A stretch of 64,000 nt of DNA from an uncultured Bacteroidales bacterium. GTDB lineage: Bacteria; Bacteroidota; Bacteroidia; Bacteroidales; Paludibacteraceae. Every line of letters begins with the position of its first letter. The first letter of the stretch is position 1. Of this stretch, positions 1-64,000 are shown in pieces. The notes under the pieces were generated by a model. It saw only the letters and a program-made list of their open reading frames with translations. It did not search any database and had not been told where the DNA came from. The stretch spans positions 62,001-126,000 of the forward strand of contig CACXYM010000005.1 in NCBI GenBank assembly GCA_902771935.1, in the 5' to 3' direction. Both the position numbers and the translations under genes were made by a program.

Positions 1-1
1 T

Positions 2-205
2 GCCACCAATTACGCGGCTATGCAAGAGCAGAATAATAGTGCTAAGCATCACGGTAACTCGCGTCGCATCGGGCGTGATGATTTGGACGAAGATGATCAA
101 GCAATCGGTGAAGCTGATTGGCGTTCACCAATAGGTGGGGCAGTAGTGCCGTTACTATTGTTGGCGATGATATATCTTATTATACGAAGAAAAAAGTGCT
201 CGTGA
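2..205 (+). CDS. C-terminal end of an edge-truncated protein with one membrane anchor
   Basis: The reading frame is open from the window edge, so this is probably the tail of a longer gene; the first ATG (position 20) may be internal. The visible part is a charged, Asp/Arg-rich stretch, then a PIGG motif, one hydrophobic segment of about 15 residues and a short basic end (RRKK). A PIGG or PLGG motif before a last membrane helix and basic tail is common in small Bacteroidales envelope proteins, but I do not recognise the family and assign no function. A rho-independent terminator follows directly. Confidence 0.55.
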   Translation, partial: ATNYAAMQEQNNSAKHHGNSRRIGRDDLDEDDQAIGEADWRSPIGGAVVPLLLLAMIYLIIRRKKCS

Positions 206-218
206 GGGCGCTTTTTTT
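190..218 (+). terminator. Rho-independent terminator
   Basis: Six A plus GTGC pairs with GCGC plus seven T around an 8-nt loop; one pair is a G-T wobble. It overlaps the end of the edge gene and separates it from the amylase promoter. Confidence 0.75.
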
Positions 219-245
219 GTTTATATATAAAAAATGAAAGAAAAA

Positions 246-277
246 TTTGTTTGTTTCATTTTTTTGCATTACCTTTG
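246..277 (+). promoter_or_regulatory. Bacteroidota promoter for the amylase gene
   Basis: -33 TTTG at 246-249, 20-bp spacer, -7 TACCTTTG at 270-277. It leaves a leader of about 25-30 nt before the ATG at 311. Confidence 0.75.
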
Positions 278-310
278 CACCGAAATTGTTAACACCTTAA
301 ATCTTATGCC

Positions 311-2881
311 ATGAGAAAACTGTTCACCCTTTTGTTGTGTGTGCTGGCGATTGCGTCAGCTTACGCAACTACGTTCTTTCCGTCCCGTACAGACTTCCGT
401 GATGAGCAGATTTATTTTGTTATCACAACCCGTTTCTACGATGGAGACCCTTCGAACAATACACAGTGTTGGGACAACCAGTCCAAAAACGCCGGAGACC
501 CTGCATGGAGAGGCGACTTCAAAGGACTCATAGAGAAACTCGATTACATCAAAGCGCTCGGCTTTACCGCCATCTGGATCACGCCTGTCGTCGAGAACGC
601 TTCGGGCTACGATTACCACGGCTACCACGCTTCCGACTTCTCGAAAGTAGATCATCGCTACGAGTCCGAGGACGTGAGCTTCCAGACTCTAATAGACGAA
701 GCACACAAGCGCGGAATGAAAATCATTCTTGACATCGTGCTCAATCACACCGGTAACTTCGGCGAAGCTAACCTTTGCAAACTCTTCAACCGCGACTGGA
801 CGAAAGACCAGAGTCAAATAGACGAGTGCATGGTGCCCTACACTAAGTCACAAGGCGGTAAACTTCCGGACAACTATGCAGACTTATCTGGTGCTACACA
901 GTATCCTGCGCGCTTGTCCAAAATGAAAAACTCCAGTGATGAGAATGGTCAAAAAATCAATAACGACAGCCACAACTACTGGCATCACTACGCTGAAGGC
1001 AACTGGGATAATTCAACCCGATGGTTCTTCCAAATAGCCGGCGACTGCGTAGACCTCAATACCGAGAATCCGGCTGTGTATAACTACCTTATCAACTGCT
1101 ACAAGACCTTTATCGCAATGGGTGTGGACGGTTTCCGTATTGATACGGGCGGACACATCCCTCGTCTAACTTTCAACAAGGCCTTTATCCCCGCTTTCAA
1201 GGCGGCGGGAGAAGCGGCTGCAAGTAAGCGCGGCGGAACACCGTTCTATATGTTTGCAGAAGTTTGTGCGCGTTATAGTTCCATCCTTTACCGCGACCAA
1301 GCCTGCCTTAGTCCGTTCTACTACACCTGGGCGGAAAGCAAGTCATACTCGTGGGATACGAACGAGAGTTCATGGAACAGCCTCGTAGAGATGGAAGGTT
1401 CAAAATGCACATCGCATACAAACTGGCAATCCTGCTGGCAGCAAGGCGAGGACGACGGTGACGGCTTGAGCACTCAACGCACGTCGCAGAACGCCCTCCT
1501 CAGCGGTAATAGCTACCATACACCTGACTATTCACAAGCCTCTGGTCTCCATGTCATTGACTTCCCTATGCATTGGCAATTCAAGACTGCCAGCGGCGCA
1601 TGGAGCATTGCAAAACCAAGTAACGATAAATACTACAACGACGCCACATGGAATGTTGTTTATGTCGATTCACACGACTATGCGCCCGACCATGCACCGG
1701 AAGATGTTCGCTTTGCTGGTACGCAAGACACTTGGGCCGAGAATCTCAGTCTCATGTTCACCCACCGAGGCATACCGTGCGTGTACTATGGCTCAGAGGT
1801 TGAGTTTCAGAAAGGTAAAACCATCGATAAAGGACCGAATATTCCATTGATTGAATCCGGACGCGCTTACTTCGGAGGCTATATCAAAGGAACTATCAAC
1901 ACAACGGACTTTGCTGAATACAACTCCGCCACGGGCAATATGGCGGCTACTTTATCGCATCCGCTGGCGCAACATATTCAACGTCTCAGTAAAATTCGTA
2001 TGGCGGTTCCTGCACTGCGCAAAGGACAATACTCCGTGGACGGCTGCAACGGCTCATTCGCTTTCAAACGTCGTTACACCGACGCCAATACCGACAGTTA
2101 TGCACTTGTCTGCATCTCCGGCGGAGCAACCTTCTCCAATATCCCTAACGGCACATACACCGACTGCGTAACCGGCGACAAAAAGACTGTGACTAACGGC
2201 TCACTATCTGTCAGCTGCAGCGGAAAAGGTAACCTGCGCGTGTATGTCCTTACGACAGAAAAGACACAGGCGCCCGGAAAAATCGGCTCTGACGGCAAAT
2301 ATATCTACACCTCTTCTGCAGCGAATATCCCACAACCTCAATGGGACGGCACTGAGATGGAGAAAACTGACGAGCCCGGTGGTGGCGGTGGCGGTTCAAC
2401 CGACCCAATAGACCCGTGTCTGACCGATGCCAATGAGCACGCGGTGTTCTTCACCAAATCGTCTGACTTCGGCAGTAGTATCTACTGCTATATCTGGCAC
2501 ACCGGTACCGGCAGTACAGTACAGGTTTGCGGAAGTTGGCCAGGCAAAAAAGCCACGTCATTAGGCAATAACAACTATAAGTTCACCATCCCGGACGGAG
2601 CCGGAGCAATCGACAGCTCATGGAAAATCATCTGGAACGACGGCAGTGGAAACCAAACAAACGACTTGAAATACCAAGACCAATATATCTACACCGGCGC
2701 GAATAAAGGCTCTATCCAACCGACCAAACAGATAACCGCTATCTGCGAACTAGTGCCAACCAGTTTGATTGAAAGTGAGGAGAATCCGACTACGAACAAC
2801 AAACTGCTACGTGATGGTATGCTGTATATCGTTCTGCCTGACGGAACTATGTACAACATGCGCGGCGAAAAAGTCAAATAA
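311..2881 (+). CDS. Secreted GH13 alpha-amylase with C-terminal starch-binding-like module
   Basis: 856 aa. Predicted to hydrolyse alpha-1,4-glucan outside the cytoplasm. An N-terminal signal peptide (about residues 1-19) is followed by a GH13 barrel with all four conserved regions: DIVLNH (141-146), GVDGFRID with nucleophile Asp278, the general acid Glu317 in MFAEV, and VDSHD ending at Asp456. After the barrel a Gly-rich linker (GGGGGG near residue 695) leads to a beta-rich module resembling CBM26-type starch-binding modules. The last 25 residues (LLRDGMLYIV, then MYNMRGEKV) resemble the short C-terminal tail of many secreted Bacteroidales enzymes. It has its own promoter and stands alone, with no SusCD pair in view. 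Family call secure; module type and export route inferred. Confidence 0.93.
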   Translation: MRKLFTLLLCVLAIASAYATTFFPSRTDFRDEQIYFVITTRFYDGDPSNNTQCWDNQSKNAGDPAWRGDFKGLIEKLDYIKALGFTAIWITPVVENASGYDYHGYHASDFSKVDHRYESEDVSFQTLIDEAHKRGMKIILDIVLNHTGNFGEANLCKLFNRDWTKDQSQIDECMVPYTKSQGGKLPDNYADLSGATQYPARLSKMKNSSDENGQKINNDSHNYWHHYAEGNWDNSTRWFFQIAGDCVDLNTENPAVYNYLINCYKTFIAMGVDGFRIDTGGHIPRLTFNKAFIPAFKAAGEAAASKRGGTPFYMFAEVCARYSSILYRDQACLSPFYYTWAESKSYSWDTNESSWNSLVEMEGSKCTSHTNWQSCWQQGEDDGDGLSTQRTSQNALLSGNSYHTPDYSQASGLHVIDFPMHWQFKTASGAWSIAKPSNDKYYNDATWNVVYVDSHDYAPDHAPEDVRFAGTQDTWAENLSLMFTHRGIPCVYYGSEVEFQKGKTIDKGPNIPLIESGRAYFGGYIKGTINTTDFAEYNSATGNMAATLSHPLAQHIQRLSKIRMAVPALRKGQYSVDGCNGSFAFKRRYTDANTDSYALVCISGGATFSNIPNGTYTDCVTGDKKTVTNGSLSVSCSGKGNLRVYVLTTEKTQAPGKIGSDGKYIYTSSAANIPQPQWDGTEMEKTDEPGGGGGGSTDPIDPCLTDANEHAVFFTKSSDFGSSIYCYIWHTGTGSTVQVCGSWPGKKATSLGNNNYKFTIPDGAGAIDSSWKIIWNDGSGNQTNDLKYQDQYIYTGANKGSIQPTKQITAICELVPTSLIESEENPTTNNKLLRDGMLYIVLPDGTMYNMRGEKVK

Positions 2882-2885
2882 GCGA

Positions 2886-3527
2886 TTAGGTGAAAGTAAG
2901 TATATCCATCGCTTGATCGACGATATAGCGCACTCCGGCTGCTTTCAATCGCTCACGCGGAACGAAACCCCACGAGCAACCGACAAAAGGCACTTTGGCA
3001 TTCAATGCGGTCTGATAGTCTACCAAACTATCACCAACATAAAGCACATCTCCGGGCAGCTGAGCGCGAATATCAAATACTATTTTAGGGCACGGCTTGC
3101 GCTCCACACCATCCCTTTCGCCTAAAACAACATCAAATACTTCAGGGAAGAAATGATTCACAATCTTCTCTGTGGCGGCTTGGTATTTGTTACTGGCAAC
3201 AGCCAACTGATATCCTTGCGCTTTTAGTGCCGCCAGCAGCTCGGGAATATCGTCATACGGACGCGTGTAGTCGCAGTTGTGCGCATTATAATATGGTACA
3301 AAATACTCCCGCACACGCATAATATTTTCTTCCGTCCGTTCTGCTTCCGGCAGAGCACGGCGAATGAGATTGTTGATGCCATCACCCACCATAGCGGGAT
3401 ATTCATGGATAAGATGAGTAGGATAGCCGACTCGTTCCAACGCATAATTGCACGCATAGCCCAGGTCGTCAATCGTATTCAGCAGTGTTCCATCCAAATC
3501 AAAGATTATAGTCCGTTTCTCTTCCAT
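2886..3527 (-). CDS. gph: Phosphoglycolate phosphatase-like HAD hydrolase
   Basis: 213 aa from the chosen start. HAD motif I is FDLDGTLLNT (nucleophile Asp plus general acid Asp); motif II lies in the AVASNK segment, the motif III Lys in ERKPCP, and motif IV is VGDSLVD. The helical cap between motifs I and II matches the Gph/PGP subfamily, which dephosphorylates 2-phosphoglycolate; the substrate is inferred from family only. The frame is open upstream to 3629, but a promoter at 3545-3576 puts transcription start near 3540, so the ATG at 3527 (MEEKRT) is the usable start. Convergent with the amylase gene, 4 nt apart. Confidence 0.85.
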   Translation of the reverse strand: MEEKRTIIFDLDGTLLNTIDDLGYACNYALERVGYPTHLIHEYPAMVGDGINNLIRRALPEAERTEENIMRVREYFVPYYNAHNCDYTRPYDDIPELLAALKAQGYQLAVASNKYQAATEKIVNHFFPEVFDVVLGERDGVERKPCPKIVFDIRAQLPGDVLYVGDSLVDYQTALNAKVPFVGCSWGFVPRERLKAAGVRYIVDQAMDILTFT

Positions 3528-3544
3528 ATGTATCATTTCGCCTA

Positions 3545-3576
3545 CAAAGATACTACATTCTTGGGAAGTGTGCAAA
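3545..3576 (-). promoter_or_regulatory. Promoter for gph
   Basis: On the minus strand -33 TTTG is at 3573-3576 and -7 TATCTTTG at 3545-3552, spacer 20 bp. It decides the gph start at 3527. Confidence 0.75.
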
Positions 3577-3631
3577 TTTTTGTTGTTCATTGTTGCACCA
3601 TGCCCTTTTTTTGATGATTTATAGCGCAAAA

Positions 3632-3663
3632 TTTGTGCATATCACAAAAAAACAGTACTTTTG
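3632..3663 (+). promoter_or_regulatory. Promoter for the LtaS-like gene
   Basis: -33 TTTG 3632-3635, -7 TACTTTTG 3656-3663, spacer 20 bp with an A-tract. Divergent from the gph promoter. Confidence 0.78.
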
Positions 3664-3701
3664 CACCCGATAATAGAAATCAAATATTGTAGCAGCTTTT
3701 T

Positions 3702-5420
3702 ATGAAAAAAATTCCGACATGTTATGTCACATGGCTATTAGTCGTCATTGCTTTGATGCTTAAATGCTATGCCTTCGAAGCCTTAGTATATGCGCCGAAT
3801 ATTGTTCATTGGAAATTGATGGAATTTTTGAGTAAGGGTGCAACCAGTATGCTGATAGCCTTGCCGGTTATATGGAGTAGGAAGAAATACATGGGCTGGG
3901 TGATACTGGGATTGACAGATTTATGGCTCATAGTCAACCTATTATATTATCGCGTATACCATTTGTTCGTCACGTGGCATCTTTTAAGAATAATTGATAA
4001 TTTACACGGTTTCGAAAGTAGTGTGCTTCCCTACTTCGACGTATCCTTACTTTTTCTTCTTGCTCCTTCGCTGTTGCTGCTACCGAGCATGTTCTACAAA
4101 GCAACACGCGCTAAATGGTATGGAACATGTATCATTGTGCTTGTCGGTATCCTGGCAAGTGTAGGAGGCTCATATGCTCATTGGCGTGATTATCGGGACG
4201 GTACGGATAAAGACAAGTTCAATTGGACATGGATTAACCCTGGCACTCTGCCCAAATCCAATGCCGCGCCTGTTTGGGAGAGTGAGAAACAAGGTAATTG
4301 CTACGTGCGCGCACGGTCTATTTTGGAATATCCCGTATTCCTGATATGCGATGCCATCCGTACACTATCGAACAAAGATGAACTTCCGCAACTAACTGAA
4401 GAGGAAAATGCGGAATTGCAACAATTGCTGAATCCTGTAGAACCAGCGAATGCACCCGAAGGCAATCTGTTGATAATTTTGCTGGAGAGTTTTGAGTCAT
4501 GGCTACTGGATTTTGACTATGCTGAAGGGAAGCCTGTTTGTCCGTATTTGAAGCAGTATATATCCACTCACCCGCTTTTGTATGCTAAGGATGTCACTTC
4601 CCAAACAATGTACGGCCTTTCCGGAGATGGACAACTAATTGTAAATACCGGCTTGTTCCCTCTCTTGGAAGGAGTAGCTTGTGTGAATTATGCCTATAAT
4701 ACGTACCCTAATTTAGCACATTTTTATCCATATAGTGCTGTCGTAAATCCCTGCCGCAATGTGTGGAACCAAACAGCAATAACACCTTCTTATGGATATA
4801 AACAGTTGATTGAACCACAAACGGATGAAATGCGTAGTTGGAATGACAGCGTGCTAATTGACAATGTCATTGAGACCTTCTACACGCTTCAGTCACCATG
4901 CTGTATTATGGGTATCACTGTTTCCGGACATTCTCCTTTTGCCTTTTCTCCTGATCCGCTTACAATAGATGACAGTGTCCCTCCTATTCTGCGTGATTAC
5001 ATGCGAACTGCCCATTTCACGGACCGACAGTTGGGACGCTTGTTAGCATGGGCTGACACCGCGAAAGTGATGGCTAACAGTACTATTGCCATCACCGGAG
5101 ACCACCGTATCTTCGGCTCATGGGGCGCAGAAGATGTCCGGGACTTTGGCTTGCGAGCCAACCTGCCGTTCGGTACAGGATGTGCAGGATGTCCATTCAT
5201 CTTAGTCTCGCCGAGAATAACCACAACTCGGGTTGTAGAAAATGGATTCCAAGTGGATATTTTCCCAACTATTATAGATGCTATCGGACAGAAAAACTAT
5301 TTCTGGAAAGGAGTAGGGCGTGATTTGTTAGATAGTGAACCATCTTCCGAAGACCATTCGCGTATTCGGCATCATTTATCGGACAAATTGATTCGAATGA
5401 ACTACTTTGCCAACAAATAA
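3702..5420 (+). CDS. LTA synthase-type sulfatase-fold membrane protein
   Basis: 572 aa. About five N-terminal membrane segments (residues 1-170) are followed by an extracytoplasmic alkaline phosphatase/sulfatase domain of the LtaS/MdoB type. Visible metal and catalytic elements are ESFES, the nucleophile loop GLSGDGQ (likely Ser307 in the place of the LtaS Thr), VSGHSPF and TGDHR. Family members transfer phosphoglycerol or phosphoethanolamine head groups onto glycans or lipid A. Bacteroidota make no lipoteichoic acid, so the target is more likely a surface glycan or LPS, which is an inference. Single gene with its own promoter; a hairpin near 5568-5598 may end the transcript. Confidence 0.85.
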   Translation: MKKIPTCYVTWLLVVIALMLKCYAFEALVYAPNIVHWKLMEFLSKGATSMLIALPVIWSRKKYMGWVILGLTDLWLIVNLLYYRVYHLFVTWHLLRIIDNLHGFESSVLPYFDVSLLFLLAPSLLLLPSMFYKATRAKWYGTCIIVLVGILASVGGSYAHWRDYRDGTDKDKFNWTWINPGTLPKSNAAPVWESEKQGNCYVRARSILEYPVFLICDAIRTLSNKDELPQLTEEENAELQQLLNPVEPANAPEGNLLIILLESFESWLLDFDYAEGKPVCPYLKQYISTHPLLYAKDVTSQTMYGLSGDGQLIVNTGLFPLLEGVACVNYAYNTYPNLAHFYPYSAVVNPCRNVWNQTAITPSYGYKQLIEPQTDEMRSWNDSVLIDNVIETFYTLQSPCCIMGITVSGHSPFAFSPDPLTIDDSVPPILRDYMRTAHFTDRQLGRLLAWADTAKVMANSTIAITGDHRIFGSWGAEDVRDFGLRANLPFGTGCAGCPFILVSPRITTTRVVENGFQVDIFPTIIDAIGQKNYFWKGVGRDLLDSEPSSEDHSRIRHHLSDKLIRMNYFANK

Positions 5421-5567
5421 TATTGGTTCAATTTTTTCCGTATATTTCCTTATTTGTATCCAATTTGTATCCTTCTGTTCCCGAAGGTCGACCGAAAAAA
5501 TGCCATGATGGCAATAATCGTTCGAGTGACAACGAAATAAGAACGCGGGCGTTGGAGTCCGTCTTCC

Positions 5568-5598
5568 AAAAAAGGATGGCCATTAGACCATCCTTTTT
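5568..5598. terminator. Bidirectional terminator between the LtaS-like gene and tRNA-Pro
   Basis: Perfect inverted repeat AAAAAGGATGG / CCATCCTTTTT with an 8-nt loop, T-run on both strands. It sits directly 3' of tRNA-Pro (minus) and about 150 nt after the plus-strand gene. Confidence 0.75.
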
Positions 5599-5601
5599 CA
5601 G

Positions 5602-5674
5602 TCGAGAAGAGGCGACTCGAACGCCCGACCCCTACGTCCCGAACGTAGTGCGCTACCAACTGCGCTACTTCTCG
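5602..5674 (-). tRNA. tRNA-Pro (anticodon CGG)
   Basis: The minus strand folds into a full cloverleaf: acceptor CGAGAAG/CTTCTCG, D-stem GCGC/GCGC, anticodon stem CTACG/CGTAG with loop TTCGGGA (anticodon CGG), T-arm with TTCGAGT, discriminator A. The CCA end is not encoded. It has its own promoter at 5705-5736 and a terminator immediately downstream. Confidence 0.95.
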
Positions 5675-5704
5675 ATTTTTCTTTCAATCTCTCGAAAGCG
5701 GCGA

Positions 5705-5736
5705 CAAAAGTACTGCTTTTTTTTTATACGTGCAAA
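5705..5736 (-). promoter_or_regulatory. Promoter for tRNA-Pro
   Basis: Minus strand: -33 TTTG 5733-5736, -7 TACTTTTG 5705-5712, spacer 20 bp. It abuts the topA stop codon. Its 34-nt stretch (5705-5738) is identical to that of the topA promoter (8102-8135). Confidence 0.78.
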
Positions 5737-8028
5737 TTATTTTTTACTTTTTCTCGGAAATGGCGTCAAAATAAGCTTTTTTACGTCATTTTCGGTCAAT
5801 GTTGCTACATCTACACTCTTCGGAAGACGGAAATTGCCATCTTTAGTCTTGATATATGCCCCATATCGACCGCGAAGAATTTGGATGTCACCAAACGTGC
5901 GCAGTGGCTCTTGCTCTTGTTCTCTATTCGTCAATAACTTCTGTACCTGTTCCATCGTGATGGTGTGCGGGTCAATTGACTTAGGTATGCTCACAAACTG
6001 TCCGTTATAGCGGAAATATGGGCCGAATTTGCCTTCGCCGATAACTACTTCTTTACCATTCAGCTCTCCCAATGTATAAGGTAGCGCAGTCTTAAAGAGC
6101 TGCAACGCTTCTTCAAGAGTAATGGTGTAGATTGATTGACCGCGTTTGAGCGATGTAAACTTAGGTTTTTCGTCATCAGAATCGCCTAACTGCACGCACG
6201 GGCCAAGTTTGGTAATCTTGGCAATAACGGGTAGTCCTGACGCCGGATCGATACCTAACTGGCGCGATGCTACCTTACCCGCAGGAACTTGCTCAATCAG
6301 CGGATGGAAAGTGTGATAGAATGTGTCTACTGTATCTACCCAGTTGGCTTGACCTTCTGCTACTTTGTCGAAATTTGCTTCTTCTGTTGCAGTGAAATCG
6401 TAACTTAGAATAGTGGGAAACTGGTTAACAAGGAAATCATTAGTAGCGAAACCTAAGTCTGTCGGACGTAACTTCTGACTATCCGCACCATATAGCTCGT
6501 TCTTCTGCTTGTCGGTGATTTTATTATTCTGCAGCGTCAGGATATTGTATTCGCGTTTTTTTCCGGATATATTGCAGTGTTCTACGTACTTACGTTGTTG
6601 TATGGTGTCAATGATCGTAGCATATGTGGACGGACGACCAATACCGAGTTCTTCTAGTTTCTTCACAAGTGCTGCTTCTGTGTAGCGGAATGGCGGACGG
6701 GAATAAACCTGCTGTGCTGTCACTTCTTTGGCTTTAAGAGCCTCATGCTTTCCCATGGCTGGAATGATTTGCATTTCGTTCTCGGCTTCATCGTCGCTGG
6801 ATTGTACATATGCACGCATAAATCCATCAAAAGTAACGATTTCACCGGACGCTACGAAGAGATATGGCGTACCGCTTATCGATACTTCCACGCGTGTCGT
6901 CTCAACTTCTGCATCGGCCATCTGACAGGCGATTGTACGCTTCCAGATTAGTTCGTACAAGCGTTTTTCATCCGTGTTCGCACCTGCTGTGTGCACATTC
7001 ATATAGGTAGGACGAATAGCTTCATGTGCTTCTTGAGCACCCTTCGATGAGGTGTGATACTGGCGAGCGCGATGGTATTTTTCTCCGTATTCACCGATTA
7101 TTTCTTGCTTGGCGGTTGCGATAGCCAATGTGCTCAGATTTACAGAGTCGGTACGCATATAAGTAATCTTACCTGCCTCGTATAGCGATTGTGCTAGTCG
7201 CATGGTCTTAGAAACAGGAAACTTGAGTTTACGGGCTGCTTCTTGCTGTAACGACGAGGTTGTGAATGGTGGTGCCGGTACGTGGGAACCTGGCTTCTTG
7301 GCTACAGCTTCTACCCGATAATTGGCGTTCTTGCATGTTTCAAGGAATGCAAGGGCCTGTTTCTTTGTGTTAAAGCGATGATTAAGTTCTGTGCGTAGCA
7401 CCGATGCATCGGCCGGATTAGTGCCGGTGAAATCGGCCAAAACACGATATTGTGATGTCTCTTTGAAGTTCTGAATCTCGCGTTCACGTTCTGCAATCAA
7501 ACGTACTGCTACGGACTGTACGCGACCGGCAGATAATCCTGTTGTTACCTTCTTCCACAGAATAGGGGACAACTCAAATCCGACAATGCGATCCAATACA
7601 CGACGCGCTTGTTGTGCGTCTACCAAATGATAGTCTATATCGCGCGGATGTTGAATAGCCTCCTGAATAGCGCTCTTAGTAATTTCATGAAAGACAATAC
7701 GGTGGGTCTTCTTCGGGTCGAGATTAAGCACTTCCTTCAAGTGCCATGCAATAGCCTCTCCTTCACGGTCTTCATCGGATGCAAGCCATACTTTATCAGC
7801 TTTCTTGGCTTCATTGCGCAACTGCTCTATCAATGCATGCTTACTCGGGTCTATAACATAATTAGGAGCATAGTGATTGTTAAAATCAATACCAAGACTA
7901 TTCTTGCCCACACCTTCAATATCGCGGATGTGACCTTGTGAAGATAATACATGAAAATCGGGTCCCAAAAACTTCTCAATCGTCTTTGCTTTGGCAGGAG
8001 ACTCAACAATTACTAAATTTCTACTCAT
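5737..8028 (-). CDS. topA: DNA topoisomerase I (type IA)
   Basis: 763 aa. Relaxes negative supercoils. An N-terminal TOPRIM domain (LVIVESPAKAKTIEKFLG, then DEDREGEAI), the type IA core with the active-site region ITYMRTDS, and C-terminal repeats of the short Bacteroidota type (LGxDPASGxP, GKFGPYFRYN, GRYGAYIK) in place of classical Cys4 zinc fingers. The frame extends 13 codons further, but MSRNLVIVESP matches the family start and the promoter lies just upstream. The end, KSKK, is basic, as usual. Monocistronic, followed by the tRNA-Pro promoter. Confidence 0.96.
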   Translation of the reverse strand: MSRNLVIVESPAKAKTIEKFLGPDFHVLSSQGHIRDIEGVGKNSLGIDFNNHYAPNYVIDPSKHALIEQLRNEAKKADKVWLASDEDREGEAIAWHLKEVLNLDPKKTHRIVFHEITKSAIQEAIQHPRDIDYHLVDAQQARRVLDRIVGFELSPILWKKVTTGLSAGRVQSVAVRLIAEREREIQNFKETSQYRVLADFTGTNPADASVLRTELNHRFNTKKQALAFLETCKNANYRVEAVAKKPGSHVPAPPFTTSSLQQEAARKLKFPVSKTMRLAQSLYEAGKITYMRTDSVNLSTLAIATAKQEIIGEYGEKYHRARQYHTSSKGAQEAHEAIRPTYMNVHTAGANTDEKRLYELIWKRTIACQMADAEVETTRVEVSISGTPYLFVASGEIVTFDGFMRAYVQSSDDEAENEMQIIPAMGKHEALKAKEVTAQQVYSRPPFRYTEAALVKKLEELGIGRPSTYATIIDTIQQRKYVEHCNISGKKREYNILTLQNNKITDKQKNELYGADSQKLRPTDLGFATNDFLVNQFPTILSYDFTATEEANFDKVAEGQANWVDTVDTFYHTFHPLIEQVPAGKVASRQLGIDPASGLPVIAKITKLGPCVQLGDSDDEKPKFTSLKRGQSIYTITLEEALQLFKTALPYTLGELNGKEVVIGEGKFGPYFRYNGQFVSIPKSIDPHTITMEQVQKLLTNREQEQEPLRTFGDIQILRGRYGAYIKTKDGNFRLPKSVDVATLTENDVKKLILTPFPRKSKK

Positions 8029-8101
8029 TTTTTTCTTATATATTTTATATATACTTTTTTGCGGCAACTCCTTTATATATAAGGAATTGGAAAATCGGCG
8101 G

Positions 8102-8133
8102 CAAAAGTACTGCTTTTTTTTTATACGTGCAAA
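8102..8133 (-). promoter_or_regulatory. Promoter for topA
   Basis: Minus strand: -33 TTTG 8130-8133, -7 TACTTTTG 8102-8109, spacer 20 bp containing a 9-nt A-tract (T on plus). Back to back with the nfeD promoter. Confidence 0.8.
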
Positions 8134-8145
8134 TTTATTTTTTTG

Positions 8146-8177
8146 TTTGCGTATATCAAAGATAATTACTATCTTTG
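8146..8177 (+). promoter_or_regulatory. Promoter for the nfeD-floA-recJ-priA operon
   Basis: -33 TTTG 8146-8149, -7 TATCTTTG 8170-8177, spacer 20 bp. No other clear promoter was found up to 14633, so it may drive six genes. Confidence 0.75.
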
Positions 8178-8201
8178 CAGCCTGAAAAAAATTTTTAGCT
8201 T

Positions 8202-8552
8202 ATGTATATCGCAATTGTAGTCCTTTTATTAGTTTTCGGCGTAGGTCTTTTGCTCGCCGAGATGTTCCTTCTGCCCGGCTTCGGTATAGCTGGCATTAGT
8301 GGTTTTGCCTGTCTTGCCGGTAGTGTAGTGGTAGCTTATCTGAAACTCACGCCTATGTGTCCATGGGCTGGTCATGTAACTTTAGCAGCCGCACTCGTGC
8401 TCACGGGATTGGCTATCTTTGCTTTCTTACGGGGACGCGCTATCGATAAGATGGCACTGGATGCTCAAATTGATTCTAAAGTTAAGTTGGCCGAGCCGGG
8501 TAAGAAAATCAACAACCTCAAGAAAGATGCAGCGGCTGAAGAAAAGAAGTAA
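8202..8552 (+). CDS. NfeD-like short membrane protein
   Basis: 116 aa. Two to three membrane helices in the first 75 residues (a Leu/Val-rich start, then LPGFGIAGISGF and a helix ending at FAFLRG), then a short charged tail ending AAEEKK. In size, topology and position just before floA it fits the short NfeD partner that accompanies flotillin-like proteins, where NfeD is thought to anchor or process membrane-domain scaffolds. The C-terminal OB domain of longer NfeD proteins is missing. Starts about 25 nt after the promoter; floA begins 22 nt downstream. Confidence 0.75.
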   Translation: MYIAIVVLLLVFGVGLLLAEMFLLPGFGIAGISGFACLAGSVVVAYLKLTPMCPWAGHVTLAAALVLTGLAIFAFLRGRAIDKMALDAQIDSKVKLAEPGKKINNLKKDAAAEEKK

Positions 8553-8574
8553 TTAACTTTAAAATAATACTATT

Positions 8575-9549
8575 ATGGGAATCTTTGAAATTGTTTTAGT
8601 CGTATTAATCGGCATTGCGGCCATTATTTTCTTCTACTATGTTCCGTTTATGCTGTGGATTAATGCCGGTGTCAGCGGTGTGCACGTATCGTTGATTCAG
8701 TTGTTCTTGATGCGTATTCGTAAGGTGCCCCCTACGAAAATTGTGAACTGCATGATTGAGGCGCACAAGGCAGGTTTGGAAGATGTGAAACGCGATGGAT
8801 TGGAGGCACACTATCTGGCCGGTGGTCATATTGAGCGTGTAACCCATGCGTTGGTTTCCGCATCGAAGGCTGGTATCCAACTGCCGTTTCAGATGGCAAC
8901 AGCTATTGACTTGGCAGGTCGTGACGTGTTTGAAGCCGTACAAATGTCGGTGAATCCGAAGGTAATCGACACTCCTCCTGTAACTGCTGTGGCTAAAGAT
9001 GGTATTCAGCTGATTGCTAAAGCGCGTGTAACCGTACGCGCCAATATTCGTCAGCTGGTCGGTGGCGCCGGAGAAGACACTGTTCTCGCTCGTGTAGGTG
9101 AGGGTATCGTTAGTTCTATCGGTAGTGCTGAAAGTCACAAACAGGTGTTGGAAAACCCCGATTCCATCAGTAAACTGGTGCTCTCAAAGGGCCTGGACGA
9201 TGGAACGGCATTCGAGATATTGAGTATTGATATTGCGGATATTGACGTAGGTAAGAATATTGGTGCCCAACTTCAGATGGATCAAGCCGAAGCGGATAAG
9301 AATATAGCCCAAGCGAAGGCTGAGGAACGTCGTGCAATGGCTATCGCCAATGAACAAGAGATGAAGGCTAAAGCGCAAGAGGCACGTGCAAAAGTGATTG
9401 AGGCAGAAGCACTTGTGCCACAAGCCATGGCTGATGCTTTCCGCAATGGTAATTTAGGCATTATGGACTATTACCGCATGCAAAATATCCAGGCCGACAC
9501 CACTATGCGTGAGGCTATCGGTACTACTAAACCGACCTCGAAGAAATAG
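8575..9549 (+). CDS. floA: Flotillin-like protein FloA
   Basis: 324 aa, full length for the family. An N-terminal membrane-inserting hydrophobic segment (residues 5-28) precedes a SPFH/PHB domain, and a coiled coil rich in A, E and K (about 235-290) drives oligomerisation. Flotillins scaffold functional membrane microdomains at the inner membrane. The conserved blocks [16 protein letters not shown] and [19 protein letters not shown] mark the FloA (former UPF0365) group rather than eukaryote-type FloT. Paired with the NfeD-like gene, as is normal for this family. Confidence 0.95.
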
Positions 9550-9554
9550 TCGGC

Positions 9555-10343
9555 ATGCGAATAGCCATACTTCAGTATCCTGTTTTATGGGCAAATAAGG
9601 AGGAAAACCTCCGCCTTGCCTGTGAGCGTTTGCGCGCATTGCGCGGAAAAGCAGACTTGGCATTGCTGCCCGAGATGTTCACCACGGGTTTCTGTACAGA
9701 CCAACCTGAACTGGCAGAGCCTGTGGACGGAACAACTATAACTACCTTGCAGGCCGTGGCTGATGAGTGCGAACTGGCTATTGTCGGGTCATTCATATGT
9801 CGTGAGAACGGATGCTTATACAACCGAGGATTCTTCGTCAAACCATACGAAAGTCCCGATTTCATCGATAAAGCGCATCTGTATGCGCATGGTGGAGAAG
9901 ACCGATTCTTTACCGCCGGAAAAGAGCGCAAAGTGGTGGAATATATGGGCGTTAGGTTCCGATTGCTTATATGCTATGACTTACGTTTCCCCATTTGGGC
10001 ACGGCAGGATAATGACCATCTATACGATGTACTCTTAGTTAGTGCCAACTGGCCGCAAGCGCGCATCCATTACTGGGATGCCTTAGTTCCTGCCCGAGCA
10101 ATTGAAAACCAGTGCTATATCTGTGCTGCTAATATAGTAGGTGAAGATAATTTGGATATGCATTATAACGGACACTCAGTAGCTTACGACAGTTATCTAA
10201 ATCCTGTTGTATGGTTCGAGGATGATGAAGAAGGCACAAAGATTGCTGATTTGGATATTGACCGATTATGGCATTTCAGGCAAGTATTGCCGTTATGGAA
10301 GGACGCAGATGGATACAATTTGGAAAATACGAGAACTGACTGA
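9555..10343 (+). CDS. Omega-amidase / nitrilase-superfamily hydrolase
   Basis: 262 aa. Carbon-nitrogen hydrolase fold with the catalytic triad visible: Glu40 (LLPEMFTTGF), Lys106 (DKAHLY) and Cys140 (LLICYDLRFP). The motifs match the YafV/omega-amidase branch, which removes the amide from alpha-ketoglutaramate and alpha-ketosuccinamate as metabolite repair after glutamine or asparagine transamination. Six nt after floA and overlapping recJ by 35 nt, so co-transcribed; no direct link to the neighbours' functions is evident. Confidence 0.88.
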   Translation: MRIAILQYPVLWANKEENLRLACERLRALRGKADLALLPEMFTTGFCTDQPELAEPVDGTTITTLQAVADECELAIVGSFICRENGCLYNRGFFVKPYESPDFIDKAHLYAHGGEDRFFTAGKERKVVEYMGVRFRLLICYDLRFPIWARQDNDHLYDVLLVSANWPQARIHYWDALVPARAIENQCYICAANIVGEDNLDMHYNGHSVAYDSYLNPVVWFEDDEEGTKIADLDIDRLWHFRQVLPLWKDADGYNLENTRTD

Positions 10344-12030
10344 TGATGAACAAGCATTGACCATTCAGCTTGCCAAAGAACTCTCTATCAGTGAGTTGTC
10401 TGCGCGCATGCTGGTTGTGCGCGGCATCTGTTCGGCCGAGCAGGCACGTGCGTATATCCGTCCATCGTTAGATAAAATTAATGACCCATTCCTCATGCGA
10501 GACATGGATAAAGCGGTTTCGCGTTTGGAAAAAGCTTTGCAGAACGGGGAACGGATATTGGTTTACGGCGATTATGATGTGGATGGCACAACTGCCGTTG
10601 CGCTAATGTACACTTTTGTCAAGAGCCTGACGGATAATGTGGATTTTTATATTCCGGACAGATATCTGGAAGGATATGGCATATCGTTCAAAGGCATTGA
10701 TTATGCCCAATCCACCGGCTGTTCGCTTATTATTGCACTGGACTGTGGTATAAAGGCCGTAGATAAAGTGGAGTATGCGACAAAGCGAAATATAGACTTC
10801 ATTATCTGTGACCACCATACACCTGGAGATGAGTTGCCCAAAGCTGTTGCTGTACTCAATATGAAACGTGCTGACTGCCCGTATCCATACAAGGACTTGA
10901 GTGGTTGTGGTGTAGGATTCAAGTTCGTACAAGCTTACTCGCAGACGCATAATATTCCGATGAAATGGCATGAAATGTTACCCTTGGTTGTGATGGCAAT
11001 TGCTTCTGATGTGGTATCTGTGACGGATGAGAATCGTATATTGGCTTTCTTCGGACTTAAGGAGATAAATAATAATCCAGCACCGGGTATTGCCGCTTTG
11101 ATTGAGGTGGCAGGTATTGACCCGAAGCATGTAACGATAACCGATTTGGGATATAAATTAGGTCCGCGTATTAATGCATGTGGTCGGCTTTACTCCGGTC
11201 GCGATGCTGTAGAGTTGCTTATTACGGATGATGTGGAGTTTGCTAAACAACGTGCACAAGATATTAATTCCTATAATGCTGAACGGCAGACATACGATAG
11301 GACTACGGCGGAAGAAGCGTTAGCAATGCTGGCGCAAGATCCTGACAATGAGAAGAAACATACAACTGTTGTCTATTCACCTAATTGGCACAGAGGCGTT
11401 GTGGGTATTGCCGCAAGTCGATTAATAGAGACCTATTACCGTCCGACAATAGTATTGACAGCCGGTGATGACGGTACTATTTCTGGTTCAGCTCGTTCGG
11501 TGGCAGGTTTTGATGTTTACTCTGCAATAGACTCGTGCCGTGATTTACTAACGAACTTCGGCGGACACCAGTTTGCAGCGGGATTGAGTATGTTAGAAAC
11601 TTCATTACCTGAGTTCAAAAGACGGTTTGAAGAGTATGTGGCAACCCATATAACGGAAGAACAGCAACACCCTATGATTCAAGTAGAAGCAGAGATTAAT
11701 TATGCCGATATCACCGATCAATTCTTCAAGGTATTGCGTTGCTTGGAGCCATTCGGACCGGGGAATGAACGCCCTGTTTTTGTGACGCGGAATGTAATTA
11801 ATAACCGCTATACCAAACGTGTAGGCAAGACGGGCGAACATTTGAAGTTGGATGTGACGGACCGCACAGCAGCCATCACGGGAATAGCTTTCGGCAAAGG
11901 CGATTTGGCGTTGCACCTGCAGAATGGAAATGCTGTGGATGTTTGTTATGAATTGGATGAGAATATCTACAACGGAGTTCGCAGTATTCAAATGATGGTG
12001 GAAGATATAAAAATCGTAAATAAAAAATAA
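10309..12030 (+). CDS. recJ: Single-stranded-DNA-specific exonuclease RecJ
   Basis: 573 aa. 5'-3' ssDNA exonuclease for recombination and mismatch/base-excision repair. DHH phosphoesterase motifs: [30 protein letters not shown]; then DHHA1 signatures [11 protein letters not shown] and FGGHQFAAG, and an OB-like C-terminal domain. The frame runs 34 codons further upstream inside the nitrilase gene, but [10 protein letters not shown] aligns with the usual RecJ beginning, so ATG 10309 is preferred. Lies with tdk and priA in a nucleic-acid segment of the operon. Confidence 0.95.
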
Positions 12031-12040
12031 ACACTATATT

Positions 12041-12649
12041 ATGTTTTCAGAAAGAGACACACAAGGACCGAGCCGTCGCAGAGGCGGAATTGAAGTAGTT
12101 TGCGGATCAATGTTCTCCGGCAAGACGGAAGAATTGATTCGTCGTATGAAACGTGCGCAGTTTGCCAAACAGCGGGTTGAGATTTTCAAACCGGCTATTG
12201 ATGTGCGCTATAGCGTAGAGGATGTAGTTAGTCATGACAAGCGCGTTATTCAATCCACGCCGGTGGATAGTAGCCAGAACATTTTGCTTTTAGCGAGCGA
12301 TATTGATGTGGTGGGAATTGATGAGGCGCAGTTCTTCGACATGGGAATTGTGGATGTATGCAAGCAATTGGCCGAGCGCGGTGTGCGTGTTATTGTTGCC
12401 GGTTTGGATATGGACTTTAAGGGTGTTCCTTTTGGTCCGATGCCTGCATTAATGGCAATTGCGGAAGATGTATATAAGACACATGCTATCTGCGTTAATT
12501 GTGGTGATTTGGCATATGTGAGTCATCGTTTGGTTGCTTCTGAGAAACGCGTTTTACTCGGTGAAACCGATAGTTATGAGCCATTATGTCGTTCATGCTA
12601 CAATAAAGCGATAGCGGCGGAAAAAGCATCCGAATCTGAAAGCAATTGA
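12041..12649 (+). CDS. tdk: Thymidine kinase
   Basis: 202 aa. Phosphorylates thymidine in the salvage route to dTMP. Type II thymidine kinase with the P-loop [15 protein letters not shown] at the start, the DEAQF motif ([10 protein letters not shown]), and a lasso region with a zinc site formed by CVNCGD and CRSC. Ten nt after recJ; its end overlaps the inferred start of priA. Confidence 0.95.
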
Positions 12650-14633
12650 TGTTATATTACCTTTAGCCATTTCGGACGTTTATACGTATAGCGTTCCGGA
12701 GAATAGTGAGTGCCCGCAATCAGGAATGCGGGTACTTGTTCCTTTGGCTAAGAAAGAAGTAGTTGGTATTGTAGTGGGCGAACGACGTGAGCCGGTGGCA
12801 GAACATGTTGTTTTGCGAGATATTATAGCGGTCTTGGATGAGATGCCGATTGTGACCGCAGAACAACTACAATTATGGCGTTGGATAGCGGATTACTATG
12901 TTTGCCCTATTGGTGATGTAATGGCTGCGGCTTTGCCGGCAAAGATAGGGGATAAAAGTTATTCTTTTTCTCCAGTTAAGAAACGTCGTGTTCATTTGCC
13001 GGAATATACCGGTGAAATCGAGCCTTTTCATACATTGGATACCCAACAATCGAATGCTTTATCGCAAATAAAAAAGGAATGGAAATCGCATAATACGACC
13101 TTGCTTTTCGGCGTGACATCTTCGGGTAAAACAGAAGTCTATATGCATCTTATCCGCGAACAGTTGGAGGCAGGAAAGCAAGTATTGTATTTAGTGCCGG
13201 AGATTGCTTTAACAACCCAATTGACAGATCGTTTACAGAAAGTATTCGGCGAGCAAGTGGTAGTATATCATTCCCGCGTGACTGACGGATTGCGTGCAGA
13301 GATTTATCGGCAACAGTTATATCCAAAGCCGCGGCTTATCGTCGGCGCAAGGTCTGCTGTGTTCCTGCCATTTAAGGAATTGGGATTAGTGATAGTGGAT
13401 GAAGAGCATGAACCGAGTTACAAGCAGCAAGATCCTGCTCCGCGATATCATGCTCGTTCGGTAGCAATTATGTTGGCGCAGATGTATCATGCAAAAGTGC
13501 TACTTGGAACAGCTACTCCTTCGGTGGAATCGTACTATAATGCACAAACAGGTAAGTATGGTTTGGTGACGATGAAGGAGCGTTTTGCGGGCTTGCAGCT
13601 ACCGAAGATAACGATGATTGATTTGTCTCGGCAGTATCATCGCAAAGAGATGTATGGTCATTTTTCCGATCCGTTAGTGGCACGAATGCAAGAGGAAATA
13701 GAGAAGGGAAAACAAGTTATATTGTTCCAGAATCGTCGTGGTTATGCGCCAATGATGGAGTGCGAAGATTGTTCCAAATCGCCGAAGTGTGTGAATTGTG
13801 ATGTGCCTATGACCTTGCATTTGCGGGACAAACGATTGACCTGCCATTATTGCGGATATAGTATTCCGATGCCGCAGAGCTGTCCGGAATGTGGTGGAAA
13901 AATCAAGATACATGGTTTTGGTACGGAGCGTGTGGAAGATGAAGTGCATGAGTTTGTTCCTGCAGCGCGTGTGATGCGAATGGATCTCGATTCAACAGGC
14001 AAGAAGAGTGCCTATCAGGATATTATCAACGCGTTTGGAAAGCATGAAGTGGATGTGTTGGTTGGTACGCAGATGGTGTCGAAAGGATTGCATTTTGACG
14101 ATGTGAGTCTGGTTGCTGTTCTCAATGCCGATAATTTATTTAACCAGCCTGACTTTCGTTGCTATGAAAGAGCCTATCAGATGCTGGAACAAGTGAGTGG
14201 TCGCGCCGGGAGAAAAGGTGAACAAGGTGAAGTGATTATCCAGTCATTTGATGTGAAGAATCCGCTATTTGAGTATGTCCTTCATCATGATTATGAGAGC
14301 TTTTATGCAGCGCAAATCTCTGAAAGAGAAGCGTTTAACTACCCGCCGTTTTGTCGGATGATAACAGTTATATTGCGGCATAAGGATGCAATCAAGGTGC
14401 ATAGTGCTGCGAATGAGTTGCAAAGGCGATTGAGTCAGGTGTTTGGTAAGAGATGTTCTGTTGTGATAGAGCCGAGCATCTCGAAGATACAGAATATGCA
14501 TATCCGCACGATCCAATTGCGGATTGAGGCAAAAGCAAGTTACGCTCGCGCCAAGTCTATGCTTCGTGAACAAGTGCAAGCTTTACCGGAATTGAAGAAT
14601 GTGCAGGTACTATTCGATATTGATCCGATGTAA
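12636..14633 (+). CDS. priA: Primosomal helicase PriA with apparent CTG start
   Basis: 665 aa from the inferred start. Restarts stalled replication forks. Walker [17 protein letters not shown] helicase box ([13 protein letters not shown]), QNRRGYAP, a zinc domain with four CxxC pairs (CEDC, CVNC, CHYC, CPEC) and [14 protein letters not shown]. The first in-frame ATG is 12726, but upstream codons still read as the conserved PriA N-terminus (DVILPL, then VYTYSVP) back to a stop at 12612-12614. There is no ATG, GTG or TTG there; CTG at 12636 gives [11 protein letters not shown], a normal PriA start, with a 14-nt overlap of tdk. ATT at 12645 is the alternative. Confidence 0.9.
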
Positions 14634-14754
14634 ATGGCTGAACAGTAGCATAATAACAGCTTAATCACCCTATAATCACCTTTTAATCACCCTTTAATCA
14701 CCCTTTGTTAGCGGGGAGAGATTCGCAAAAAATGGGATAATTCTGCAGGTTTAT
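14634..14754. other. Intergenic region after priA, before the exporter promoter
   Basis: Non-coding. It holds the 11-bp-phased TAATNACC array (14651-14702) and then about 50 nt of unremarkable sequence before the -33 box. No hairpin terminator for priA was found, so the array may lie in its 3' untranslated region. Confidence 0.6.
14651..14702. repeat. Phased 11-bp repeat array, site A (5 units)
   Basis: TAATCACC begins at 14662, 14673, 14684 and 14695, and a degenerate TAATAACA at 14651, all exactly 11 bp apart. The same unit and spacing recur at 42645-42685 (other strand) and 55696-55747. Starts 18 nt after the priA stop codon. Confidence 0.85.
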
Positions 14755-14786
14755 TTTGCGTATATGAAAAAAAAGTAGTACTTTTG
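14755..14786 (+). promoter_or_regulatory. Promoter for the MMPL/RND exporter operon
   Basis: -33 TTTG 14755-14758, -7 TACTTTTG 14779-14786, spacer 20 bp. It predicts a leader of about 310 nt that contains all of the 53-bp tandem repeats. Confidence 0.78.
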
Positions 14787-14811
14787 CAGCGTTTTTTGAA
14801 TAAGATATTCA

Positions 14812-15078
14812 AACAGAAGGATAGATAAATAGTCCCCGAAGGGACCAAGTAAAAGAAAAAAGTCCAACAGAAAAAGAGATAAGCAATCCCCAAGGGACCA
14901 AGTAAAAGAAAAAAGTCCAACAGAAAAAGAGATAAGCAATCCCCAAGGGACCAAGTAAAAGAAAAAAGTCCAATAGAAAGAGAGATAAGCAATCCCGAAG
15001 GGACCAAGTAAGGGAAAAGGGTCTAACAGAAAGGGAGAAAATACATCCCAAAAGGGACTAAGTAAAAGAAAGTTAAGG
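14812..15078. repeat. 53-bp tandem repeat in the exporter leader
   Basis: Units start at the motif GGGACC at 14841, 14894, 14947 and 15000, with GGGACT at 15054 (periods 53, 53, 53, 54), plus partial copies at both ends. Units 1 and 2 are identical, unit 3 has three changes, unit 4 is more diverged. Every junction keeps a small hairpin TCCC-(3-5 nt)-GGGA whose loop varies (CGAA, CAA, GAA, AAAA). Purine-rich on plus; no plus-strand frame is open through it. Confidence 0.9.
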
Positions 15079-15103
15079 TAATTAAAAAATTGAGATAAAG
15101 AAG

Positions 15104-18100
15104 TTGAGAAGCGGATATCATTACATATTGTTGGGATTGTCGATTGTGGCAGCGGTTATCTGCGGGATACTGATTCCGCGGGTGAATGTCAATAGCGACA
15201 TGACGAAATACCTGCCGAACGACTCGCGGATGCGTGAGGGTTTGGAGATAATCACGAATGATTTTTCGGCGGCACAGTTGCAGAATGCAGACGTGAAGGC
15301 GATGTTTCCGGATGTACGTTCAGATGAGCGTGAAGTTCTGATGAGTCAGTTGAATGCCCTTCCGGATGTTTACGGCATCACCTACAATGTGTCGGCAGAT
15401 AGTGCTTACACCTTATTTAATATGGTTGTACCGAAGAGTGTTGACCAGAAGGCGTTGGGTAAGTCTATTTGCGAGCGCTACGGAGATGATGTGATTGTAG
15501 AGACGAGTCAGGATGGTGCGACACCTCCGTTCTCGGTTATTGTTATTGCGGCTATATTGATTTTTGCGGTATTGTTCTTTATGGCTCAATCGTGGTTAGA
15601 TCCGTTGCTGATTCTTCTTGCGACAGGAATAGCGGTTGTGCTGAATGTGGGAACGAACTTCTTCATGCCGAGTGTATCGATTACGACGAATTATATTGCT
15701 CCGATTTTGCAGTTGGTATTGAGTTTGGACTATTCGATAGTGCTTTTGAACCGCTATCGTCAGGAGTTGAATTCGGGTGTTGAACGGACGTTGAGTCAAA
15801 CGATTAATACGGCTATTCTGCGAGCAATACCATCAATTATCAGTAGCGCGATGACAACAGTTGTTGGTTTGCTGATGTTGCTGTTGATGCGTCTGAAGAT
15901 AGGAATGGACATGGGTATTGTTTTGGCTAAAGGTGTGCTGTGCAGTTTAGTTTGCACGTTCACAGTTTTGCCTTCCATGTTGTTATTATTCCACAAGGCA
16001 TTGCAAAAAACTACGAAGCGCGTGTTTGTGCTTCCGACAGACAAGATAGGTTGGTTTGTGACACACCATAAAGTGACATTGGTTATCTTTATTGTGCTGC
16101 TGTTTGGTTCATCCTATTATTTTTCTCGTCAGACGGATATAACTTTTTCGACGAATGGTAAGTCGCAGATAAGCGAGGTGTTCCCGCGTTTGAACCCGAT
16201 GCTTGTTGTATATGATACAAAGGACGAGCCAGGCATCATGCAGTTAGCAGACAGCATGAAAAATGAAGAGAGTGTGTTGAGTATAGTTTCTTATCCGACT
16301 TTGCTCAAGTCTCAATATACGGCATCAGAACTGACCGCCCATATCAAACGTTTGACCGTAGATATGGCAGACTATATGCCGTCGCTGGACAACAATATGA
16401 GCATGCTGACTCCGGAATTGATGCAAGTGGTATATTACCTTCATTCGGGCAGTGGCGACACGTTAACTCTTCCTTTCCCGGAAGTGATGCGATTTATCAA
16501 GGATGATTGTTTAAATAATCCGTTGTTTGCTGGTGTCATTGATAACCGGCTGCGCAGTCAGATACAGTTGTTAGACGGATTGATGGCTATTTCGAGCAAT
16601 TCGGATGACGAAGAATTAGAAGAAGAAGCAGAAGTTGCTGCTCCGACGGTTATTCATCACGAGGATGTGGATGCCCATTTGAATCCTGTTGAGTCGCGAA
16701 CGGATGCGAATGCTGAGGCAAAGAATGTGCGTCACGGCAAAGGTAAGATGGCTGTTGACGGCAAGATTTCAGTTATTCAGTTTGCTAATATCCTGGATGC
16801 TATTTACAGCAATGAGTCCTCGTCTTATCTGCGCCATATCACGGATACGACACAGTTGCACAAGGATATGAACGTCCGTCAGATGGCCGATTTCATCGGT
16901 TCATCGAATAGCCAGACGAAACTTATTTATTCGATGAGTGATTACGGCAAGCGAATGACTCCGTTGCAGTATGTGCATTTTTTGACGGACGATTTGTTCC
17001 GTCGTAAGGCACTCCGTTCGATGGTTAGCGACGAACAGAAACGCGAATTGACTATCCGTGAGCGATTTATGGATTATGCTGATGCAGATGCGTATTTGTC
17101 GGCAGAAGACTTGTCGTCGATGTTGATGGAATATGGTTTCCACACGATGACTGAATCACGTGTTTTGGCGATTGCTCGCGGACAAGATTTATTGCCAGAG
17201 CCGGAGGAAGAAGAACTTCTTCCAGAGGATAATCAGGCACTTTATTCGGATGTTGATTCGTGCGCGATAGAGAAAGAAGAATTAGCGGCCGTTTCATCTA
17301 CTCCGAAAGCGAAGAATGAAAATGAGCGTCGCGCCGAATTGATGGTTGAACTGATGGAGTCAAACAAGGAATACACGAGCGCTGAGATGGTGAAGATATT
17401 CAAGTCGTTAGGCGAGCAAGTTTCTCCATCCACGGTTCATTTGCTGTATTGTTACTACGGTAGTCAGCACTATTATAATGATAGTCTTCGGATGAGTCTG
17501 GAAGGTTTGCTTTACTATGCTGCCGATACCTTGATTAAGGATCAACAAGTGACAGCATTCCTGGATGAAAAGACTCGTGCTTTAATAGAAGATATTCCGA
17601 ATCAGTTGAAAGATGGTATTGGTATGTTGAGCCACGACGATTACGCATTGATGGTGCTTGTGACCAATTTACCAGATGAATCTCCCGAGACTTATGCTTT
17701 TGTGGAGGAACTTGATAGTTTGTCGTCTGCGATATTGGATGAACCATACTATTTGGTTGGCGAATCAGTTATGTTTGACGAGATGAAACGAGGATTCAGC
17801 GCTGAAATGACGAGGATTACGTTGTTTACGATATTGGCTATTTTCTTGATAGTTGCACTTACGTTCAAATCTATATTTGTTCCGATTATTCTGGTGATGA
17901 CTGTTATGACGGCCGTGTTTGTAAACGTAACCGTAAGTGGTTGGATATCAGGCGGTATGTTGTATCTTGCTTACTTGATTGTTCAAAGTATTTTGATGGG
18001 TGCGACGATAGACTATGGAATTTTGTTCGCTAACTATTATAAGGAACATCGGCGTGTGGAGGATGAGTATGAAGCGAGCAAGCAAGCGTATCGTGGTTCG

Positions 18101-18304
18101 ATACGTACTATTATGACATCCGGTATCATTATGGTCATTGGTCCTGGTGTAATGGCAGTATCGGTTGATGATGTGGCTATTTCGTCAATTGTAGGTTGTT
18201 TGGCCATCGGTTCGGCAGTGTCGGTATTATTGATTCTGTTCGTACTGCCAGGAATATTGGTGGCTTTCGATAGATGGGTTGTTAATAAAAAGAAGTGCAA
18301 ATGA
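15104..18304 (+). CDS. MMPL/RND-superfamily exporter
   Basis: 1066 aa. Two tandem MMPL-type halves: an N-terminal helix (about 5-25), a soluble domain, five to six helices (about 140-300), a large extracytoplasmic domain, then a second helix block (about 900-1055). Such RND proteins use the proton gradient to export lipids or hydrophobic compounds; the substrate is unknown. Two acidic low-complexity insertions (about 498-552 and 698-745) make it longer than typical members. No ATG is near the start: TTG 15104 or ATT 15089 are the options after the stop at 15083. Overlaps the next gene by ATGA. Confidence 0.82.
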   Translation: MRSGYHYILLGLSIVAAVICGILIPRVNVNSDMTKYLPNDSRMREGLEIITNDFSAAQLQNADVKAMFPDVRSDEREVLMSQLNALPDVYGITYNVSADSAYTLFNMVVPKSVDQKALGKSICERYGDDVIVETSQDGATPPFSVIVIAAILIFAVLFFMAQSWLDPLLILLATGIAVVLNVGTNFFMPSVSITTNYIAPILQLVLSLDYSIVLLNRYRQELNSGVERTLSQTINTAILRAIPSIISSAMTTVVGLLMLLLMRLKIGMDMGIVLAKGVLCSLVCTFTVLPSMLLLFHKALQKTTKRVFVLPTDKIGWFVTHHKVTLVIFIVLLFGSSYYFSRQTDITFSTNGKSQISEVFPRLNPMLVVYDTKDEPGIMQLADSMKNEESVLSIVSYPTLLKSQYTASELTAHIKRLTVDMADYMPSLDNNMSMLTPELMQVVYYLHSGSGDTLTLPFPEVMRFIKDDCLNNPLFAGVIDNRLRSQIQLLDGLMAISSNSDDEELEEEAEVAAPTVIHHEDVDAHLNPVESRTDANAEAKNVRHGKGKMAVDGKISVIQFANILDAIYSNESSSYLRHITDTTQLHKDMNVRQMADFIGSSNSQTKLIYSMSDYGKRMTPLQYVHFLTDDLFRRKALRSMVSDEQKRELTIRERFMDYADADAYLSAEDLSSMLMEYGFHTMTESRVLAIARGQDLLPEPEEEELLPEDNQALYSDVDSCAIEKEELAAVSSTPKAKNENERRAELMVELMESNKEYTSAEMVKIFKSLGEQVSPSTVHLLYCYYGSQHYYNDSLRMSLEGLLYYAADTLIKDQQVTAFLDEKTRALIEDIPNQLKDGIGMLSHDDYALMVLVTNLPDESPETYAFVEELDSLSSAILDEPYYLVGESVMFDEMKRGFSAEMTRITLFTILAIFLIVALTFKSIFVPIILVMTVMTAVFVNVTVSGWISGGMLYLAYLIVQSILMGATIDYGILFANYYKEHRRVEDEYEASKQAYRGSIRTIMTSGIIMVIGPGVMAVSVDDVAISSIVGCLAIGSAVSVLLILFVLPGILVAFDRWVVNKKKCK

Positions 18305-19203
18305 TACGCGTCAGGAAAAACGATACGGTTTATAAGGTAAGAACGGAGGAACAACTTCTTCCGTTTCTTATGCAACAGATGAGCGGCAAGAGTCGTAATA
18401 GTACCAAGTCTTTATTAGCGCATCGGCAAGTACTTGTTAACGGAGCTGTTCAGACTCGTCATGATGTGGCATTGCGAGCCGGAGATGTGGTGACGATATT
18501 ATCCGGAAAAGGCAATGTGGAGTTGAAACATCCAAAACTGAAGTTGGTTTATGAAGACGAGTATCTGATTGTGGTGGAGAAAAAGCAAGGTCTGCTTACT
18601 GTTCCTGTGAATGCGGGAAGTAAGGAAATGACGGTTTTTTCGATATTGAAAGGATACGTAAAGAAGCAAAATCCGCGCAATGGTATCTATGTTGTACATC
18701 GTTTAGACCGAGAAACGAGCGGATTGTTGGTTTTTGCCAAAACGCCTGAAATGCAGAATTATATGCGTACATATTGGAAAGAACTGGTTAAGCAACGTAC
18801 ATATATAGCTCTTGCAGAAGGCAGTTTTGCGAAGAAAGAAGATACGATAACAACGTGGCTAACAGAGGATAAACGTAATGCAGTAGTTTATTCGTCTCCT
18901 GTTGATGATGGCGGTGATGTGGCGATTACGCATTATAAGGTTGTTCGTGAGCGGACATTGCCTGATAAGAGTGTGATATCTCAAGTGGAATTGCATTTGG
19001 ATACAGGACGTACGAACCAGATCCGTGTTCATTTGGCATCGATAGGTCATCCTGTTGTGGGTGATAGGAAGTATGGCCACGGCAATACATACAGCCCATT
19101 TGACCGATTGTGTCTGCATGCTCGTGTGTTGGAATTCATTCATCCGGCGACCGAGACGGTAGTTCATTTTGAGACTTCTATTCCGAAGGATTTTCGACGT
19201 TAA
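18301..19203 (+). CDS. RluA-family pseudouridine synthase
   Basis: 300 aa. Isomerises uridine to pseudouridine in rRNA or tRNA. An N-terminal S4 RNA-binding domain (about 20-75) is followed by the RluA catalytic domain with VHRLDRETSGLLVFAK (catalytic Asp136) and the RTNQIRVHLASIGHPVVGDRKYG block. The family resembles RluD, but the target site cannot be assigned from sequence. The ATG at 18301 overlaps the exporter stop as ATGA, which favours it over the GTG two codons earlier and indicates translational coupling. Confidence 0.92.
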   Translation: MIRVRKNDTVYKVRTEEQLLPFLMQQMSGKSRNSTKSLLAHRQVLVNGAVQTRHDVALRAGDVVTILSGKGNVELKHPKLKLVYEDEYLIVVEKKQGLLTVPVNAGSKEMTVFSILKGYVKKQNPRNGIYVVHRLDRETSGLLVFAKTPEMQNYMRTYWKELVKQRTYIALAEGSFAKKEDTITTWLTEDKRNAVVYSSPVDDGGDVAITHYKVVRERTLPDKSVISQVELHLDTGRTNQIRVHLASIGHPVVGDRKYGHGNTYSPFDRLCLHARVLEFIHPATETVVHFETSIPKDFRR

Positions 19204-19266
19204 GTGACTAAAAAATGCTTTTAACTGGCAAAAAATGGCTGAAATTGCATTTTTTTGTCAAAAAAA

Positions 19267-19298
19267 TTTGGACATGTCATAAAAATGTTATACCTTTG
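19267..19298 (+). promoter_or_regulatory. Promoter for the greA operon
   Basis: -33 TTTG 19267-19270, -7 TACCTTTG 19291-19298, spacer 20 bp. It produces a leader of about 135 nt before the small ORF. Confidence 0.78.
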
Positions 19299-19341
19299 CA
19301 CCCGAAAACAAACAAATTTTCATAGTTAAGGTTTAGGTTTT

Positions 19342-19373
19342 ATGGCATCAGGAGGCTGAGAAGTTTCCTGATG
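19342..19373 (+). promoter_or_regulatory. Leader hairpin with overlapping 5-codon mini-ORF
   Basis: An 8-bp perfect stem CATCAGGA (19346-19353) / TCCTGATG (19366-19373) with a 12-nt loop. A possible 5-codon ORF, ATG to TGA at 19342-19359 (MASGG), runs through the left arm. TTTTAAA follows, which is too short for a firm terminator call. An attenuator or a chance stem are both possible. Confidence 0.35.
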
Positions 19374-19439
19374 TTTTAAAGAAAGAGTACACTTGAGAGA
19401 GAGGTGCTTATTTTTTTTACGAATAAGGAAAAGGAAGAA

Positions 19440-19547
19440 ATGAGTAAAACTGATGAACAAAATCCAAATTTAGTACCGGATTTAACGGATACGGAAGAGG
19501 CTCGCAAGGCATTTATAGCATCCGAGATTTTTAATCGTAAATATTGA
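19440..19547 (+). CDS. 35-aa acidic small protein of unknown function
   Basis: Begins MSKTDEQNPNLVPDLTD and ends IFNRKY. The ATG follows a purine-rich GGAAGAA. Net acidic in the first half, with a basic, aromatic end; no membrane segment or signal. It lies between the operon promoter and greA, 10 nt before greA, so it is co-transcribed. The compositionally regular sequence and good spacing suggest a real gene rather than chance, but I do not recognise the family. Confidence 0.55.
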   Translation: MSKTDEQNPNLVPDLTDTEEARKAFIASEIFNRKY

Positions 19548-19557
19548 TACAAAGAAT

Positions 19558-20028
19558 ATGGCAACAACCTACATGACTGCAGAGGGATTGCAGAAACTGA
19601 AAGATGAGCTCCAATTTTTGGAGGGAACAGAGCGTCCGCGTGTTATTGCAGCGATAGCTGAAGCACGTGATAAAGGCGATTTGAGCGAGAATGCAGAGTA
19701 TGATGCTGCGAAAGAGGAACAAGGTCACCTTGAAACCAAAATTGCTCAACTCAAGACCAAAATCATGGACGCAAGAATAATAGATGAGACTACCATCAAA
19801 ACCGATGAAGTTCAGATTTTGACCAAGGTTAAGGTGGAAAATCTCAAGAATGGTCAGCAGAAGACTTATCAATTGGTAACCGAAGATGAAGCTAATATTC
19901 TTGAGGGAAGAATAGCTGTTACCACTCCGATTGCTAAGGGTTTGATGGGAAAGAAAGTTGGTGACATAGCCCAAGTTCAAGTGCCTGCTGGAATTATGGA
20001 ATTTAAGATATTAGAGATTAGTCTATGA
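19558..20028 (+). CDS. greA: Transcription elongation factor GreA
   Basis: 156 aa, normal length. Rescues backtracked RNA polymerase by stimulating transcript cleavage. An N-terminal antiparallel coiled coil (about 1-75) carries the tip acidic residues in GDLSENAEYDAAKEEQ; the C-terminal FKBP-like domain includes GLMGKKVGD. Starts 10 nt after the small ORF and overlaps the HIT gene by ATGA. Confidence 0.96.
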   Translation: MATTYMTAEGLQKLKDELQFLEGTERPRVIAAIAEARDKGDLSENAEYDAAKEEQGHLETKIAQLKTKIMDARIIDETTIKTDEVQILTKVKVENLKNGQQKTYQLVTEDEANILEGRIAVTTPIAKGLMGKKVGDIAQVQVPAGIMEFKILEISL

Positions 20029-20432
20029 CCATTTTTACTCGCATTATCAAAGGCGAAATACCGAGTTACAAGGTAGCGGAAGATGCTCGCTACTATGCAT
20101 TTTTGGACATTAATCCTCTCAAGAAAGGGCATACTTTAGTGATTCCGAAATTGCCAGAACCTGAGGCAGATTACATCTTTGATTTGGATGATGATTTGTT
20201 AGCGGGCATGATGGTTTTTGCCAAGAAGGTGGCTGCAGGCATTAAAGCGGCTACGGGTTGCAAGCGCGTAGGTGTAGCAGTACTAGGAATGGAAGTGAAC
20301 CATGTTCATGTTCACTTGATTCCGTTGGATTCGGAAAAAGATATGCTTTTCAGCAATCCGAAACTGCAATTACCTAGTGCAGAAATGGCGTCGATAGCTA
20401 ATTCTATCGCACAAGCCATTGATCCTGTTTAA
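20025..20432 (+). CDS. HIT-family nucleotide hydrolase
   Basis: 135 aa. Histidine-triad protein of the HinT/Fhit-like group, hydrolysing nucleoside phosphoramidates or adenylates. The triad HVHVHLIPL lies near residue 93; the N-terminal block IFTRIIKGEIPSYKVAED and the DINPLKKGHTLVIPK segment are typical. Coupled to greA through a 4-nt overlap. Its stop codon overlaps the stop of the convergent DUF2147 gene. Confidence 0.93.
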   Translation: MTIFTRIIKGEIPSYKVAEDARYYAFLDINPLKKGHTLVIPKLPEPEADYIFDLDDDLLAGMMVFAKKVAAGIKAATGCKRVGVAVLGMEVNHVHVHLIPLDSEKDMLFSNPKLQLPSAEMASIANSIAQAIDPV

Positions 20433-20860
20433 TTGGCTTTAATCCACGTTTGGTTACGCCCAAGGAATCCGCGTTTATCAAGGCTGCCTCTTAAAACAAA
20501 GCGGCCTTCTTTTAAGTAAATTTTGCCGTAATAGAACTTTCCGGATTCTGGATCCAAGACTTGTCCCTCGCGTAATTCGCCATCAATTGCTTTCATATTG
20601 CGAATAATCACCAATCCCTCCAAAGGTTTGTTATGATCTTCTCCCTCGCACTTGTCGCATACTTGGCCGGAAGGCCCTACTAACATCTTGGCAATTTTGC
20701 CATAATATAGTCCATTAGAGCCTTTGTATATTTCTACGATGGAGAAATTGTCTCCTGTTTTGTCGTCGACGGTTTTCCATTTTCCGACGATTTGATCCAC
20801 TTGACTAAAAAGGCTAATCGGCAATATTAATAGTGCCACAAAAATACAGAAATGTTTCAT
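20429..20860 (-). CDS. Secreted DUF2147-like protein
   Basis: 143 aa. A signal peptide (MKHFCIFVALLILPISLFS, cleavage near residue 19) is followed by a compact beta-rich domain beginning IVGKWKTVDD and containing GLYYGKIAKML, a CxxC pair (CDKC) and the LEGLVIIRNMK block. The pattern matches DUF2147, an uncharacterised envelope family. It has its own promoter, interleaved with that of rdgB. Confidence 0.8.
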   Translation of the reverse strand: MKHFCIFVALLILPISLFSQVDQIVGKWKTVDDKTGDNFSIVEIYKGSNGLYYGKIAKMLVGPSGQVCDKCEGEDHNKPLEGLVIIRNMKAIDGELREGQVLDPESGKFYYGKIYLKEGRFVLRGSLDKRGFLGRNQTWIKAN

Positions 20861-20880
20861 ATTCGTTTAATTTTTGGTGC

Positions 20881-20912
20881 AAAAGTAGTGTTTTATTTGC
20901 AAATGTGCAAAT
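20881..20912 (-). promoter_or_regulatory. Promoter for the DUF2147 gene
   Basis: Minus strand: -33 TTTG 20909-20912, -7 TACTTTTG 20881-20888, spacer 20 bp. Its -33 lies inside the spacer of the rdgB promoter. Confidence 0.75.
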
Positions 20913-20928
20913 AATATAGTACTTTTGT
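20897..20928 (+). promoter_or_regulatory. Promoter for rdgB-porZ
   Basis: -33 TTTG 20897-20900, -7 TACTTTTG 20921-20928, spacer 20 bp. Interleaved with the opposing DUF2147 promoter over 16 bp. Confidence 0.75.
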
Positions 20929-20952
20929 GGGCATATTTATGAAAATCGTAAT

Positions 20953-21552
20953 ATGAATTCATCGAAATCATTAGTTTTTGCATCCAATAATGCGCATAAA
21001 TTGGAAGAAGTACGTCGTATCTTATCTCCTCGTGAAGTGTTAAGTCTAAATGATATAGGTTTTTATACCGAGATAGATGAAACAGGGATGACCTTGGAGG
21101 AAAATTCCATGATTAAGGCAGAATCTGTGTATAATTGGCTTCGGGCCAATCAACGTGCGGACGAATTCGATGTTTTTGCAGATGATACTGGATTGGAAAT
21201 AGAAGCTCTCAACGGACAGCCGGGCGTGTTCACTGCTCGCTGGGCAGGCGAACCGGTGTGTGATGCAAATAATAGAAGGAAAGCGCTTAGTGAACTGGCA
21301 GATAAGACTAATCGTAATGCCCGTTTCCGTACGGTTATTACGCTCATTCAAAGAGGAGAAAAACAGCAAGTGGTAGGAGAAGTTCGAGGTGTTATTGCTA
21401 AGAAGGAAGCCGGAGGAAACGGATTCGGATATGATTCACTTTTTATTCCTGAAGGATATGACAAGACCTTTGCCCAATTGCCAGCTGAGGTGAAAAATAG
21501 TATTAGCCATCGTGCTCGCGCGTTGGCAGAATTGGCTAAAATAATCAAATAG
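20953..21552 (+). CDS. rdgB: Non-canonical purine NTP pyrophosphatase (RdgB/HAM1)
   Basis: 199 aa. Hydrolyses dITP and XTP to the monophosphates, cleaning the nucleotide pool. HAM1 motifs: FASNNAHKLEEV at the start, ADDTGLEIEALNGQPGVFTARWAG, GNGFGYDSLF and SHRARALAEL. Seven nt before porZ, apparently in one transcript; that pairing has no obvious functional reason. Confidence 0.95.
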   Translation: MNSSKSLVFASNNAHKLEEVRRILSPREVLSLNDIGFYTEIDETGMTLEENSMIKAESVYNWLRANQRADEFDVFADDTGLEIEALNGQPGVFTARWAGEPVCDANNRRKALSELADKTNRNARFRTVITLIQRGEKQQVVGEVRGVIAKKEAGGNGFGYDSLFIPEGYDKTFAQLPAEVKNSISHRARALAELAKIIK

Positions 21553-21559
21553 AGTACTT

Positions 21560-23875
21560 ATGAAACGACCATTTGTTATATTATTGTTTTCTATAATCCT
21601 TGCAACGTTGCCGGTTGCGGCAAATGATGAGTTCATGGAACTTGATAAGTGGCGGCTACATCCTGCGTATGCTAATGTTAATTCAATAGCCGCATCGAAT
21701 GATAAGATTTATGCACTGTCTGAGGGTGCTCTTTTCTCAGTGAACAAAAAGGATGAAACAATAGAATACTATAGCAAATTAGATGGACTATCAAGTGCGG
21801 ATATTCAGTTGATTGCATTTAACAAGATTGCAAATAAACTGGTTTTGGTCTATCGTAATGGTATGGTTGATTTGGTCAAGGATAGACAAATTGCGTCCTT
21901 GTCCGACTTGTATTTAAAGCGAGAAACATCCGAAATTTCATTCAATAGTATTACTCTGTACGATCAGTATGGATATCTTGCGACGTCAACGGGAATCATA
22001 GTTGTTGACCTTAAAAAGGATGAGATAAAGGATACGTATTACATTGGGGACAATGCTTCGGACGTAAATGTTCGGGCAATCGCTTTCTGCAAGGATAGTA
22101 TTTTTGCTGTATCAGATTCGCTGCTATACAAAGGGGCTATCAAGGATAATCTAATAGACTATCGTAATTGGAAAACAGCCTTACTGCCGCAGAAAGAGAA
22201 TGTTCAATCATTAGCCGTTTTGAATTATCCGTATTTGTTGCAAAACAATACTTTGTACCGCTATGATGCAGGTTCGTGGCAGGAAGTTACTGATACAAAG
22301 TATCGTTGGATACGGACGAATGGAAATCAGATACTTGCTGAAACGACATCCAATATGCTTGTTGCTATCCATACCGATGAATCTGTAAAAAACCTAACTG
22401 ATGAATTTAGGGCATATGATGCAATTTGTGAAAATGGTCAATATTGGTTGGCTGCAGGAGGTGTTGGCTTAATGCGCTATACCTCAGACGGATTTCAACA
22501 ATTTCTTCCGAACGGACCTATCTGTAATTTGCCATATCGTTTGCAGTTCTTTGGCGAAACATTGATGATGACCCAAGGCGGAAGATGGGCCAGTGCTTTC
22601 CGCAGAGCAGGACATGTAATGTGGTATGACAATGTAAATAAATGGCAAGCAATCACACAGGATCGTATTGCGGCAAAAATATCGAATTGGGTTATGGATA
22701 TTATGAATTACGCTGTGGATCCTAATAACAGCAACCATTTCTTTGCAACTACTAACGGATCCGGACTAGTGGAATTCTTGAATGGTGAGGCCATCAAACT
22801 ATATACAGAAAAGAATAGTACTTTACGTTCCGATTTGGAGAATGACGATACTCCTTACTATCTTCGTACTGATGGTGCGTTGTATGATGCGGATGGAAAC
22901 TTGTGGGTTCTCAATACAGGTTCGCGAGGATATCCAATCAATATATTGTCGCCTGATGGTGTATGGCATGGGCTACCTTTGCGCAGTGGAGGTCAGTATA
23001 TCACACTTACTACCCCTGCCCCTCTTATTGCTGATAGGAAGTATCCAAATAGTAAATGGCTCTTGGATTGCCGTAGTACTCAGGGAGTTATTTTAATAGA
23101 TGATAATGGGACCCCATTTATATCATCGGATGACCATGTCATGAAAAGAAATACTTTTGTGGATCAGAATGGCACATCTTTCTCTCCTGAGAAGTATTTT
23201 ACATTAGCGCAGGACAAAGATGGCATCCTATGGGTAGGTACTCAAGCCGGACTATTCTTAATAGAGACAGCAGAAGGCTTCCTTGAATCGGCTGCATGCA
23301 AACGTGTCATCATCAGTAGGGAAGATGAGGAGACGCAGTTGGCTGATTACTTGCTGGCAGATGAACAGATTAATTGTATTGTTGTTGATGGCGGAAACAG
23401 AAAATGGATTGGAACCGCTGCGTCAGGACTATTTTTAATGTCTTCAGACGGGTTGGAGACTATCCATCATTTTACAGTGGATAATTCCCCACTACCGTCC
23501 AACGAGGTATTATCTATTGCTATTCATCCGACGACAGGTGAAGTGTTTATCGGTACGGCCAGTGGACTCGCCTCATATCGTGGTGATGCATCTGACCCAG
23601 AAGAGAATTTTGATGAGGTTTATGCTTATCCCAACCCTGCACCGCGCGATTATGCAGGATCATTTACGATTGCCAGATTGATGGATAATTCTGTAGTCAA
23701 TATTATTGATGCAGGAGGTAATCTGGTTTGTAAAACAAGATCCAATGGAGGAATAGCTGTTTGGGATGGAAAGAACTTAAATGGCGAACGTGTTGCATCG
23801 GGCATCTACACCGTTTTATGTAACGGAGAAGATGGAGCACATGCGGTGACCAAGATTTTCATCTTGACCAGATAA
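21560..23875 (+). CDS. porZ: PorZ-like T9SS beta-propeller protein with C-terminal sorting domain
   Basis: 771 aa. A signal peptide (about 1-21) is followed by tandem beta-propeller blades of the two-component-regulator-propeller type and a C-terminal Ig-like type IX sorting domain (about 690-771: YAYPNPAPR, then NLNGERVASGIYTVL). The N-terminal LDKWRLHPAYANVNSIAAS block is characteristic of PorZ, an outer-surface component of the T9SS attachment complex in which PorU acts as sortase. Its presence implies a working type IX secretion system elsewhere in the genome. The name rests on domain order and the N-terminal block, not on alignment. Confidence 0.85.
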   Translation: MKRPFVILLFSIILATLPVAANDEFMELDKWRLHPAYANVNSIAASNDKIYALSEGALFSVNKKDETIEYYSKLDGLSSADIQLIAFNKIANKLVLVYRNGMVDLVKDRQIASLSDLYLKRETSEISFNSITLYDQYGYLATSTGIIVVDLKKDEIKDTYYIGDNASDVNVRAIAFCKDSIFAVSDSLLYKGAIKDNLIDYRNWKTALLPQKENVQSLAVLNYPYLLQNNTLYRYDAGSWQEVTDTKYRWIRTNGNQILAETTSNMLVAIHTDESVKNLTDEFRAYDAICENGQYWLAAGGVGLMRYTSDGFQQFLPNGPICNLPYRLQFFGETLMMTQGGRWASAFRRAGHVMWYDNVNKWQAITQDRIAAKISNWVMDIMNYAVDPNNSNHFFATTNGSGLVEFLNGEAIKLYTEKNSTLRSDLENDDTPYYLRTDGALYDADGNLWVLNTGSRGYPINILSPDGVWHGLPLRSGGQYITLTTPAPLIADRKYPNSKWLLDCRSTQGVILIDDNGTPFISSDDHVMKRNTFVDQNGTSFSPEKYFTLAQDKDGILWVGTQAGLFLIETAEGFLESAACKRVIISREDEETQLADYLLADEQINCIVVDGGNRKWIGTAASGLFLMSSDGLETIHHFTVDNSPLPSNEVLSIAIHPTTGEVFIGTASGLASYRGDASDPEENFDEVYAYPNPAPRDYAGSFTIARLMDNSVVNIIDAGGNLVCKTRSNGGIAVWDGKNLNGERVASGIYTVLCNGEDGAHAVTKIFILTR

Positions 23876-23890
23876 TTTAATGTGTTTGTG

Positions 23891-24475
23891 TTAATGGATT
23901 AATCGTAGGAATTCGTTCCGTGTTTCGGGACGAGTGAATGCTCCGGTAAAATCCGATGTGGTAGTGATGCTGTTTTGTTTTTCAGTGCCACGCATTTTCA
24001 TGCATAAATGTTCAGCTTCTACAACCACCATGACGCCTAAAGGATCAAGCGTACGTTGAATGCAGTCCTTAATCTGGGTTGTCATGCGTTCTTGAATCTG
24101 CAAGCGACGAGCATATACATCCACAACTCTTGCTATTTTGCTAAGCCCTGTAACGCGTTTTCCATTAGGAATATATGCAATATGTACTTTACCGAAGAAA
24201 GGTAATAAATGGTGTTCACATAGTGAGTAGAAGTCAATATCCTTTACGACGACCATATGACGATAGTCATCTTCAAATAATGCAGAGCGCAAGATTGCGT
24301 CTGGATCTTCCTTGTATCCCTTGGTCAAATATTGAAAAGCTTCGCCAACTCGTTCCGGAGTGCGTTGTAATCCTTGGCGTGTAACATCTTCTCCCAACCC
24401 TGTAATAATCGCAGAAACATGTTCAGCGATACTTTTCGTTATGGTCTTATCTTCCTTGAATACTTGTAAGTTCAT
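23891..24475 (-). CDS. folE: GTP cyclohydrolase I
   Basis: 194 aa. First step of tetrahydrofolate (and pterin) synthesis. FolE core with zinc and active-site residues in [35 protein letters not shown] and the CMKMRG block near the end. Last gene of the gyrB operon; its ATG overlaps the SPOR-protein stop (ATGA). Convergent with porZ, 15 nt apart, without a visible terminator. Confidence 0.96.
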
Positions 24476-24924
24476 TTTTTTATAGTTACTTGATCACGTA
24501 CAACATAAGTATCTCCCATTAATTCAGGGAACAATTGTACAAAATTAGTTTTAAACTCTTGTGCTTCTACGTAGGTCTCGAAATCGCCAACACGTACTTT
24601 CCAGAATGGTGGTACGTAGGAAACATAGATGGGCATATCCAATTTGGATTGCATATCTTTTTCCAAACGCATAGCTTCTTGTTTAGCCAGTTGTTGGTGA
24701 TTGGATGAGTAAATTTGTACACGGTATCCCGCCATTTCAACTACTTGAGATGATTTGCCGGTAGTTTTCTCGCGCAGCAGTCGTGCTACGGATTCGCTTT
24801 GGTACACTTGAACATTTGGCATTTCATCCGTTATCAAGGTGTCCTGTACGACTACGGCTATACTGTCGTCTGCATAACTATACATGCCGAAGGCGAGGCT
24901 GACTATAAATAGAATTTTTTTCAT
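24472..24924 (-). CDS. SPOR-domain envelope protein
   Basis: 150 aa. A signal peptide ([13 protein letters not shown], about 18 residues) is followed by a short low-complexity segment and a SPOR domain (about 68-140: [16 protein letters not shown], then [17 protein letters not shown]). SPOR domains bind denuded peptidoglycan strands at septa. The frame is open 44 codons further up inside the kinase gene, but the signal peptide fixes the start at 24924. Coupled to folE by ATGA. Confidence 0.87.
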
Positions 24925-24928
24925 GCTA

Positions 24929-26602
24929 TTAATATCTAAATGAACTACCACCAACGAATTCACGCAAGAACGATGTAGGTGGAATTTCTCTTTCGGGAAT
25001 GGACTCAAAATAACTGAGGAAAGTGAGCATTCTGTGTGCCTCACCATACTCATCACAATATTTGGGAACTTCGGCCAGAATAGGTTCTGCGTGACGTTTT
25101 AATACAGCCAACTCAAAGAGTAGGGCTGAGTTGAACATCACATCTGCATTTTCTTGGAATGGATATATCCATTTTTCTTCGCCACGGCGTACACTTGGAC
25201 AACGGGCTATGGTCTCGCGAGCTGAATAGTTACGGTAACGATAGTCACGCACAATGCGTCTTATTAGACGTAAGTCAGTAGTAGGTATCCAGTTGTGGTT
25301 ATCCAAGTTGACGGTAGTCATTGGACTGACAAAGATGCGGAAAGTGGCATCTTTTGGTGTGTTGGGGAGTAATAAAGGATTAAGTGCATGTAAGCCTTCC
25401 AAAATGACGATGGTATCTTTTTCCAATTTTAGTGTATTACCCTTGTATTCGCGCTTACCTGTTTCAAAATTGTAGGTAGGTATTTTGACTTCTTGTCCGT
25501 CTAATAATGATTTAACCTGTTCTTGTAAAAGAGGTAAATCTACCGCTTTGATGTGCTCAAAATCCCAATCTCCGTTTTCGTCTTTAGGTGTATCCTCACG
25601 ATTAACGAAATAATTATCCAATGACAGAACTACAGGACGAATGCCATTGACCATCAGTTGGATAGTAAGACGTTTAGAGAATGTGGTTTTTCCAGATGAA
25701 GAAGGTCCGGATATTAGCACAAAACGTGGCAGGTTCTCTCTTCCAACAATCATATCTGCTATTTGAGCCACTTTCTTTTCGTGCAAAGCTTCACTAAGCT
25801 TAATCATCTCAAATGATCGGTTGTTTTTACATGCCTTATTGAATTCTCCTACATTGCTGATGCGCAGCAGTTTATTCCAACCTATAAACTCTTTGAAGAT
25901 ATCAAACATCTTATCTTGTTGCACGAACTCTTCCAGTCTATTTGGATCCTTTCTGCAGGGTATACGCAGCAGCATGTCGTCATAAAGAGGCTCTAATTCA
26001 AAGATGTTCAGATAACCTGTTGAAGGCATTAATACGCCGTTGTAATAATCGATATACTCACCAATACGGAAGAATCGGCAGTAAGGATTACCCAAAGTTT
26101 CCAAGAGTGAGGATTCGTAGTCTGGACGCTCGTGAAAAAGTTGCATCACCACTTTAGTTTGTTTTTCTTCTACGATGATAGGGCGGTCTTCTGCAATAAT
26201 TTTTTGCATCCGTTCTTTGATGGCAGCAATCATCTCATGAGAGAGTTGGATTTTGCCGCCTTTATTATCACGCAGCGTGCAGAAGTAGCCTTTGGATATC
26301 GGGTGCTCAATTCGTAGAGACCATTCTGGGTAAAGTTCATTGACGGCACATCCCATCACCATGCAAAGTGTACGAACATAAACACGCATACCGTCGGCAC
26401 AGCTTGCATCGATAAACTCCACATCTTTGGGTTTGTAGACGATATAGCGCAAGTCGTGTACCTTATAGTTGACGCGAGCGGCAATGACTGGGTATTTCAG
26501 GTGGATACCGGATTGTCGGTAAAAGTCCATGATTGACGTCCCGCGTTCAACTTGATACGACAATTTGTTGTTTTTGCAATACAAAGCGATAGTCTGTGTC
26601 AT
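24929..26602 (-). CDS. TGS-domain uridine kinase-like protein
   Basis: 557 aa. An N-terminal TGS-like segment (about 1-60) and a threonyl-tRNA-synthetase-like middle domain are fused to a C-terminal uridine kinase/phosphoribulokinase domain with P-loop ISGPSSSGKTTFSKRL and the SLDNYFVNREDTP substrate motif. This architecture is common in Bacteroidota and Clostridia; by the kinase domain it should phosphorylate a nucleoside such as uridine, while the role of the N-terminal half is unknown. ATG 26602 is chosen over an in-frame TTG two codons earlier. Confidence 0.87.
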   Translation of the reverse strand: MTQTIALYCKNNKLSYQVERGTSIMDFYRQSGIHLKYPVIAARVNYKVHDLRYIVYKPKDVEFIDASCADGMRVYVRTLCMVMGCAVNELYPEWSLRIEHPISKGYFCTLRDNKGGKIQLSHEMIAAIKERMQKIIAEDRPIIVEEKQTKVVMQLFHERPDYESSLLETLGNPYCRFFRIGEYIDYYNGVLMPSTGYLNIFELEPLYDDMLLRIPCRKDPNRLEEFVQQDKMFDIFKEFIGWNKLLRISNVGEFNKACKNNRSFEMIKLSEALHEKKVAQIADMIVGRENLPRFVLISGPSSSGKTTFSKRLTIQLMVNGIRPVVLSLDNYFVNREDTPKDENGDWDFEHIKAVDLPLLQEQVKSLLDGQEVKIPTYNFETGKREYKGNTLKLEKDTIVILEGLHALNPLLLPNTPKDATFRIFVSPMTTVNLDNHNWIPTTDLRLIRRIVRDYRYRNYSARETIARCPSVRRGEEKWIYPFQENADVMFNSALLFELAVLKRHAEPILAEVPKYCDEYGEAHRMLTFLSYFESIPEREIPPTSFLREFVGGSSFRY

Positions 26603-26608
26603 AATCAA

Positions 26609-27559
26609 TTAATTAAAGTCAATAATATGGTGAATAGAAACGATTCCGATTATTTCTTCTGTATTGGGTTTCTCTGTTACAGCTAACGTAGTAATGTTAT
26701 ACTTGTCCATTATTGCCAAGGCATCGGATAGTAATGCCTCTTTATGAATATGCTTGTAGGATGGTGTCATGACATCTTGTGCAGTAACGTGCAAATCATC
26801 ATATTTCTGAATAGCACGCCGTAAATCTCCGTCTGTAATGATGCCAACGCATTTTTTATCGTTGTAAACCATAGTCATACCAAGATGTTTCTCCGACATT
26901 TCGTGAACGACTTCCTTAAACGGAGTGTCAGTAGAAACTCGCGGCACATCTGTTGTCATTAGGTTCTTAACTCTGCCTAATAATTGACGTCCGAGAGCGC
27001 CTCCAGGGTGATATACGGCAAAATTTTCTGCTTTAAAATGATGTTTCTCCATCAGGCACACCATCAAAGCATCGCCCATTAGAGCTGTTGCTGTAGTAGA
27101 TGTTGTTGGAGCCAATCCTAATGGGCAGGCCTCTTTATCCACATGAATAGACAATACCAAATCAGCTTCTTGTGCCAGACGGGAAGATACGTCCCCGGTC
27201 ATGGCGATGATGGTACATCCTAGTTTGCGTACCGGCTCTATCACGTTAATAATTTCGCTGGAGGATCCACTATTACTAACCAAGAGCACGACATCTTTAC
27301 CATTTACTATGCCCAAGTCTCCGTGCACGGCTTCTGCAGCATTGACGAAAACGGCGGGTGTACCGGTAGATGCTAACGAGGAGGCAATCTTATGGCCGAT
27401 AATACCTGTTTTGCCAATGCCCATAACGACCAATTTGCCCTGACATTTCTGAATCAGATCTATGGCCTTGTCAAAACTTGAATCAATAGAGGTTCCTAAT
27501 TTATGCAGCTCCTCTATTTCTGCTTCAAATATTTGTTTAGCTCTTTGCGAATACGTCAT
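26609..27559 (-). CDS. kdsD: Arabinose-5-phosphate isomerase (Kdo pathway)
   Basis: 316 aa. Converts ribulose-5-P to arabinose-5-P, the first step to Kdo for lipopolysaccharide. An N-terminal SIS sugar-isomerase domain ([19 protein letters not shown], then EAVHGDLG) and two C-terminal CBS domains (about 205-316). It overlaps kdsA, which uses its product, by 23 nt, which strongly supports the assignment. Confidence 0.95.
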
Positions 27560-28310
27560 ATTCTTTAGCTTCTTGTAAAATCTGTTTAACTTCGTTTAAT
27601 CTTAATTGGTTTGCGGCATCAGAGATCGCAATCTCTGGTTTTGGATGTACTTCGACGAATATGCCATCTACTCCGACAGCCAATGCTGCACGCAATAAAT
27701 ACGGGACCATCTCCCGATTACCACCTGTTATACCAGCTTGCGTGCTGGGTTGTTGTACGCTATGGGTCGCATCGAATATAACCGGGCAACCAAATTTGCG
27801 CATTTCCACGATTGATGACATGTCGACAACCAATCGTCCGTAGCCGAAAGATGATCCGCGTTCTGTGAGCCAGATGTTTTGGCTATCTCCACGTACAGCT
27901 GCAATTTTGTCAATACAACCTTTCATATCCCATGGTGCCATGAACTGACCCTTTTTAACGTTAATGGTACGCCCTGTTTCAGCTGCTGCTTGTAAAAGGT
28001 CCGTTTGGCGACTTAGAAAGGCAGGAATTTGCAAAACATCAGCCACTTCGGCGACCGGTTTGCATTGCCATGATTCATGCACATCCGTTAAAATAGGAAG
28101 CCGGAACTGTTTCTTCACTTCCTGAAGGATGCGTAATCCTTCTTCCATGCCAACACCGCGTTGACTATTGGAAGTACGGTTGGCCTTGTCGTACGAAGAC
28201 TTAAAATACAATTCAATCTTCAAGTCTTCGCAAATACGCTTAAGCGTTTCTGCTGTTTGAAAAACCATATCGCGATTTTCAATCGCACAGGGACCTGCTA
28301 TTAGGAACAT
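27537..28310 (-). CDS. kdsA: 3-deoxy-8-phosphooctulonate synthase
   Basis: 257 aa. Condenses arabinose-5-P with PEP to Kdo-8-P. Signatures: [10 protein letters not shown] at the start, [35 protein letters not shown] and [11 protein letters not shown]. Somewhat shorter than the E. coli enzyme (about 280 aa), as usual for Bacteroidota. Directly upstream of and overlapping kdsD in the gyrB operon. Confidence 0.96.
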
Positions 28311-28332
28311 GGCTACTCGGTTATACGATTAA

Positions 28333-29646
28333 TTAATCAACACTACGATAAACACGTACCCACTGCACTTTTAGTTTTCCAGCACCGCCTTTTTCTTTAG
28401 TCGGTAGCCAAGATTGTGCAAGGAAGAACATCGCTTCTTTTGGTAATTTATTTGGCATCCGCAGTAATTCCATGTTATTTACATACCAAATTAATTCGTC
28501 TTTGTTCCAACGGAAGGTATATACATAATACATGGAGCGCAGCATGCCTGTTAAGTCTGCCATTTTTGTTTGGTTACCATTAACAAGCCCCAATTGGTGA
28601 ATATCACCATTATAATGATATATAGCCACCATAGGGCTACCGCTCTTACCTGTTGACAATCCAAAGAAATGATGTGGTGTACCTTGACTACGTACCTTGG
28701 CCATAAACATACCGCTTTCTTGCGAGAAAGCATCTTTAGTATTCATCACGTCGGATGTATAGTCGAATACATGATTGACAAAGCCTTTCGTCTCATCCCA
28801 AGCAACGGCTTCTTTACTCTCTTCGTGTGTTTCCAAACTCATACGTCCATCTACAAAGAAGGTATTCTTTCCGTTGTTATATGCCTGGCGCTCTGAAACG
28901 CGAGAGTGGCCATCTTTGGCATTAGGATTAGCGTAGCCATAACCGGGCTTCCAGTTTTTGGAAGACGACATGTCATCATTGAATGATGGACGGAAGAGTT
29001 CTGCCCAGTCAATTTTCTCACTGCGTTGTGCGAAATAGAACTTGATGTCGTCCGAGTTTTGCAACTCTAAGAAACGTTGTTCGGTCTTATACTCTTCCGA
29101 GTGTTGCCAGCGTTTTGCATCTGCCCACAGAGCATGACGTTTTTGGAAGTCTTCAGTATTGATTTCCTTTTCCAGTTCTTCCATTTGACGCAATTCAGGA
29201 GAATTGAGCACTTTCTGGTAGTTCTTATAGAAAGCAGAGCGGTAAATCATGTTATACATGCGCAACTCGCTTGATTTAAGACGTTCCTTGATACTCATCA
29301 TCTTTTGGAAGTCTTCTGAATCACGGAATTTAAGGAAAGACTGGAAAGTGGAATTCTCCAGCGCATACTTGTATCCTTTCATACGCAATGTGGAAGAGAT
29401 ACGTTCAAAAGTGGTCATCTTGCGACCCTCTTCCGTATCTTTGTACTTACGTTCTGAAAGTACGCGCTTTGTCTCTTGGAACTTCGGACTTTCAACAATT
29501 TCCTTCAGTTTGAGATATTCAGCCAGTTCCGGCGATTTCTCAATTTGACGCCAGCGATTGACACGCTCTATCATGTCTTGAATAGACTTCTCAAATTGCT
29601 CTGTGGAGAGCATTTTTCCGGTTAATCTGGCAGTGAATAGATTCAT
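28333..29646 (-). CDS. 437-aa protein: helical S-x-x-F repeats plus GH16-like domain
   Basis: No signal peptide. Residues about 35-205 contain about ten short degenerate repeats, each beginning with a Ser and an aromatic or Leu three residues on (KSPELAEYL, ESPKFQETK, NSTFQSFLK, DSEDFQKMM, NSPELRQME, HSEEYKTEQ), predicted helical. Residues about 225-437 look like a concanavalin/GH16 jellyroll (YVYTFRWNKDELIWYVNN, VQWVRVYR at the end), but the catalytic ExDxxE motif is not present. I infer a non-catalytic, probably cytoplasmic binding protein. Lies 7 nt after the LOG gene and 23 nt before kdsA. Function unknown. Confidence 0.75.
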   Translation of the reverse strand: MNLFTARLTGKMLSTEQFEKSIQDMIERVNRWRQIEKSPELAEYLKLKEIVESPKFQETKRVLSERKYKDTEEGRKMTTFERISSTLRMKGYKYALENSTFQSFLKFRDSEDFQKMMSIKERLKSSELRMYNMIYRSAFYKNYQKVLNSPELRQMEELEKEINTEDFQKRHALWADAKRWQHSEEYKTEQRFLELQNSDDIKFYFAQRSEKIDWAELFRPSFNDDMSSSKNWKPGYGYANPNAKDGHSRVSERQAYNNGKNTFFVDGRMSLETHEESKEAVAWDETKGFVNHVFDYTSDVMNTKDAFSQESGMFMAKVRSQGTPHHFFGLSTGKSGSPMVAIYHYNGDIHQLGLVNGNQTKMADLTGMLRSMYYVYTFRWNKDELIWYVNNMELLRMPNKLPKEAMFFLAQSWLPTKEKGGAGKLKVQWVRVYRSVD

Positions 29647-29652
29647 ATGTGT

Positions 29653-30194
29653 TTATTTTTTAAGATTATTTATGCACGTATATATTTCGTCCAAGGTATT
29701 TACGAAAATCGGTTTATAGGCTTCTTGTTGTGGCAGGAAGTTTAATGCACGCATATGTTCAGCTTCAGCTTTAATACCTTCGTAAAAGCCCTTATAATTA
29801 AGAACGAAAACAGGTTTATTATGTTCCGATACAGTACCTGATGCAATGACATCGAACATCTCGTCCAGTGTGCCATAACTACCCGGTAAGCAAACAAAGC
29901 AATCCGCTATATTCTTCATTTTCTGCTTGCGTCTGCTCATGGTTGGCACTTTGTAAAGCTTATTGCAGTTGTTAGCAAGTCTTCCTGCCTGAATAACACG
30001 TTCCGGCACTACACCGATTATGTATCCGCCGGCAGCACGTACTGCATTGCTTATTCGCGTCATAAGTCCGCCTGTAGCGCCACCATAGACCAATGTGTGT
30101 CTATGCTGTGCCATCCAAGCACCGAGTGTATCGCCTAATTGCAGATACTCTTCTGGGATGATATCTTTTGCGCTGCAGTAAACGGCTATTTTCA

Positions 30195-30195
<1 letters not shown>
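29653..30195 (-). CDS. LOG-family nucleotide-glycosidase-like protein
   Basis: 180 aa. Rossmann-like LOG/TIGR00730 family, whose members cleave nucleoside monophosphates to base and ribose-5-P (cytokinin riboside 5'-monophosphate phosphoribohydrolase in plants). The first motif YGGATGGLM is intact; the PGGxGTxxE motif reads PGSYGTLDE, with Gly to Ser at the second Gly but the catalytic Glu and GT kept. Start overlaps the gyrB stop by one nt (TAATG). Confidence 0.88.
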
Positions 30196-32219
<2,024 letters not shown>

Positions 32220-32290
32220 TTATATAGTACTTTAAGTATATGCTCCCTTACGCGCAATGCACGCGCATATGCACGCGCACGTTATTCCAG
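32220..32290 (-). promoter_or_regulatory. gyrB leader with duplicated 11-bp motif
   Basis: Untranslated leader of about 70 nt. It holds two direct copies of ATGCACGCGCA (32257-32267 and 32269-32279 on plus), GC-rich in AT-rich surroundings and 12 bp apart. Confidence 0.4.
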
Positions 32291-32294
32291 GCCG

Positions 32295-32326
32295 CAAAGG
32301 TACAAATATTATTTTATATGAGCAAA
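32295..32326 (-). promoter_or_regulatory. Promoter for the gyrB operon
   Basis: Minus strand: -33 TTTG 32323-32326, -7 TACCTTTG 32295-32302, spacer 20 bp. Confidence 0.78.
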
Positions 32327-32396
32327 TAAATCTTGCATTTTTTTTCATTTTGCAAGATTTTTCGCGCAATTTTGTTATTTTTCTATGAAAAATAGC

Positions 32397-33722
32397 TTAT
32401 TCGACCACTTCGCCTTTGAGTGTCGCGGCTGATGCTGAGGTTATCCTGATGTTAACCAGTTCTCCGATATGTCTGCCCTCGCGTGGGAAAATAACAGTTT
32501 TGTATTGAGAAGTACGACCGAACATCTCGTCTTTGCTTCGCTTGGAATACCCTTCGACTAATACTTCTCGCGTTTTACCAATTTCGCGTTGGTTGGAAGC
32601 GAGTGACAATTCGTTTTGCAGAGCGATTATTTCGTTCAAGCGGCGTACTTTTTCTGCTTCGGATATATTATCGGGTAGGAATCGTGAAGCGAATGTCCCC
32701 GGCCTTTCGCTATATTTGAACATGAAGGCAGTGTCAAAGCCTACTTCGCGCATGAGACTAAGAGTCTGTGCGTGGTCTTCAAGCGTCTCATCGTGAAAAC
32801 CGCAGAAGACATCTGTGCCAATAGCGGCATCGGGTACAATACGTCGTATAGCTGCTATTCTGTCCAGATACCATTCGCGCGTATATTTTCGGTTCATAGA
32901 CTTGAGAATGGCATTAGAACCGCTTTGTACGGGTAGGTGGATGAACTTGCATATATTGTTGTGTGCAGCTATTACTTCGAGTGTCTTGTCTGACATATCT
33001 TTCGGATGAGATGTGGTGAAGCGGATGCGCATATCAGGCACTGTTTTTGCTACAATTGCCAAGAGATGCGGGAAATCAATAGGCTCACTACTTCCATCTG
33101 CAGGCTGATAATTATAGGAATTGACATTCTGCCCGAGGAGCGTCACTTCCTTATATCCTTTGGCCTGTAAGTCCTTGACTTCTTGTAGGATAGATTCTAC
33201 ATCGCGGCTTCTTTCTCGACCGCGAGTGTAAGGGACAACGCAGTACGAGCAGAAGTTATTGCATCCTCGCATGATACTCACAAAACCGGAGATTGTTTTG
33301 CCTATACGAGCCGGTATAATGTCACGATATGTCTCAGTGGTACTGAGTTCAACGTTGAGGGCTTTGTGCCCTTGCAAGCATTGTGCCAGCAGGTTCGGTA
33401 TGTCCAAGTACGCATCTGGTCCTGCCACAAAATTAACCCCAAACGCGTCAATCAGTTCCTGCCCCATTCGTTCAGCCATACATCCGATGACACCAATAAT
33501 AGCTTTGCGTTTTTGTTTGGTCAGCAGTGCTTTTATTTCTTGGAGGCGATGTTGTACGGTCTCTTCGGCCTTTTCGCGAATAGAACAGGTGTTTAAGATG
33601 AGTATTTCCGCCTCATCTGGATGATCCGTCATCTCAGCATCCGTTGTCTGCATGATAGCAGCAACAACCTCGCTATCTGCGACGTTCATTTGGCAACCAT
33701 ATGTCTCGATGTAGAACTTCAC
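32397..33722 (-). CDS. miaB: tRNA-2-methylthio-N6-dimethylallyladenosine synthase MiaB
   Basis: 441 aa. Radical SAM methylthiotransferase acting on i6A37 of tRNA. Domains: UPF0004 (MKFYIETYGCQMNVADSE, with cluster Cys in LNTCSIREKA and VIGCMAER), radical SAM with the CNNFCSYCVVPYTRG triad, and a C-terminal TRAM domain (about 375-440). The full set of six cluster cysteines is present. ATG overlaps the stop of the reductase/GltD fusion gene as ATGA. Confidence 0.96.
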   Translation of the reverse strand: MKFYIETYGCQMNVADSEVVAAIMQTTDAEMTDHPDEAEILILNTCSIREKAEETVQHRLQEIKALLTKQKRKAIIGVIGCMAERMGQELIDAFGVNFVAGPDAYLDIPNLLAQCLQGHKALNVELSTTETYRDIIPARIGKTISGFVSIMRGCNNFCSYCVVPYTRGRERSRDVESILQEVKDLQAKGYKEVTLLGQNVNSYNYQPADGSSEPIDFPHLLAIVAKTVPDMRIRFTTSHPKDMSDKTLEVIAAHNNICKFIHLPVQSGSNAILKSMNRKYTREWYLDRIAAIRRIVPDAAIGTDVFCGFHDETLEDHAQTLSLMREVGFDTAFMFKYSERPGTFASRFLPDNISEAEKVRRLNEIIALQNELSLASNQREIGKTREVLVEGYSKRSKDEMFGRTSQYKTVIFPREGRHIGELVNIRITSASAATLKGEVVE

Positions 33723-36010
33723 TTTATGGAAAGGTATTCGTGCATAGCCGCTGCGGCTTTGCGTCCGTCAGACATCGCAAGAATGACCGTTGCGCCACCA
33801 CGCACGATGTCTCCGCCCGCGAAGATGGTAGGTATATTGGATTGCATAGATCCTTCGCCCACTACAATTGTACCTTTCTTGGAAATCTCGAGTCCTTCTA
33901 CTGAACGCGGAATAAGTGGGTTGGGGCTAACACCCACAGCAACAATAACCAGATCAACAGGAATGGTAATTGTTTTGCCTTCTACAGGTACGGGGCTTCG
34001 ACGTCCGCTTTCATCAGGTTCGCCTAATTCCATGACTTGCAGTACTGCTTCTTTGACACGTCCGTTCTCGTCTGCATGATACTCAATCGGGTTATGGAGA
34101 GTCATAAACTCAATACCTTCTTCTTTAGCGTGACGCACTTCTTCGATACGTGCGGGCATCTCATCTTCAGAACGGCGGTAAACGATAGTTGCATGCTCAG
34201 CGCCTAAGCGTTTGGCTGTACGGACAGCATCCATAGCAGTGTTTCCTCCACCGACAACAATGACGTTTTTGCCGTAAAGCAGTGGTGTGTCGGTTGCTTT
34301 ATTAGATGCATCCATGAGATTAACGCGTGTGAGGTATTCATTGCATGAGAGTACGCCGTTTAGGTTCTCGCCGGGTATGTTCATGAAACGTGGCAAGCCG
34401 GCGCCGGAACCGACGAAGATTGCGGCATAACCTTGCTTTTGTAGGTCTTCAATGGTGATGGTTTTTCCGATAATTGTATCTTTACAGAACTCAACGCCTA
34501 ATGCGCGCAATCCGTCTATCTCTTTGTCCACTATGCGATTAGGCAGACGGAATTCAGGAATACCATATTTGAGCACACCGCCTATTTCGTGCAAAGCTTC
34601 AAAGACGGTCACTTGATAACCATATTTAGCCATATCGCCGGCAAAAGTTAGTCCGGCAGGACCGGAACCTACAACTGCCACTTTTATGGCGGATGCTTGT
34701 TGTTTGTTACTTGGCGTTTTGGGAGTCGCATTATCTGCCACGAAACGCTCAAGGTAACCGATAGCGACGGGCTTGGAGTTCATCTTGAGATGTATACATT
34801 GTGCCTCGCATTGTTTTTCTTGCGGACAGACACGACCGCAGACAGCAGGCAGCGAACTACTCTGGCTGATTACATCGTAAGCGCCTTGGATATCACCGGC
34901 TTCGATATGCTTAATGAAGGACGGAATATCAATATTGACCGGACAACCTTGCACGCAGCCCGGATTCTTGCAGTTAAGACAACGATGGCTCTCTGTAATG
35001 GCCTGCTCAAAGGTAAGACCTTGGTTCACTTCTTCATGCAGGCTCTTAACCCGTATCTCAGGTGCCAGTTCAGGCATTTGCACACGAGGAATAGCTACGC
35101 GGTCTTTTGGCTTTCCATCAAATGGTTCAACGATTCCATATACTGGCTTCGCAGGGTCAACAAAAATAGTATGTTGTATGTTTTTCTCACCACCGTTTAG
35201 GTACTTTTCGTATGCGGCCGTTTCTTCGGCTTTGTAGGAACGGAGCCTAGACATCATTTCGTCCCAATCGACTTGATGTGCATCAAACTCAGGACCATCA
35301 ACACAAACGAAGCGTGTTTTTCCTCCCACAGACACGCGGCACGCTCCACACATACCTGTTCCGTCCACCATAATGGTATTGAGACTTGCTTCGGTGGGGA
35401 TGTTGTATTTCGCGGTAGTAAGCGCTACGAATTTCATCATTATTGCGGGTCCGATGGTAACGCATTTATTGACGGTCTCACGTTGTATCACTTGCTCTAC
35501 ACCAAGAGTTACAACCCCTTTTTGTCCCATGGATCCATCGTCTGTCATGACGATAAGTTCATCGGAGTATCTAGCCAATTCTTCCTTCAAAATAATGAGG
35601 TCTTTGTTGCGGGCTGCAAGTACCGTGATGACGCGGTTTCCGGCAGCTTTCATCGCCTGAGCAATAGGCAAAGTAGGTGCAGCACCAACGCCACCGCACG
35701 CCAGAACAACGGTTCCGTAGTTACGGATATCTGTGGCTTTTCCGAGTGGTCCAACGAGGTCAGCGAGTTCGTCACCTACGTTAAGCGCGCAGAGTTTCGC
35801 CGATGACACGCCGATACGTTGTACGACAAGGCTGATAGTGCCTTTTTCAATGTCTGCATCACTGATAGTCAGCGGCATACGCTCGGAGTTTTTGTCCACA
35901 CGAACGATAACGAAATGTCCGGCTCGGCGGCTTTTCGCAATAAGCGGAGCTTCTACAACCAACTCGGCCACATTGTCCGAGAAGAAACGTTTGCTAATGA
36001 TTTTATTCAT
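33719..36010 (-). CDS. Ferredoxin-NADP reductase fused to GltD-like oxidoreductase subunit
   Basis: 763 aa. The N-terminal third (about 1-290) is a PyrK/NfnA-like ferredoxin-NADP reductase with FAD and NAD sites (RMPLTISDAD, VLACGGVGAAPTLPIA) and a Cys cluster (GTGMCGACRVSVGG). The rest is glutamate synthase small-subunit/NfnB-like: two Fe4S4 motifs (CLNCKNPGCVQGCP, CGRVCPQEKQCEAQC), FAD GSGPAGLTFAGDMA and NADPH VVGGGNTAMDA. The halves correspond to the subunits of NADH-dependent reduced ferredoxin:NADP oxidoreductase, so electron bifurcation is possible; glutamate synthesis would need a large subunit not present here. Confidence 0.88.
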   Translation of the reverse strand: MNKIISKRFFSDNVAELVVEAPLIAKSRRAGHFVIVRVDKNSERMPLTISDADIEKGTISLVVQRIGVSSAKLCALNVGDELADLVGPLGKATDIRNYGTVVLACGGVGAAPTLPIAQAMKAAGNRVITVLAARNKDLIILKEELARYSDELIVMTDDGSMGQKGVVTLGVEQVIQRETVNKCVTIGPAIMMKFVALTTAKYNIPTEASLNTIMVDGTGMCGACRVSVGGKTRFVCVDGPEFDAHQVDWDEMMSRLRSYKAEETAAYEKYLNGGEKNIQHTIFVDPAKPVYGIVEPFDGKPKDRVAIPRVQMPELAPEIRVKSLHEEVNQGLTFEQAITESHRCLNCKNPGCVQGCPVNIDIPSFIKHIEAGDIQGAYDVISQSSSLPAVCGRVCPQEKQCEAQCIHLKMNSKPVAIGYLERFVADNATPKTPSNKQQASAIKVAVVGSGPAGLTFAGDMAKYGYQVTVFEALHEIGGVLKYGIPEFRLPNRIVDKEIDGLRALGVEFCKDTIIGKTITIEDLQKQGYAAIFVGSGAGLPRFMNIPGENLNGVLSCNEYLTRVNLMDASNKATDTPLLYGKNVIVVGGGNTAMDAVRTAKRLGAEHATIVYRRSEDEMPARIEEVRHAKEEGIEFMTLHNPIEYHADENGRVKEAVLQVMELGEPDESGRRSPVPVEGKTITIPVDLVIVAVGVSPNPLIPRSVEGLEISKKGTIVVGEGSMQSNIPTIFAGGDIVRGGATVILAMSDGRKAAAAMHEYLSIK

Positions 36011-36041
36011 CTGTTTGTTTGTGTTTGCGCAAAAAATCGCG

Positions 36042-36073
36042 CAAAGGTACTATTTTTTTTGCATATATGCAAA
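36042..36073 (-). promoter_or_regulatory. Promoter for the reductase/GltD fusion-miaB
   Basis: Minus strand: -33 TTTG 36070-36073, -7 TACCTTTG 36042-36049, spacer 20 bp. Back to back with the pfkB promoter, 5 bp between -33 boxes. Confidence 0.78.
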
Positions 36074-36078
36074 TTATT

Positions 36079-36110
36079 TTTGTGTAATTTGGAAAAATAG
36101 TGTATCTTTG
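36079..36110 (+). promoter_or_regulatory. Promoter for the PfkB-family kinase
   Basis: -33 TTTG 36079-36082, -7 TATCTTTG 36103-36110, spacer 20 bp. Confidence 0.78.
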
Positions 36111-36137
36111 CAGCCCAAAATGTGAAAAAAGACTTAT

Positions 36138-37067
36138 ATGGCAAATGAATCGGGTAAGGTTTTCGGTATTGGCGAAACCGTATATGACATCATATTCAAG
36201 GATAATCAGCCTCAGCGGGCGGTTCCGGGCGGTTCTACTTTTAATGCTTTAGTGTCACTTGGCCGCTTAGGCGTACCATGTAGTATGGTGACGGAAGTTG
36301 GGGATGACCGCGTAGCGGACATCATCTATAAGTATTTGAAAGACAATGGGGTAGATACGCAGTATGTCTGCCGTCATAAAGGAACGAAATCGCATCTCTC
36401 GTTAGCTTTCTTGGACGAGAAGAATGATGCGGACTACACCTTTTATAAAGATTACGCGCGTGTACGCGTAGAGAGTCCTGAGTTGGGCATCGGGGAATCG
36501 GACTTCGTCTTGTTTGGTTCGTACTTCGCCATTAATCCTGCGATTCGACCGTATGTGAAGAAGATGTTACGCCAAGCTTATGAAGCTGGTGCGTATCTGT
36601 ACTATGATTTGAATTTCCGTTCTTCGCATATCCACGAGATTCCTGAGATTATTGGCAGTATTGAGGAAAATATGCGTATGTCGAGTGTTGTGCGCGGCTC
36701 GTTGGATGATTTCATGTGTCTGTACGGAATAGATGATGTGGAAACTATTTATGTTAAGCATATCAAGCCGCATTGTTCGAACTTTATCTGTACGAATGGC
36801 AGTAAAGAGATTTACTTGCGCACGTCTTCGATTAAGGCAACATTCCCCGTGGAGCAGATAGAGACGGTCAGCACAATTGGAGCGGGCGATAATTTCAATG
36901 CAGGCTTTATCTATGCTTTGCGCCGTATGGCAGGGAGGACACTACAAACCCTGTCCTTGGATGATTGGACAGGGCTTATAGATACCGGTCAGTTATTCGC
37001 ACAGGATGTGTGCCGTCGGTTTAGTAATTCTATTTCTAATGAGTTGGTTCGCCGTTTAGCGGATTAG
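36138..37067 (+). CDS. PfkB-family sugar kinase
   Basis: 309 aa. Ribokinase fold, probably a fructokinase-like enzyme, though the substrate cannot be read from sequence. N-terminal FGIGETVYDII, PGGSTFNALVSLGRLG (first PfkB signature) and the ATP/anion-hole motif STIGAGDNFNAGFIYAL with the catalytic Asp. Single gene with its own promoter; its stop overlaps the convergent deoC stop by 4 nt. Confidence 0.87.
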   Translation: MANESGKVFGIGETVYDIIFKDNQPQRAVPGGSTFNALVSLGRLGVPCSMVTEVGDDRVADIIYKYLKDNGVDTQYVCRHKGTKSHLSLAFLDEKNDADYTFYKDYARVRVESPELGIGESDFVLFGSYFAINPAIRPYVKKMLRQAYEAGAYLYYDLNFRSSHIHEIPEIIGSIEENMRMSSVVRGSLDDFMCLYGIDDVETIYVKHIKPHCSNFICTNGSKEIYLRTSSIKATFPVEQIETVSTIGAGDNFNAGFIYALRRMAGRTLQTLSLDDWTGLIDTGQLFAQDVCRRFSNSISNELVRRLAD

Positions 37068-37945
37068 AAGTATTTAACTTCTTTACCAACTATGCTTGAG
37101 AGCAGGTTGTTAGCCAGACGACTTGCACCGAAACGGAATGACTCGTTATTGAGCCAGTCTTCTCCGAGGATTTCCTTCACGAGCGTGAAGTGTTGTACAG
37201 CCTCTTCGGTTGTGCTGACGCCACCTGCAGGTTTATAGCAGATTTTAGCGCCGGTTTTCTCTTTCCATGCCTTAATAGCGTTGCACATGATATAGGTAGC
37301 CTCGGGAGTAGCATTAACAGCAATCTTACCGGTTGAAGTTTTGATAAAGTCAGCGCCTGCAGCGATAGAAAGAATAGAAGCTTTCCAGATGTTCTCTGCC
37401 GTTTTGAGCATTCCGGTTTCAAGAATCACTTTGAGGTGATGTTGTCCGCAAACTGCTTTGAGTTCTGCGATTTCATCGAAACACTCTTGGAGACGTCCTT
37501 CGAGGAATTTACCTACTGAAAGCACAATGTCAATCTCGGTTGCACCAGCCTTAAGAGCCAAAGCCGTTTCAGCTACTTTCACTTCAAGGAAACTCTGTGA
37601 AGATGGGAATACGCCGGTTACGCAGGCAATATTGAATTTTGGGTCTTTGAGCGCTTTGCGTACGTACTCCACCATAGCAGGATAAACGCAGATAGCAGCT
37701 ACGTTAGGCACGCCCGGATAGTTCTTGTCAAGCTCATTTACCGCTTTTGCCATTCCTTCCACCTTCGCGATAGTGTCATCGGCGCTGAGTGTCGTCAGAT
37801 CAATTTGATGCAAGCACTCTTTCCATACTTCGACATTATTGTTCTCTGCGAAGTGTTTCTTAAGGATTTCATCAACGTTAGCTTTAACTTGCTCGTCGGT
37901 AAATGGGCACGGATACTGTGCAAATAGTTCTTGAAATTTGTCCAT
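37064..37945 (-). CDS. deoC: Deoxyribose-phosphate aldolase
   Basis: 293 aa. Splits deoxyribose-5-P into glyceraldehyde-3-P and acetaldehyde in nucleoside catabolism. Class I aldolase with AGADFIKTSTGK (Schiff-base Lys) and GATEIDIVLS; the second catalytic Lys is in ICYKPAGGV. The frame extends 76 codons further into psd, but MDKFQELFAQY at 37945 follows the psd stop by 19 nt and is the natural start. Last gene of the pyrE operon. Confidence 0.94.
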   Translation of the reverse strand: MDKFQELFAQYPCPFTDEQVKANVDEILKKHFAENNNVEVWKECLHQIDLTTLSADDTIAKVEGMAKAVNELDKNYPGVPNVAAICVYPAMVEYVRKALKDPKFNIACVTGVFPSSQSFLEVKVAETALALKAGATEIDIVLSVGKFLEGRLQECFDEIAELKAVCGQHHLKVILETGMLKTAENIWKASILSIAAGADFIKTSTGKIAVNATPEATYIMCNAIKAWKEKTGAKICYKPAGGVSTTEEAVQHFTLVKEILGEDWLNNESFRFGASRLANNLLSSIVGKEVKYF

Positions 37946-37964
37946 AGTAGTGATATTTTTAAGG

Positions 37965-38681
37965 TTAAACTTTTGCTTTTTTAGTTGTGGTTTTGCGTTT
38001 GGTCTTTTCTTCTGCATCAGCGAGACGACCGAGAATGGTTTCGTTGCCACGAACATGATCGCCAACTTCAATGAACATTTCGGTATCAAGTGGGAGATAC
38101 ATATCCACGCGCGAACCGAATTTAATAAATCCCATATGATGGTTACGTTGGGATTTATTGCCCGCTTTGGCATACGTAACGATGCGTCGTGCCATCGCGC
38201 CGGCTATCTGTCTGACAGCAATTTGCACTTTGGAAGGAGTCTCTATCACAACCAGAGAACGTTCGTTTTCCGTTGATGATTTAGGCAACCATGCGCCTTT
38301 GTGACGACCTTTCTGGTGCTGGCTGACCAAGATATTACCCTCAATAGGATACCAATTGGCATGAACGTTGAAAGGCGACATGAAGATTGAAACTTGCAGT
38401 TTCTCCTCATGAAAATACTCGTTCTCTTTCGTTGGTTCAATAACAACAACTCGTCCGTCAGCAGGAGCAATGAGGAAGTTCGGGTCATCTACTTCCAGCA
38501 CGCGAATAGGGTTGCGGAAGAAGTAGGTGACAAACACAAGCAGAGTCGCCGCAATGAACAGTGTTACTGCAAACACCCAATGAGGCCAATAAATGAAGAC
38601 TGGGATGTTGATTGCAAACAAGATGAGCACTAATCCGATAATGATATTTCTACCCTCTCGGTGAATACGTGGTTTTTTCAT
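37965..38681 (-). CDS. psd: Phosphatidylserine decarboxylase
   Basis: 238 aa. Makes phosphatidylethanolamine at the inner membrane. Two N-terminal membrane helices (about 12-55), then the decarboxylase domain with FRNPIR, APADGRV and MSPFNVHANW. The self-cleavage site is the FGS of MGFIKFGSRVD (pyruvoyl formed from the Ser), the short-form Psd type. ATG 38681 overlaps the upstream stop as ATGA. The C-terminal KTKRKTTTKKAK tail is unusually basic. Confidence 0.93.
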   Translation of the reverse strand: MKKPRIHREGRNIIIGLVLILFAINIPVFIYWPHWVFAVTLFIAATLLVFVTYFFRNPIRVLEVDDPNFLIAPADGRVVVIEPTKENEYFHEEKLQVSIFMSPFNVHANWYPIEGNILVSQHQKGRHKGAWLPKSSTENERSLVVIETPSKVQIAVRQIAGAMARRIVTYAKAGNKSQRNHHMGFIKFGSRVDMYLPLDTEMFIEVGDHVRGNETILGRLADAEEKTKRKTTTKKAKV

Positions 38682-39109
38682 GACCAATTAGTATATGGGA
38701 ATTGAGTTAACATTACAGCGGCATCGTCGATGCCTTGTTGTAGCTTTTTTTCTATCATCATACGGAAGAAAACCGGAATATCGGCTTTGACTGTTAGTTT
38801 AACGCGAGTGTCGTTTGGAGCTACTTCTTTGAGTTGAATCCAAAAGTTGGCTGCCATCGGCATGTTATCCAAGCCGAACTTGATGGTATCATTTTCCACC
38901 TTGTCCACGATGCGAATGGCAATCTTTTGCGCCAAACCATCCACCTTGAACTTAACCGTATCTTCTGTAATCTCCATTTCCTGCACTTTGTCGGCGGGAA
39001 TAAGTTCACGCACGCGTTCCAAGTTCTTCAGGTTACTGAGTACTGGGAAAACTTTGTCAACCGGAGCAGGTATGGATTGTATTTTACTTTCGTATTTCTG
39101 TTCGGACAT
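38678..39109 (-). CDS. SRPBCC/START-fold protein
   Basis: 143 aa. Single helix-grip (polyketide-cyclase/START-like) domain: KYESKIQSIPAPVDKVFPVLSNLKNL at the start and a final amphipathic helix. Such domains bind hydrophobic ligands; no enzymatic residues are recognisable. The placement between pyrE and psd and overlap with psd by ATGA point to a shared transcript; a lipid-related role would be a guess. MSEQKYES at 39109 is chosen over an earlier ATG that lies inside the pyrE end. Confidence 0.8.
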   Translation of the reverse strand: MSEQKYESKIQSIPAPVDKVFPVLSNLKNLERVRELIPADKVQEMEITEDTVKFKVDGLAQKIAIRIVDKVENDTIKFGLDNMPMAANFWIQLKEVAPNDTRVKLTVKADIPVFFRMMIEKKLQQGIDDAAVMLTQFPYTNWS

Positions 39110-39110
39110 T

Positions 39111-39743
39111 TTATTTCTTCCATTTAGAGGGATTCTTGTGCCAATCATTGAGCATCTGCAAATCCTTTTTGGAGATATATTTCATTTCTGCTGCGGTCTC
39201 AATCACGGACGAGAAATTAGTCAGCGGAACCAAAGGCACACCGGCTTTTTTCAGCACTTTATGACCTATTTCCAATTCGTAATCAAGAATAGTCACAACG
39301 CCTAAAACATTACACCCATTATTGCGCAACGCCTCAATCACTTTGAGCGAAACATCAGCGATTGCCACTTGATTCTCAATCACTACAACGTTCTGTTTCG
39401 GGCGCAAATCACCTTCTATCTGGTTTTCTAAACCGTGATCTTTCGGGGATGGATAGACATACACAAAAGGCAGACTTAGTTGGTGCGCTACGAGTACACC
39501 GTGTGCTATGGCGTTCGTCGCAATACCTGCAATAACGTCTGTTTCTGGGAACTGCTCGGCAACGATGCGGGACATTTCCAACTTGAGAAAGTCGCGCTCT
39601 TTCGGGTACGACAGACTACGACGGTCATCGCAATAAATAGGAGAGTTCCAGCCGTTGCCCCACTTAAAAGGACTAATCGGCTGCAACTTAATCGCTTTGA
39701 GGCCTACAAGACGCTCTGCGACTATTTTTTCAAGCGTTTTCAT
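39111..39743 (-). CDS. pyrE: PyrE-like orotate phosphoribosyltransferase with altered PRPP site
   Basis: 210 aa. The whole length matches PyrE (KAIKLQPISPFKWGNGWNSPIYCDDRR block and FVYVYPSPKDHG). Several PRPP-contact residues are changed. The PRPP loop reads VVVIENQVAIADVS (residues 119-132), where the family has EDxxxTGGS: Asp to Asn124, Thr-Gly-Gly to Ile-Ala-Asp128-130. The loop Arg of YVR is Tyr97 and the Gly of GIATG is Asn77. Orotate-site residues and the fold appear kept. Either a non-catalytic or altered-specificity paralogue at the usual pyrE locus, or an inactivated enzyme. First gene of a four-gene operon. Confidence 0.78.
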   Translation of the reverse strand: MKTLEKIVAERLVGLKAIKLQPISPFKWGNGWNSPIYCDDRRSLSYPKERDFLKLEMSRIVAEQFPETDVIAGIATNAIAHGVLVAHQLSLPFVYVYPSPKDHGLENQIEGDLRPKQNVVVIENQVAIADVSLKVIEALRNNGCNVLGVVTILDYELEIGHKVLKKAGVPLVPLTNFSSVIETAAEMKYISKKDLQMLNDWHKNPSKWKK

Positions 39744-39777
39744 AACTCAGGATCGGTTTTTATCCATATTAAGCGCA

Positions 39778-39809
39778 CAAAATTACTGCTTTTTTTCGAA
39801 TTGTGCAAG
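39778..39809 (-). promoter_or_regulatory. Promoter for pyrE-SRPBCC-psd-deoC
   Basis: Minus strand: -33 CTTG (39806-39809, one mismatch), -7 TAATTTTG 39778-39785, spacer 20 bp. Weaker match than the others. Confidence 0.6.
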
Positions 39810-39816
39810 TTTTTTC

Positions 39817-40512
39817 TCACTTTTCGAGTCTTTTTTTGTATTTTTCTACCTGTAAGGACGCCTGATGATGCTGGGATTCCAGTTTTTTAATGTCTGACAT
39901 CACCGTTTGCAAACGCAATGTCTCAATCAAAGCCGCTTTGTCTTTATCCTTAATAATATAGGTGTATTTCCCCTTTCCGGATAGCGTCACTTTGATTTTT
40001 GAATCGGCATAGGCAGCTACAAATTTCAGCAGACTAACAGCATCTTCGTCGTTGAGCGTCATAATCTCATGATTGCCCTCGGCATCATACGAATGACACT
40101 TTCCGGAAAACATATTCTCTACTTCGTCGGCAGAGAGAAGAATGGTCTCATGCTCCAGTTTCCGTTCGCCAAAATAAAAACTCCGAACCACAGTTTTCAT
40201 GTTGTCTGTCACATAGGCTTGAAGGTAAATCCGCTGGCCGAGTCCGCTCGATTCCAAATCGCGGCAAATATAATGGCCATGATCTTCATATCGTTCATTC
40301 TTCACATACTTAAATCGCGAAAGTAGTGAATCGGCAATTGGCATCTGAAGCTGCAAAAGTGAGTCCGTATAAACCAAAGTTTGTTCTTGCTGAGCCAAAT
40401 TAATGCTGTCTTGCACTCTTTTTGCGGCACGCAACTCTGCTACGGTCGGTTTGTGTGGCCCGCACGATGCACATGCTACCAAAATTACTCCCAAAATGAT
40501 GATTTTCTGCAT
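39817..40512 (-). CDS. Predicted lipoprotein of unknown function
   Basis: 231 aa from ATG 40512. MQKIIILGVILVACASC is a lipoprotein signal (lipid-modified Cys about residue 13 or 17). The body is mixed alpha/beta, with a Lys-rich coiled-coil end (about 200-231). The block KNERYEDHGHYICRDLESSGLG recalls a conserved but unnamed Bacteroidales lipoprotein. An upstream in-frame ATG at 40524 would lie almost at the predicted transcription start, so 40512 is preferred. Confidence 0.75.
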   Translation of the reverse strand: MQKIIILGVILVACASCGPHKPTVAELRAAKRVQDSINLAQQEQTLVYTDSLLQLQMPIADSLLSRFKYVKNERYEDHGHYICRDLESSGLGQRIYLQAYVTDNMKTVVRSFYFGERKLEHETILLSADEVENMFSGKCHSYDAEGNHEIMTLNDEDAVSLLKFVAAYADSKIKVTLSGKGKYTYIIKDKDKAALIETLRLQTVMSDIKKLESQHHQASLQVEKYKKRLEK

Positions 40513-40533
40513 TTTATTGTCCATTTTCGCCTG

Positions 40534-40564
40534 CAAAGGTACAAAAAAAATAGGAAAATGCAAA
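40534..40564 (-). promoter_or_regulatory. Promoter for the predicted lipoprotein
   Basis: Minus strand: -33 TTTG 40561-40564, -7 TACCTTTG 40534-40541, spacer 19 bp, the only 19 in the window. Confidence 0.7.
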
Positions 40565-40579
40565 AAAAATCGTCAGAAA

Positions 40580-40611
40580 GTTGCACGAATACAAAATTTT
40601 TTATAATTTTG
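40580..40611 (+). promoter_or_regulatory. Promoter for the OmpA/TPR lipoprotein
   Basis: -33 GTTG 40580-40583 (one mismatch), -7 TAATTTTG 40604-40611, spacer 20 bp. Confidence 0.6.
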
Positions 40612-40662
40612 CACGCTGAAAGGTGTGTATATCCCTTTTTAAACAAAAATAAATAACTAATC

Positions 40663-42345
40663 ATGAAGAAAAATTTATTTCTTGTGTCTGTCATTGCAAT
40701 GGCAATGTTGACATCCTGCGGCACTGTGCCACAACCAGAACAAATCACTGTTAACCCGAGTCCACTCGCAGTAGTTGGTGACAAAGTAAATGCTGACATC
40801 ACAGGTACTTTCCCTGTAAAGAAATTTGCCAAAAAAGGCATCCTTACTGTTACTCCGGTCCTCAAATTCGATGGAAAAGAAATCGAAGGCGAAACTGTTA
40901 CTTATGTAGGTGAAAAAGTGAAAGAGAACGGTACCGTTGTTAACTACAAGGCTGGTGGTCAATACACCCAATCTTGCAGTTTCGACTATGATCCTGCTAT
41001 GGCAAAAAGCGAACTCTATCTCCGCTTTACTGCTAAAAACGGTAAAAAAGAAGTGGAAATTCCTGAAATCAAGATCGCTGATGGTCTTGTAGTTACCGCT
41101 AAGCTCGCTACCGCTGAAGACAATGAGTCTGTTGTTACTACCGACAAATTCCAACGCATCATTCAAGACACTCTTGAAGCTGACATTAAGTTCTTGATCC
41201 AACAAGCTGAACTCCGTAGCTCGGAGACTGGCAGCAAACAAGTTAAAGACCTCCAAGCTGCTATCAAGGACGCCAACAACGACGAGAAGAAAGCCATCAA
41301 CAACATCGAAGTTAGCGGTTACGCTAGCCCGGATGGCGGAATGGACCTCAATACCAAACTGGCTGACAACCGTCAAGCTAATGCGCAAAAGTTCCTCCAA
41401 AAACAAATGAAGAAGGACAAAGTGGATGCTGAAATCGAAGCTAACACCACAGCTGAAGACTGGGAAGGCTTCCAAAAAGCTATGGAGAACTCCAATATCC
41501 AAGACAAACAAGTTGTTCTCAACGTGCTGAAAATGTACAGCGATCCTGAAGAGCGCGAAACTCAAATCAAAAACCTGAGCAACGTATACAAAACTATTGC
41601 TGACGATATCCTCCCGCAACTCCGTCGTAGCCGCCTCATCCTCACTCGCGACCTCATTGGCCGTTCTGACGAGGAAATCCTGGCTGAGCTCAAGAGCGAT
41701 TCTTGCAAACTCAATGTCGAGGAAATGCTCTATGCTGCTACTCTCGTAGAGGGTCAAGACGAGAAACTCGCTATCTACCAAAAGGCTGCTGACACATTCG
41801 GTGACTATCGCGCATACAACAATATGGGTATGATCTACTTCGAGCAAGGTAACATCGCTGAAGCACGCCGTGCTTACAACAAAGCTATCGAAATCGAACC
41901 GAATGATCCAGACGTACACTACAACGCTGCGCTCGCTGCTATGGCTGACAACGACCTCGCTAAGGCTGAAGAACACCTCGGTAAAGCTGCAGGAACAAAG
42001 GGTGACCTCAAAGCTGCTCAAGGTACTTACTACACCATGAAGGGTGACTACAAAGCTGCTAAAGAAGCTTACGGAAGTGCAGCTACCAACAACGCAGCTG
42101 TTCAACAAATCCTCAACGAGGACTACGCTGGCGCGCTCCAAACTCTTAACGCTGTTAAAGAGCCGAACGCTACCACCGCTTACCTGAAGGCTGTCGTAGG
42201 TGCTCGCACCAATGATCGTGACGCCGTTTATGCTAACCTTCCGGTTGCTATCGAGCGTGACGCTAACATGAAAGCTAAAGCTGCTAACGATATCGAATTC
42301 GCTAAGTTCGCTGAGGACGAGCAATTCCTCGCTATCGTTAAATAA
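40663..42345 (+). CDS. Abundant-type OmpA-like/TPR outer-membrane lipoprotein
   Basis: 560 aa. A lipoprotein signal (MLTSC, Cys about 19) is followed by a beta-rich N-terminal domain (about 30-150), an OmpA-like helix-sheet segment with VSGYASPDGG (about 220-250), and C-terminal TPR helices (about 355-530: YRAYNNMGMIYFEQGN). The domain order matches a conserved Bacteroidales cell-envelope lipoprotein; a peptidoglycan-binding or scaffolding role is inferred. Codon use is strongly biased (GCT, CTC, AAC, GAA), unlike its neighbours, which suggests very high expression. The bias also leaves a long antisense frame open. Confidence 0.85.
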   Translation: MKKNLFLVSVIAMAMLTSCGTVPQPEQITVNPSPLAVVGDKVNADITGTFPVKKFAKKGILTVTPVLKFDGKEIEGETVTYVGEKVKENGTVVNYKAGGQYTQSCSFDYDPAMAKSELYLRFTAKNGKKEVEIPEIKIADGLVVTAKLATAEDNESVVTTDKFQRIIQDTLEADIKFLIQQAELRSSETGSKQVKDLQAAIKDANNDEKKAINNIEVSGYASPDGGMDLNTKLADNRQANAQKFLQKQMKKDKVDAEIEANTTAEDWEGFQKAMENSNIQDKQVVLNVLKMYSDPEERETQIKNLSNVYKTIADDILPQLRRSRLILTRDLIGRSDEEILAELKSDSCKLNVEEMLYAATLVEGQDEKLAIYQKAADTFGDYRAYNNMGMIYFEQGNIAEARRAYNKAIEIEPNDPDVHYNAALAAMADNDLAKAEEHLGKAAGTKGDLKAAQGTYYTMKGDYKAAKEAYGSAATNNAAVQQILNEDYAGALQTLNAVKEPNATTAYLKAVVGARTNDRDAVYANLPVAIERDANMKAKAANDIEFAKFAEDEQFLAIVK

Positions 42346-42383
42346 GGGAATAAATAAGTCTAACAACTTTAAGACAATATACT

Positions 42384-42617
42384 TTGTCGGTTTTATTTCC
42401 AAAAGTAAATAAACCACGGGAGTGGGACTATCGCCCCATTTACTATGACCCGGAAAAGGAGGCGCGCAAGGATAAACTTGCGCGTCTTCATCGTGGGTCT
42501 TTCCGTGAACAGCACGAGAAGAACATGCAAACCCAGAAGTCTAAAAACAACTCTCGACTCATCTTCTGGATTGCACTCCTCGTTCTCGCGCTCGCTCTCT
42601 ACCTCTTCCTCAGATAA
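42384..42617 (+). CDS. Small membrane protein, apparent TTG start
   Basis: 77 aa. Conserved-looking block FPKVNKPREWDYRPIYYDPEKEARK, a basic middle, and one C-terminal membrane helix (IFWIALLVLALALYLFL). No ATG or GTG lies in frame between the stop at 42351 and the conserved block, so TTG 42384 is the likely start. Short proteins with this NKPR...YRPxYYDPEKE pattern occur before mutL in Bacteroidales; their function is unknown. 38 nt after the lipoprotein gene. Confidence 0.75.
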   Translation: MSVLFPKVNKPREWDYRPIYYDPEKEARKDKLARLHRGSFREQHEKNMQTQKSKNNSRLIFWIALLVLALALYLFLR

Positions 42618-42644
42618 CATCCCGCTCCCTACCCGCCAGAATAA

Positions 42645-42685
42645 GGTGATTAAAGGGTGATTAAAAGGTGATTAAAGGGTGATTA
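42645..42685. repeat. Phased 11-bp repeat array, site B (4 units)
   Basis: GGTGATTA (reverse complement of TAATCACC) starts at 42645, 42656, 42667 and 42678, exactly 11 bp apart, in the 100 nt between the small membrane gene and mutL. The flank GGGTGATTAAGCAGTTA closely matches the equivalent flank of site A (reverse complement GGGTGATTAAGCTGTTA). Confidence 0.85.
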
Positions 42686-42717
42686 AGCAGTTAAACAGCA
42701 TACTATAAGCAAATTAC

Positions 42718-44493
42718 GTGGATATAATTCATTTATTACCGGATAGTGTCGCTAACCAGATTGCGGCAGGCGAGGTCATTCAACGCCCCGCCTCATGCCT
42801 CAAGGAGTTAGTCGAAAACAGCTTGGATGCGGGGGCCACCAACATTCAGGTTATCGTTCGTGATGCTGGCAGAACAATACTGCAGGTCATCGATAACGGT
42901 TCCGGTATGAGTGAAACCGATGCCCGCATGGCCTTTGAACGACACGCTACCAGTAAAATCGCCTCTGCACAAGACCTTTTTGCACTACGTACAATGGGTT
43001 TCCGCGGAGAAGCACTCGCTAGTATCTGCGCCGTAGCACAAGTTGAAGTGCAGACACGCAGACAGGAAGATGAGGTCGGAACACTTATCCGCATATCCGG
43101 TAGTCATATCGATAGCCAGGAACCATGCCAATGTCCAGTCGGCACGAATATAAAGGTCAAGAACCTCTTTTTCAATGTGCCCGTACGCCGTAAGTTCCTC
43201 AAAACAGACCAAACCGAACTGCGCAATCTACTCAACGAGTTCTATCACATCGTGCTCGTTTATCCAAACGTGCAATTCACTTTCGTTAGCAATGATGAGA
43301 TAGTGCTTGAATTACCTGTCGGCACGGAAAAACAGCGAATCGAAGCGGTCTTTGGCAAAGGCAATAAATCCTATACTTCGCAATTTGTTGATATCGCTAC
43401 CGACACCGAGATTATCTCTATTCGCGGTTTTATCGGTAAACCGGAGGCTGCCAATAAAAACCCGCAGCAGTATTTCTTCGTTAACGGACGATTCATGCGC
43501 CATCCTTATTTCCACAAGGCTATTCTAACTGCCTATGCGGGAATGTTGCCGGGCGAACTCAATCCATCCTACTTCGTCTATTTTGACATAAATCCTGAGT
43601 TGATAGATGTCAATATTCATCCGACCAAGACTGAGATTAAGTTCCAAGACGAACAAACAATCTTCCAAATCCTCTTGGCAACTGTGAGAGAGTCTTTAGG
43701 TAAGTTCAATATCACACCTTCTCTCGATTTCAATCGTGAAGGTGAAATAGAAATGCCTCCTGTTGCGCAGAAAACCTCAGAAGCAACTTCTTTCCCAACT
43801 CCGCATGTCGTTTTCGACCCAAACTACAATCCGTTCTCTCGGGCACCTAAAACCAATGTAAAAGGTTGGGAACAGATGTATCAACAACCGGTTGAAGAAT
43901 TATCTGCTCAGTTGTTTGATATTCCTCTGTCGGATATTGTGCCTTACCAGTATAAGAACAGATATCTTATCCTGCCATCTACTGCCGGCTTGATGATTAT
44001 CAATCAACATCGCGCGCACGCGTGCGTTCTTTATAACCAATATATGGCGCAGATGAATCTGGGCAAAGGCGTTTCACAACAACTTCTTTTCCCTGAGGTG
44101 ATTGACTTAGCACCAGATGAGATGGTCCTCATGACCACTATCATAGATGACATGCGTTTTGTAGGCTTTGAAGTGGAGCAATTTAGTAAGAATGCTTACA
44201 GCATAACCGGTATTCCTGCAACGCTTAATGCGCAGGATATACAGTCTGCCTTGCATAATATGTTACACCTCATTCGAGAGACAGGAGCAAATGCCAAAGA
44301 AGAATGGCGAAAGCAGATTGCTCTCTCTTTGGCACAAGATACCGCCATTCCGTATGGCAAAAAACTTACTACAGAAGAAGCCCAACATCTTTTGGAACAA
44401 CTCTTTGATTTGCCGTCTTACCGCCGTACACCTGATGGCAAAACAATAGTCACTATCCTTTCTGACGATGACCTGCAAAAAAGGTTTAATTAA
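42718..44493 (+). CDS. mutL: DNA mismatch repair protein MutL
   Basis: 591 aa, GTG start. N-terminal GHKL ATPase: IAAGEVIQRPASCLKELVENSLDAGA, DNGSGM and TMGFRGEALASI; C-terminal dimerisation domain. The nuclease motif DQHA(x)2E(x)4E of nicking MutLs reads NQHRAHACVLYN (about 429-440), so endonuclease activity is unlikely, as in MutL of other Bacteroidales as far as I recall. No promoter is visible immediately upstream; transcription may come from the lipoprotein gene or depend on site B. Confidence 0.94.
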   Translation: MDIIHLLPDSVANQIAAGEVIQRPASCLKELVENSLDAGATNIQVIVRDAGRTILQVIDNGSGMSETDARMAFERHATSKIASAQDLFALRTMGFRGEALASICAVAQVEVQTRRQEDEVGTLIRISGSHIDSQEPCQCPVGTNIKVKNLFFNVPVRRKFLKTDQTELRNLLNEFYHIVLVYPNVQFTFVSNDEIVLELPVGTEKQRIEAVFGKGNKSYTSQFVDIATDTEIISIRGFIGKPEAANKNPQQYFFVNGRFMRHPYFHKAILTAYAGMLPGELNPSYFVYFDINPELIDVNIHPTKTEIKFQDEQTIFQILLATVRESLGKFNITPSLDFNREGEIEMPPVAQKTSEATSFPTPHVVFDPNYNPFSRAPKTNVKGWEQMYQQPVEELSAQLFDIPLSDIVPYQYKNRYLILPSTAGLMIINQHRAHACVLYNQYMAQMNLGKGVSQQLLFPEVIDLAPDEMVLMTTIIDDMRFVGFEVEQFSKNAYSITGIPATLNAQDIQSALHNMLHLIRETGANAKEEWRKQIALSLAQDTAIPYGKKLTTEEAQHLLEQLFDLPSYRRTPDGKTIVTILSDDDLQKRFN

Positions 44494-44534
44494 CTCTGTT
44501 TGTTGCGATTCGTCTGAAAAACGGAACATTTACC

Positions 44535-44978
44535 ATGACGAAGAGGGAAAAATATGAAATGGTGTTACCGCAGATAGAATCTGTGGTGAACGGCGAGAGT
44601 GATATGGTGGCTAATATGGCCAATATAGCTGCTATTTTACACGAGACATTTGGTTTTTGGTGGACTGGTTTCTATCGCGTTGAGGGGAAGGAACTGATTC
44701 TTGGTCCGTTTCAAGGCCCTGTGGCATGCAATCGAATAGCGTTTGGGCGTGGCGTTTGTGGTACTGCATGGGAAAGAGGGGAGACAATATGTGTACCTAA
44801 TGTACATGAGTTTACTGGACATATAGCATGTTCAAGTAAATCGAAGAGCGAAATAGTAGTACCTGTTTGGCGTGAGAATCAAGTGATAGCCGTTTTGGAT
44901 ATAGATAGTGCCGAATATGGCACATTTGATGAAATAGATATAAAGTATTTAGAGGACGTAGTTAAAACAATGATATAA
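44535..44978 (+). CDS. msrC: Free methionine-(R)-sulfoxide reductase (GAF)
   Basis: 147 aa. A single GAF domain with the fRMsr pattern: FWWTGFYRVEG, and cysteines in VACNRIAFGRGVCGTAW and HIACSSKSKSEIVVP. Reduces free Met-R-sulfoxide, protecting against oxidation. 41 nt after mutL and followed directly by a strong terminator. Confidence 0.92.
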   Translation: MTKREKYEMVLPQIESVVNGESDMVANMANIAAILHETFGFWWTGFYRVEGKELILGPFQGPVACNRIAFGRGVCGTAWERGETICVPNVHEFTGHIACSSKSKSEIVVPVWRENQVIAVLDIDSAEYGTFDEIDIKYLEDVVKTMI

Positions 44979-45010
44979 AAAAGTGCAGGATTTAAGTCCT
45001 GCACTTTTTT
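44977..45010. terminator. Strong bidirectional terminator
   Basis: Perfect 14-bp stem AAAAAAGTGCAGGA / TCCTGCACTTTTTT with a 6-nt loop, beginning inside the stop codon of the sulfoxide reductase gene and 25 nt from the convergent CoA-transferase stop; it serves both. Confidence 0.92.
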
Positions 45011-45035
45011 GTGAATTTGAACTATCAGTTTTAGC

Positions 45036-46541
45036 TTATCTCAGATAGTTTTCCCACTTGGTATTACGCATGTCTCCTGATTTGAGGAACTCTTCATGCA
45101 TAGCGAGTGCGCAACTAAGCACGTGCGGCGTGTGAGCAACCTTTGCCATTGCGAGGTACTCGTTAAGCAATGGGCGATATTGTGGATCCACACAGTTATC
45201 AATAATCTCATGCGCACGCTGGATAGGACTCTTACCGCGTAAGTCAGCAATACCATGCTCGGTGATAATAATCTTAACCGAGTGCTCGGAGTGATCAAGG
45301 TGACTAACCATTGGTACGAAAGCAGAAATCGCGCCACCCTTAGCTGTGGAAGGCGTGGTGTAGATGGAAATATAGGCGTTGCGTGTGAAGTCACCGGAAC
45401 CGCCGATACCGTTCATCATCTTCGTACCACAGACATGTGTCGAGTTGATATTACCGAATATATCCGCCTCAAGTGCGGTGTTGATAGTGATGAGTCCGAG
45501 ACGACGAGCGACCTCAGGGTTATTGGAGATTTCCTGCGGGCGTAGTACAAGTTTGTCACGGAAGAAGTCGATATGGTCCATGATGTGTTGGAGTTTATCG
45601 GCTCCTATAGTGAGCGAACAGCCGGAAGCGAACTTGATACGTCCTTCGTCCATCAGTCCTACCACGGAGTCTTGTATAACCTCTGTGTACATCTCGAATG
45701 GGGGTATGTGTTTATTCTCGCCGAGTGCACCGAGCACCGCATTCGCGACATTACCTACTCCCGATTGTATAGGCAGGAAAGTGGACGGGATACGTCCGGC
45801 TTTCATCTCCGCCTCCAAGAAGGCAGCCACATTAGCACCGATTTTCTCCGTAGTCTCGTCCAGCGGTGTGAACTTACCGACTTCGTTAGGGCGGTTTGTT
45901 TTAACGACCGCAACGAGTTTAGAAGCGGGAATAGTAATGCAGTCTGTACCGATACGGTCTGAGACATGATAGACAGGAATCTCGCGTCGTTGCGGCGGGT
46001 CTGCGGGTTCGTATATATCATGCATGCCACGCATAGTAGCCGGCATCGCCTCGTTAAGCTCGACAATAACCTTGTCGGCGAGTCTGCAGAAAGTAGGCAT
46101 GTTTCCTACCCCTGCGGTAGGAATGATTTCGAGGGTGTCTCCTTTTTCAATGATATCGCATGCTTCGATAATAGCGAAGTTAGGCTTCGGCAGGAATCCG
46201 TAGCGCAGGTCCTGCGCCAGTTCGGACAAGTGCATATCGAAGTAGTGAGCTCCTTGTGCGTTGAGTTCAGCCCTCAGGTCCTTATTGCCCTGATAGGGTG
46301 TACGGAACTCAATAGCATGAGCACGCGCAAGCGCACCATCGCAACTGTCACCGGTAGAAGCACCGGTGTACACACCAATCTTGAAGGGTTTGCCTTCGGC
46401 ATGAAGTGCTTCCGCCTTATGTGCGATAGCAGTAGGCACGTCTTTAGGTGCACCTGCGGGGGTGAATCCACCCATTCCGCAGATGTCGCCATTATTGACT
46501 AATTGAGCTGCCTGTTCGGCAGTCATAAACGGTAATGCCAT
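45036..46541 (-). CDS. Acetyl-CoA hydrolase/succinyl-CoA:acetate CoA-transferase
   Basis: 501 aa. Two CoA-transferase lobes; the catalytic Glu lies in MYTEVIQDSVVGLMDEG and the glycine motif GGSGDFTRNAY is present. In fermentative Bacteroidota such enzymes move CoA between acetate and succinate or hydrolyse acetyl-CoA; which of these cannot be told. The last gene of the leftward OPT operon; its start is 2 nt from the broken aldolase gene. Confidence 0.92.
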   Translation of the reverse strand: MALPFMTAEQAAQLVNNGDICGMGGFTPAGAPKDVPTAIAHKAEALHAEGKPFKIGVYTGASTGDSCDGALARAHAIEFRTPYQGNKDLRAELNAQGAHYFDMHLSELAQDLRYGFLPKPNFAIIEACDIIEKGDTLEIIPTAGVGNMPTFCRLADKVIVELNEAMPATMRGMHDIYEPADPPQRREIPVYHVSDRIGTDCITIPASKLVAVVKTNRPNEVGKFTPLDETTEKIGANVAAFLEAEMKAGRIPSTFLPIQSGVGNVANAVLGALGENKHIPPFEMYTEVIQDSVVGLMDEGRIKFASGCSLTIGADKLQHIMDHIDFFRDKLVLRPQEISNNPEVARRLGLITINTALEADIFGNINSTHVCGTKMMNGIGGSGDFTRNAYISIYTTPSTAKGGAISAFVPMVSHLDHSEHSVKIIITEHGIADLRGKSPIQRAHEIIDNCVDPQYRPLLNEYLAMAKVAHTPHVLSCALAMHEEFLKSGDMRNTKWENYLR

Positions 46542-46543
46542 GA

Positions 46544-47510
46544 TTATTGTGCCTTTCCGTCAGAACCGAGAACGTTGATGATCTTGTGTTTGTAGAGTTC
46601 CTCCATGAGGTCACGTGCGGGACCGCAGTATTTACGCGGGTCGAACTCAGCGGGTTTCTCCGCTAATACTTTACGAACAGCGGCAGTGAACGCGAGACGT
46701 GAGTCGGAGTCGATGTTGATTTTGCAAACAGCGCTCTTGGCAGCCTTACGGAGTTGCTCCTCAGGAATACCGACTGCATCAGGCAGTTTGCCGCCATATT
46801 TGTTAATCATATCCACATACTCTTGTGGAACAGAAGAAGAGCCGTGCAGGACAATTGGGAAGCCCGGTAATTTTTCCATAACAGCGTCAAGTACGTCGAA
46901 AGCCAATGGAGGAGGCACGAGGCGTCCTGTTTTCGGGTCACGTGTGCATTGTTCCGGTTTGAACTTATAAGCACCGTGGCTGGTACCGATAGAGATAGCG
47001 AACTTCTTCGGGTTTGGTGTAATGGCTCTCTTCAGCGGCCACTTCATCTTCCACACCTGCTAAGACGCCGAGTTCAGCCTCAACGGTTACGTCGAACTGA
47101 TGCGCATAGTCAACAACTTTCTTGGTGAGTGCGATATTCTCCTCATAAGGAAGAGCCGAACCGTCTATCATAACGGAAGAGAATCCGCTGTCAATACATG
47201 ATTTGCAGGTTTCGAAGCTGTCACCATGGTCAAGGTGAAGAACAATTTGAGGTTTCTCCCACCCTAACTCTTTGGCGTATGCTACTGCACCTTCAGCTAA
47301 GTAGCGGAGGAGTGTACCGTTAGCGTAGTTACGCGCACCTTTGGATACTTGGAGGATAACCGGCGACTTGGTTTCGGCAGCAGCCTTAACGATAGCTTGG
47401 AGTTGCTCCATGTTGTTGAAATTGAAAGCCGGGATAGCATAGCCTCCCTTGATAGCCTTAGCAAACATCTCACGAGTGTTTACGAGGCCGAGATCTTTGT
47501 AGTTTACCAT
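46544..47510 (-). pseudogene. fba: Class II fructose-bisphosphate aldolase broken by deletion frameshift
   Basis: Two overlapping frames give the two parts of one class II aldolase of the 330-aa type. The N-part (47510 to about 47001: MVNYKDLGLVNTREMFAKA, then HLDHGDSFETCKSCIDSGFSSVMIDGS and HYTKPEEV) ends abruptly; the C-part continues in another frame from FAISIGTSHGAYKF to the normal end VLGSDGKAQ. About 11 codons plus 2 nt that should lie between PEEV and AISIG are missing at about 46998-47004, which shifts the frame. Zinc ligands and most active-site residues are split between the halves, so neither can act alone. Real pseudogene or an assembly/sequence error cannot be separated here. 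Confidence 0.85.
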
Positions 47511-47548
47511 AGTTAAAAAATTTATGTTGTTTATACAATTTATGTAGT

Positions 47549-49402
47549 TTATTTGTTTTTCTTAGTAGCAAGCAGGAAGTATGCAATAAGTGCGCAATAT
47601 GCGCAGATAGCCAGTATCTCCGCGCCTGCGGATGCTGCCCAGTCAGTCAGGTAACACTCTACGCCGCAGAACTTAACGAGTGCAGAGACGACTCCCATCA
47701 ATGCACCACCGGCGATAAATCCGCTGGCGATAAGCGTACCTTTCTGATTAGCCTCTTCCCCTCTCTTGTTAACGAGCCATGACACGGCTCCACCTACGAG
47801 TAGCGGTGTGTTGAGTGAGAGCGGGATGAACATACCTAAAGCGAAAGGCAGTACAGGTACGCTCATGAAATTAAGGATGAGCGCCAAGATAGCACCAGCC
47901 AAATAGAGCATCCACGGAGCTCCCTGTCCTGACATGAGCGGTTCGATAACCGCCGCCATAGCATTGGCTTGTGGTGCCACGAGTGCATTATCTCCCACAA
48001 AGCCGTAAGTCTTATTGAGGATAATCATTACGCCACCAACAGTTGCGGCCGACACCAAAGTGCCAAGGAACTTCCAGGTTTCTTGCTTAGCCGGAGTTGT
48101 TCCTATCCAATATCCGATCTTTAGATCAGTAATGAACCCACCAGCCATAGCCAGAGCGGTACAAACGACACCGCCGATGACCATTGATCCGACCATTCCG
48201 CTTGCGCCTTTCATACCGATAGCAACAAAGACGACAGAGGCGATGATAAGCGTCATAAGCGTCATACCGCTGACGGGGTTGCTGCCCACGATAGCAATCG
48301 CGTTGGCAGCTACGGTAGTGAAGAGGAAGGAGATAACCGCCACGACGATAAATGCGACTAACGCCTGTACGAAATTATGCAGCACGCCCACCCAGAAGAA
48401 GACGAGCGTTACCACTAATGCGACAGCGATAGCGAGCAGAAGGAATTTCATGCTCAAGTCGCGTTCTGTACGGATGGACGCTTTCGCAACCGCCTTACCC
48501 TTACCGCCTAACTCTTTGCCCGCCAGTCCGACAGCGGACTTGATAACTCCCCAGGACTTGACGATACCGATAAGCCCCGCCATAGCGATGGCACCAATAC
48601 CGATAGGGAGGATAACCCACCACGTGAAGAACGAACCGGCACAGATAATAGCCGCGTACTTGAGTCCGATGATATATCCCAAGCCCAAGACAGCCGCGCT
48701 GGTATTGATGGAAAAGACAAGTTTGAACTTCGCAGCCAGTACTTCCCCCCACGCCGTCATGCGGGTAGAGAGACTCTCTGACCACAGTCCGAAAGTGGAA
48801 ACCACGAAGTCGTACAGTCCACCTATCCCTGCAGCCCATAGCAGAGGTTTTGCCTGTGAGCCTCCCTGTTCTCCGGAGACGAGGACCTGAGTAGTAGCAG
48901 TCGCTTCGGGGAAGGGATATTCGCCGTGTTTCTCCTGTACAAAGTACTTACGGAACGGAATAAGGAACAAGATACCCAGACACCCTCCGAGCAGGCTGGA
49001 CATAAAGACCTGCATGAAACTGACCGTAATCTCGGGATACTTAGCCTGCAAGATATAGAGGGCAGGCAAGGTAAAGATAGCACCTGCGACGATAACGCCC
49101 GAAGACGCACCAATAGATTGGATGATGACATTCTCGCCCAACGCGTTTTTGCGTCGTAAAGCTGTTGAAAGGCCTACGGCGATGATAGCAATAGGAATAG
49201 CCGCTTCAAAAACTTGGCCTACCTTAAGACCCAGGTAAGCTGCTGCAGCAGAAAAGATAACTGCCATTACAATACCTAAAGTGACGCTGTAAGGTGTAAC
49301 TTCAGGAAACGCTTTATTGCCAGGTAAAATAGGTTCATACTTTTCACCCGGTTTGAGAGGACGAGAAGCATTCTCCGGTAATTTAATATTCTCTTGTGCC
49401 AT
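47549..49402 (-). CDS. OPT-family oligopeptide transporter
   Basis: 617 aa, about 14 membrane helices. The OPT family imports oligopeptides or peptide-siderophores using the proton gradient. Recognisable blocks: EVTPYSVTLGIVMAVIFSAAAAYLGLKVG at the start, GEYPFPEATATTQVLVSGE and VGSNPVSGMTLMTLI. The substrate is unknown. Own promoter at 49429-49460; aldolase and CoA-transferase genes follow without an obvious promoter. Confidence 0.9.
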   Translation of the reverse strand: MAQENIKLPENASRPLKPGEKYEPILPGNKAFPEVTPYSVTLGIVMAVIFSAAAAYLGLKVGQVFEAAIPIAIIAVGLSTALRRKNALGENVIIQSIGASSGVIVAGAIFTLPALYILQAKYPEITVSFMQVFMSSLLGGCLGILFLIPFRKYFVQEKHGEYPFPEATATTQVLVSGEQGGSQAKPLLWAAGIGGLYDFVVSTFGLWSESLSTRMTAWGEVLAAKFKLVFSINTSAAVLGLGYIIGLKYAAIICAGSFFTWWVILPIGIGAIAMAGLIGIVKSWGVIKSAVGLAGKELGGKGKAVAKASIRTERDLSMKFLLLAIAVALVVTLVFFWVGVLHNFVQALVAFIVVAVISFLFTTVAANAIAIVGSNPVSGMTLMTLIIASVVFVAIGMKGASGMVGSMVIGGVVCTALAMAGGFITDLKIGYWIGTTPAKQETWKFLGTLVSAATVGGVMIILNKTYGFVGDNALVAPQANAMAAVIEPLMSGQGAPWMLYLAGAILALILNFMSVPVLPFALGMFIPLSLNTPLLVGGAVSWLVNKRGEEANQKGTLIASGFIAGGALMGVVSALVKFCGVECYLTDWAASAGAEILAICAYCALIAYFLLATKKNK

Positions 49403-49428
49403 ATTATTACGTTTTACTGTTGAGCGTG

Positions 49429-49460
49429 CAAAAGTACAATATTTTTTTTATTTGTGCAAA
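49429..49460 (-). promoter_or_regulatory. Promoter for the OPT-fba-CoA-transferase operon
   Basis: Minus strand: -33 TTTG 49457-49460, -7 TACTTTTG 49429-49436, spacer 20 bp. Confidence 0.78.
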
Positions 49461-49476
49461 TAAAAAATGCTTTTTG

Positions 49477-50841
49477 CTATTTGGATATATCTGCCGATAA
49501 TTTCATGTGTAATTTCCTATGTGAAGCAAGGAGTACTATAATAGCTGTGATGGCTGCCAACACATCGCTAATGGGAATAGACCACCATACTCCATCCAAA
49601 GGTTCTGCAAAAGCCATCGGCAGTAATAATGTCAGTGGAATGAGATAAATAACTTGTCGTGTGAGACTGAGGAAAATAGCACTTCCTGCTTTGCCGATAG
49701 AAGTAAAGAGGTTGCCGGTAACCATTTGGAAGCCAATAATAAGCATGGTGCAACAAATGATACGCATCGGTTTGATTGTCTGTGCAATAAGTATAGGATC
49801 GTGGGTAAACATCTTTGTTACCACTATCGGACAGAATTCTCCTAATAAGAAAACTATACCCATTACGCCTGTTGCATAAGCGCAAGTGAGGTAGAATGAT
49901 TTTAGCATTCTGTCATACTGTTTGGCACCGTAATTATATCCTGCAATAGGTTGCATTCCTTGGTTTAGTCCCATAACCATCATAGCAAAGACAAAGGTCA
50001 AGCGGTTGATAACGCCATATGATGCGATGGACATATCTCCACCAAATGTCTTCAACTGGTTGTTGATAATGATGACTACGAAACAATGTGCGATATTATA
50101 TAGGAAAGGCGACATCCCTATAGCCAAGGCACGGCTAGTGATATGACGATTGAGACGCCAAATTCCCCGGTGGAATCGAACTAATTCGTTCTTGTCCATA
50201 AATTTGGTAAACTGCCAAATTACTGCAACGGCTTGTGAAATGACGGTTGCTAATGCGGCTCCTCGAACACCCATCTCCATCCCGAAAATGAATAGCGGGT
50301 CGAGAATAATATTGACTATGACAGCCACAATGGTAGCCGTCATAGAAAAACGTGGATGTCCGGCAGAACGTAGCAAGGCATTCAAACCAAAATAGATATG
50401 GGTGAGGATGTTGCCATACAAGATAATCTCCATATAGTCATGTGCATATGCCAATGTATCCTCGCTAGCACCGAATGCCATCAGAATAGGGTCTAACCAG
50501 ATAAGTCCTACAGCCATGACAATAGCTGAGAGGATGATGTTCATGACAATGACGTTTCCTAAGACGCGATTAGCTCTATCGTAGTCTTTTTCGCCGAGAT
50601 AGATAGCCAAGAGTGAAGATGCGCCGACTCCGACGAGACTACCAAACGCGGCGCATATGTCCATAAATGGCTTTGCCACCGTCAACGCTCCTAATGCCAA
50701 AGCTCCGCAACCGTGCCCGATATAAATACTGTCAACGATATTATACAGCGATGTCGCCGTCATAGCTATGATGGCGGGCATTGCGTACTTAAAAAGTAGT
50801 TTATGTATCGGCGCTGAGCCTAATTCTGTAGTGCTTGACAT
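49477..50841 (-). CDS. MATE-family multidrug efflux pump
   Basis: 454 aa, twelve predicted membrane helices in two repeats. Cation-coupled efflux of drugs or metabolites. NorM-like start (APIHKLLFKYAMPAIIAMTATSLYNIVDSIYIG) and MGLNQGMQPIAGYNYGAKQ in the second half. Overlaps mrp by 22 nt and ends the holB operon. Confidence 0.92.
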   Translation of the reverse strand: MSSTTELGSAPIHKLLFKYAMPAIIAMTATSLYNIVDSIYIGHGCGALALGALTVAKPFMDICAAFGSLVGVGASSLLAIYLGEKDYDRANRVLGNVIVMNIILSAIVMAVGLIWLDPILMAFGASEDTLAYAHDYMEIILYGNILTHIYFGLNALLRSAGHPRFSMTATIVAVIVNIILDPLFIFGMEMGVRGAALATVISQAVAVIWQFTKFMDKNELVRFHRGIWRLNRHITSRALAIGMSPFLYNIAHCFVVIIINNQLKTFGGDMSIASYGVINRLTFVFAMMVMGLNQGMQPIAGYNYGAKQYDRMLKSFYLTCAYATGVMGIVFLLGEFCPIVVTKMFTHDPILIAQTIKPMRIICCTMLIIGFQMVTGNLFTSIGKAGSAIFLSLTRQVIYLIPLTLLLPMAFAEPLDGVWWSIPISDVLAAITAIIVLLASHRKLHMKLSADISK

Positions 50842-51860
50842 ATTTTATCAAAAAGCTCTGCTGCGGGATGGCCGTCTTGCAACGCAATTGGCATGCCGTT
50901 ATCTCCTGCTTCACGAACGGATTGCACCAAAGGAATTTGTCCCAATAAAGGTACTCCTATTTCCTCTGCAAGTTTTTTACCTCCGTCCTGTCCGAATATA
51001 TAATATCTGTTATTCGGCAACTCTGCAGGAGTAAACCATGCCATATTTTCTATAATGCCTAAAACAGGAACGTTGATTTTTTCGTTTCGGAACATATCTA
51101 CACCTTTCCTTGCATCCACCAAAGCAACGGGCTGCGGCGTTGTAACCACAATGGCTCCTGTGAGATGAAGTTCTGAAACAAGAGTGAGATGTATATCGCT
51201 CGTTCCGGGAGGTAAGTCAATGAGAAAATAATCCAGTTCTCCCCAATAGGCATCTTCAATGAGTTGCTTGACCGCATTGGAAGCTAATCCTCCCCTCCAC
51301 ACAACAGCATTAGTGGGGTCTACGAAGAAACCAATACTCAACATTTTAACACCATATTGCTCGATTGGTTCTATCAAATCGCGACCATCTATGGTGACGG
51401 AAACAGGTCGGCAATCTTCGGTGTGGAACATCTTCGGCATACTCGGACCGTGAATATCCGCATCCAACAAACCGACTTTATATCCTCGCTTAGCTAATGC
51501 AACTGCGAGGTTGGCCGAAACAGTTGATTTGCCGACACCGCCTTTGCCACTATGGATGGCTATAATATGTTTGGCGTTAATGGAAGGTTTGCGTGTTTCG
51601 ACTTGTGCGTTCTTGTGTACAAACTTTGTATGAATGGTAACTGCGGCATTCTCATCCACATAGGTTTTAATTGCTGTTTCAGAAGCCTTGATGACAGATT
51701 TAAGGAATGGATCTGTGTCTTTCTCAAAGATTAGCGAGAACGAAACGGCCAAGCCGCTGATGCGGATATCATCTTCTAACATACCGGATTCAACTAGATC
51801 TTTTCCTGTTCCGGGATAGCGCACAAGGCGCAAAGCATCAATTATTTGTTGTGGATACAT
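50820..51860 (-). CDS. Mrp/ApbC-type iron-sulfur carrier ATPase
   Basis: 346 aa. An N-terminal MIP18/DUF59-like segment (about 1-90), then a deviant Walker A HSGKGGVGKSTVSANLA and the ParA/MinD-fold core (LDADIHGPSMPKMF, DLPPGTSDIHL). Scaffold/carrier for Fe-S clusters. The usual C-terminal CxxC of ApbC is not evident in the sequence. Overlaps trmB by 23 nt and the MATE gene by 22 nt. Confidence 0.92.
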   Translation of the reverse strand: MYPQQIIDALRLVRYPGTGKDLVESGMLEDDIRISGLAVSFSLIFEKDTDPFLKSVIKASETAIKTYVDENAAVTIHTKFVHKNAQVETRKPSINAKHIIAIHSGKGGVGKSTVSANLAVALAKRGYKVGLLDADIHGPSMPKMFHTEDCRPVSVTIDGRDLIEPIEQYGVKMLSIGFFVDPTNAVVWRGGLASNAVKQLIEDAYWGELDYFLIDLPPGTSDIHLTLVSELHLTGAIVVTTPQPVALVDARKGVDMFRNEKINVPVLGIIENMAWFTPAELPNNRYYIFGQDGGKKLAEEIGVPLLGQIPLVQSVREAGDNGMPIALQDGHPAAELFDKICQALQN

Positions 51861-52599
51861 AATTGCGACCGTATGAACGGTAGTTGTCTTTTTCTATTTC
51901 TATATCAGGTTCTTCAAATGTTTCTTTATGTATTAATTGCCAACTGAGGTATTTGATGCTCATTCCTCGGTCAAGCCATTGTTGTTCATAATGCGTGCGG
52001 AGTGCTTTCGCATCATTGTATTGTCCTTCAACAGCATATAAATCATCGGTATCGGCAAGAAGAGGATAATTGTTGATGCGTATCATCTCACGTGTATAGG
52101 TATAGAGAAATGGGCTATCAGTTTTCAGATGGATAGTACCTCCATCCTGCATGATTTGTTGGTAGCGTGCCATGAAAAAAGTGGAAGTAAGTCTTTTGGT
52201 TGCTTTTTTCATCTGCGGATCACAGAAAGTGAGCCATATTTCTTCGATTTCACCGGCGGAGAAGAATGAAATGATGTTCTCTATATTGGTACGAAGAAAT
52301 GCAACATTTTGGAGGTTCTCTAGCTCGGCTTGTTTGGCTCCGGCCCACATGCGTGCGCCCTTGATATCGATGCCGATAAAGTTCTTTTCGGGATAGCGTT
52401 TTGCTAATCCGACTGTATATTCACCTCTTCCGCAGCCAAGTTCCAAGACAATGGGGTTGTCGTTTTTGAAGTAGCGTTCGTGCCAATGACCCGCCATTTG
52501 AACTACGGGATTATCGTTATTCAATTCGCAAGCAGCACATTGGAAAACATTGTGGAATGTCTCCATCTCCGCAAACTTTTTAAGTTTATTTTTACTCAT
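51838..52599 (-). CDS. trmB: tRNA (guanine-N7)-methyltransferase
   Basis: 253 aa. SAM-dependent m7G46 modification of tRNA. SAM motif VLELGCGRGEYTVGLAKRYPEKNFIGIDIKG region (about 52-80), LTFCDPQMKKATKRL and the substrate motif LKTDSPFLYTYT. Lies between gldH and mrp, nearly contiguous with each. Confidence 0.94.
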   Translation of the reverse strand: MSKNKLKKFAEMETFHNVFQCAACELNNDNPVVQMAGHWHERYFKNDNPIVLELGCGRGEYTVGLAKRYPEKNFIGIDIKGARMWAGAKQAELENLQNVAFLRTNIENIISFFSAGEIEEIWLTFCDPQMKKATKRLTSTFFMARYQQIMQDGGTIHLKTDSPFLYTYTREMIRINNYPLLADTDDLYAVEGQYNDAKALRTHYEQQWLDRGMSIKYLSWQLIHKETFEEPDIEIEKDNYRSYGRNYVSTTNN

Positions 52600-52600
52600 C

Positions 52601-53059
52601 TTATTTGGACTGTCTGATGATTATTCCGACATCACTTACGCCTCGCAACTCTTCATCTCGCATGCCGTGTTGGATGGTAAAGATGTATTGTCCGGTATCA
52701 GGGAATTGATAGTTTTGCTCGTAAAGGACGGGCATTTCTATCCATTTATTTCCTCCGTTTCCGAGCCATCTTCCGCGATCGTCAGCAAGAAAGAACTCAA
52801 TTGTGTCATGCTTGAGGCTATCTGCTCCAAAACCGCAGAATAACCACATGTTTTGGTAAGGATATGTTTCTATGTGACGCACGCAAAGGATGATGTCATA
52901 AAGATTGGTTGTGTCGTTTACTGGAATGGAATAGGATAAGATAGAATCTTCCTGCCAACCTGTTAAAGGCACGGACTGAAAGTCTGAATACATCGTTTTT
53001 GTGCAAGCACAAAAGAGCAGACTAATCGTTATGGTTATCAGTAGGTTTTTGCCGGTCAT
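52601..53059 (-). CDS. gldH: Gliding motility lipoprotein GldH
   Basis: 152 aa. Lipoprotein signal MTGKNLLITITISLLFCACTK (lipobox LFCAC). GldH is required for gliding and T9SS function in Flavobacterium and occurs widely in T9SS-bearing Bacteroidota. The body carries FQSVPLTGWQEDSILSYSIP and YDIILCVRHIETYPYQNMWLF, typical of the family. The frame is open 22 codons further inside the ricT gene, but the signal peptide sets the start at 53059, overlapping it by 38 nt. Confidence 0.88.
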   Translation of the reverse strand: MTGKNLLITITISLLFCACTKTMYSDFQSVPLTGWQEDSILSYSIPVNDTTNLYDIILCVRHIETYPYQNMWLFCGFGADSLKHDTIEFFLADDRGRWLGNGGNKWIEMPVLYEQNYQFPDTGQYIFTIQHGMRDEELRGVSDVGIIIRQSK

Positions 53060-54011
53060 AATTTCTATTTCTGTCGTTTCGGTGGTCGTTCCGTCGGTCA
53101 TTATGATGATTTTTTTTGCGGTCAAACCGGTTCAAATCGCCTTGTCCCACATCGTTCTTGAATCCTAAGTCCGGAGTTTCTTCTTCCATGACGGGTGATC
53201 CGATTGTTTCTCCGCGGCGAAGAGCATCTTCGTAAATAGGAACTTCGTAATTGAGACAGCATTTAAGTTTAGCGCATTGTCCTGCGAGTTTCTGTGGATT
53301 GGGCGAGATGTGCTGTAGTCGTGCAGCACCGGTTCCGACGGAGGTGAAGTTAGTCATCCACGTGGAGCAGCACAATTCTCGTCCGCAAGGCCCGGTACCT
53401 CCGATGCGACCGGCTTCTTGTCTTGCGCCAATCTGTTTCATTTCAATTCGTACGCGAAAAGCTTCTGCATAGAGTTTGATGAGTTGCCTAAAATCAACGC
53501 GGCCATCAGCGATATAATAGAAAATGGCTTTGGTTCCATCGCCTTGATATTCGACATCGCCAATCTTCATTTCCAAGCCGAGTGATTTAGCAAGTTGCCG
53601 TGCTTTAATCATTGTTTCTTGCTCTTTTGCATGAGCAGTAGCAGCTTTGTCATGGTCTGCTTGTTCAGCAAGACGAAGGACATTTCGTATTTCGTAGCGA
53701 TTGAGATCAATGTGGTTTTTCTTCATTTGGAGTTTGACAAGTTGTCCAGTAAGCACCACTTCTCCTAAGTCGTAACCAGGATTAGCTTCAACGATGACAC
53801 TAACGCCTTTCTCCAAAGGAAGGTGATTTATATTTCGGAAGAACACTTTGCGTGTGTTCTTAAATTGGACTTCGACGAGATCGTTTTCTTCGATTTCATC
53901 GGGTAAATCCGAAAGCCAATCGGTTACGGGTAGCATGTGTGCGGAATTGCGGCAACAAGCTTTAGATGTAAATTCGCAGGCTTCGTTATTGAGTGTAAAT
54001 TTTGGTTTCAT
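53022..54011 (-). CDS. ricT: PSP1-domain protein (RicT/YaaT-like)
   Basis: 329 aa. PSP1 C-terminal domain with the Cys-rich core GPCGRELCC and AKLKCCLNYE (about 215-262), which in B. subtilis RicT contributes to a Fe-S/RNA-processing complex. In Bacteroidota the gene sits next to gldH, as here. The final 40 residues are Asn/Asp/Arg/His-rich low complexity (HHNDRRNDHRND), a feature often seen in RNA-binding tails. 3 nt after holB. Confidence 0.88.
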   Translation of the reverse strand: MKPKFTLNNEACEFTSKACCRNSAHMLPVTDWLSDLPDEIEENDLVEVQFKNTRKVFFRNINHLPLEKGVSVIVEANPGYDLGEVVLTGQLVKLQMKKNHIDLNRYEIRNVLRLAEQADHDKAATAHAKEQETMIKARQLAKSLGLEMKIGDVEYQGDGTKAIFYYIADGRVDFRQLIKLYAEAFRVRIEMKQIGARQEAGRIGGTGPCGRELCCSTWMTNFTSVGTGAARLQHISPNPQKLAGQCAKLKCCLNYEVPIYEDALRRGETIGSPVMEEETPDLGFKNDVGQGDLNRFDRKKNHHNDRRNDHRNDRNRNYDRQKPTDNHND

Positions 54012-54014
54012 ATA

Positions 54015-55163
54015 TTATTTTTTTAATAGCACAATAAATTGCAGGCAGAGGTCGAAGAATATGATTTTGGCATTACCGTTTTGTCCTATTTGTTTTTCGG
54101 CTTTATCGAGTTCAGCCATAATCTGTTCTACATTACTTTCGTTGATATATGGAGAGAAACGTTGTGAGAAGTTACGTTCGTCCGCAGTTTGGTAGTTTAG
54201 TTCTGGATGCTGCAGGTTGAAGATGTAGTTTTCCCGCACTTGTTTCTGGGCGTATTGAAGGAAGGCTTTTTGTTTTTCTCTGCCGTTTTTGGCCATCTCC
54301 AGACTCCAGTTGCGTATATGTTGCAGAGCAGCCGATTTTTTAGCTGTATCGTTGATGTGTCCGATGGTATAAGCATCGCGCATAAGTTCGATGAAATCGG
54401 ATAAATATTGCTTATTATCTCTGCTTTCATCAGCTAATTTGAGTGCTGCCAAGTAACTTCCGTTTGCTATGTGTGCCCAATCGGTAGCAGCTTGTTCGTC
54501 GTATCCTTTAGCAATAAGGGCTTCTTTTATTTCGTCTTCGCTCAACTGCGGTACACGTACTTGTTGCACACGGCTTAGGATGGTGGAAAGAAGCTGTTCC
54601 GGTTGTTCGGAAATCAAGAGGAAGATGGTTTTTTGTGGTGGTTCTTCCAGGATCTTGAGTAGTTTGTTTGCACAGGTGGCATTCATTTTCTGCGGTTGCC
54701 AGATAATCATCACTTTGTATCCGTCGCCGAAGGATTTGAGACTTAGTTTGCGGAGAATTTCGGAACTTTCTTTTTCGTATATAAGTCCTTGCTTGGTTTC
54801 GACGCCTAAAGCAGTATACCAATCATTAAGATCAAAGTAGTTTTTTGTGAGGATTATTTCGCGGAAAGTATCGATGAAATCGTCACAAACATCAGCTGTG
54901 TCGGTTTTGACAATGGGAAAGACGAAGTGCAAATCCGGATGTTGCAGTTTGCTGTATTGTAGACAAGCAGGACATGTTCCGCAAGCATCTTCGGCGGTTC
55001 TGTTTGGGCATGCGAGATATTGTGCATACGCAATAGCGAGTTGCAGTTTCCCTACGCCTTCCGGTCCGACGAAGAGTTGTGCGTGCGGGATAAGTCCTTC
55101 CGACACAGCTTTACGCAGTTGTTGCTTGGTGCGTTCCTGTCCTATGATGTCACGAAAAAGCAT
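54015..55163 (-). CDS. holB: DNA polymerase III delta' subunit
   Basis: 382 aa. Clamp-loader subunit. AAA+ fold with GPEGVGKLQLA (Walker A with Leu where Thr/Ser is usual, as in many Bacteroidota delta' proteins), a zinc module CGTCPACLQYSKLQHPD and LLKILEEPP. The absent Walker Ser/Thr suits delta', which need not hydrolyse ATP. First gene of a leftward operon: holB, ricT, gldH, trmB, mrp, MATE. Confidence 0.93.
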   Translation of the reverse strand: MLFRDIIGQERTKQQLRKAVSEGLIPHAQLFVGPEGVGKLQLAIAYAQYLACPNRTAEDACGTCPACLQYSKLQHPDLHFVFPIVKTDTADVCDDFIDTFREIILTKNYFDLNDWYTALGVETKQGLIYEKESSEILRKLSLKSFGDGYKVMIIWQPQKMNATCANKLLKILEEPPQKTIFLLISEQPEQLLSTILSRVQQVRVPQLSEDEIKEALIAKGYDEQAATDWAHIANGSYLAALKLADESRDNKQYLSDFIELMRDAYTIGHINDTAKKSAALQHIRNWSLEMAKNGREKQKAFLQYAQKQVRENYIFNLQHPELNYQTADERNFSQRFSPYINESNVEQIMAELDKAEKQIGQNGNAKIIFFDLCLQFIVLLKK

Positions 55164-55183
55164 TTTGTACCAAAATTAGCGTG

Positions 55184-55215
55184 CAAAGGTACGACAAAAA
55201 TCGGACATATGCAAA
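55184..55215 (-). promoter_or_regulatory. Promoter for the holB operon
   Basis: Minus strand: -33 TTTG 55212-55215, -7 TACCTTTG 55184-55191, spacer 20 bp. Confidence 0.78.
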
Positions 55216-55230
55216 TATTTTGTCAAAATT

Positions 55231-55647
55231 TTATGAATTTTGGCGGAACTGCCGTTGGAGCATGGCCCGGATGAACATATCAAGTCGAGTGTAGATGCGT
55301 GGTTTTCGTGTTTCCGGATTGATGGGTGCTTCAGGATCACCGGCATTGAGTTGTGCCTGGAAACGTTTTTTCCAGTAAGCCATCCGCTCTGGATTTTGTT
55401 TGTCCAAATTGAATTGTGCGATAGCCTGGCGGAAAGCCTCAATAGTTTTTAATTCTCCCGATTTCATCGGCTTTTTTTCGTAGTTGCGCGGATGTTTGAG
55501 CAAGTAGGATTCGTTAGCAGCTTCGCCAATGATGTTTCCGTTTTCGTCGCGGAAGATTTTGTGTCTAGAGATAACGGGTCTACGTCCTTTTTGCGAGATA
55601 CGTCCGGTCATGTAATCAATCGGATCGAGGTATTTAGTTTTTGCCAT
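55231..55647 (-). CDS. 138-aa basic protein of unknown function
   Basis: No membrane segment or signal. Begins MAKTKYLDPIDYMTGRISQKGRR and carries HKIFRDENGNIIGEAANESYLLKHPR, a proline- and charge-rich middle, and a C-terminal stretch with RKPRIYTRLDMFIRAMLQRQ. Net basic, so nucleic-acid contact is possible but unproven. It has its own promoter; its leader is made up largely of the 11-bp array. I do not recognise the family. Confidence 0.7.
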   Translation of the reverse strand: MAKTKYLDPIDYMTGRISQKGRRPVISRHKIFRDENGNIIGEAANESYLLKHPRNYEKKPMKSGELKTIEAFRQAIAQFNLDKQNPERMAYWKKRFQAQLNAGDPEAPINPETRKPRIYTRLDMFIRAMLQRQFRQNS

Positions 55648-55764
55648 AGGATTTTGACGCGATATAAGCCCTCACGTCATGGGGGTTTATCTTGTTAATA
55701 ACCTTTTAATCACCTTATAATAACCCTTTAATGACCTTATAATCACCTTTAGTTAAATCGGGTG
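55648..55764 (-). other. Leader of the 138-aa gene
   Basis: Untranslated region between the promoter and the ATG. It contains the site C array and a short stretch (55648-55695) in which I see nothing else. Confidence 0.6.
55696..55747. repeat. Phased 11-bp repeat array, site C (5 units)
   Basis: TAATAACC 55696, TAATCACC 55707, TAATAACC 55718, TAATGACC 55729, TAATCACC 55740, all 11 bp apart. The fifth base varies (A, C, G) while TAAT and ACC are fixed. Lies between the -7 box and the start of the 138-aa gene, so it is transcribed in that leader. Confidence 0.85.
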
Positions 55765-55796
55765 CAAAGGTACAGTTTTTTGTGGATGTATGCAAA
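55765..55796 (-). promoter_or_regulatory. Promoter for the 138-aa gene
   Basis: Minus strand: -33 TTTG 55793-55796, -7 TACCTTTG 55765-55772, spacer 20 bp. Confidence 0.78.
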
Positions 55797-55832
55797 TTTT
55801 TTCAAAGAAAAATGCATTTTTTTGCAGAAAAA

Positions 55833-55864
55833 TTTGTGTATGTCGTGAAAAAGCAGTACTTTTG
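55833..55864 (+). promoter_or_regulatory. Promoter for rpsP
   Basis: -33 TTTG 55833-55836, -7 TACTTTTG 55857-55864, spacer 20 bp with an A-tract. Confidence 0.78.
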
Positions 55865-55871
55865 CGGGCTT

Positions 55872-56050
55872 TTTCTCGTCGAAGGTGGCTTAAGACGATG
55901 TCGTTGCCCTGCAACTCATATGGTCTCTTCACCTTCTCTTCTTCGCAGAGATTGCCAATTTCCGCGAGGATTAATGAGGAATAGTAAATTAAATTATTAT
56001 TAACCGGACAGACAGCTCGTGAAGTTGAAAGTCCTTAAAACCAAAGTTAA
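55872..56050 (+). other. Long rpsP leader
   Basis: About 180 nt from predicted start to the rpsP ATG. No open frame or convincing long hairpin was found by eye; the tail is AT-rich and the section just before the gene reads AAGTTAA. A leader this long is uncommon in the window and may be regulatory (autogenous control of S16), but nothing specific can be identified. Confidence 0.4.
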
Positions 56051-56638
56051 ATGGCAACAAAAATTCGTTTGGCTCGTCATGGTCACAAAGACTACGCTTA
56101 CTACCACATTGTAGTAGCAGACAGCCGTTCGCCGCGTGACGGCAAGATTATTGAGCGTATTGGCTCTTACAACCCCAACACCAATCCTGCAACTATCAAT
56201 CTCAATTTTGAGCGTGCTCTTTATTGGGTAGGTGTAGGAGCGCAACCGACTGACACAGCACGTCATCTTCTTTCGGTAGAGGGTGTTTTGTTGATGAAAC
56301 ACTTGAATGGTGGTGTTGCGAAAGGTGCTTTTACTGCTGAAGAGGCTCAGAAGCGTTTTGATGCTTGGAAGGCTCAACAACAGGCAAAAGATGCTAAGGT
56401 TGTGAAGGCTGAGGCTGACAAGAAAGTAGCTGCTGCTAAAGCTGCTCATGCTCAGGAAGTTGAGGCTAATAAGGCTAAGGCTGCTGAAGTATTGAAGAAG
56501 CGTCAGGAGGCAAGTGCTGCTCTTGCTGCTGCTGCTCAAGAAGCTGCTAAAGAGGCTGCAGAGGCAGAAGCACCTGCAGAGGAATCAGCAGAAGCTCCTG
56601 CAGAAGGTGCAGCTGAAGAAGCTGCCGCAGAGGCTTAA
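56051..56638 (+). CDS. rpsP: 30S ribosomal protein S16 with long Ala/Glu/Lys-rich extension
   Basis: 195 aa. S16 core in residues 1-80 ([52 protein letters not shown]). Residues about 95-195 form a helical, A/E/K-rich extension ending in alternating EEAAAEA; Bacteroidota S16 proteins commonly have such a tail, here long. Monocistronic with its own promoter, long leader and a terminator. The tail explains the low-complexity DNA and opposite-strand frames here. Confidence 0.94.
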
Positions 56639-56658
56639 TTCGTCACAGTTGGCAAGCC

Positions 56659-56691
56659 AAAAGCCCCGAAACGCAAGTTAGGGGCTTTTTT
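56659..56691 (+). terminator. Rho-independent terminator of rpsP
   Basis: AAAAGCCCC / GGGGCTTTT with a 13-nt loop, followed by further T, 20 nt after the stop codon. The polysaccharide cluster starts 25 nt later without a recognisable promoter, so readthrough may feed it. Confidence 0.85.
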
Positions 56692-56715
56692 GTCGAAAGT
56701 TAAAGCAAGCGACAT

Positions 56716-58152
56716 ATGTTGAAAGTAACGTTTTTAGTGCCTCCGGTTGTAGATGGCACGCATCCTGCAGAACGCAGTTCAGGTTGTACTCGAGTTGTTT
56801 ATCCGACTCCGAACATATATGAATTGCAGGTCGCGGCGTGCGTTGAAACGTTATATGAAACGGCTTATGTTGATTGCATCAATAATCCGCAGTCTATAGA
56901 TGCTTTTCTTGAGGGCGAGCGTCGCGCGCCTGCGGACGTATATATGATTTGGACAGTTAATCTGTCGGTTCAAAACGATATCGAAATAACTCGTCGTTTG
57001 CATGCCGTTTTGGCTGATTCATGGGTTTTGCTTTTAGGTCCTGGAGCCAGTTATTTTCATGAGCGTTGCCATGTGGATGAACGTACTATTGTTGTTCATG
57101 GAGAGCCGGAAATGACTGTTATGGATTTGTTGGAAAAGCTTGATAATCAGGCAGATTGGTCTGAGATAGATGGCATTTCCTACTTACGCGATGGTCATCA
57201 TCATCGTAACAAGATGCGTGCTTTGATGAAGGATTTGGACTCCTTGCCATTTCCTGCTCGGCATTTTGTGGCGAATGTGACCTACCGCAATCCGAAACTC
57301 AAGTGCACTCCTTACACGACGATGGTTACATCTCGCAACTGTCCGTTCCAATGTATTTATTGTGTGCCGAGTTCGCTCACTTTTGCCCGTGAGATAGAGT
57401 ACAAGGAATATAATCATCGCAAGCCGCCTATTTCGTATCGTTCGCCGGAGAAAGTTGCCGAAGAAGTGCGTGCGTTGCATGCAGAAGGTTATCGTGCAAT
57501 AGGTTTTATGGATGATAACTTTATCTGGAACGAAAAACGTACGGCCGCGATATGCGATGTGATGAAAGAGACTGGAATTGTGTGGGGTTGTCAAGCTCGT
57601 GCGAATGCGATAACCGAGCCGATTGCGAAGATGCTTGGCGAATCCGGATGTCTGTATGTAGATTTGGGAGTAGAGTCCTTTAATAGCGATATTTTGGCCT
57701 ATGTTCACAAAGGAATAACTGTGGAGCAGATATATTCTGCGATTGCATTACTGCAGAAATATCATGTTCCTGTTAAGTTGAATCTTTTGATTGGCACCAG
57801 TCCGCTTGAGACCAAACAGACGATAAAAGATACGATTCGCAAGGCGAAGAAACTGCGTGTAGATCAACTGATGATTAATATTGTTTCGCCATTTCCAGGC
57901 ACTCAATTCTATCAATTGGCGATTGAAAATGGCTGGATAAAAGGTGGCGAATATATTCCGACAGATGTGCAACGGGAGTCGATTCTGAATTATCCGCATT
58001 TGAGTTCGAAGGAGATGGAACATTTGTTGTTTGTGTCGAACTTGAGTTATTTTCTCTCGCCTCGATTCGTATGGACGCAGATACGTCGTTTCCGTTCGTG
58101 GTCGGACTTTACGCACGCTTTACGCACATTAAAAGTTAAACTCTTCGGATGA
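56716..58152 (+). CDS. B12-binding-type radical SAM protein
   Basis: 478 aa. The N-terminal about 170 residues fit a cobalamin-binding Rossmann fold (VTFLVPPVVDGTHPAERSSG start, a VDCINNP strand, LLLGPGASYFH). The radical SAM domain has the cluster triad CPFQCIYCVPSS (about 212-222) and later SAM-fold blocks GFMDDNFIWN, LGVESFN and LIGTSPLETKQT. It belongs to the BchE-like class of uncharacterised methyltransferases or cyclases. Coupled to the next glycosyltransferase by ATGA at the head of a polysaccharide cluster, so modification of a glycan or its lipid carrier is a plausible inference. Confidence 0.85.
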   Translation: MLKVTFLVPPVVDGTHPAERSSGCTRVVYPTPNIYELQVAACVETLYETAYVDCINNPQSIDAFLEGERRAPADVYMIWTVNLSVQNDIEITRRLHAVLADSWVLLLGPGASYFHERCHVDERTIVVHGEPEMTVMDLLEKLDNQADWSEIDGISYLRDGHHHRNKMRALMKDLDSLPFPARHFVANVTYRNPKLKCTPYTTMVTSRNCPFQCIYCVPSSLTFAREIEYKEYNHRKPPISYRSPEKVAEEVRALHAEGYRAIGFMDDNFIWNEKRTAAICDVMKETGIVWGCQARANAITEPIAKMLGESGCLYVDLGVESFNSDILAYVHKGITVEQIYSAIALLQKYHVPVKLNLLIGTSPLETKQTIKDTIRKAKKLRVDQLMINIVSPFPGTQFYQLAIENGWIKGGEYIPTDVQRESILNYPHLSSKEMEHLLFVSNLSYFLSPRFVWTQIRRFRSWSDFTHALRTLKVKLFG

Positions 58153-58910
58153 AAGGAATCAAGGTTTCATATATCATCATCACTTGGAACGGGATAGATT
58201 ATCTGCGTCAATTGCTTGAATCGATGCGTTTGCAACTGAGTCGCCCGGATGTGGAGGTGATAATAACTGATAACCATTCGACAGACGGAACAATTGCGTT
58301 TTTACAAGAGAATTATCCGTCTGTACGATTACTTTGTCTTCCTGAAAACAAAGGTGTGGCTTTTGCTCGCAATACCGCTTTACGCGAAGCGCATGGCAAG
58401 TATCTACTGATTTTGGATAATGATATTCAAATAACAGATGAGGCAGTTGTGGCGATGGAGGATTTTATGGATGGGCATGAGGAAGTGGGCATTTGTGGTT
58501 GTAAGTTGCTTTATCCTGATGGTTCGGAACAAGTTAGTTGTAAGCCATATCCCGGTTTATGGACGAAAATGCAAAGCATTTGTTCATCGTCTGTGAAGAA
58601 CGAATATGCGACGGAAATGCGTGGAAAAGAGCCGTTTGAGCCGACGTATATTATCGGAGCCTGTCAAATGATTCGTCGTGAAGTATATCAAAAGCTAGGC
58701 GAGTTGGACGAAAAGATATTTTACGGCCCGGAAGATTGCGATTATTGTTTGCGTGCGCGTTCGGCGGGTTGGCGTGTGTTATATATTCCAACGGTTCATA
58801 TGTACCACCATTGTCAGCGTCGCACCCATGCAAATCCATTCTCGCGTTTGGGCTGGCGGCACGTCAAGGCATTAATGTATTTTTACAGGAAATATAAGCG
58901 GATTTTATAA
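58149..58910 (+). CDS. Family 2 glycosyltransferase
   Basis: 253 aa. GT-A fold: VSYIIITWNGIDYLRQLLES, ITDNHSTDGT, a DND-type metal site (LILDNDIQ) and ACQMIRREVYQKLGELDEKIFYGPEDCDYCLR, the pattern of rhamnosyltransferase-like GT2 enzymes. Cytoplasmic side of the inner membrane. Follows the radical SAM gene by ATGA overlap and precedes the flippase by 17 nt. Confidence 0.92.
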   Translation: MKGIKVSYIIITWNGIDYLRQLLESMRLQLSRPDVEVIITDNHSTDGTIAFLQENYPSVRLLCLPENKGVAFARNTALREAHGKYLLILDNDIQITDEAVVAMEDFMDGHEEVGICGCKLLYPDGSEQVSCKPYPGLWTKMQSICSSSVKNEYATEMRGKEPFEPTYIIGACQMIRREVYQKLGELDEKIFYGPEDCDYCLRARSAGWRVLYIPTVHMYHHCQRRTHANPFSRLGWRHVKALMYFYRKYKRIL

Positions 58911-58927
58911 TTCGAGATACTGCGTAG

Positions 58928-60187
58928 ATGTCTGAGTCAAGAATAAATACGACTATAGTGCGGAACATCACTTCGTTAGGAGTGCTGCAGATTGCGAATT
59001 ACCTGATTCCGCTGATTGTCATACCGTTTATTACTCGCATTTTCGGAACAGAAGTGTTTGGTCGCGTGAGTTATGCTCAAAATATTGTGGTGTATTTGAC
59101 GTTGATTGTGAACTACGGATTTGAGTATTCTGCGACTCGTCAGATTGCGTTGGCGAAGGATGATTTGGATAAGTCCCGTCGTTTATTTTGGTCGGTTGTT
59201 ACGATGAAAAGTATGCTTTTGGCGGTATCCTTTGTGCTCTTAGGTGTTTTGTCGTTAACGGTTGACCGAATTGCCGCGGATCCGATGCTTTATTGGTGTG
59301 CGGCTCTGGTGAATATAGGTGTCGTATTTTTCCCGACGTGGTATCTGCAGGGAATTCAAAACATGACCAGGATGGCGGTTTTCAATCTGACTATCAAGTT
59401 GTTAGGTGCTATTCTGATTTTATCCATTATCCGTGATTCAGGTCAGTATCACTTGTATCCGTTGTTTCTGTCTGTTGCAAGTATGCTGGTTGGTATTGTG
59501 GCGTTTGTATATGTTGTCAAGCACTATAATATGGGTAGTTGGCAATGGGATAAGTCTGTATTCGCGGAAGTTGCTCGGGCAGGTTTCCCGATATTTTTGA
59601 ATAATGTGTTTGTAAGTTTGTATACGACAATCAATTTGACGATATTAGGTGGTTTTGCGGATGATGTGCAGATTGGTTATTTCTCAGGAGCTCAGCGCCT
59701 TATTATTGCTGCGAATATGTGTGTTGTGATGCCGATCAGTACGGCTGTTTTTCCTGAGATGAGTCGTCGTTTTGCGGAATCATATGCGGAGTGGTGCCAA
59801 TTCTTTGGCCGGACATTGTTGATTGGCGGTGCGGTGGCATTGTTTGTTTCGGCAGTTGCGTTTGTGCTGGCGCCGTTTATTGTTCGCGTGATGTTGGGTT
59901 CGGCTTTTGCAGAGTCAGTTCCTTTATTGCGCATTTTGTCTCCATTGCCGTTCTTGGTGATGACCGCTACGATATTAACGGTTCAAGGGTTGTACGGGCA
60001 AGGTTTGCAACGCTTTGCACCATTTGTGGGTATTGTTTTGGCAGTTATTTGTATGAGTTCGAACCTGCTGTTAATACCTCGAGTAGGCGTTAGCGGTGCG
60101 GCATGGAGTTGGGTGATTGCTGAAATGGCGGAGTGTTTGATAGTAGGAACGATATTGCTATGTCATAGACGGAAATGTTCTATTTGA
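58928..60187 (+). CDS. Polysaccharide flippase (Wzx-like)
   Basis: 419 aa, about twelve membrane helices, MATE/MVF-type polysaccharide exporter fold. Start NTTIVRNITSLGVLQIANYLIPLIVIPFITRIFG, typical of O-unit flippases that move undecaprenyl-linked repeat units to the periplasm. Overlaps the polymerase-like gene by 13 nt. Confidence 0.92.
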   Translation: MSESRINTTIVRNITSLGVLQIANYLIPLIVIPFITRIFGTEVFGRVSYAQNIVVYLTLIVNYGFEYSATRQIALAKDDLDKSRRLFWSVVTMKSMLLAVSFVLLGVLSLTVDRIAADPMLYWCAALVNIGVVFFPTWYLQGIQNMTRMAVFNLTIKLLGAILILSIIRDSGQYHLYPLFLSVASMLVGIVAFVYVVKHYNMGSWQWDKSVFAEVARAGFPIFLNNVFVSLYTTINLTILGGFADDVQIGYFSGAQRLIIAANMCVVMPISTAVFPEMSRRFAESYAEWCQFFGRTLLIGGAVALFVSAVAFVLAPFIVRVMLGSAFAESVPLLRILSPLPFLVMTATILTVQGLYGQGLQRFAPFVGIVLAVICMSSNLLLIPRVGVSGAAWSWVIAEMAECLIVGTILLCHRRKCSI

Positions 60188-61359
60188 TTATATTTATCAT
60201 ATTGACGCTGTTGGCTGTTCTGAATATTCAATTCAGGGACAAGTTGACGAATCAGGTTCTGGTTCCGTTTGCGTCGTTGATACTGATTGCAGTTGCGGGT
60301 TTGCGCTATGAGACGGGCGGCGATTGGGATTCCTATACGATATTATTTGACATGTTGCCTCGGTGGGATCAGATTATAGCTCATCCTCGGGTATTATTTG
60401 CTGAAAATGTGGAAGAAGGTTTCGTGCTTTTGTGCGCAGGAATCAAGGCTTTAGGTGGCAATGTGCAACATCTATTCTTTGTTGTGACGACGATAAATAT
60501 CACGTTGATAGCGATTGCATCGTATCGTTACACGAAGTATCCGTTGGTGGCACTGATGTGCTATTTTGGCATTTTGTACATGCAGTTGGAAATGATTTAT
60601 ATACGTCAGGCTACGGCTGTTGCACTATGCTTCTTTGCGTTGCAGTATATAGAGGAAAAGAAAGTATGGAAGTATATGACGTTTATCGTTTTGGCGTGTC
60701 TTTTCCATCGTGTGGCCGTTCTGATGGTTCCGTTGTATTTTGTGCTCGGCCGCAAGTTCCCGACATGGATGTATTTAGCGGTTATTGGAGTAGGTGCGGC
60801 GATGATGCTGATAGGTATTCCTTGGATTAAAACCATATTCCTGACAGTTGCCGGCTGGTTGGGCGAGAACTATGCGCAGAAAGCAGATATGTATGCGGAG
60901 GAGTCTCTGTTTGCTGTGAGTCGTAAGTTGAGTATAGGTTTTGTGCTGAATATTTTGATATTGATAATAGTGATGTATTTCCACGACAAGATAGATGCTA
61001 TGCCGAACGGGACAGTTATGCTGAATATGTTTTTCCTGAGTTTGGTGTTGTATTACTACTGCTATGAGTTAGTCGAAGTCAGCAACCGTACGCGTTTCTT
61101 TTTCTTTATTGGTATCATTATTTTGCTACCAATGGTATTGGAGTTGTTCCCGTTGTTTATGCAGCGTTTTGCGGCGTTGGTCGTGATTGCCTTGTACTGT
61201 TTCAGTTTCTCCCGTGCCGTCTTTTTGGAGAAGCCATGGGCTGCAGCATATAATCCATATCAAAACTATATCGAATTTAAGATGCATCCTCGTCCGAGTA
61301 CTGGAAAACAACGTGCGCAACAATCGCATGAGTTCTTTAGAGGAAGCCGTAAGAACTAA
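60175..61359 (+). CDS. EpsG/Wzy-like polysaccharide polymerase
   Basis: 394 aa, about ten membrane helices. EpsG-family features: an early arginine/glycine block AGLRYETGGDWDSYTILFD between helices and IYIRQATAVALCFFALQYIE. Such proteins polymerise exported repeat units (Wzy role). Start ATG 60175 lies in the last codons of the flippase gene; the end joins the next gene as TAATG. Family call good; the Wzy role is inferred from its position beside the flippase. Confidence 0.87.
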   Translation: MFYLIIFIILTLLAVLNIQFRDKLTNQVLVPFASLILIAVAGLRYETGGDWDSYTILFDMLPRWDQIIAHPRVLFAENVEEGFVLLCAGIKALGGNVQHLFFVVTTINITLIAIASYRYTKYPLVALMCYFGILYMQLEMIYIRQATAVALCFFALQYIEEKKVWKYMTFIVLACLFHRVAVLMVPLYFVLGRKFPTWMYLAVIGVGAAMMLIGIPWIKTIFLTVAGWLGENYAQKADMYAEESLFAVSRKLSIGFVLNILILIIVMYFHDKIDAMPNGTVMLNMFFLSLVLYYYCYELVEVSNRTRFFFFIGIIILLPMVLELFPLFMQRFAALVVIALYCFSFSRAVFLEKPWAAAYNPYQNYIEFKMHPRPSTGKQRAQQSHEFFRGSRKN

Positions 61360-62453
61360 TGAGCCATATCCTGTTTGTCAATCATACTCGCGAATTGCAT
61401 GGGGCAGAACAAGTCCTTCTTCAGAGTCTTCAAGCGGCTCGTGAAGCGGGTCATCGTGTGACAGTTTTACTTCCGTCACATGTGCCAGACAGCGGGTTAG
61501 ATGCAGAAGTAAAAAAGATGGCAGATTCGTTATTGTACTTGCCATATCGTCCTGTTGGTGATAGTTGGCTGCGCACGATGTTGGTGAGGTTGTATAATAC
61601 GTATGCGTGCCATCGATTGTCCCTATATATTCGGCGCGAAAAAGTGGATGTGGTTTATTCTAACACAATTGTGACGACGGTAGGTGTAATATCTGCGCGC
61701 TGTTGTCGGGTAAAACATGTTTGGCACTTGCACGAATTGCCCCATGAGATGTTTGGTTGGAAGAAATCTTTGACCCATATGTATCGTAGGTTGATGGGGT
61801 ATCGCAGAAATAAGGTAATATGCATTTCCAAGTATCAGCATTCTGCATGGACAGAGGCCTTAGGTATGCGACTTCCGGTTGAGATTATTTATAATCCTAT
61901 TCGTCGTTTGGAAGTTATTCGAGAGCAGCATGATGGCGTTCGGATTGGGTATTTGGGGGCTTTCGCGCGCCGAAAGAATATTCCGATGTTGGTGGAAGTA
62001 TTTGATCGGCTTCATGTGCGTTTCAAAGCAACTGAGTTGTGGTTATGTGGTGCGAAAAACCCCGGTGAAATCGAAGAAATGTGTGCATTGAGTTCCCAGT
62101 GTGGATCGTCCGTAAAGGTACTGCCGGCTACTGATGATGTTGCATCGTTCTTTGCTCAGATAGATATTTTTGTTTTGCCATCATATGTCGAAACAATGCC
62201 GTTAGTAGTGCTGGAGGCTTTGCAAGCGGGTGTTTGTGTATTGCAAACTACCCAGAGTGGCATGTCCGAATTATTATGGCATAAAAAAGACTGTCTTTTC
62301 TTTCCGCCGACTCGTGCTGATATATTGGAAGAGCAGTTGCTTTCATGCATGGACAAAGATTACCGAGAAGAGTTGGCTGCGAACGGGCAAAAACGTGTTG
62401 CTGAATTACTTTCCTGTTCGTCATATAATAAACAAATACAAGGTGTGCTGTGA
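61359..62453 (+). CDS. Family 4 glycosyltransferase
   Basis: 364 aa. GT-B fold: N-terminal FVNHTRELHGAEQVLLQSLQAAREAGH, and a C-terminal nucleotide-sugar domain with RIGYLGAFARRKNIPMLVEVF, LWLCGAKNP, and the acidic site FVLPSYVETMPLVVLEALQAGV. Retaining transferase in the polysaccharide cluster. One-nt overlap with the polymerase-like gene. Confidence 0.93.
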   Translation: MSHILFVNHTRELHGAEQVLLQSLQAAREAGHRVTVLLPSHVPDSGLDAEVKKMADSLLYLPYRPVGDSWLRTMLVRLYNTYACHRLSLYIRREKVDVVYSNTIVTTVGVISARCCRVKHVWHLHELPHEMFGWKKSLTHMYRRLMGYRRNKVICISKYQHSAWTEALGMRLPVEIIYNPIRRLEVIREQHDGVRIGYLGAFARRKNIPMLVEVFDRLHVRFKATELWLCGAKNPGEIEEMCALSSQCGSSVKVLPATDDVASFFAQIDIFVLPSYVETMPLVVLEALQAGVCVLQTTQSGMSELLWHKKDCLFFPPTRADILEEQLLSCMDKDYREELAANGQKRVAELLSCSSYNKQIQGVL

Positions 62454-63277
62454 TAGATATTTTACTATCAACATATAACGGAGAACGATGGCTACGCGAA
62501 CAATTGGATTCGATACTGGCGCAGAGTTATGGCGGTTGGCGTTTGCTGATTCGTGACGATGGTTCCACCGATGAGACTGTTGCTATTATTGATGAATATG
62601 TGCGTTTGTATCCCAGTCGGATTGTACGTTTGGAGGAAAGTCGCAATATGGGATGTGTGCGGTCGTATGAGTATTTGCTCTATACTTCAACTGCAGAGTA
62701 TATTTGTTTTGCAGATCAAGATGATGTATGGTTGCCGAAAAAACTTGAGAATATGCTGAAACTGTCGATGGAATCGGAGAAAAATGCATCTGTTGACACT
62801 CCAATAGTTGTTTGTTCCGATTTGCGTGTGGTTGATTCAGATTTGGAAGTGATTGATGAATCGTTTTGGCATATGGTGCGTTTGCGTCCCGATTTATTAC
62901 AAACTCCTAAGCAGTTAGGGACATGCAATTATGTGACTGGTTGTGCGATGATGTTTAATCGAGTGGCGAAGGAATTGGCCTTACCTTTTACAGCTAATGC
63001 CTATATGCATGATGCAGTTGTGGCTTTGACAACCTTATATCGCGGCGGTCAGATTATTATATCACAGGATAAGGATATTTTGTATCGTCAACATGAAGGC
63101 AATGTGATTGGTGCTATCCGTGTGGCAAAAGGCTTGCCGTATATTTGGTCTAAGTTAATCTCGATGCGAAGTGTATGGAAAAGAAATCGTCGCAACTATT
63201 TGCAGGCTAAGGATATAATTCATTGTAGTGCGATGTCATTTATGTATAACAGGATAAAATATTTGCTTCGTCGATGA
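62450..63277 (+). CDS. Family 2 glycosyltransferase (rhamnosyltransferase-like)
   Basis: 275 aa with GTG start overlapping the previous stop (GTGA). GT-A domain: DILLSTYNGERWLREQLDSILAQSY, IRDDGSTDET, FADQDDVWLPKKLE and YVTGCAMMFNRVAKELALP. Resembles WbbL/alpha-1,3-rhamnosyltransferase-type GT2s. It shares the ADQDDVW metal motif and layout with the next gene, pointing to a tandem duplication. Confidence 0.9.
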   Translation: MIDILLSTYNGERWLREQLDSILAQSYGGWRLLIRDDGSTDETVAIIDEYVRLYPSRIVRLEESRNMGCVRSYEYLLYTSTAEYICFADQDDVWLPKKLENMLKLSMESEKNASVDTPIVVCSDLRVVDSDLEVIDESFWHMVRLRPDLLQTPKQLGTCNYVTGCAMMFNRVAKELALPFTANAYMHDAVVALTTLYRGGQIIISQDKDILYRQHEGNVIGAIRVAKGLPYIWSKLISMRSVWKRNRRNYLQAKDIIHCSAMSFMYNRIKYLLRR

Positions 63278-63993
63278 TTTCTGTTTGTGTTACGACATAT
63301 AATGGTGCTGACTATATAGAATCTCAGTTGCGCAGTATTTTGGTTCAGTTGTCTGCGCACGATGAAGTGATAGTTTCCGATGATGGTTCGGCAGATGAAA
63401 CATTGCGAATTATTCGTGAAATAGGGGATAAAAGAATTCGTGTCTTAGAGCATCCACCTGTTGGTGTAACGCGTAATTTTTATGCTGCTTTGGATGAGGC
63501 AAAGGGTGAATATATTTTTCTTGCAGATCAGGATGATGTGTGGTTGGAAAACAAAGTGTCGCGTTGCGTAGAATGTTTGCAGAAATATGATCTGGTGGTA
63601 ACTGACGCGAAAGTGACCGATGAATCTTTGTGCGTTGTAGAAAAGTCATTGTTTGAGTTGTTGAACAGCAGAGAGGGCTTATGGAAGAACTGGTTTGCCT
63701 GCACGTTTTACGGATCAATGATGGCATTCAGACGCAGTGTGTTAGATGCGGCTCACCCTTATCCTTCCTCAACAATGATTGCGCATGATTGGTGGATTGG
63801 CATGGTGGCAGAAATGAAAGGCAAAGTATGCTTTTTAAAGGAGCCGTTAGTATTGTACAGGCGTCATACAGGCACGATGACTCAGGTCAATAGGAAGTCT
63901 TTTTTAACACGTAGCCCTCGTCCGTTGCATATCAAAATCATCGCGCGCGTGTCTATGCTATATTATATAATAAGGTATCGTCTGAGTCATTAG
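63274..63993 (+). CDS. Family 2 glycosyltransferase (second of a tandem pair)
   Basis: 239 aa. VCVTTYNGADYIESQLRSILVQ, VSDDGSADETL, FLADQDDVWLENK, and FYGSMMAFRRSVLDAAHPYP. Similar to the preceding GT2 but clearly diverged and shorter at the C-terminus. ATG overlaps the preceding stop (ATGA). The stop falls 7 nt before the window edge, so the cluster may continue. Confidence 0.9.
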   Translation: MISVCVTTYNGADYIESQLRSILVQLSAHDEVIVSDDGSADETLRIIREIGDKRIRVLEHPPVGVTRNFYAALDEAKGEYIFLADQDDVWLENKVSRCVECLQKYDLVVTDAKVTDESLCVVEKSLFELLNSREGLWKNWFACTFYGSMMAFRRSVLDAAHPYPSSTMIAHDWWIGMVAEMKGKVCFLKEPLVLYRRHTGTMTQVNRKSFLTRSPRPLHIKIIARVSMLYYIIRYRLSH

Positions 63994-64000
63994 TTTTTAT

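Follow-up and report, generated by a model that had tools for sequence, protein, structure and literature searches.

Dispersed intergenic arrays of in-phase 11-bp units in an uncultured Bacteroidales bacterium and its relatives

Porphyromonas gingivalis belongs to the same order as the uncultured bacterium considered here, and one of its dispersed repeats, the BrickBuilt MITE, appears by comparison of architecture to be the nearest relative of the arrays described below. In the portion of the source drawn upon here, BrickBuilt consists of 23-bp units arranged in tandem without spacers, in up to 22.8 copies, between a leader and a tail; the elements reach 991 nt, the 19 copies are always intergenic, whole units are gained or lost with some unit positions variable and others invariant, and there are IS5-like 12-bp terminal inverted repeats (PMC4596501). 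The same excerpts present a second P. gingivalis MITE, 464/PgRS, as a dispersed element with internal tandem 41-bp units, repetitive flanks and inverted repeats (PMC4596501). Direct repeats of the heptamer TAACTGA occur in Beggiatoaceae, Cyanobacteria and some Bacteroidetes; according to the sections of that report used here, a single heptamer recurs across phyla, mainly in forward orientation and directly upstream of start codons, with 2–6 copies in the main genome (PMC4679880). Lastly, tandem repeats with 6–11-bp units are over-represented intergenically in some archaea, Methanococcus and Natrialba, in the excerpted account (PMC4060949).

Among the matches listed from the open-licence PMC literature, none described phased 11-bp arrays in Bacteroidales. 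The original prediction, which knew of no such element in this order, holds only in part, since BrickBuilt comes close to the arrays in architecture. Within what the available part of the BrickBuilt source describes, the arrays resemble that element in having leader and tail blocks, an intergenic position and 17 copies as against 19, and differ from it in having 11-bp units, 3–5 copies of them and many different units across the genus. The IS5-like terminal inverted repeats given in those excerpts were not found at the arrays. The best match to the BrickBuilt 12-mer was recorded within 300 bp of 77 arrays (all 17 of this genome, G000, and part of those from seven other genomes), and had 2 mismatches in 3 cases, 3 in 45, 4 in 28 and 5 in one, compared with 1 mismatch in one, 2 in 3, 3 in 28, 4 in 43 and 5 in 2 of 77 random windows; no close match was thus present near these 77 arrays. 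Nor do the array ends carry inverted matches of their own (mean 8.10, controls 8.28). As a dispersed element with internal tandem repeats, 464/PgRS is likewise similar, but its 41-bp units, repetitive flanks and inverted repeats, as excerpted, set it apart. The TAACTGA repeats, in the portion of the report considered, share the presence of many short, mainly intergenic direct-repeat sets per genome; unlike these TAACTGA/STRR repeats, the present arrays have an 11-bp unit and a mixed orientation and context. The leader, register and species-specific families seen here are not described in the consulted part of the archaeal study.

The window, i.e. the whole 64-kb stretch of DNA that was analysed, contains three arrays, which exist and lie where they had been predicted. 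Site A has unit starts at 14651, 14662, 14673, 14684 and 14695 on the plus strand, in 11-bp steps, and begins 18 nt past the last base (14633) of the stop codon of priA, as had been reported. This gene name, like mutL, rpsP, dnaX, mrp and the others used here, is presumptive, having been recognised from sequence. The positions of the five units first counted are correct, but TAATAACAGCT (14651..14661) is better read as a leader block that is in phase with, and precedes, the first unit, like the TAGGAACGGCT-type blocks elsewhere, since L052, L053 and L063 carry TAGGAACGGCT or TAGGAACAGCT at this place and L064 carries TAGGATAAGCT; looser variants of the block exist at other loci. Four 11-bp units follow, TAATCACC with CTA, TTT, CTT and CTT (14662..14705), and then the tail block TGTTAGCGGGG (14706..14716), the tail being conserved across 17 arrays. 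A promoter-like -7 box, TACTTTTG (14779..14786, plus strand), lies 76 nt downstream of site A and is called from its match to the Bacteroidetes -7 promoter consensus alone. Between this box and an RND-type gene at 15104 there is a 53-bp tandem repeat of 4.9 copies (14812–15071), the consensus unit of which can form a weak 4-bp hairpin around CCCCAAGGGA and no other fold.

Site B is likewise an array, though its motif is on the minus strand, opposite to A and C, and its strand required correction. In plus-strand order it consists of the tail block TTCTGGCGGGT (42631..42641), four 11-bp units (42642..42685, previously given as 42645–42685) and the leader block GTTTAACTGCT (42686..42696); between the last of these positions and the GTG start codon of mutL (42718) there are 32 nt. 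A block similar to this leader, TTTTAACTGCT, precedes L253, an array of the TACG family in G102. Site C, on the plus strand between a minus-strand gene (55231–55647) and rpsP, has five 11-bp TAATMACC units (55696..55750, previously 55696–55747), one of which is TAATGACC; the leader position GTTTATCTTGT (55685..55695) and the tail block AGTTAAATCGG (55751..55761) are weak matches. In general the units are followed by an 11-bp, TGTTAGCGGG-like tail block, which is weak at site C, and a 22-bp period has also been reported at sites B and C. The three bases separating the motifs, which had been taken for a free N3 spacer, are only CTT, TTT, TTA or CTA, and their middle base is T in 58/58 internal units, a position left unforced by the search pattern. 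CRISPR was considered and discarded, as the 11-bp units abut, without unique spacers between repeats.

Allowing up to two mismatches, the two-unit pattern matched the window 11 times against 0.49 expected, a number reached by 0/100 shuffles. The exact pattern gave 58 overlapping matches in the whole genome (2.06 Mb, 46 contigs) and its reversed control none. When chained, these matches form 17 arrays of 3–5 units, three of them in the window, with the unit consensus TAATMACC-YTW (TAATMACC followed by YTW) repeated at exactly 11 bp; on their contigs the minus strand carries 10 and the plus strand 7. No picked ORF of at least 90 aa spans any of the 17, L053 sharing 5 nt with the end of a 240-aa ORF of low complexity; approximately 94% of the window lies inside picked ORFs. 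Among the 77 arrays from eight genomes, 75 have no spanning picked ORF of at least 80 aa and the other two are inside ORFs, one of 87 and one of 96 aa; in eight of the 77, between 5 and 27 nt are shared with the end of an ORF. Orientation along the contigs, judged by eye, is mixed. Arrays as common in coding regions as chance would give, or a spacing lost elsewhere, were not what was found: the 17 arrays avoid genes and the 11-bp spacing is kept at other sites. A second unit family, TAATCACTCAC, is represented in this genome by one array, at C6:84807.

The relatives compared are Paludibacteraceae, probably Ca. Colicola. Pattern searches of the genome and its relatives revealed arrays with 11-bp spacing well beyond the window; the period persists while the unit changes between related species, a change missed in the original prediction. 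The two-unit pattern (TAATNACC-N3 pairs) was present in 37/60 same-genus relatives, some of which have just one match; its spacers depend on the species (TAC, CAC, CCC/CCG, CGC and CAA). It was also seen in 4/40 other families, where it amounts to one or two doublets. Its reversed control also matched in several relatives, which we read as units whose CAC or CAA spacers contain the control pattern. The three-unit pattern was found in 40/100 same-genus genomes, this genome not counted. A different family, TACGTATAT-N2, is absent from this genome and occurs in 13/178 genus genomes, in which the overlapping matches number 56 at most, and TAATAACCTAC arrays, sought with a narrower pattern, were seen in 1/32 other genera of the family. 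G107 has many different units; in G159 one or two dominate. The 10-bp unit TTTGAAATRG is present in 15/178 genus genomes, its arrays, several per genome (L162; G001, G186, G196, G199), constituting a sister class one base shorter.

Motif-free period scans (threshold 27/33 matches) covered 80 loci selected through the mrp gene (1.44 Mb) and four contigs from genomes in which arrays had been seen already, five genus data sets in which one 21-kb locus overlaps a contig. Period-11 arrays numbered 23 in the 80 loci, 12 in G107 and 19 in G159 (400 kb each), 11 in G102 (325 kb) and 10 in G101 (400 kb), so that the gut-bacterial sequences sampled carry approximately 1.6–4.8 of them per 100 kb. Over the five data sets there were 75 arrays of period 11, as compared with 7, 4, 10, 5 and 0 of periods 8, 9, 10, 12 and 13; 66 had period 7 and 44 period 22, which is a harmonic. 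At a threshold of 26/33 matches, 11/13 period-11 arrays in G107 and 19/21 in G159 were wholly outside picked ORFs. In 20 other families of the order, a sample in which three stretches are under 1.3 kb, no period-11 array was found in 306,091 bases, for which the density in the 80 loci predicts about 5, and period 7 occurred once in these 306 kb. The heptamer arrays (L123–L202 and the four contigs) are very uneven between genomes, and adjoin several of the G044 11-bp arrays on the downstream side.

A dispersed-repeat structure, with a leader and a tail around the units, had not formed part of the original prediction. Ahead of the core stands a degenerate block in phase with it (TAGGAACGGCT, TTTTAACTGGT, GTTTAACTGCT, with looser forms as well), and after the core comes one resembling TGTTAGCGGGT. 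Loci of one genome show conservation over approximately 10–40 bp upstream and 10–25 bp downstream of the core, and homology between copies extends past the array, with pairwise medians of 55–84 bp by genome. Neighbouring units are 11 bp apart in 273/274 steps, in arrays that had been selected for an 11-bp step. Pooled autocorrelation of the flanks within 80 bp of the 77 cores gave z values of 14.5 at lag 11, 11.1 at lag 22 and 6.7 at lag 33, a signal due in part to degenerate edge units left uncounted by the regular expression; at 80–200 bp it was mostly gone. Flanks of the G044 arrays showed lag 7 in place of lag 11.

A 22-bp leader profile trained on 33 heads of the TAATMACC family (G123, G041, G059) was applied to 20 heads of the TACG family, where its mean score of 5.19 compares with 2.09 in shuffles (z 5.2), with 0.83 in downstream sequence and with 1.56 for the opposite strand. 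The best match was in register in 14/20 TACG heads (chance 1 in 11) and 5/20 singly exceeded the 95% shuffle level, figures which are optimistic because of kinship among these heads (two fall in one duplicated segment) and the periodic nature of heads. Support was weak with the G000 heads (z 2.4, 11/17 in register and 3/17 above the 95% level) and with those of G044 (z 2.2, 4/7 and 1/7). On statistical grounds an in-phase leader is probably shared by two unit families that are unrelated to each other. In G159, at C4 117745 and 354125, leader-like blocks (TTCGGTATTGA, CTTCGGTAATG) have been expanded as 11-bp units before a TAATCACTAAC core.

Gain or loss of whole units was seen between orthologous arrays (L137/L151; L149 or L153 versus L164; L249/L258). 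Core and flank identities were compared in four orthologous pairs, each a single locus. In L407/L206 the core was 93% identical and the flanks 44 and 57%; in L249/L258, where one array is a unit longer, the core was 93% and the flanks, partly coding, 70 and 67%; the two closest pairs, with cores of 96 and 100% and flanks of 98–99%, displayed no contrast. In one convergent intergene near 16.1 kb, L149, L153 and L164 possess TTGACCGTCGG units, yet L150, approximately 88% identical to them overall, possesses the unrelated 11-bp units AAGTCTTACTA. An array present in L194 is absent from L181 (94% identical), the junctions not being clean. Upstream of dnaX, arrays were found in 5/39 distinct regions, including that of this genome, with four different units; considering the overall array density, the permanence of this site is not strong evidence. 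The arrays upstream of mrp (3/41 regions) were dropped as a single site since their neighbours differ, and no synteny was detected between G102 C1 and G101 C16. The G102 arrays L244 and L252 are inside a 751-bp duplicated segment (88.7% identical), and a AGTGGTAACGA-type 11-bp repeat is situated upstream of them.

Our best explanation, which we hold at about even odds, is that the arrays are short dispersed non-coding elements which spread and are homogenised in the genome and whose register is probably maintained by a protein. That they are a dispersed repeat element is argued by the copies in genomes, the shared units, the gain and loss of units and the confinement to intergenic DNA. Such an element, of approximately 60–110 bp, would comprise a leader of one or two in-phase 11-bp blocks, in many cases with GGCT at its end, followed by 3–5 near-identical 11-bp units and an in-phase tail. 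It may spread inside the genome by copying, either through gene conversion or through transposition by an enzyme supplied in trans, and its units would be homogenised within the genome; through such copying and homogenisation species would come to differ in the unit word. The register would be kept by a protein whose protomers line up head to tail along one face of the DNA, one to each helical turn, binding probably starting at the leader. The phased cooperative binding originally proposed gains in that the 11-bp register and the intergenic placement hold far past the window, so that helical phasing looks real; the protein itself is putative, as are the mechanism of copying and any consequence for the cell. 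As judged from the DNA sequence, a protein bound once per turn would be the simplest account of the register, the leader and the conserved cores. Against this explanation, homogenisation alone could keep the cores alike, and period 7 comes close to period 11 in frequency, which has no simple fit to helical phasing.

It is possible, though we think it doubtful, that the arrays are instead a neutral or selfish minisatellite, generated by 11-bp slippage duplications, spread by ectopic conversion, tolerated only between genes and read by no protein. Change by whole units, degenerate edge blocks, patchy families, the lack of a shared gene context and the heptamer arrays of the same genomes would all suit a minisatellite, as would the P. 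gingivalis precedent in its excerpted form (PMC4596501). The rarity of periods 8, 9, 12 and 13, off-register steps of only 1/274 (in preselected arrays), the in-phase leader that unrelated families have in common and the better conservation of core than of flanks in two of four pairs are contrary to it. The register, the in-phase leader of unrelated families and the two conserved cores, in arrays found by search patterns that preselect conserved positions and register, go beyond what slippage alone predicts.

Operators of the OmpR/PhoB type consist of tandem direct repeats approximately 11 bp apart, and the step of the present arrays is similar (273/274 steps). Operator arrays of a single transcription factor, for example a response regulator of this type, are nevertheless an improbable explanation. 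Promoter-like boxes reading away from the array within 200 nt were present at 24/77 arrays on each side, with those reading towards it numbering 10 and 12 and approximately 6 expected from the overall density (the nearest away-facing box being at 53 nt), an excess that favours operators; the identical counts on either side of an array that is itself polar do not, and no fixed promoter geometry was found among the 77 arrays. In one orthologous pair, L249/L207, the array follows a promoter-like box and precedes a start codon, a placement that also speaks against operators. The flanking genes are divergent at 27, convergent at 16 and tandem at 31 arrays (3 without a call), the 16 convergent sites again being unfavourable to operators, and all four start/stop combinations occur, over a wide span of distances. 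The neighbours form no coherent set: 20 clusters of neighbouring genes were found in two or more of the eight genomes, none in more than 3/8, and a few of these are true orthologous positions (G102/G159, G041/G059). In addition, close species differ in their unit.

An element acting at the RNA level, either a terminator or a translational control repeat of the kind proposed for Beggiatoaceae in the available part of that report (PMC4679880), is very unlikely: some arrays are indeed 35 nt or less from a stop or start codon, but they occur in both orientations relative to transcription, folds of both strands of three sites (six folds) were close to shuffles (z -1.35 to 1.34), and an Rfam search of 11 loci, the window not among them, returned three tRNAs and no match at an array. 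The mixed gene context and orientation and the lack of an RNA fold thus argue against a classical operator and an RNA element alike. Intrinsically bent DNA, in which phasing alone would set the curvature without a sequence-specific reader, merits equally little credence: the period is about one helical turn and 10-bp families exist too, yet several units (TTGACCGTCGG, TAATCACCCAC) lack A-tracts, exact letters are kept in the units, and two orthologous sites show conservation of the core letters.

The explanation that we prefer, a dispersed element whose register a protein probably maintains, can be extended, speculatively and with little confidence, to a system shared by the genus: a DNA-binding protein that polymerises would nucleate at the conserved leader and read 11-bp modules on one face of the helix. 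Its recognition word would differ from species to species, as the words do at the L149/L153/L164 versus L150 site, with the period, leader and architecture persisting. If true, this would be a bacterial example of fast co-evolution between DNA-binding specificity and its dispersed arrays. Homogenised tandem arrays that are specific to a species are familiar from eukaryotic satellites. The present arrays would provide a testable system in which to ask why some repeats stay in helical register, by what route short repeats become homogenised over a whole bacterial chromosome, and whether they reflect a specificity of DNA binding that changes rapidly.
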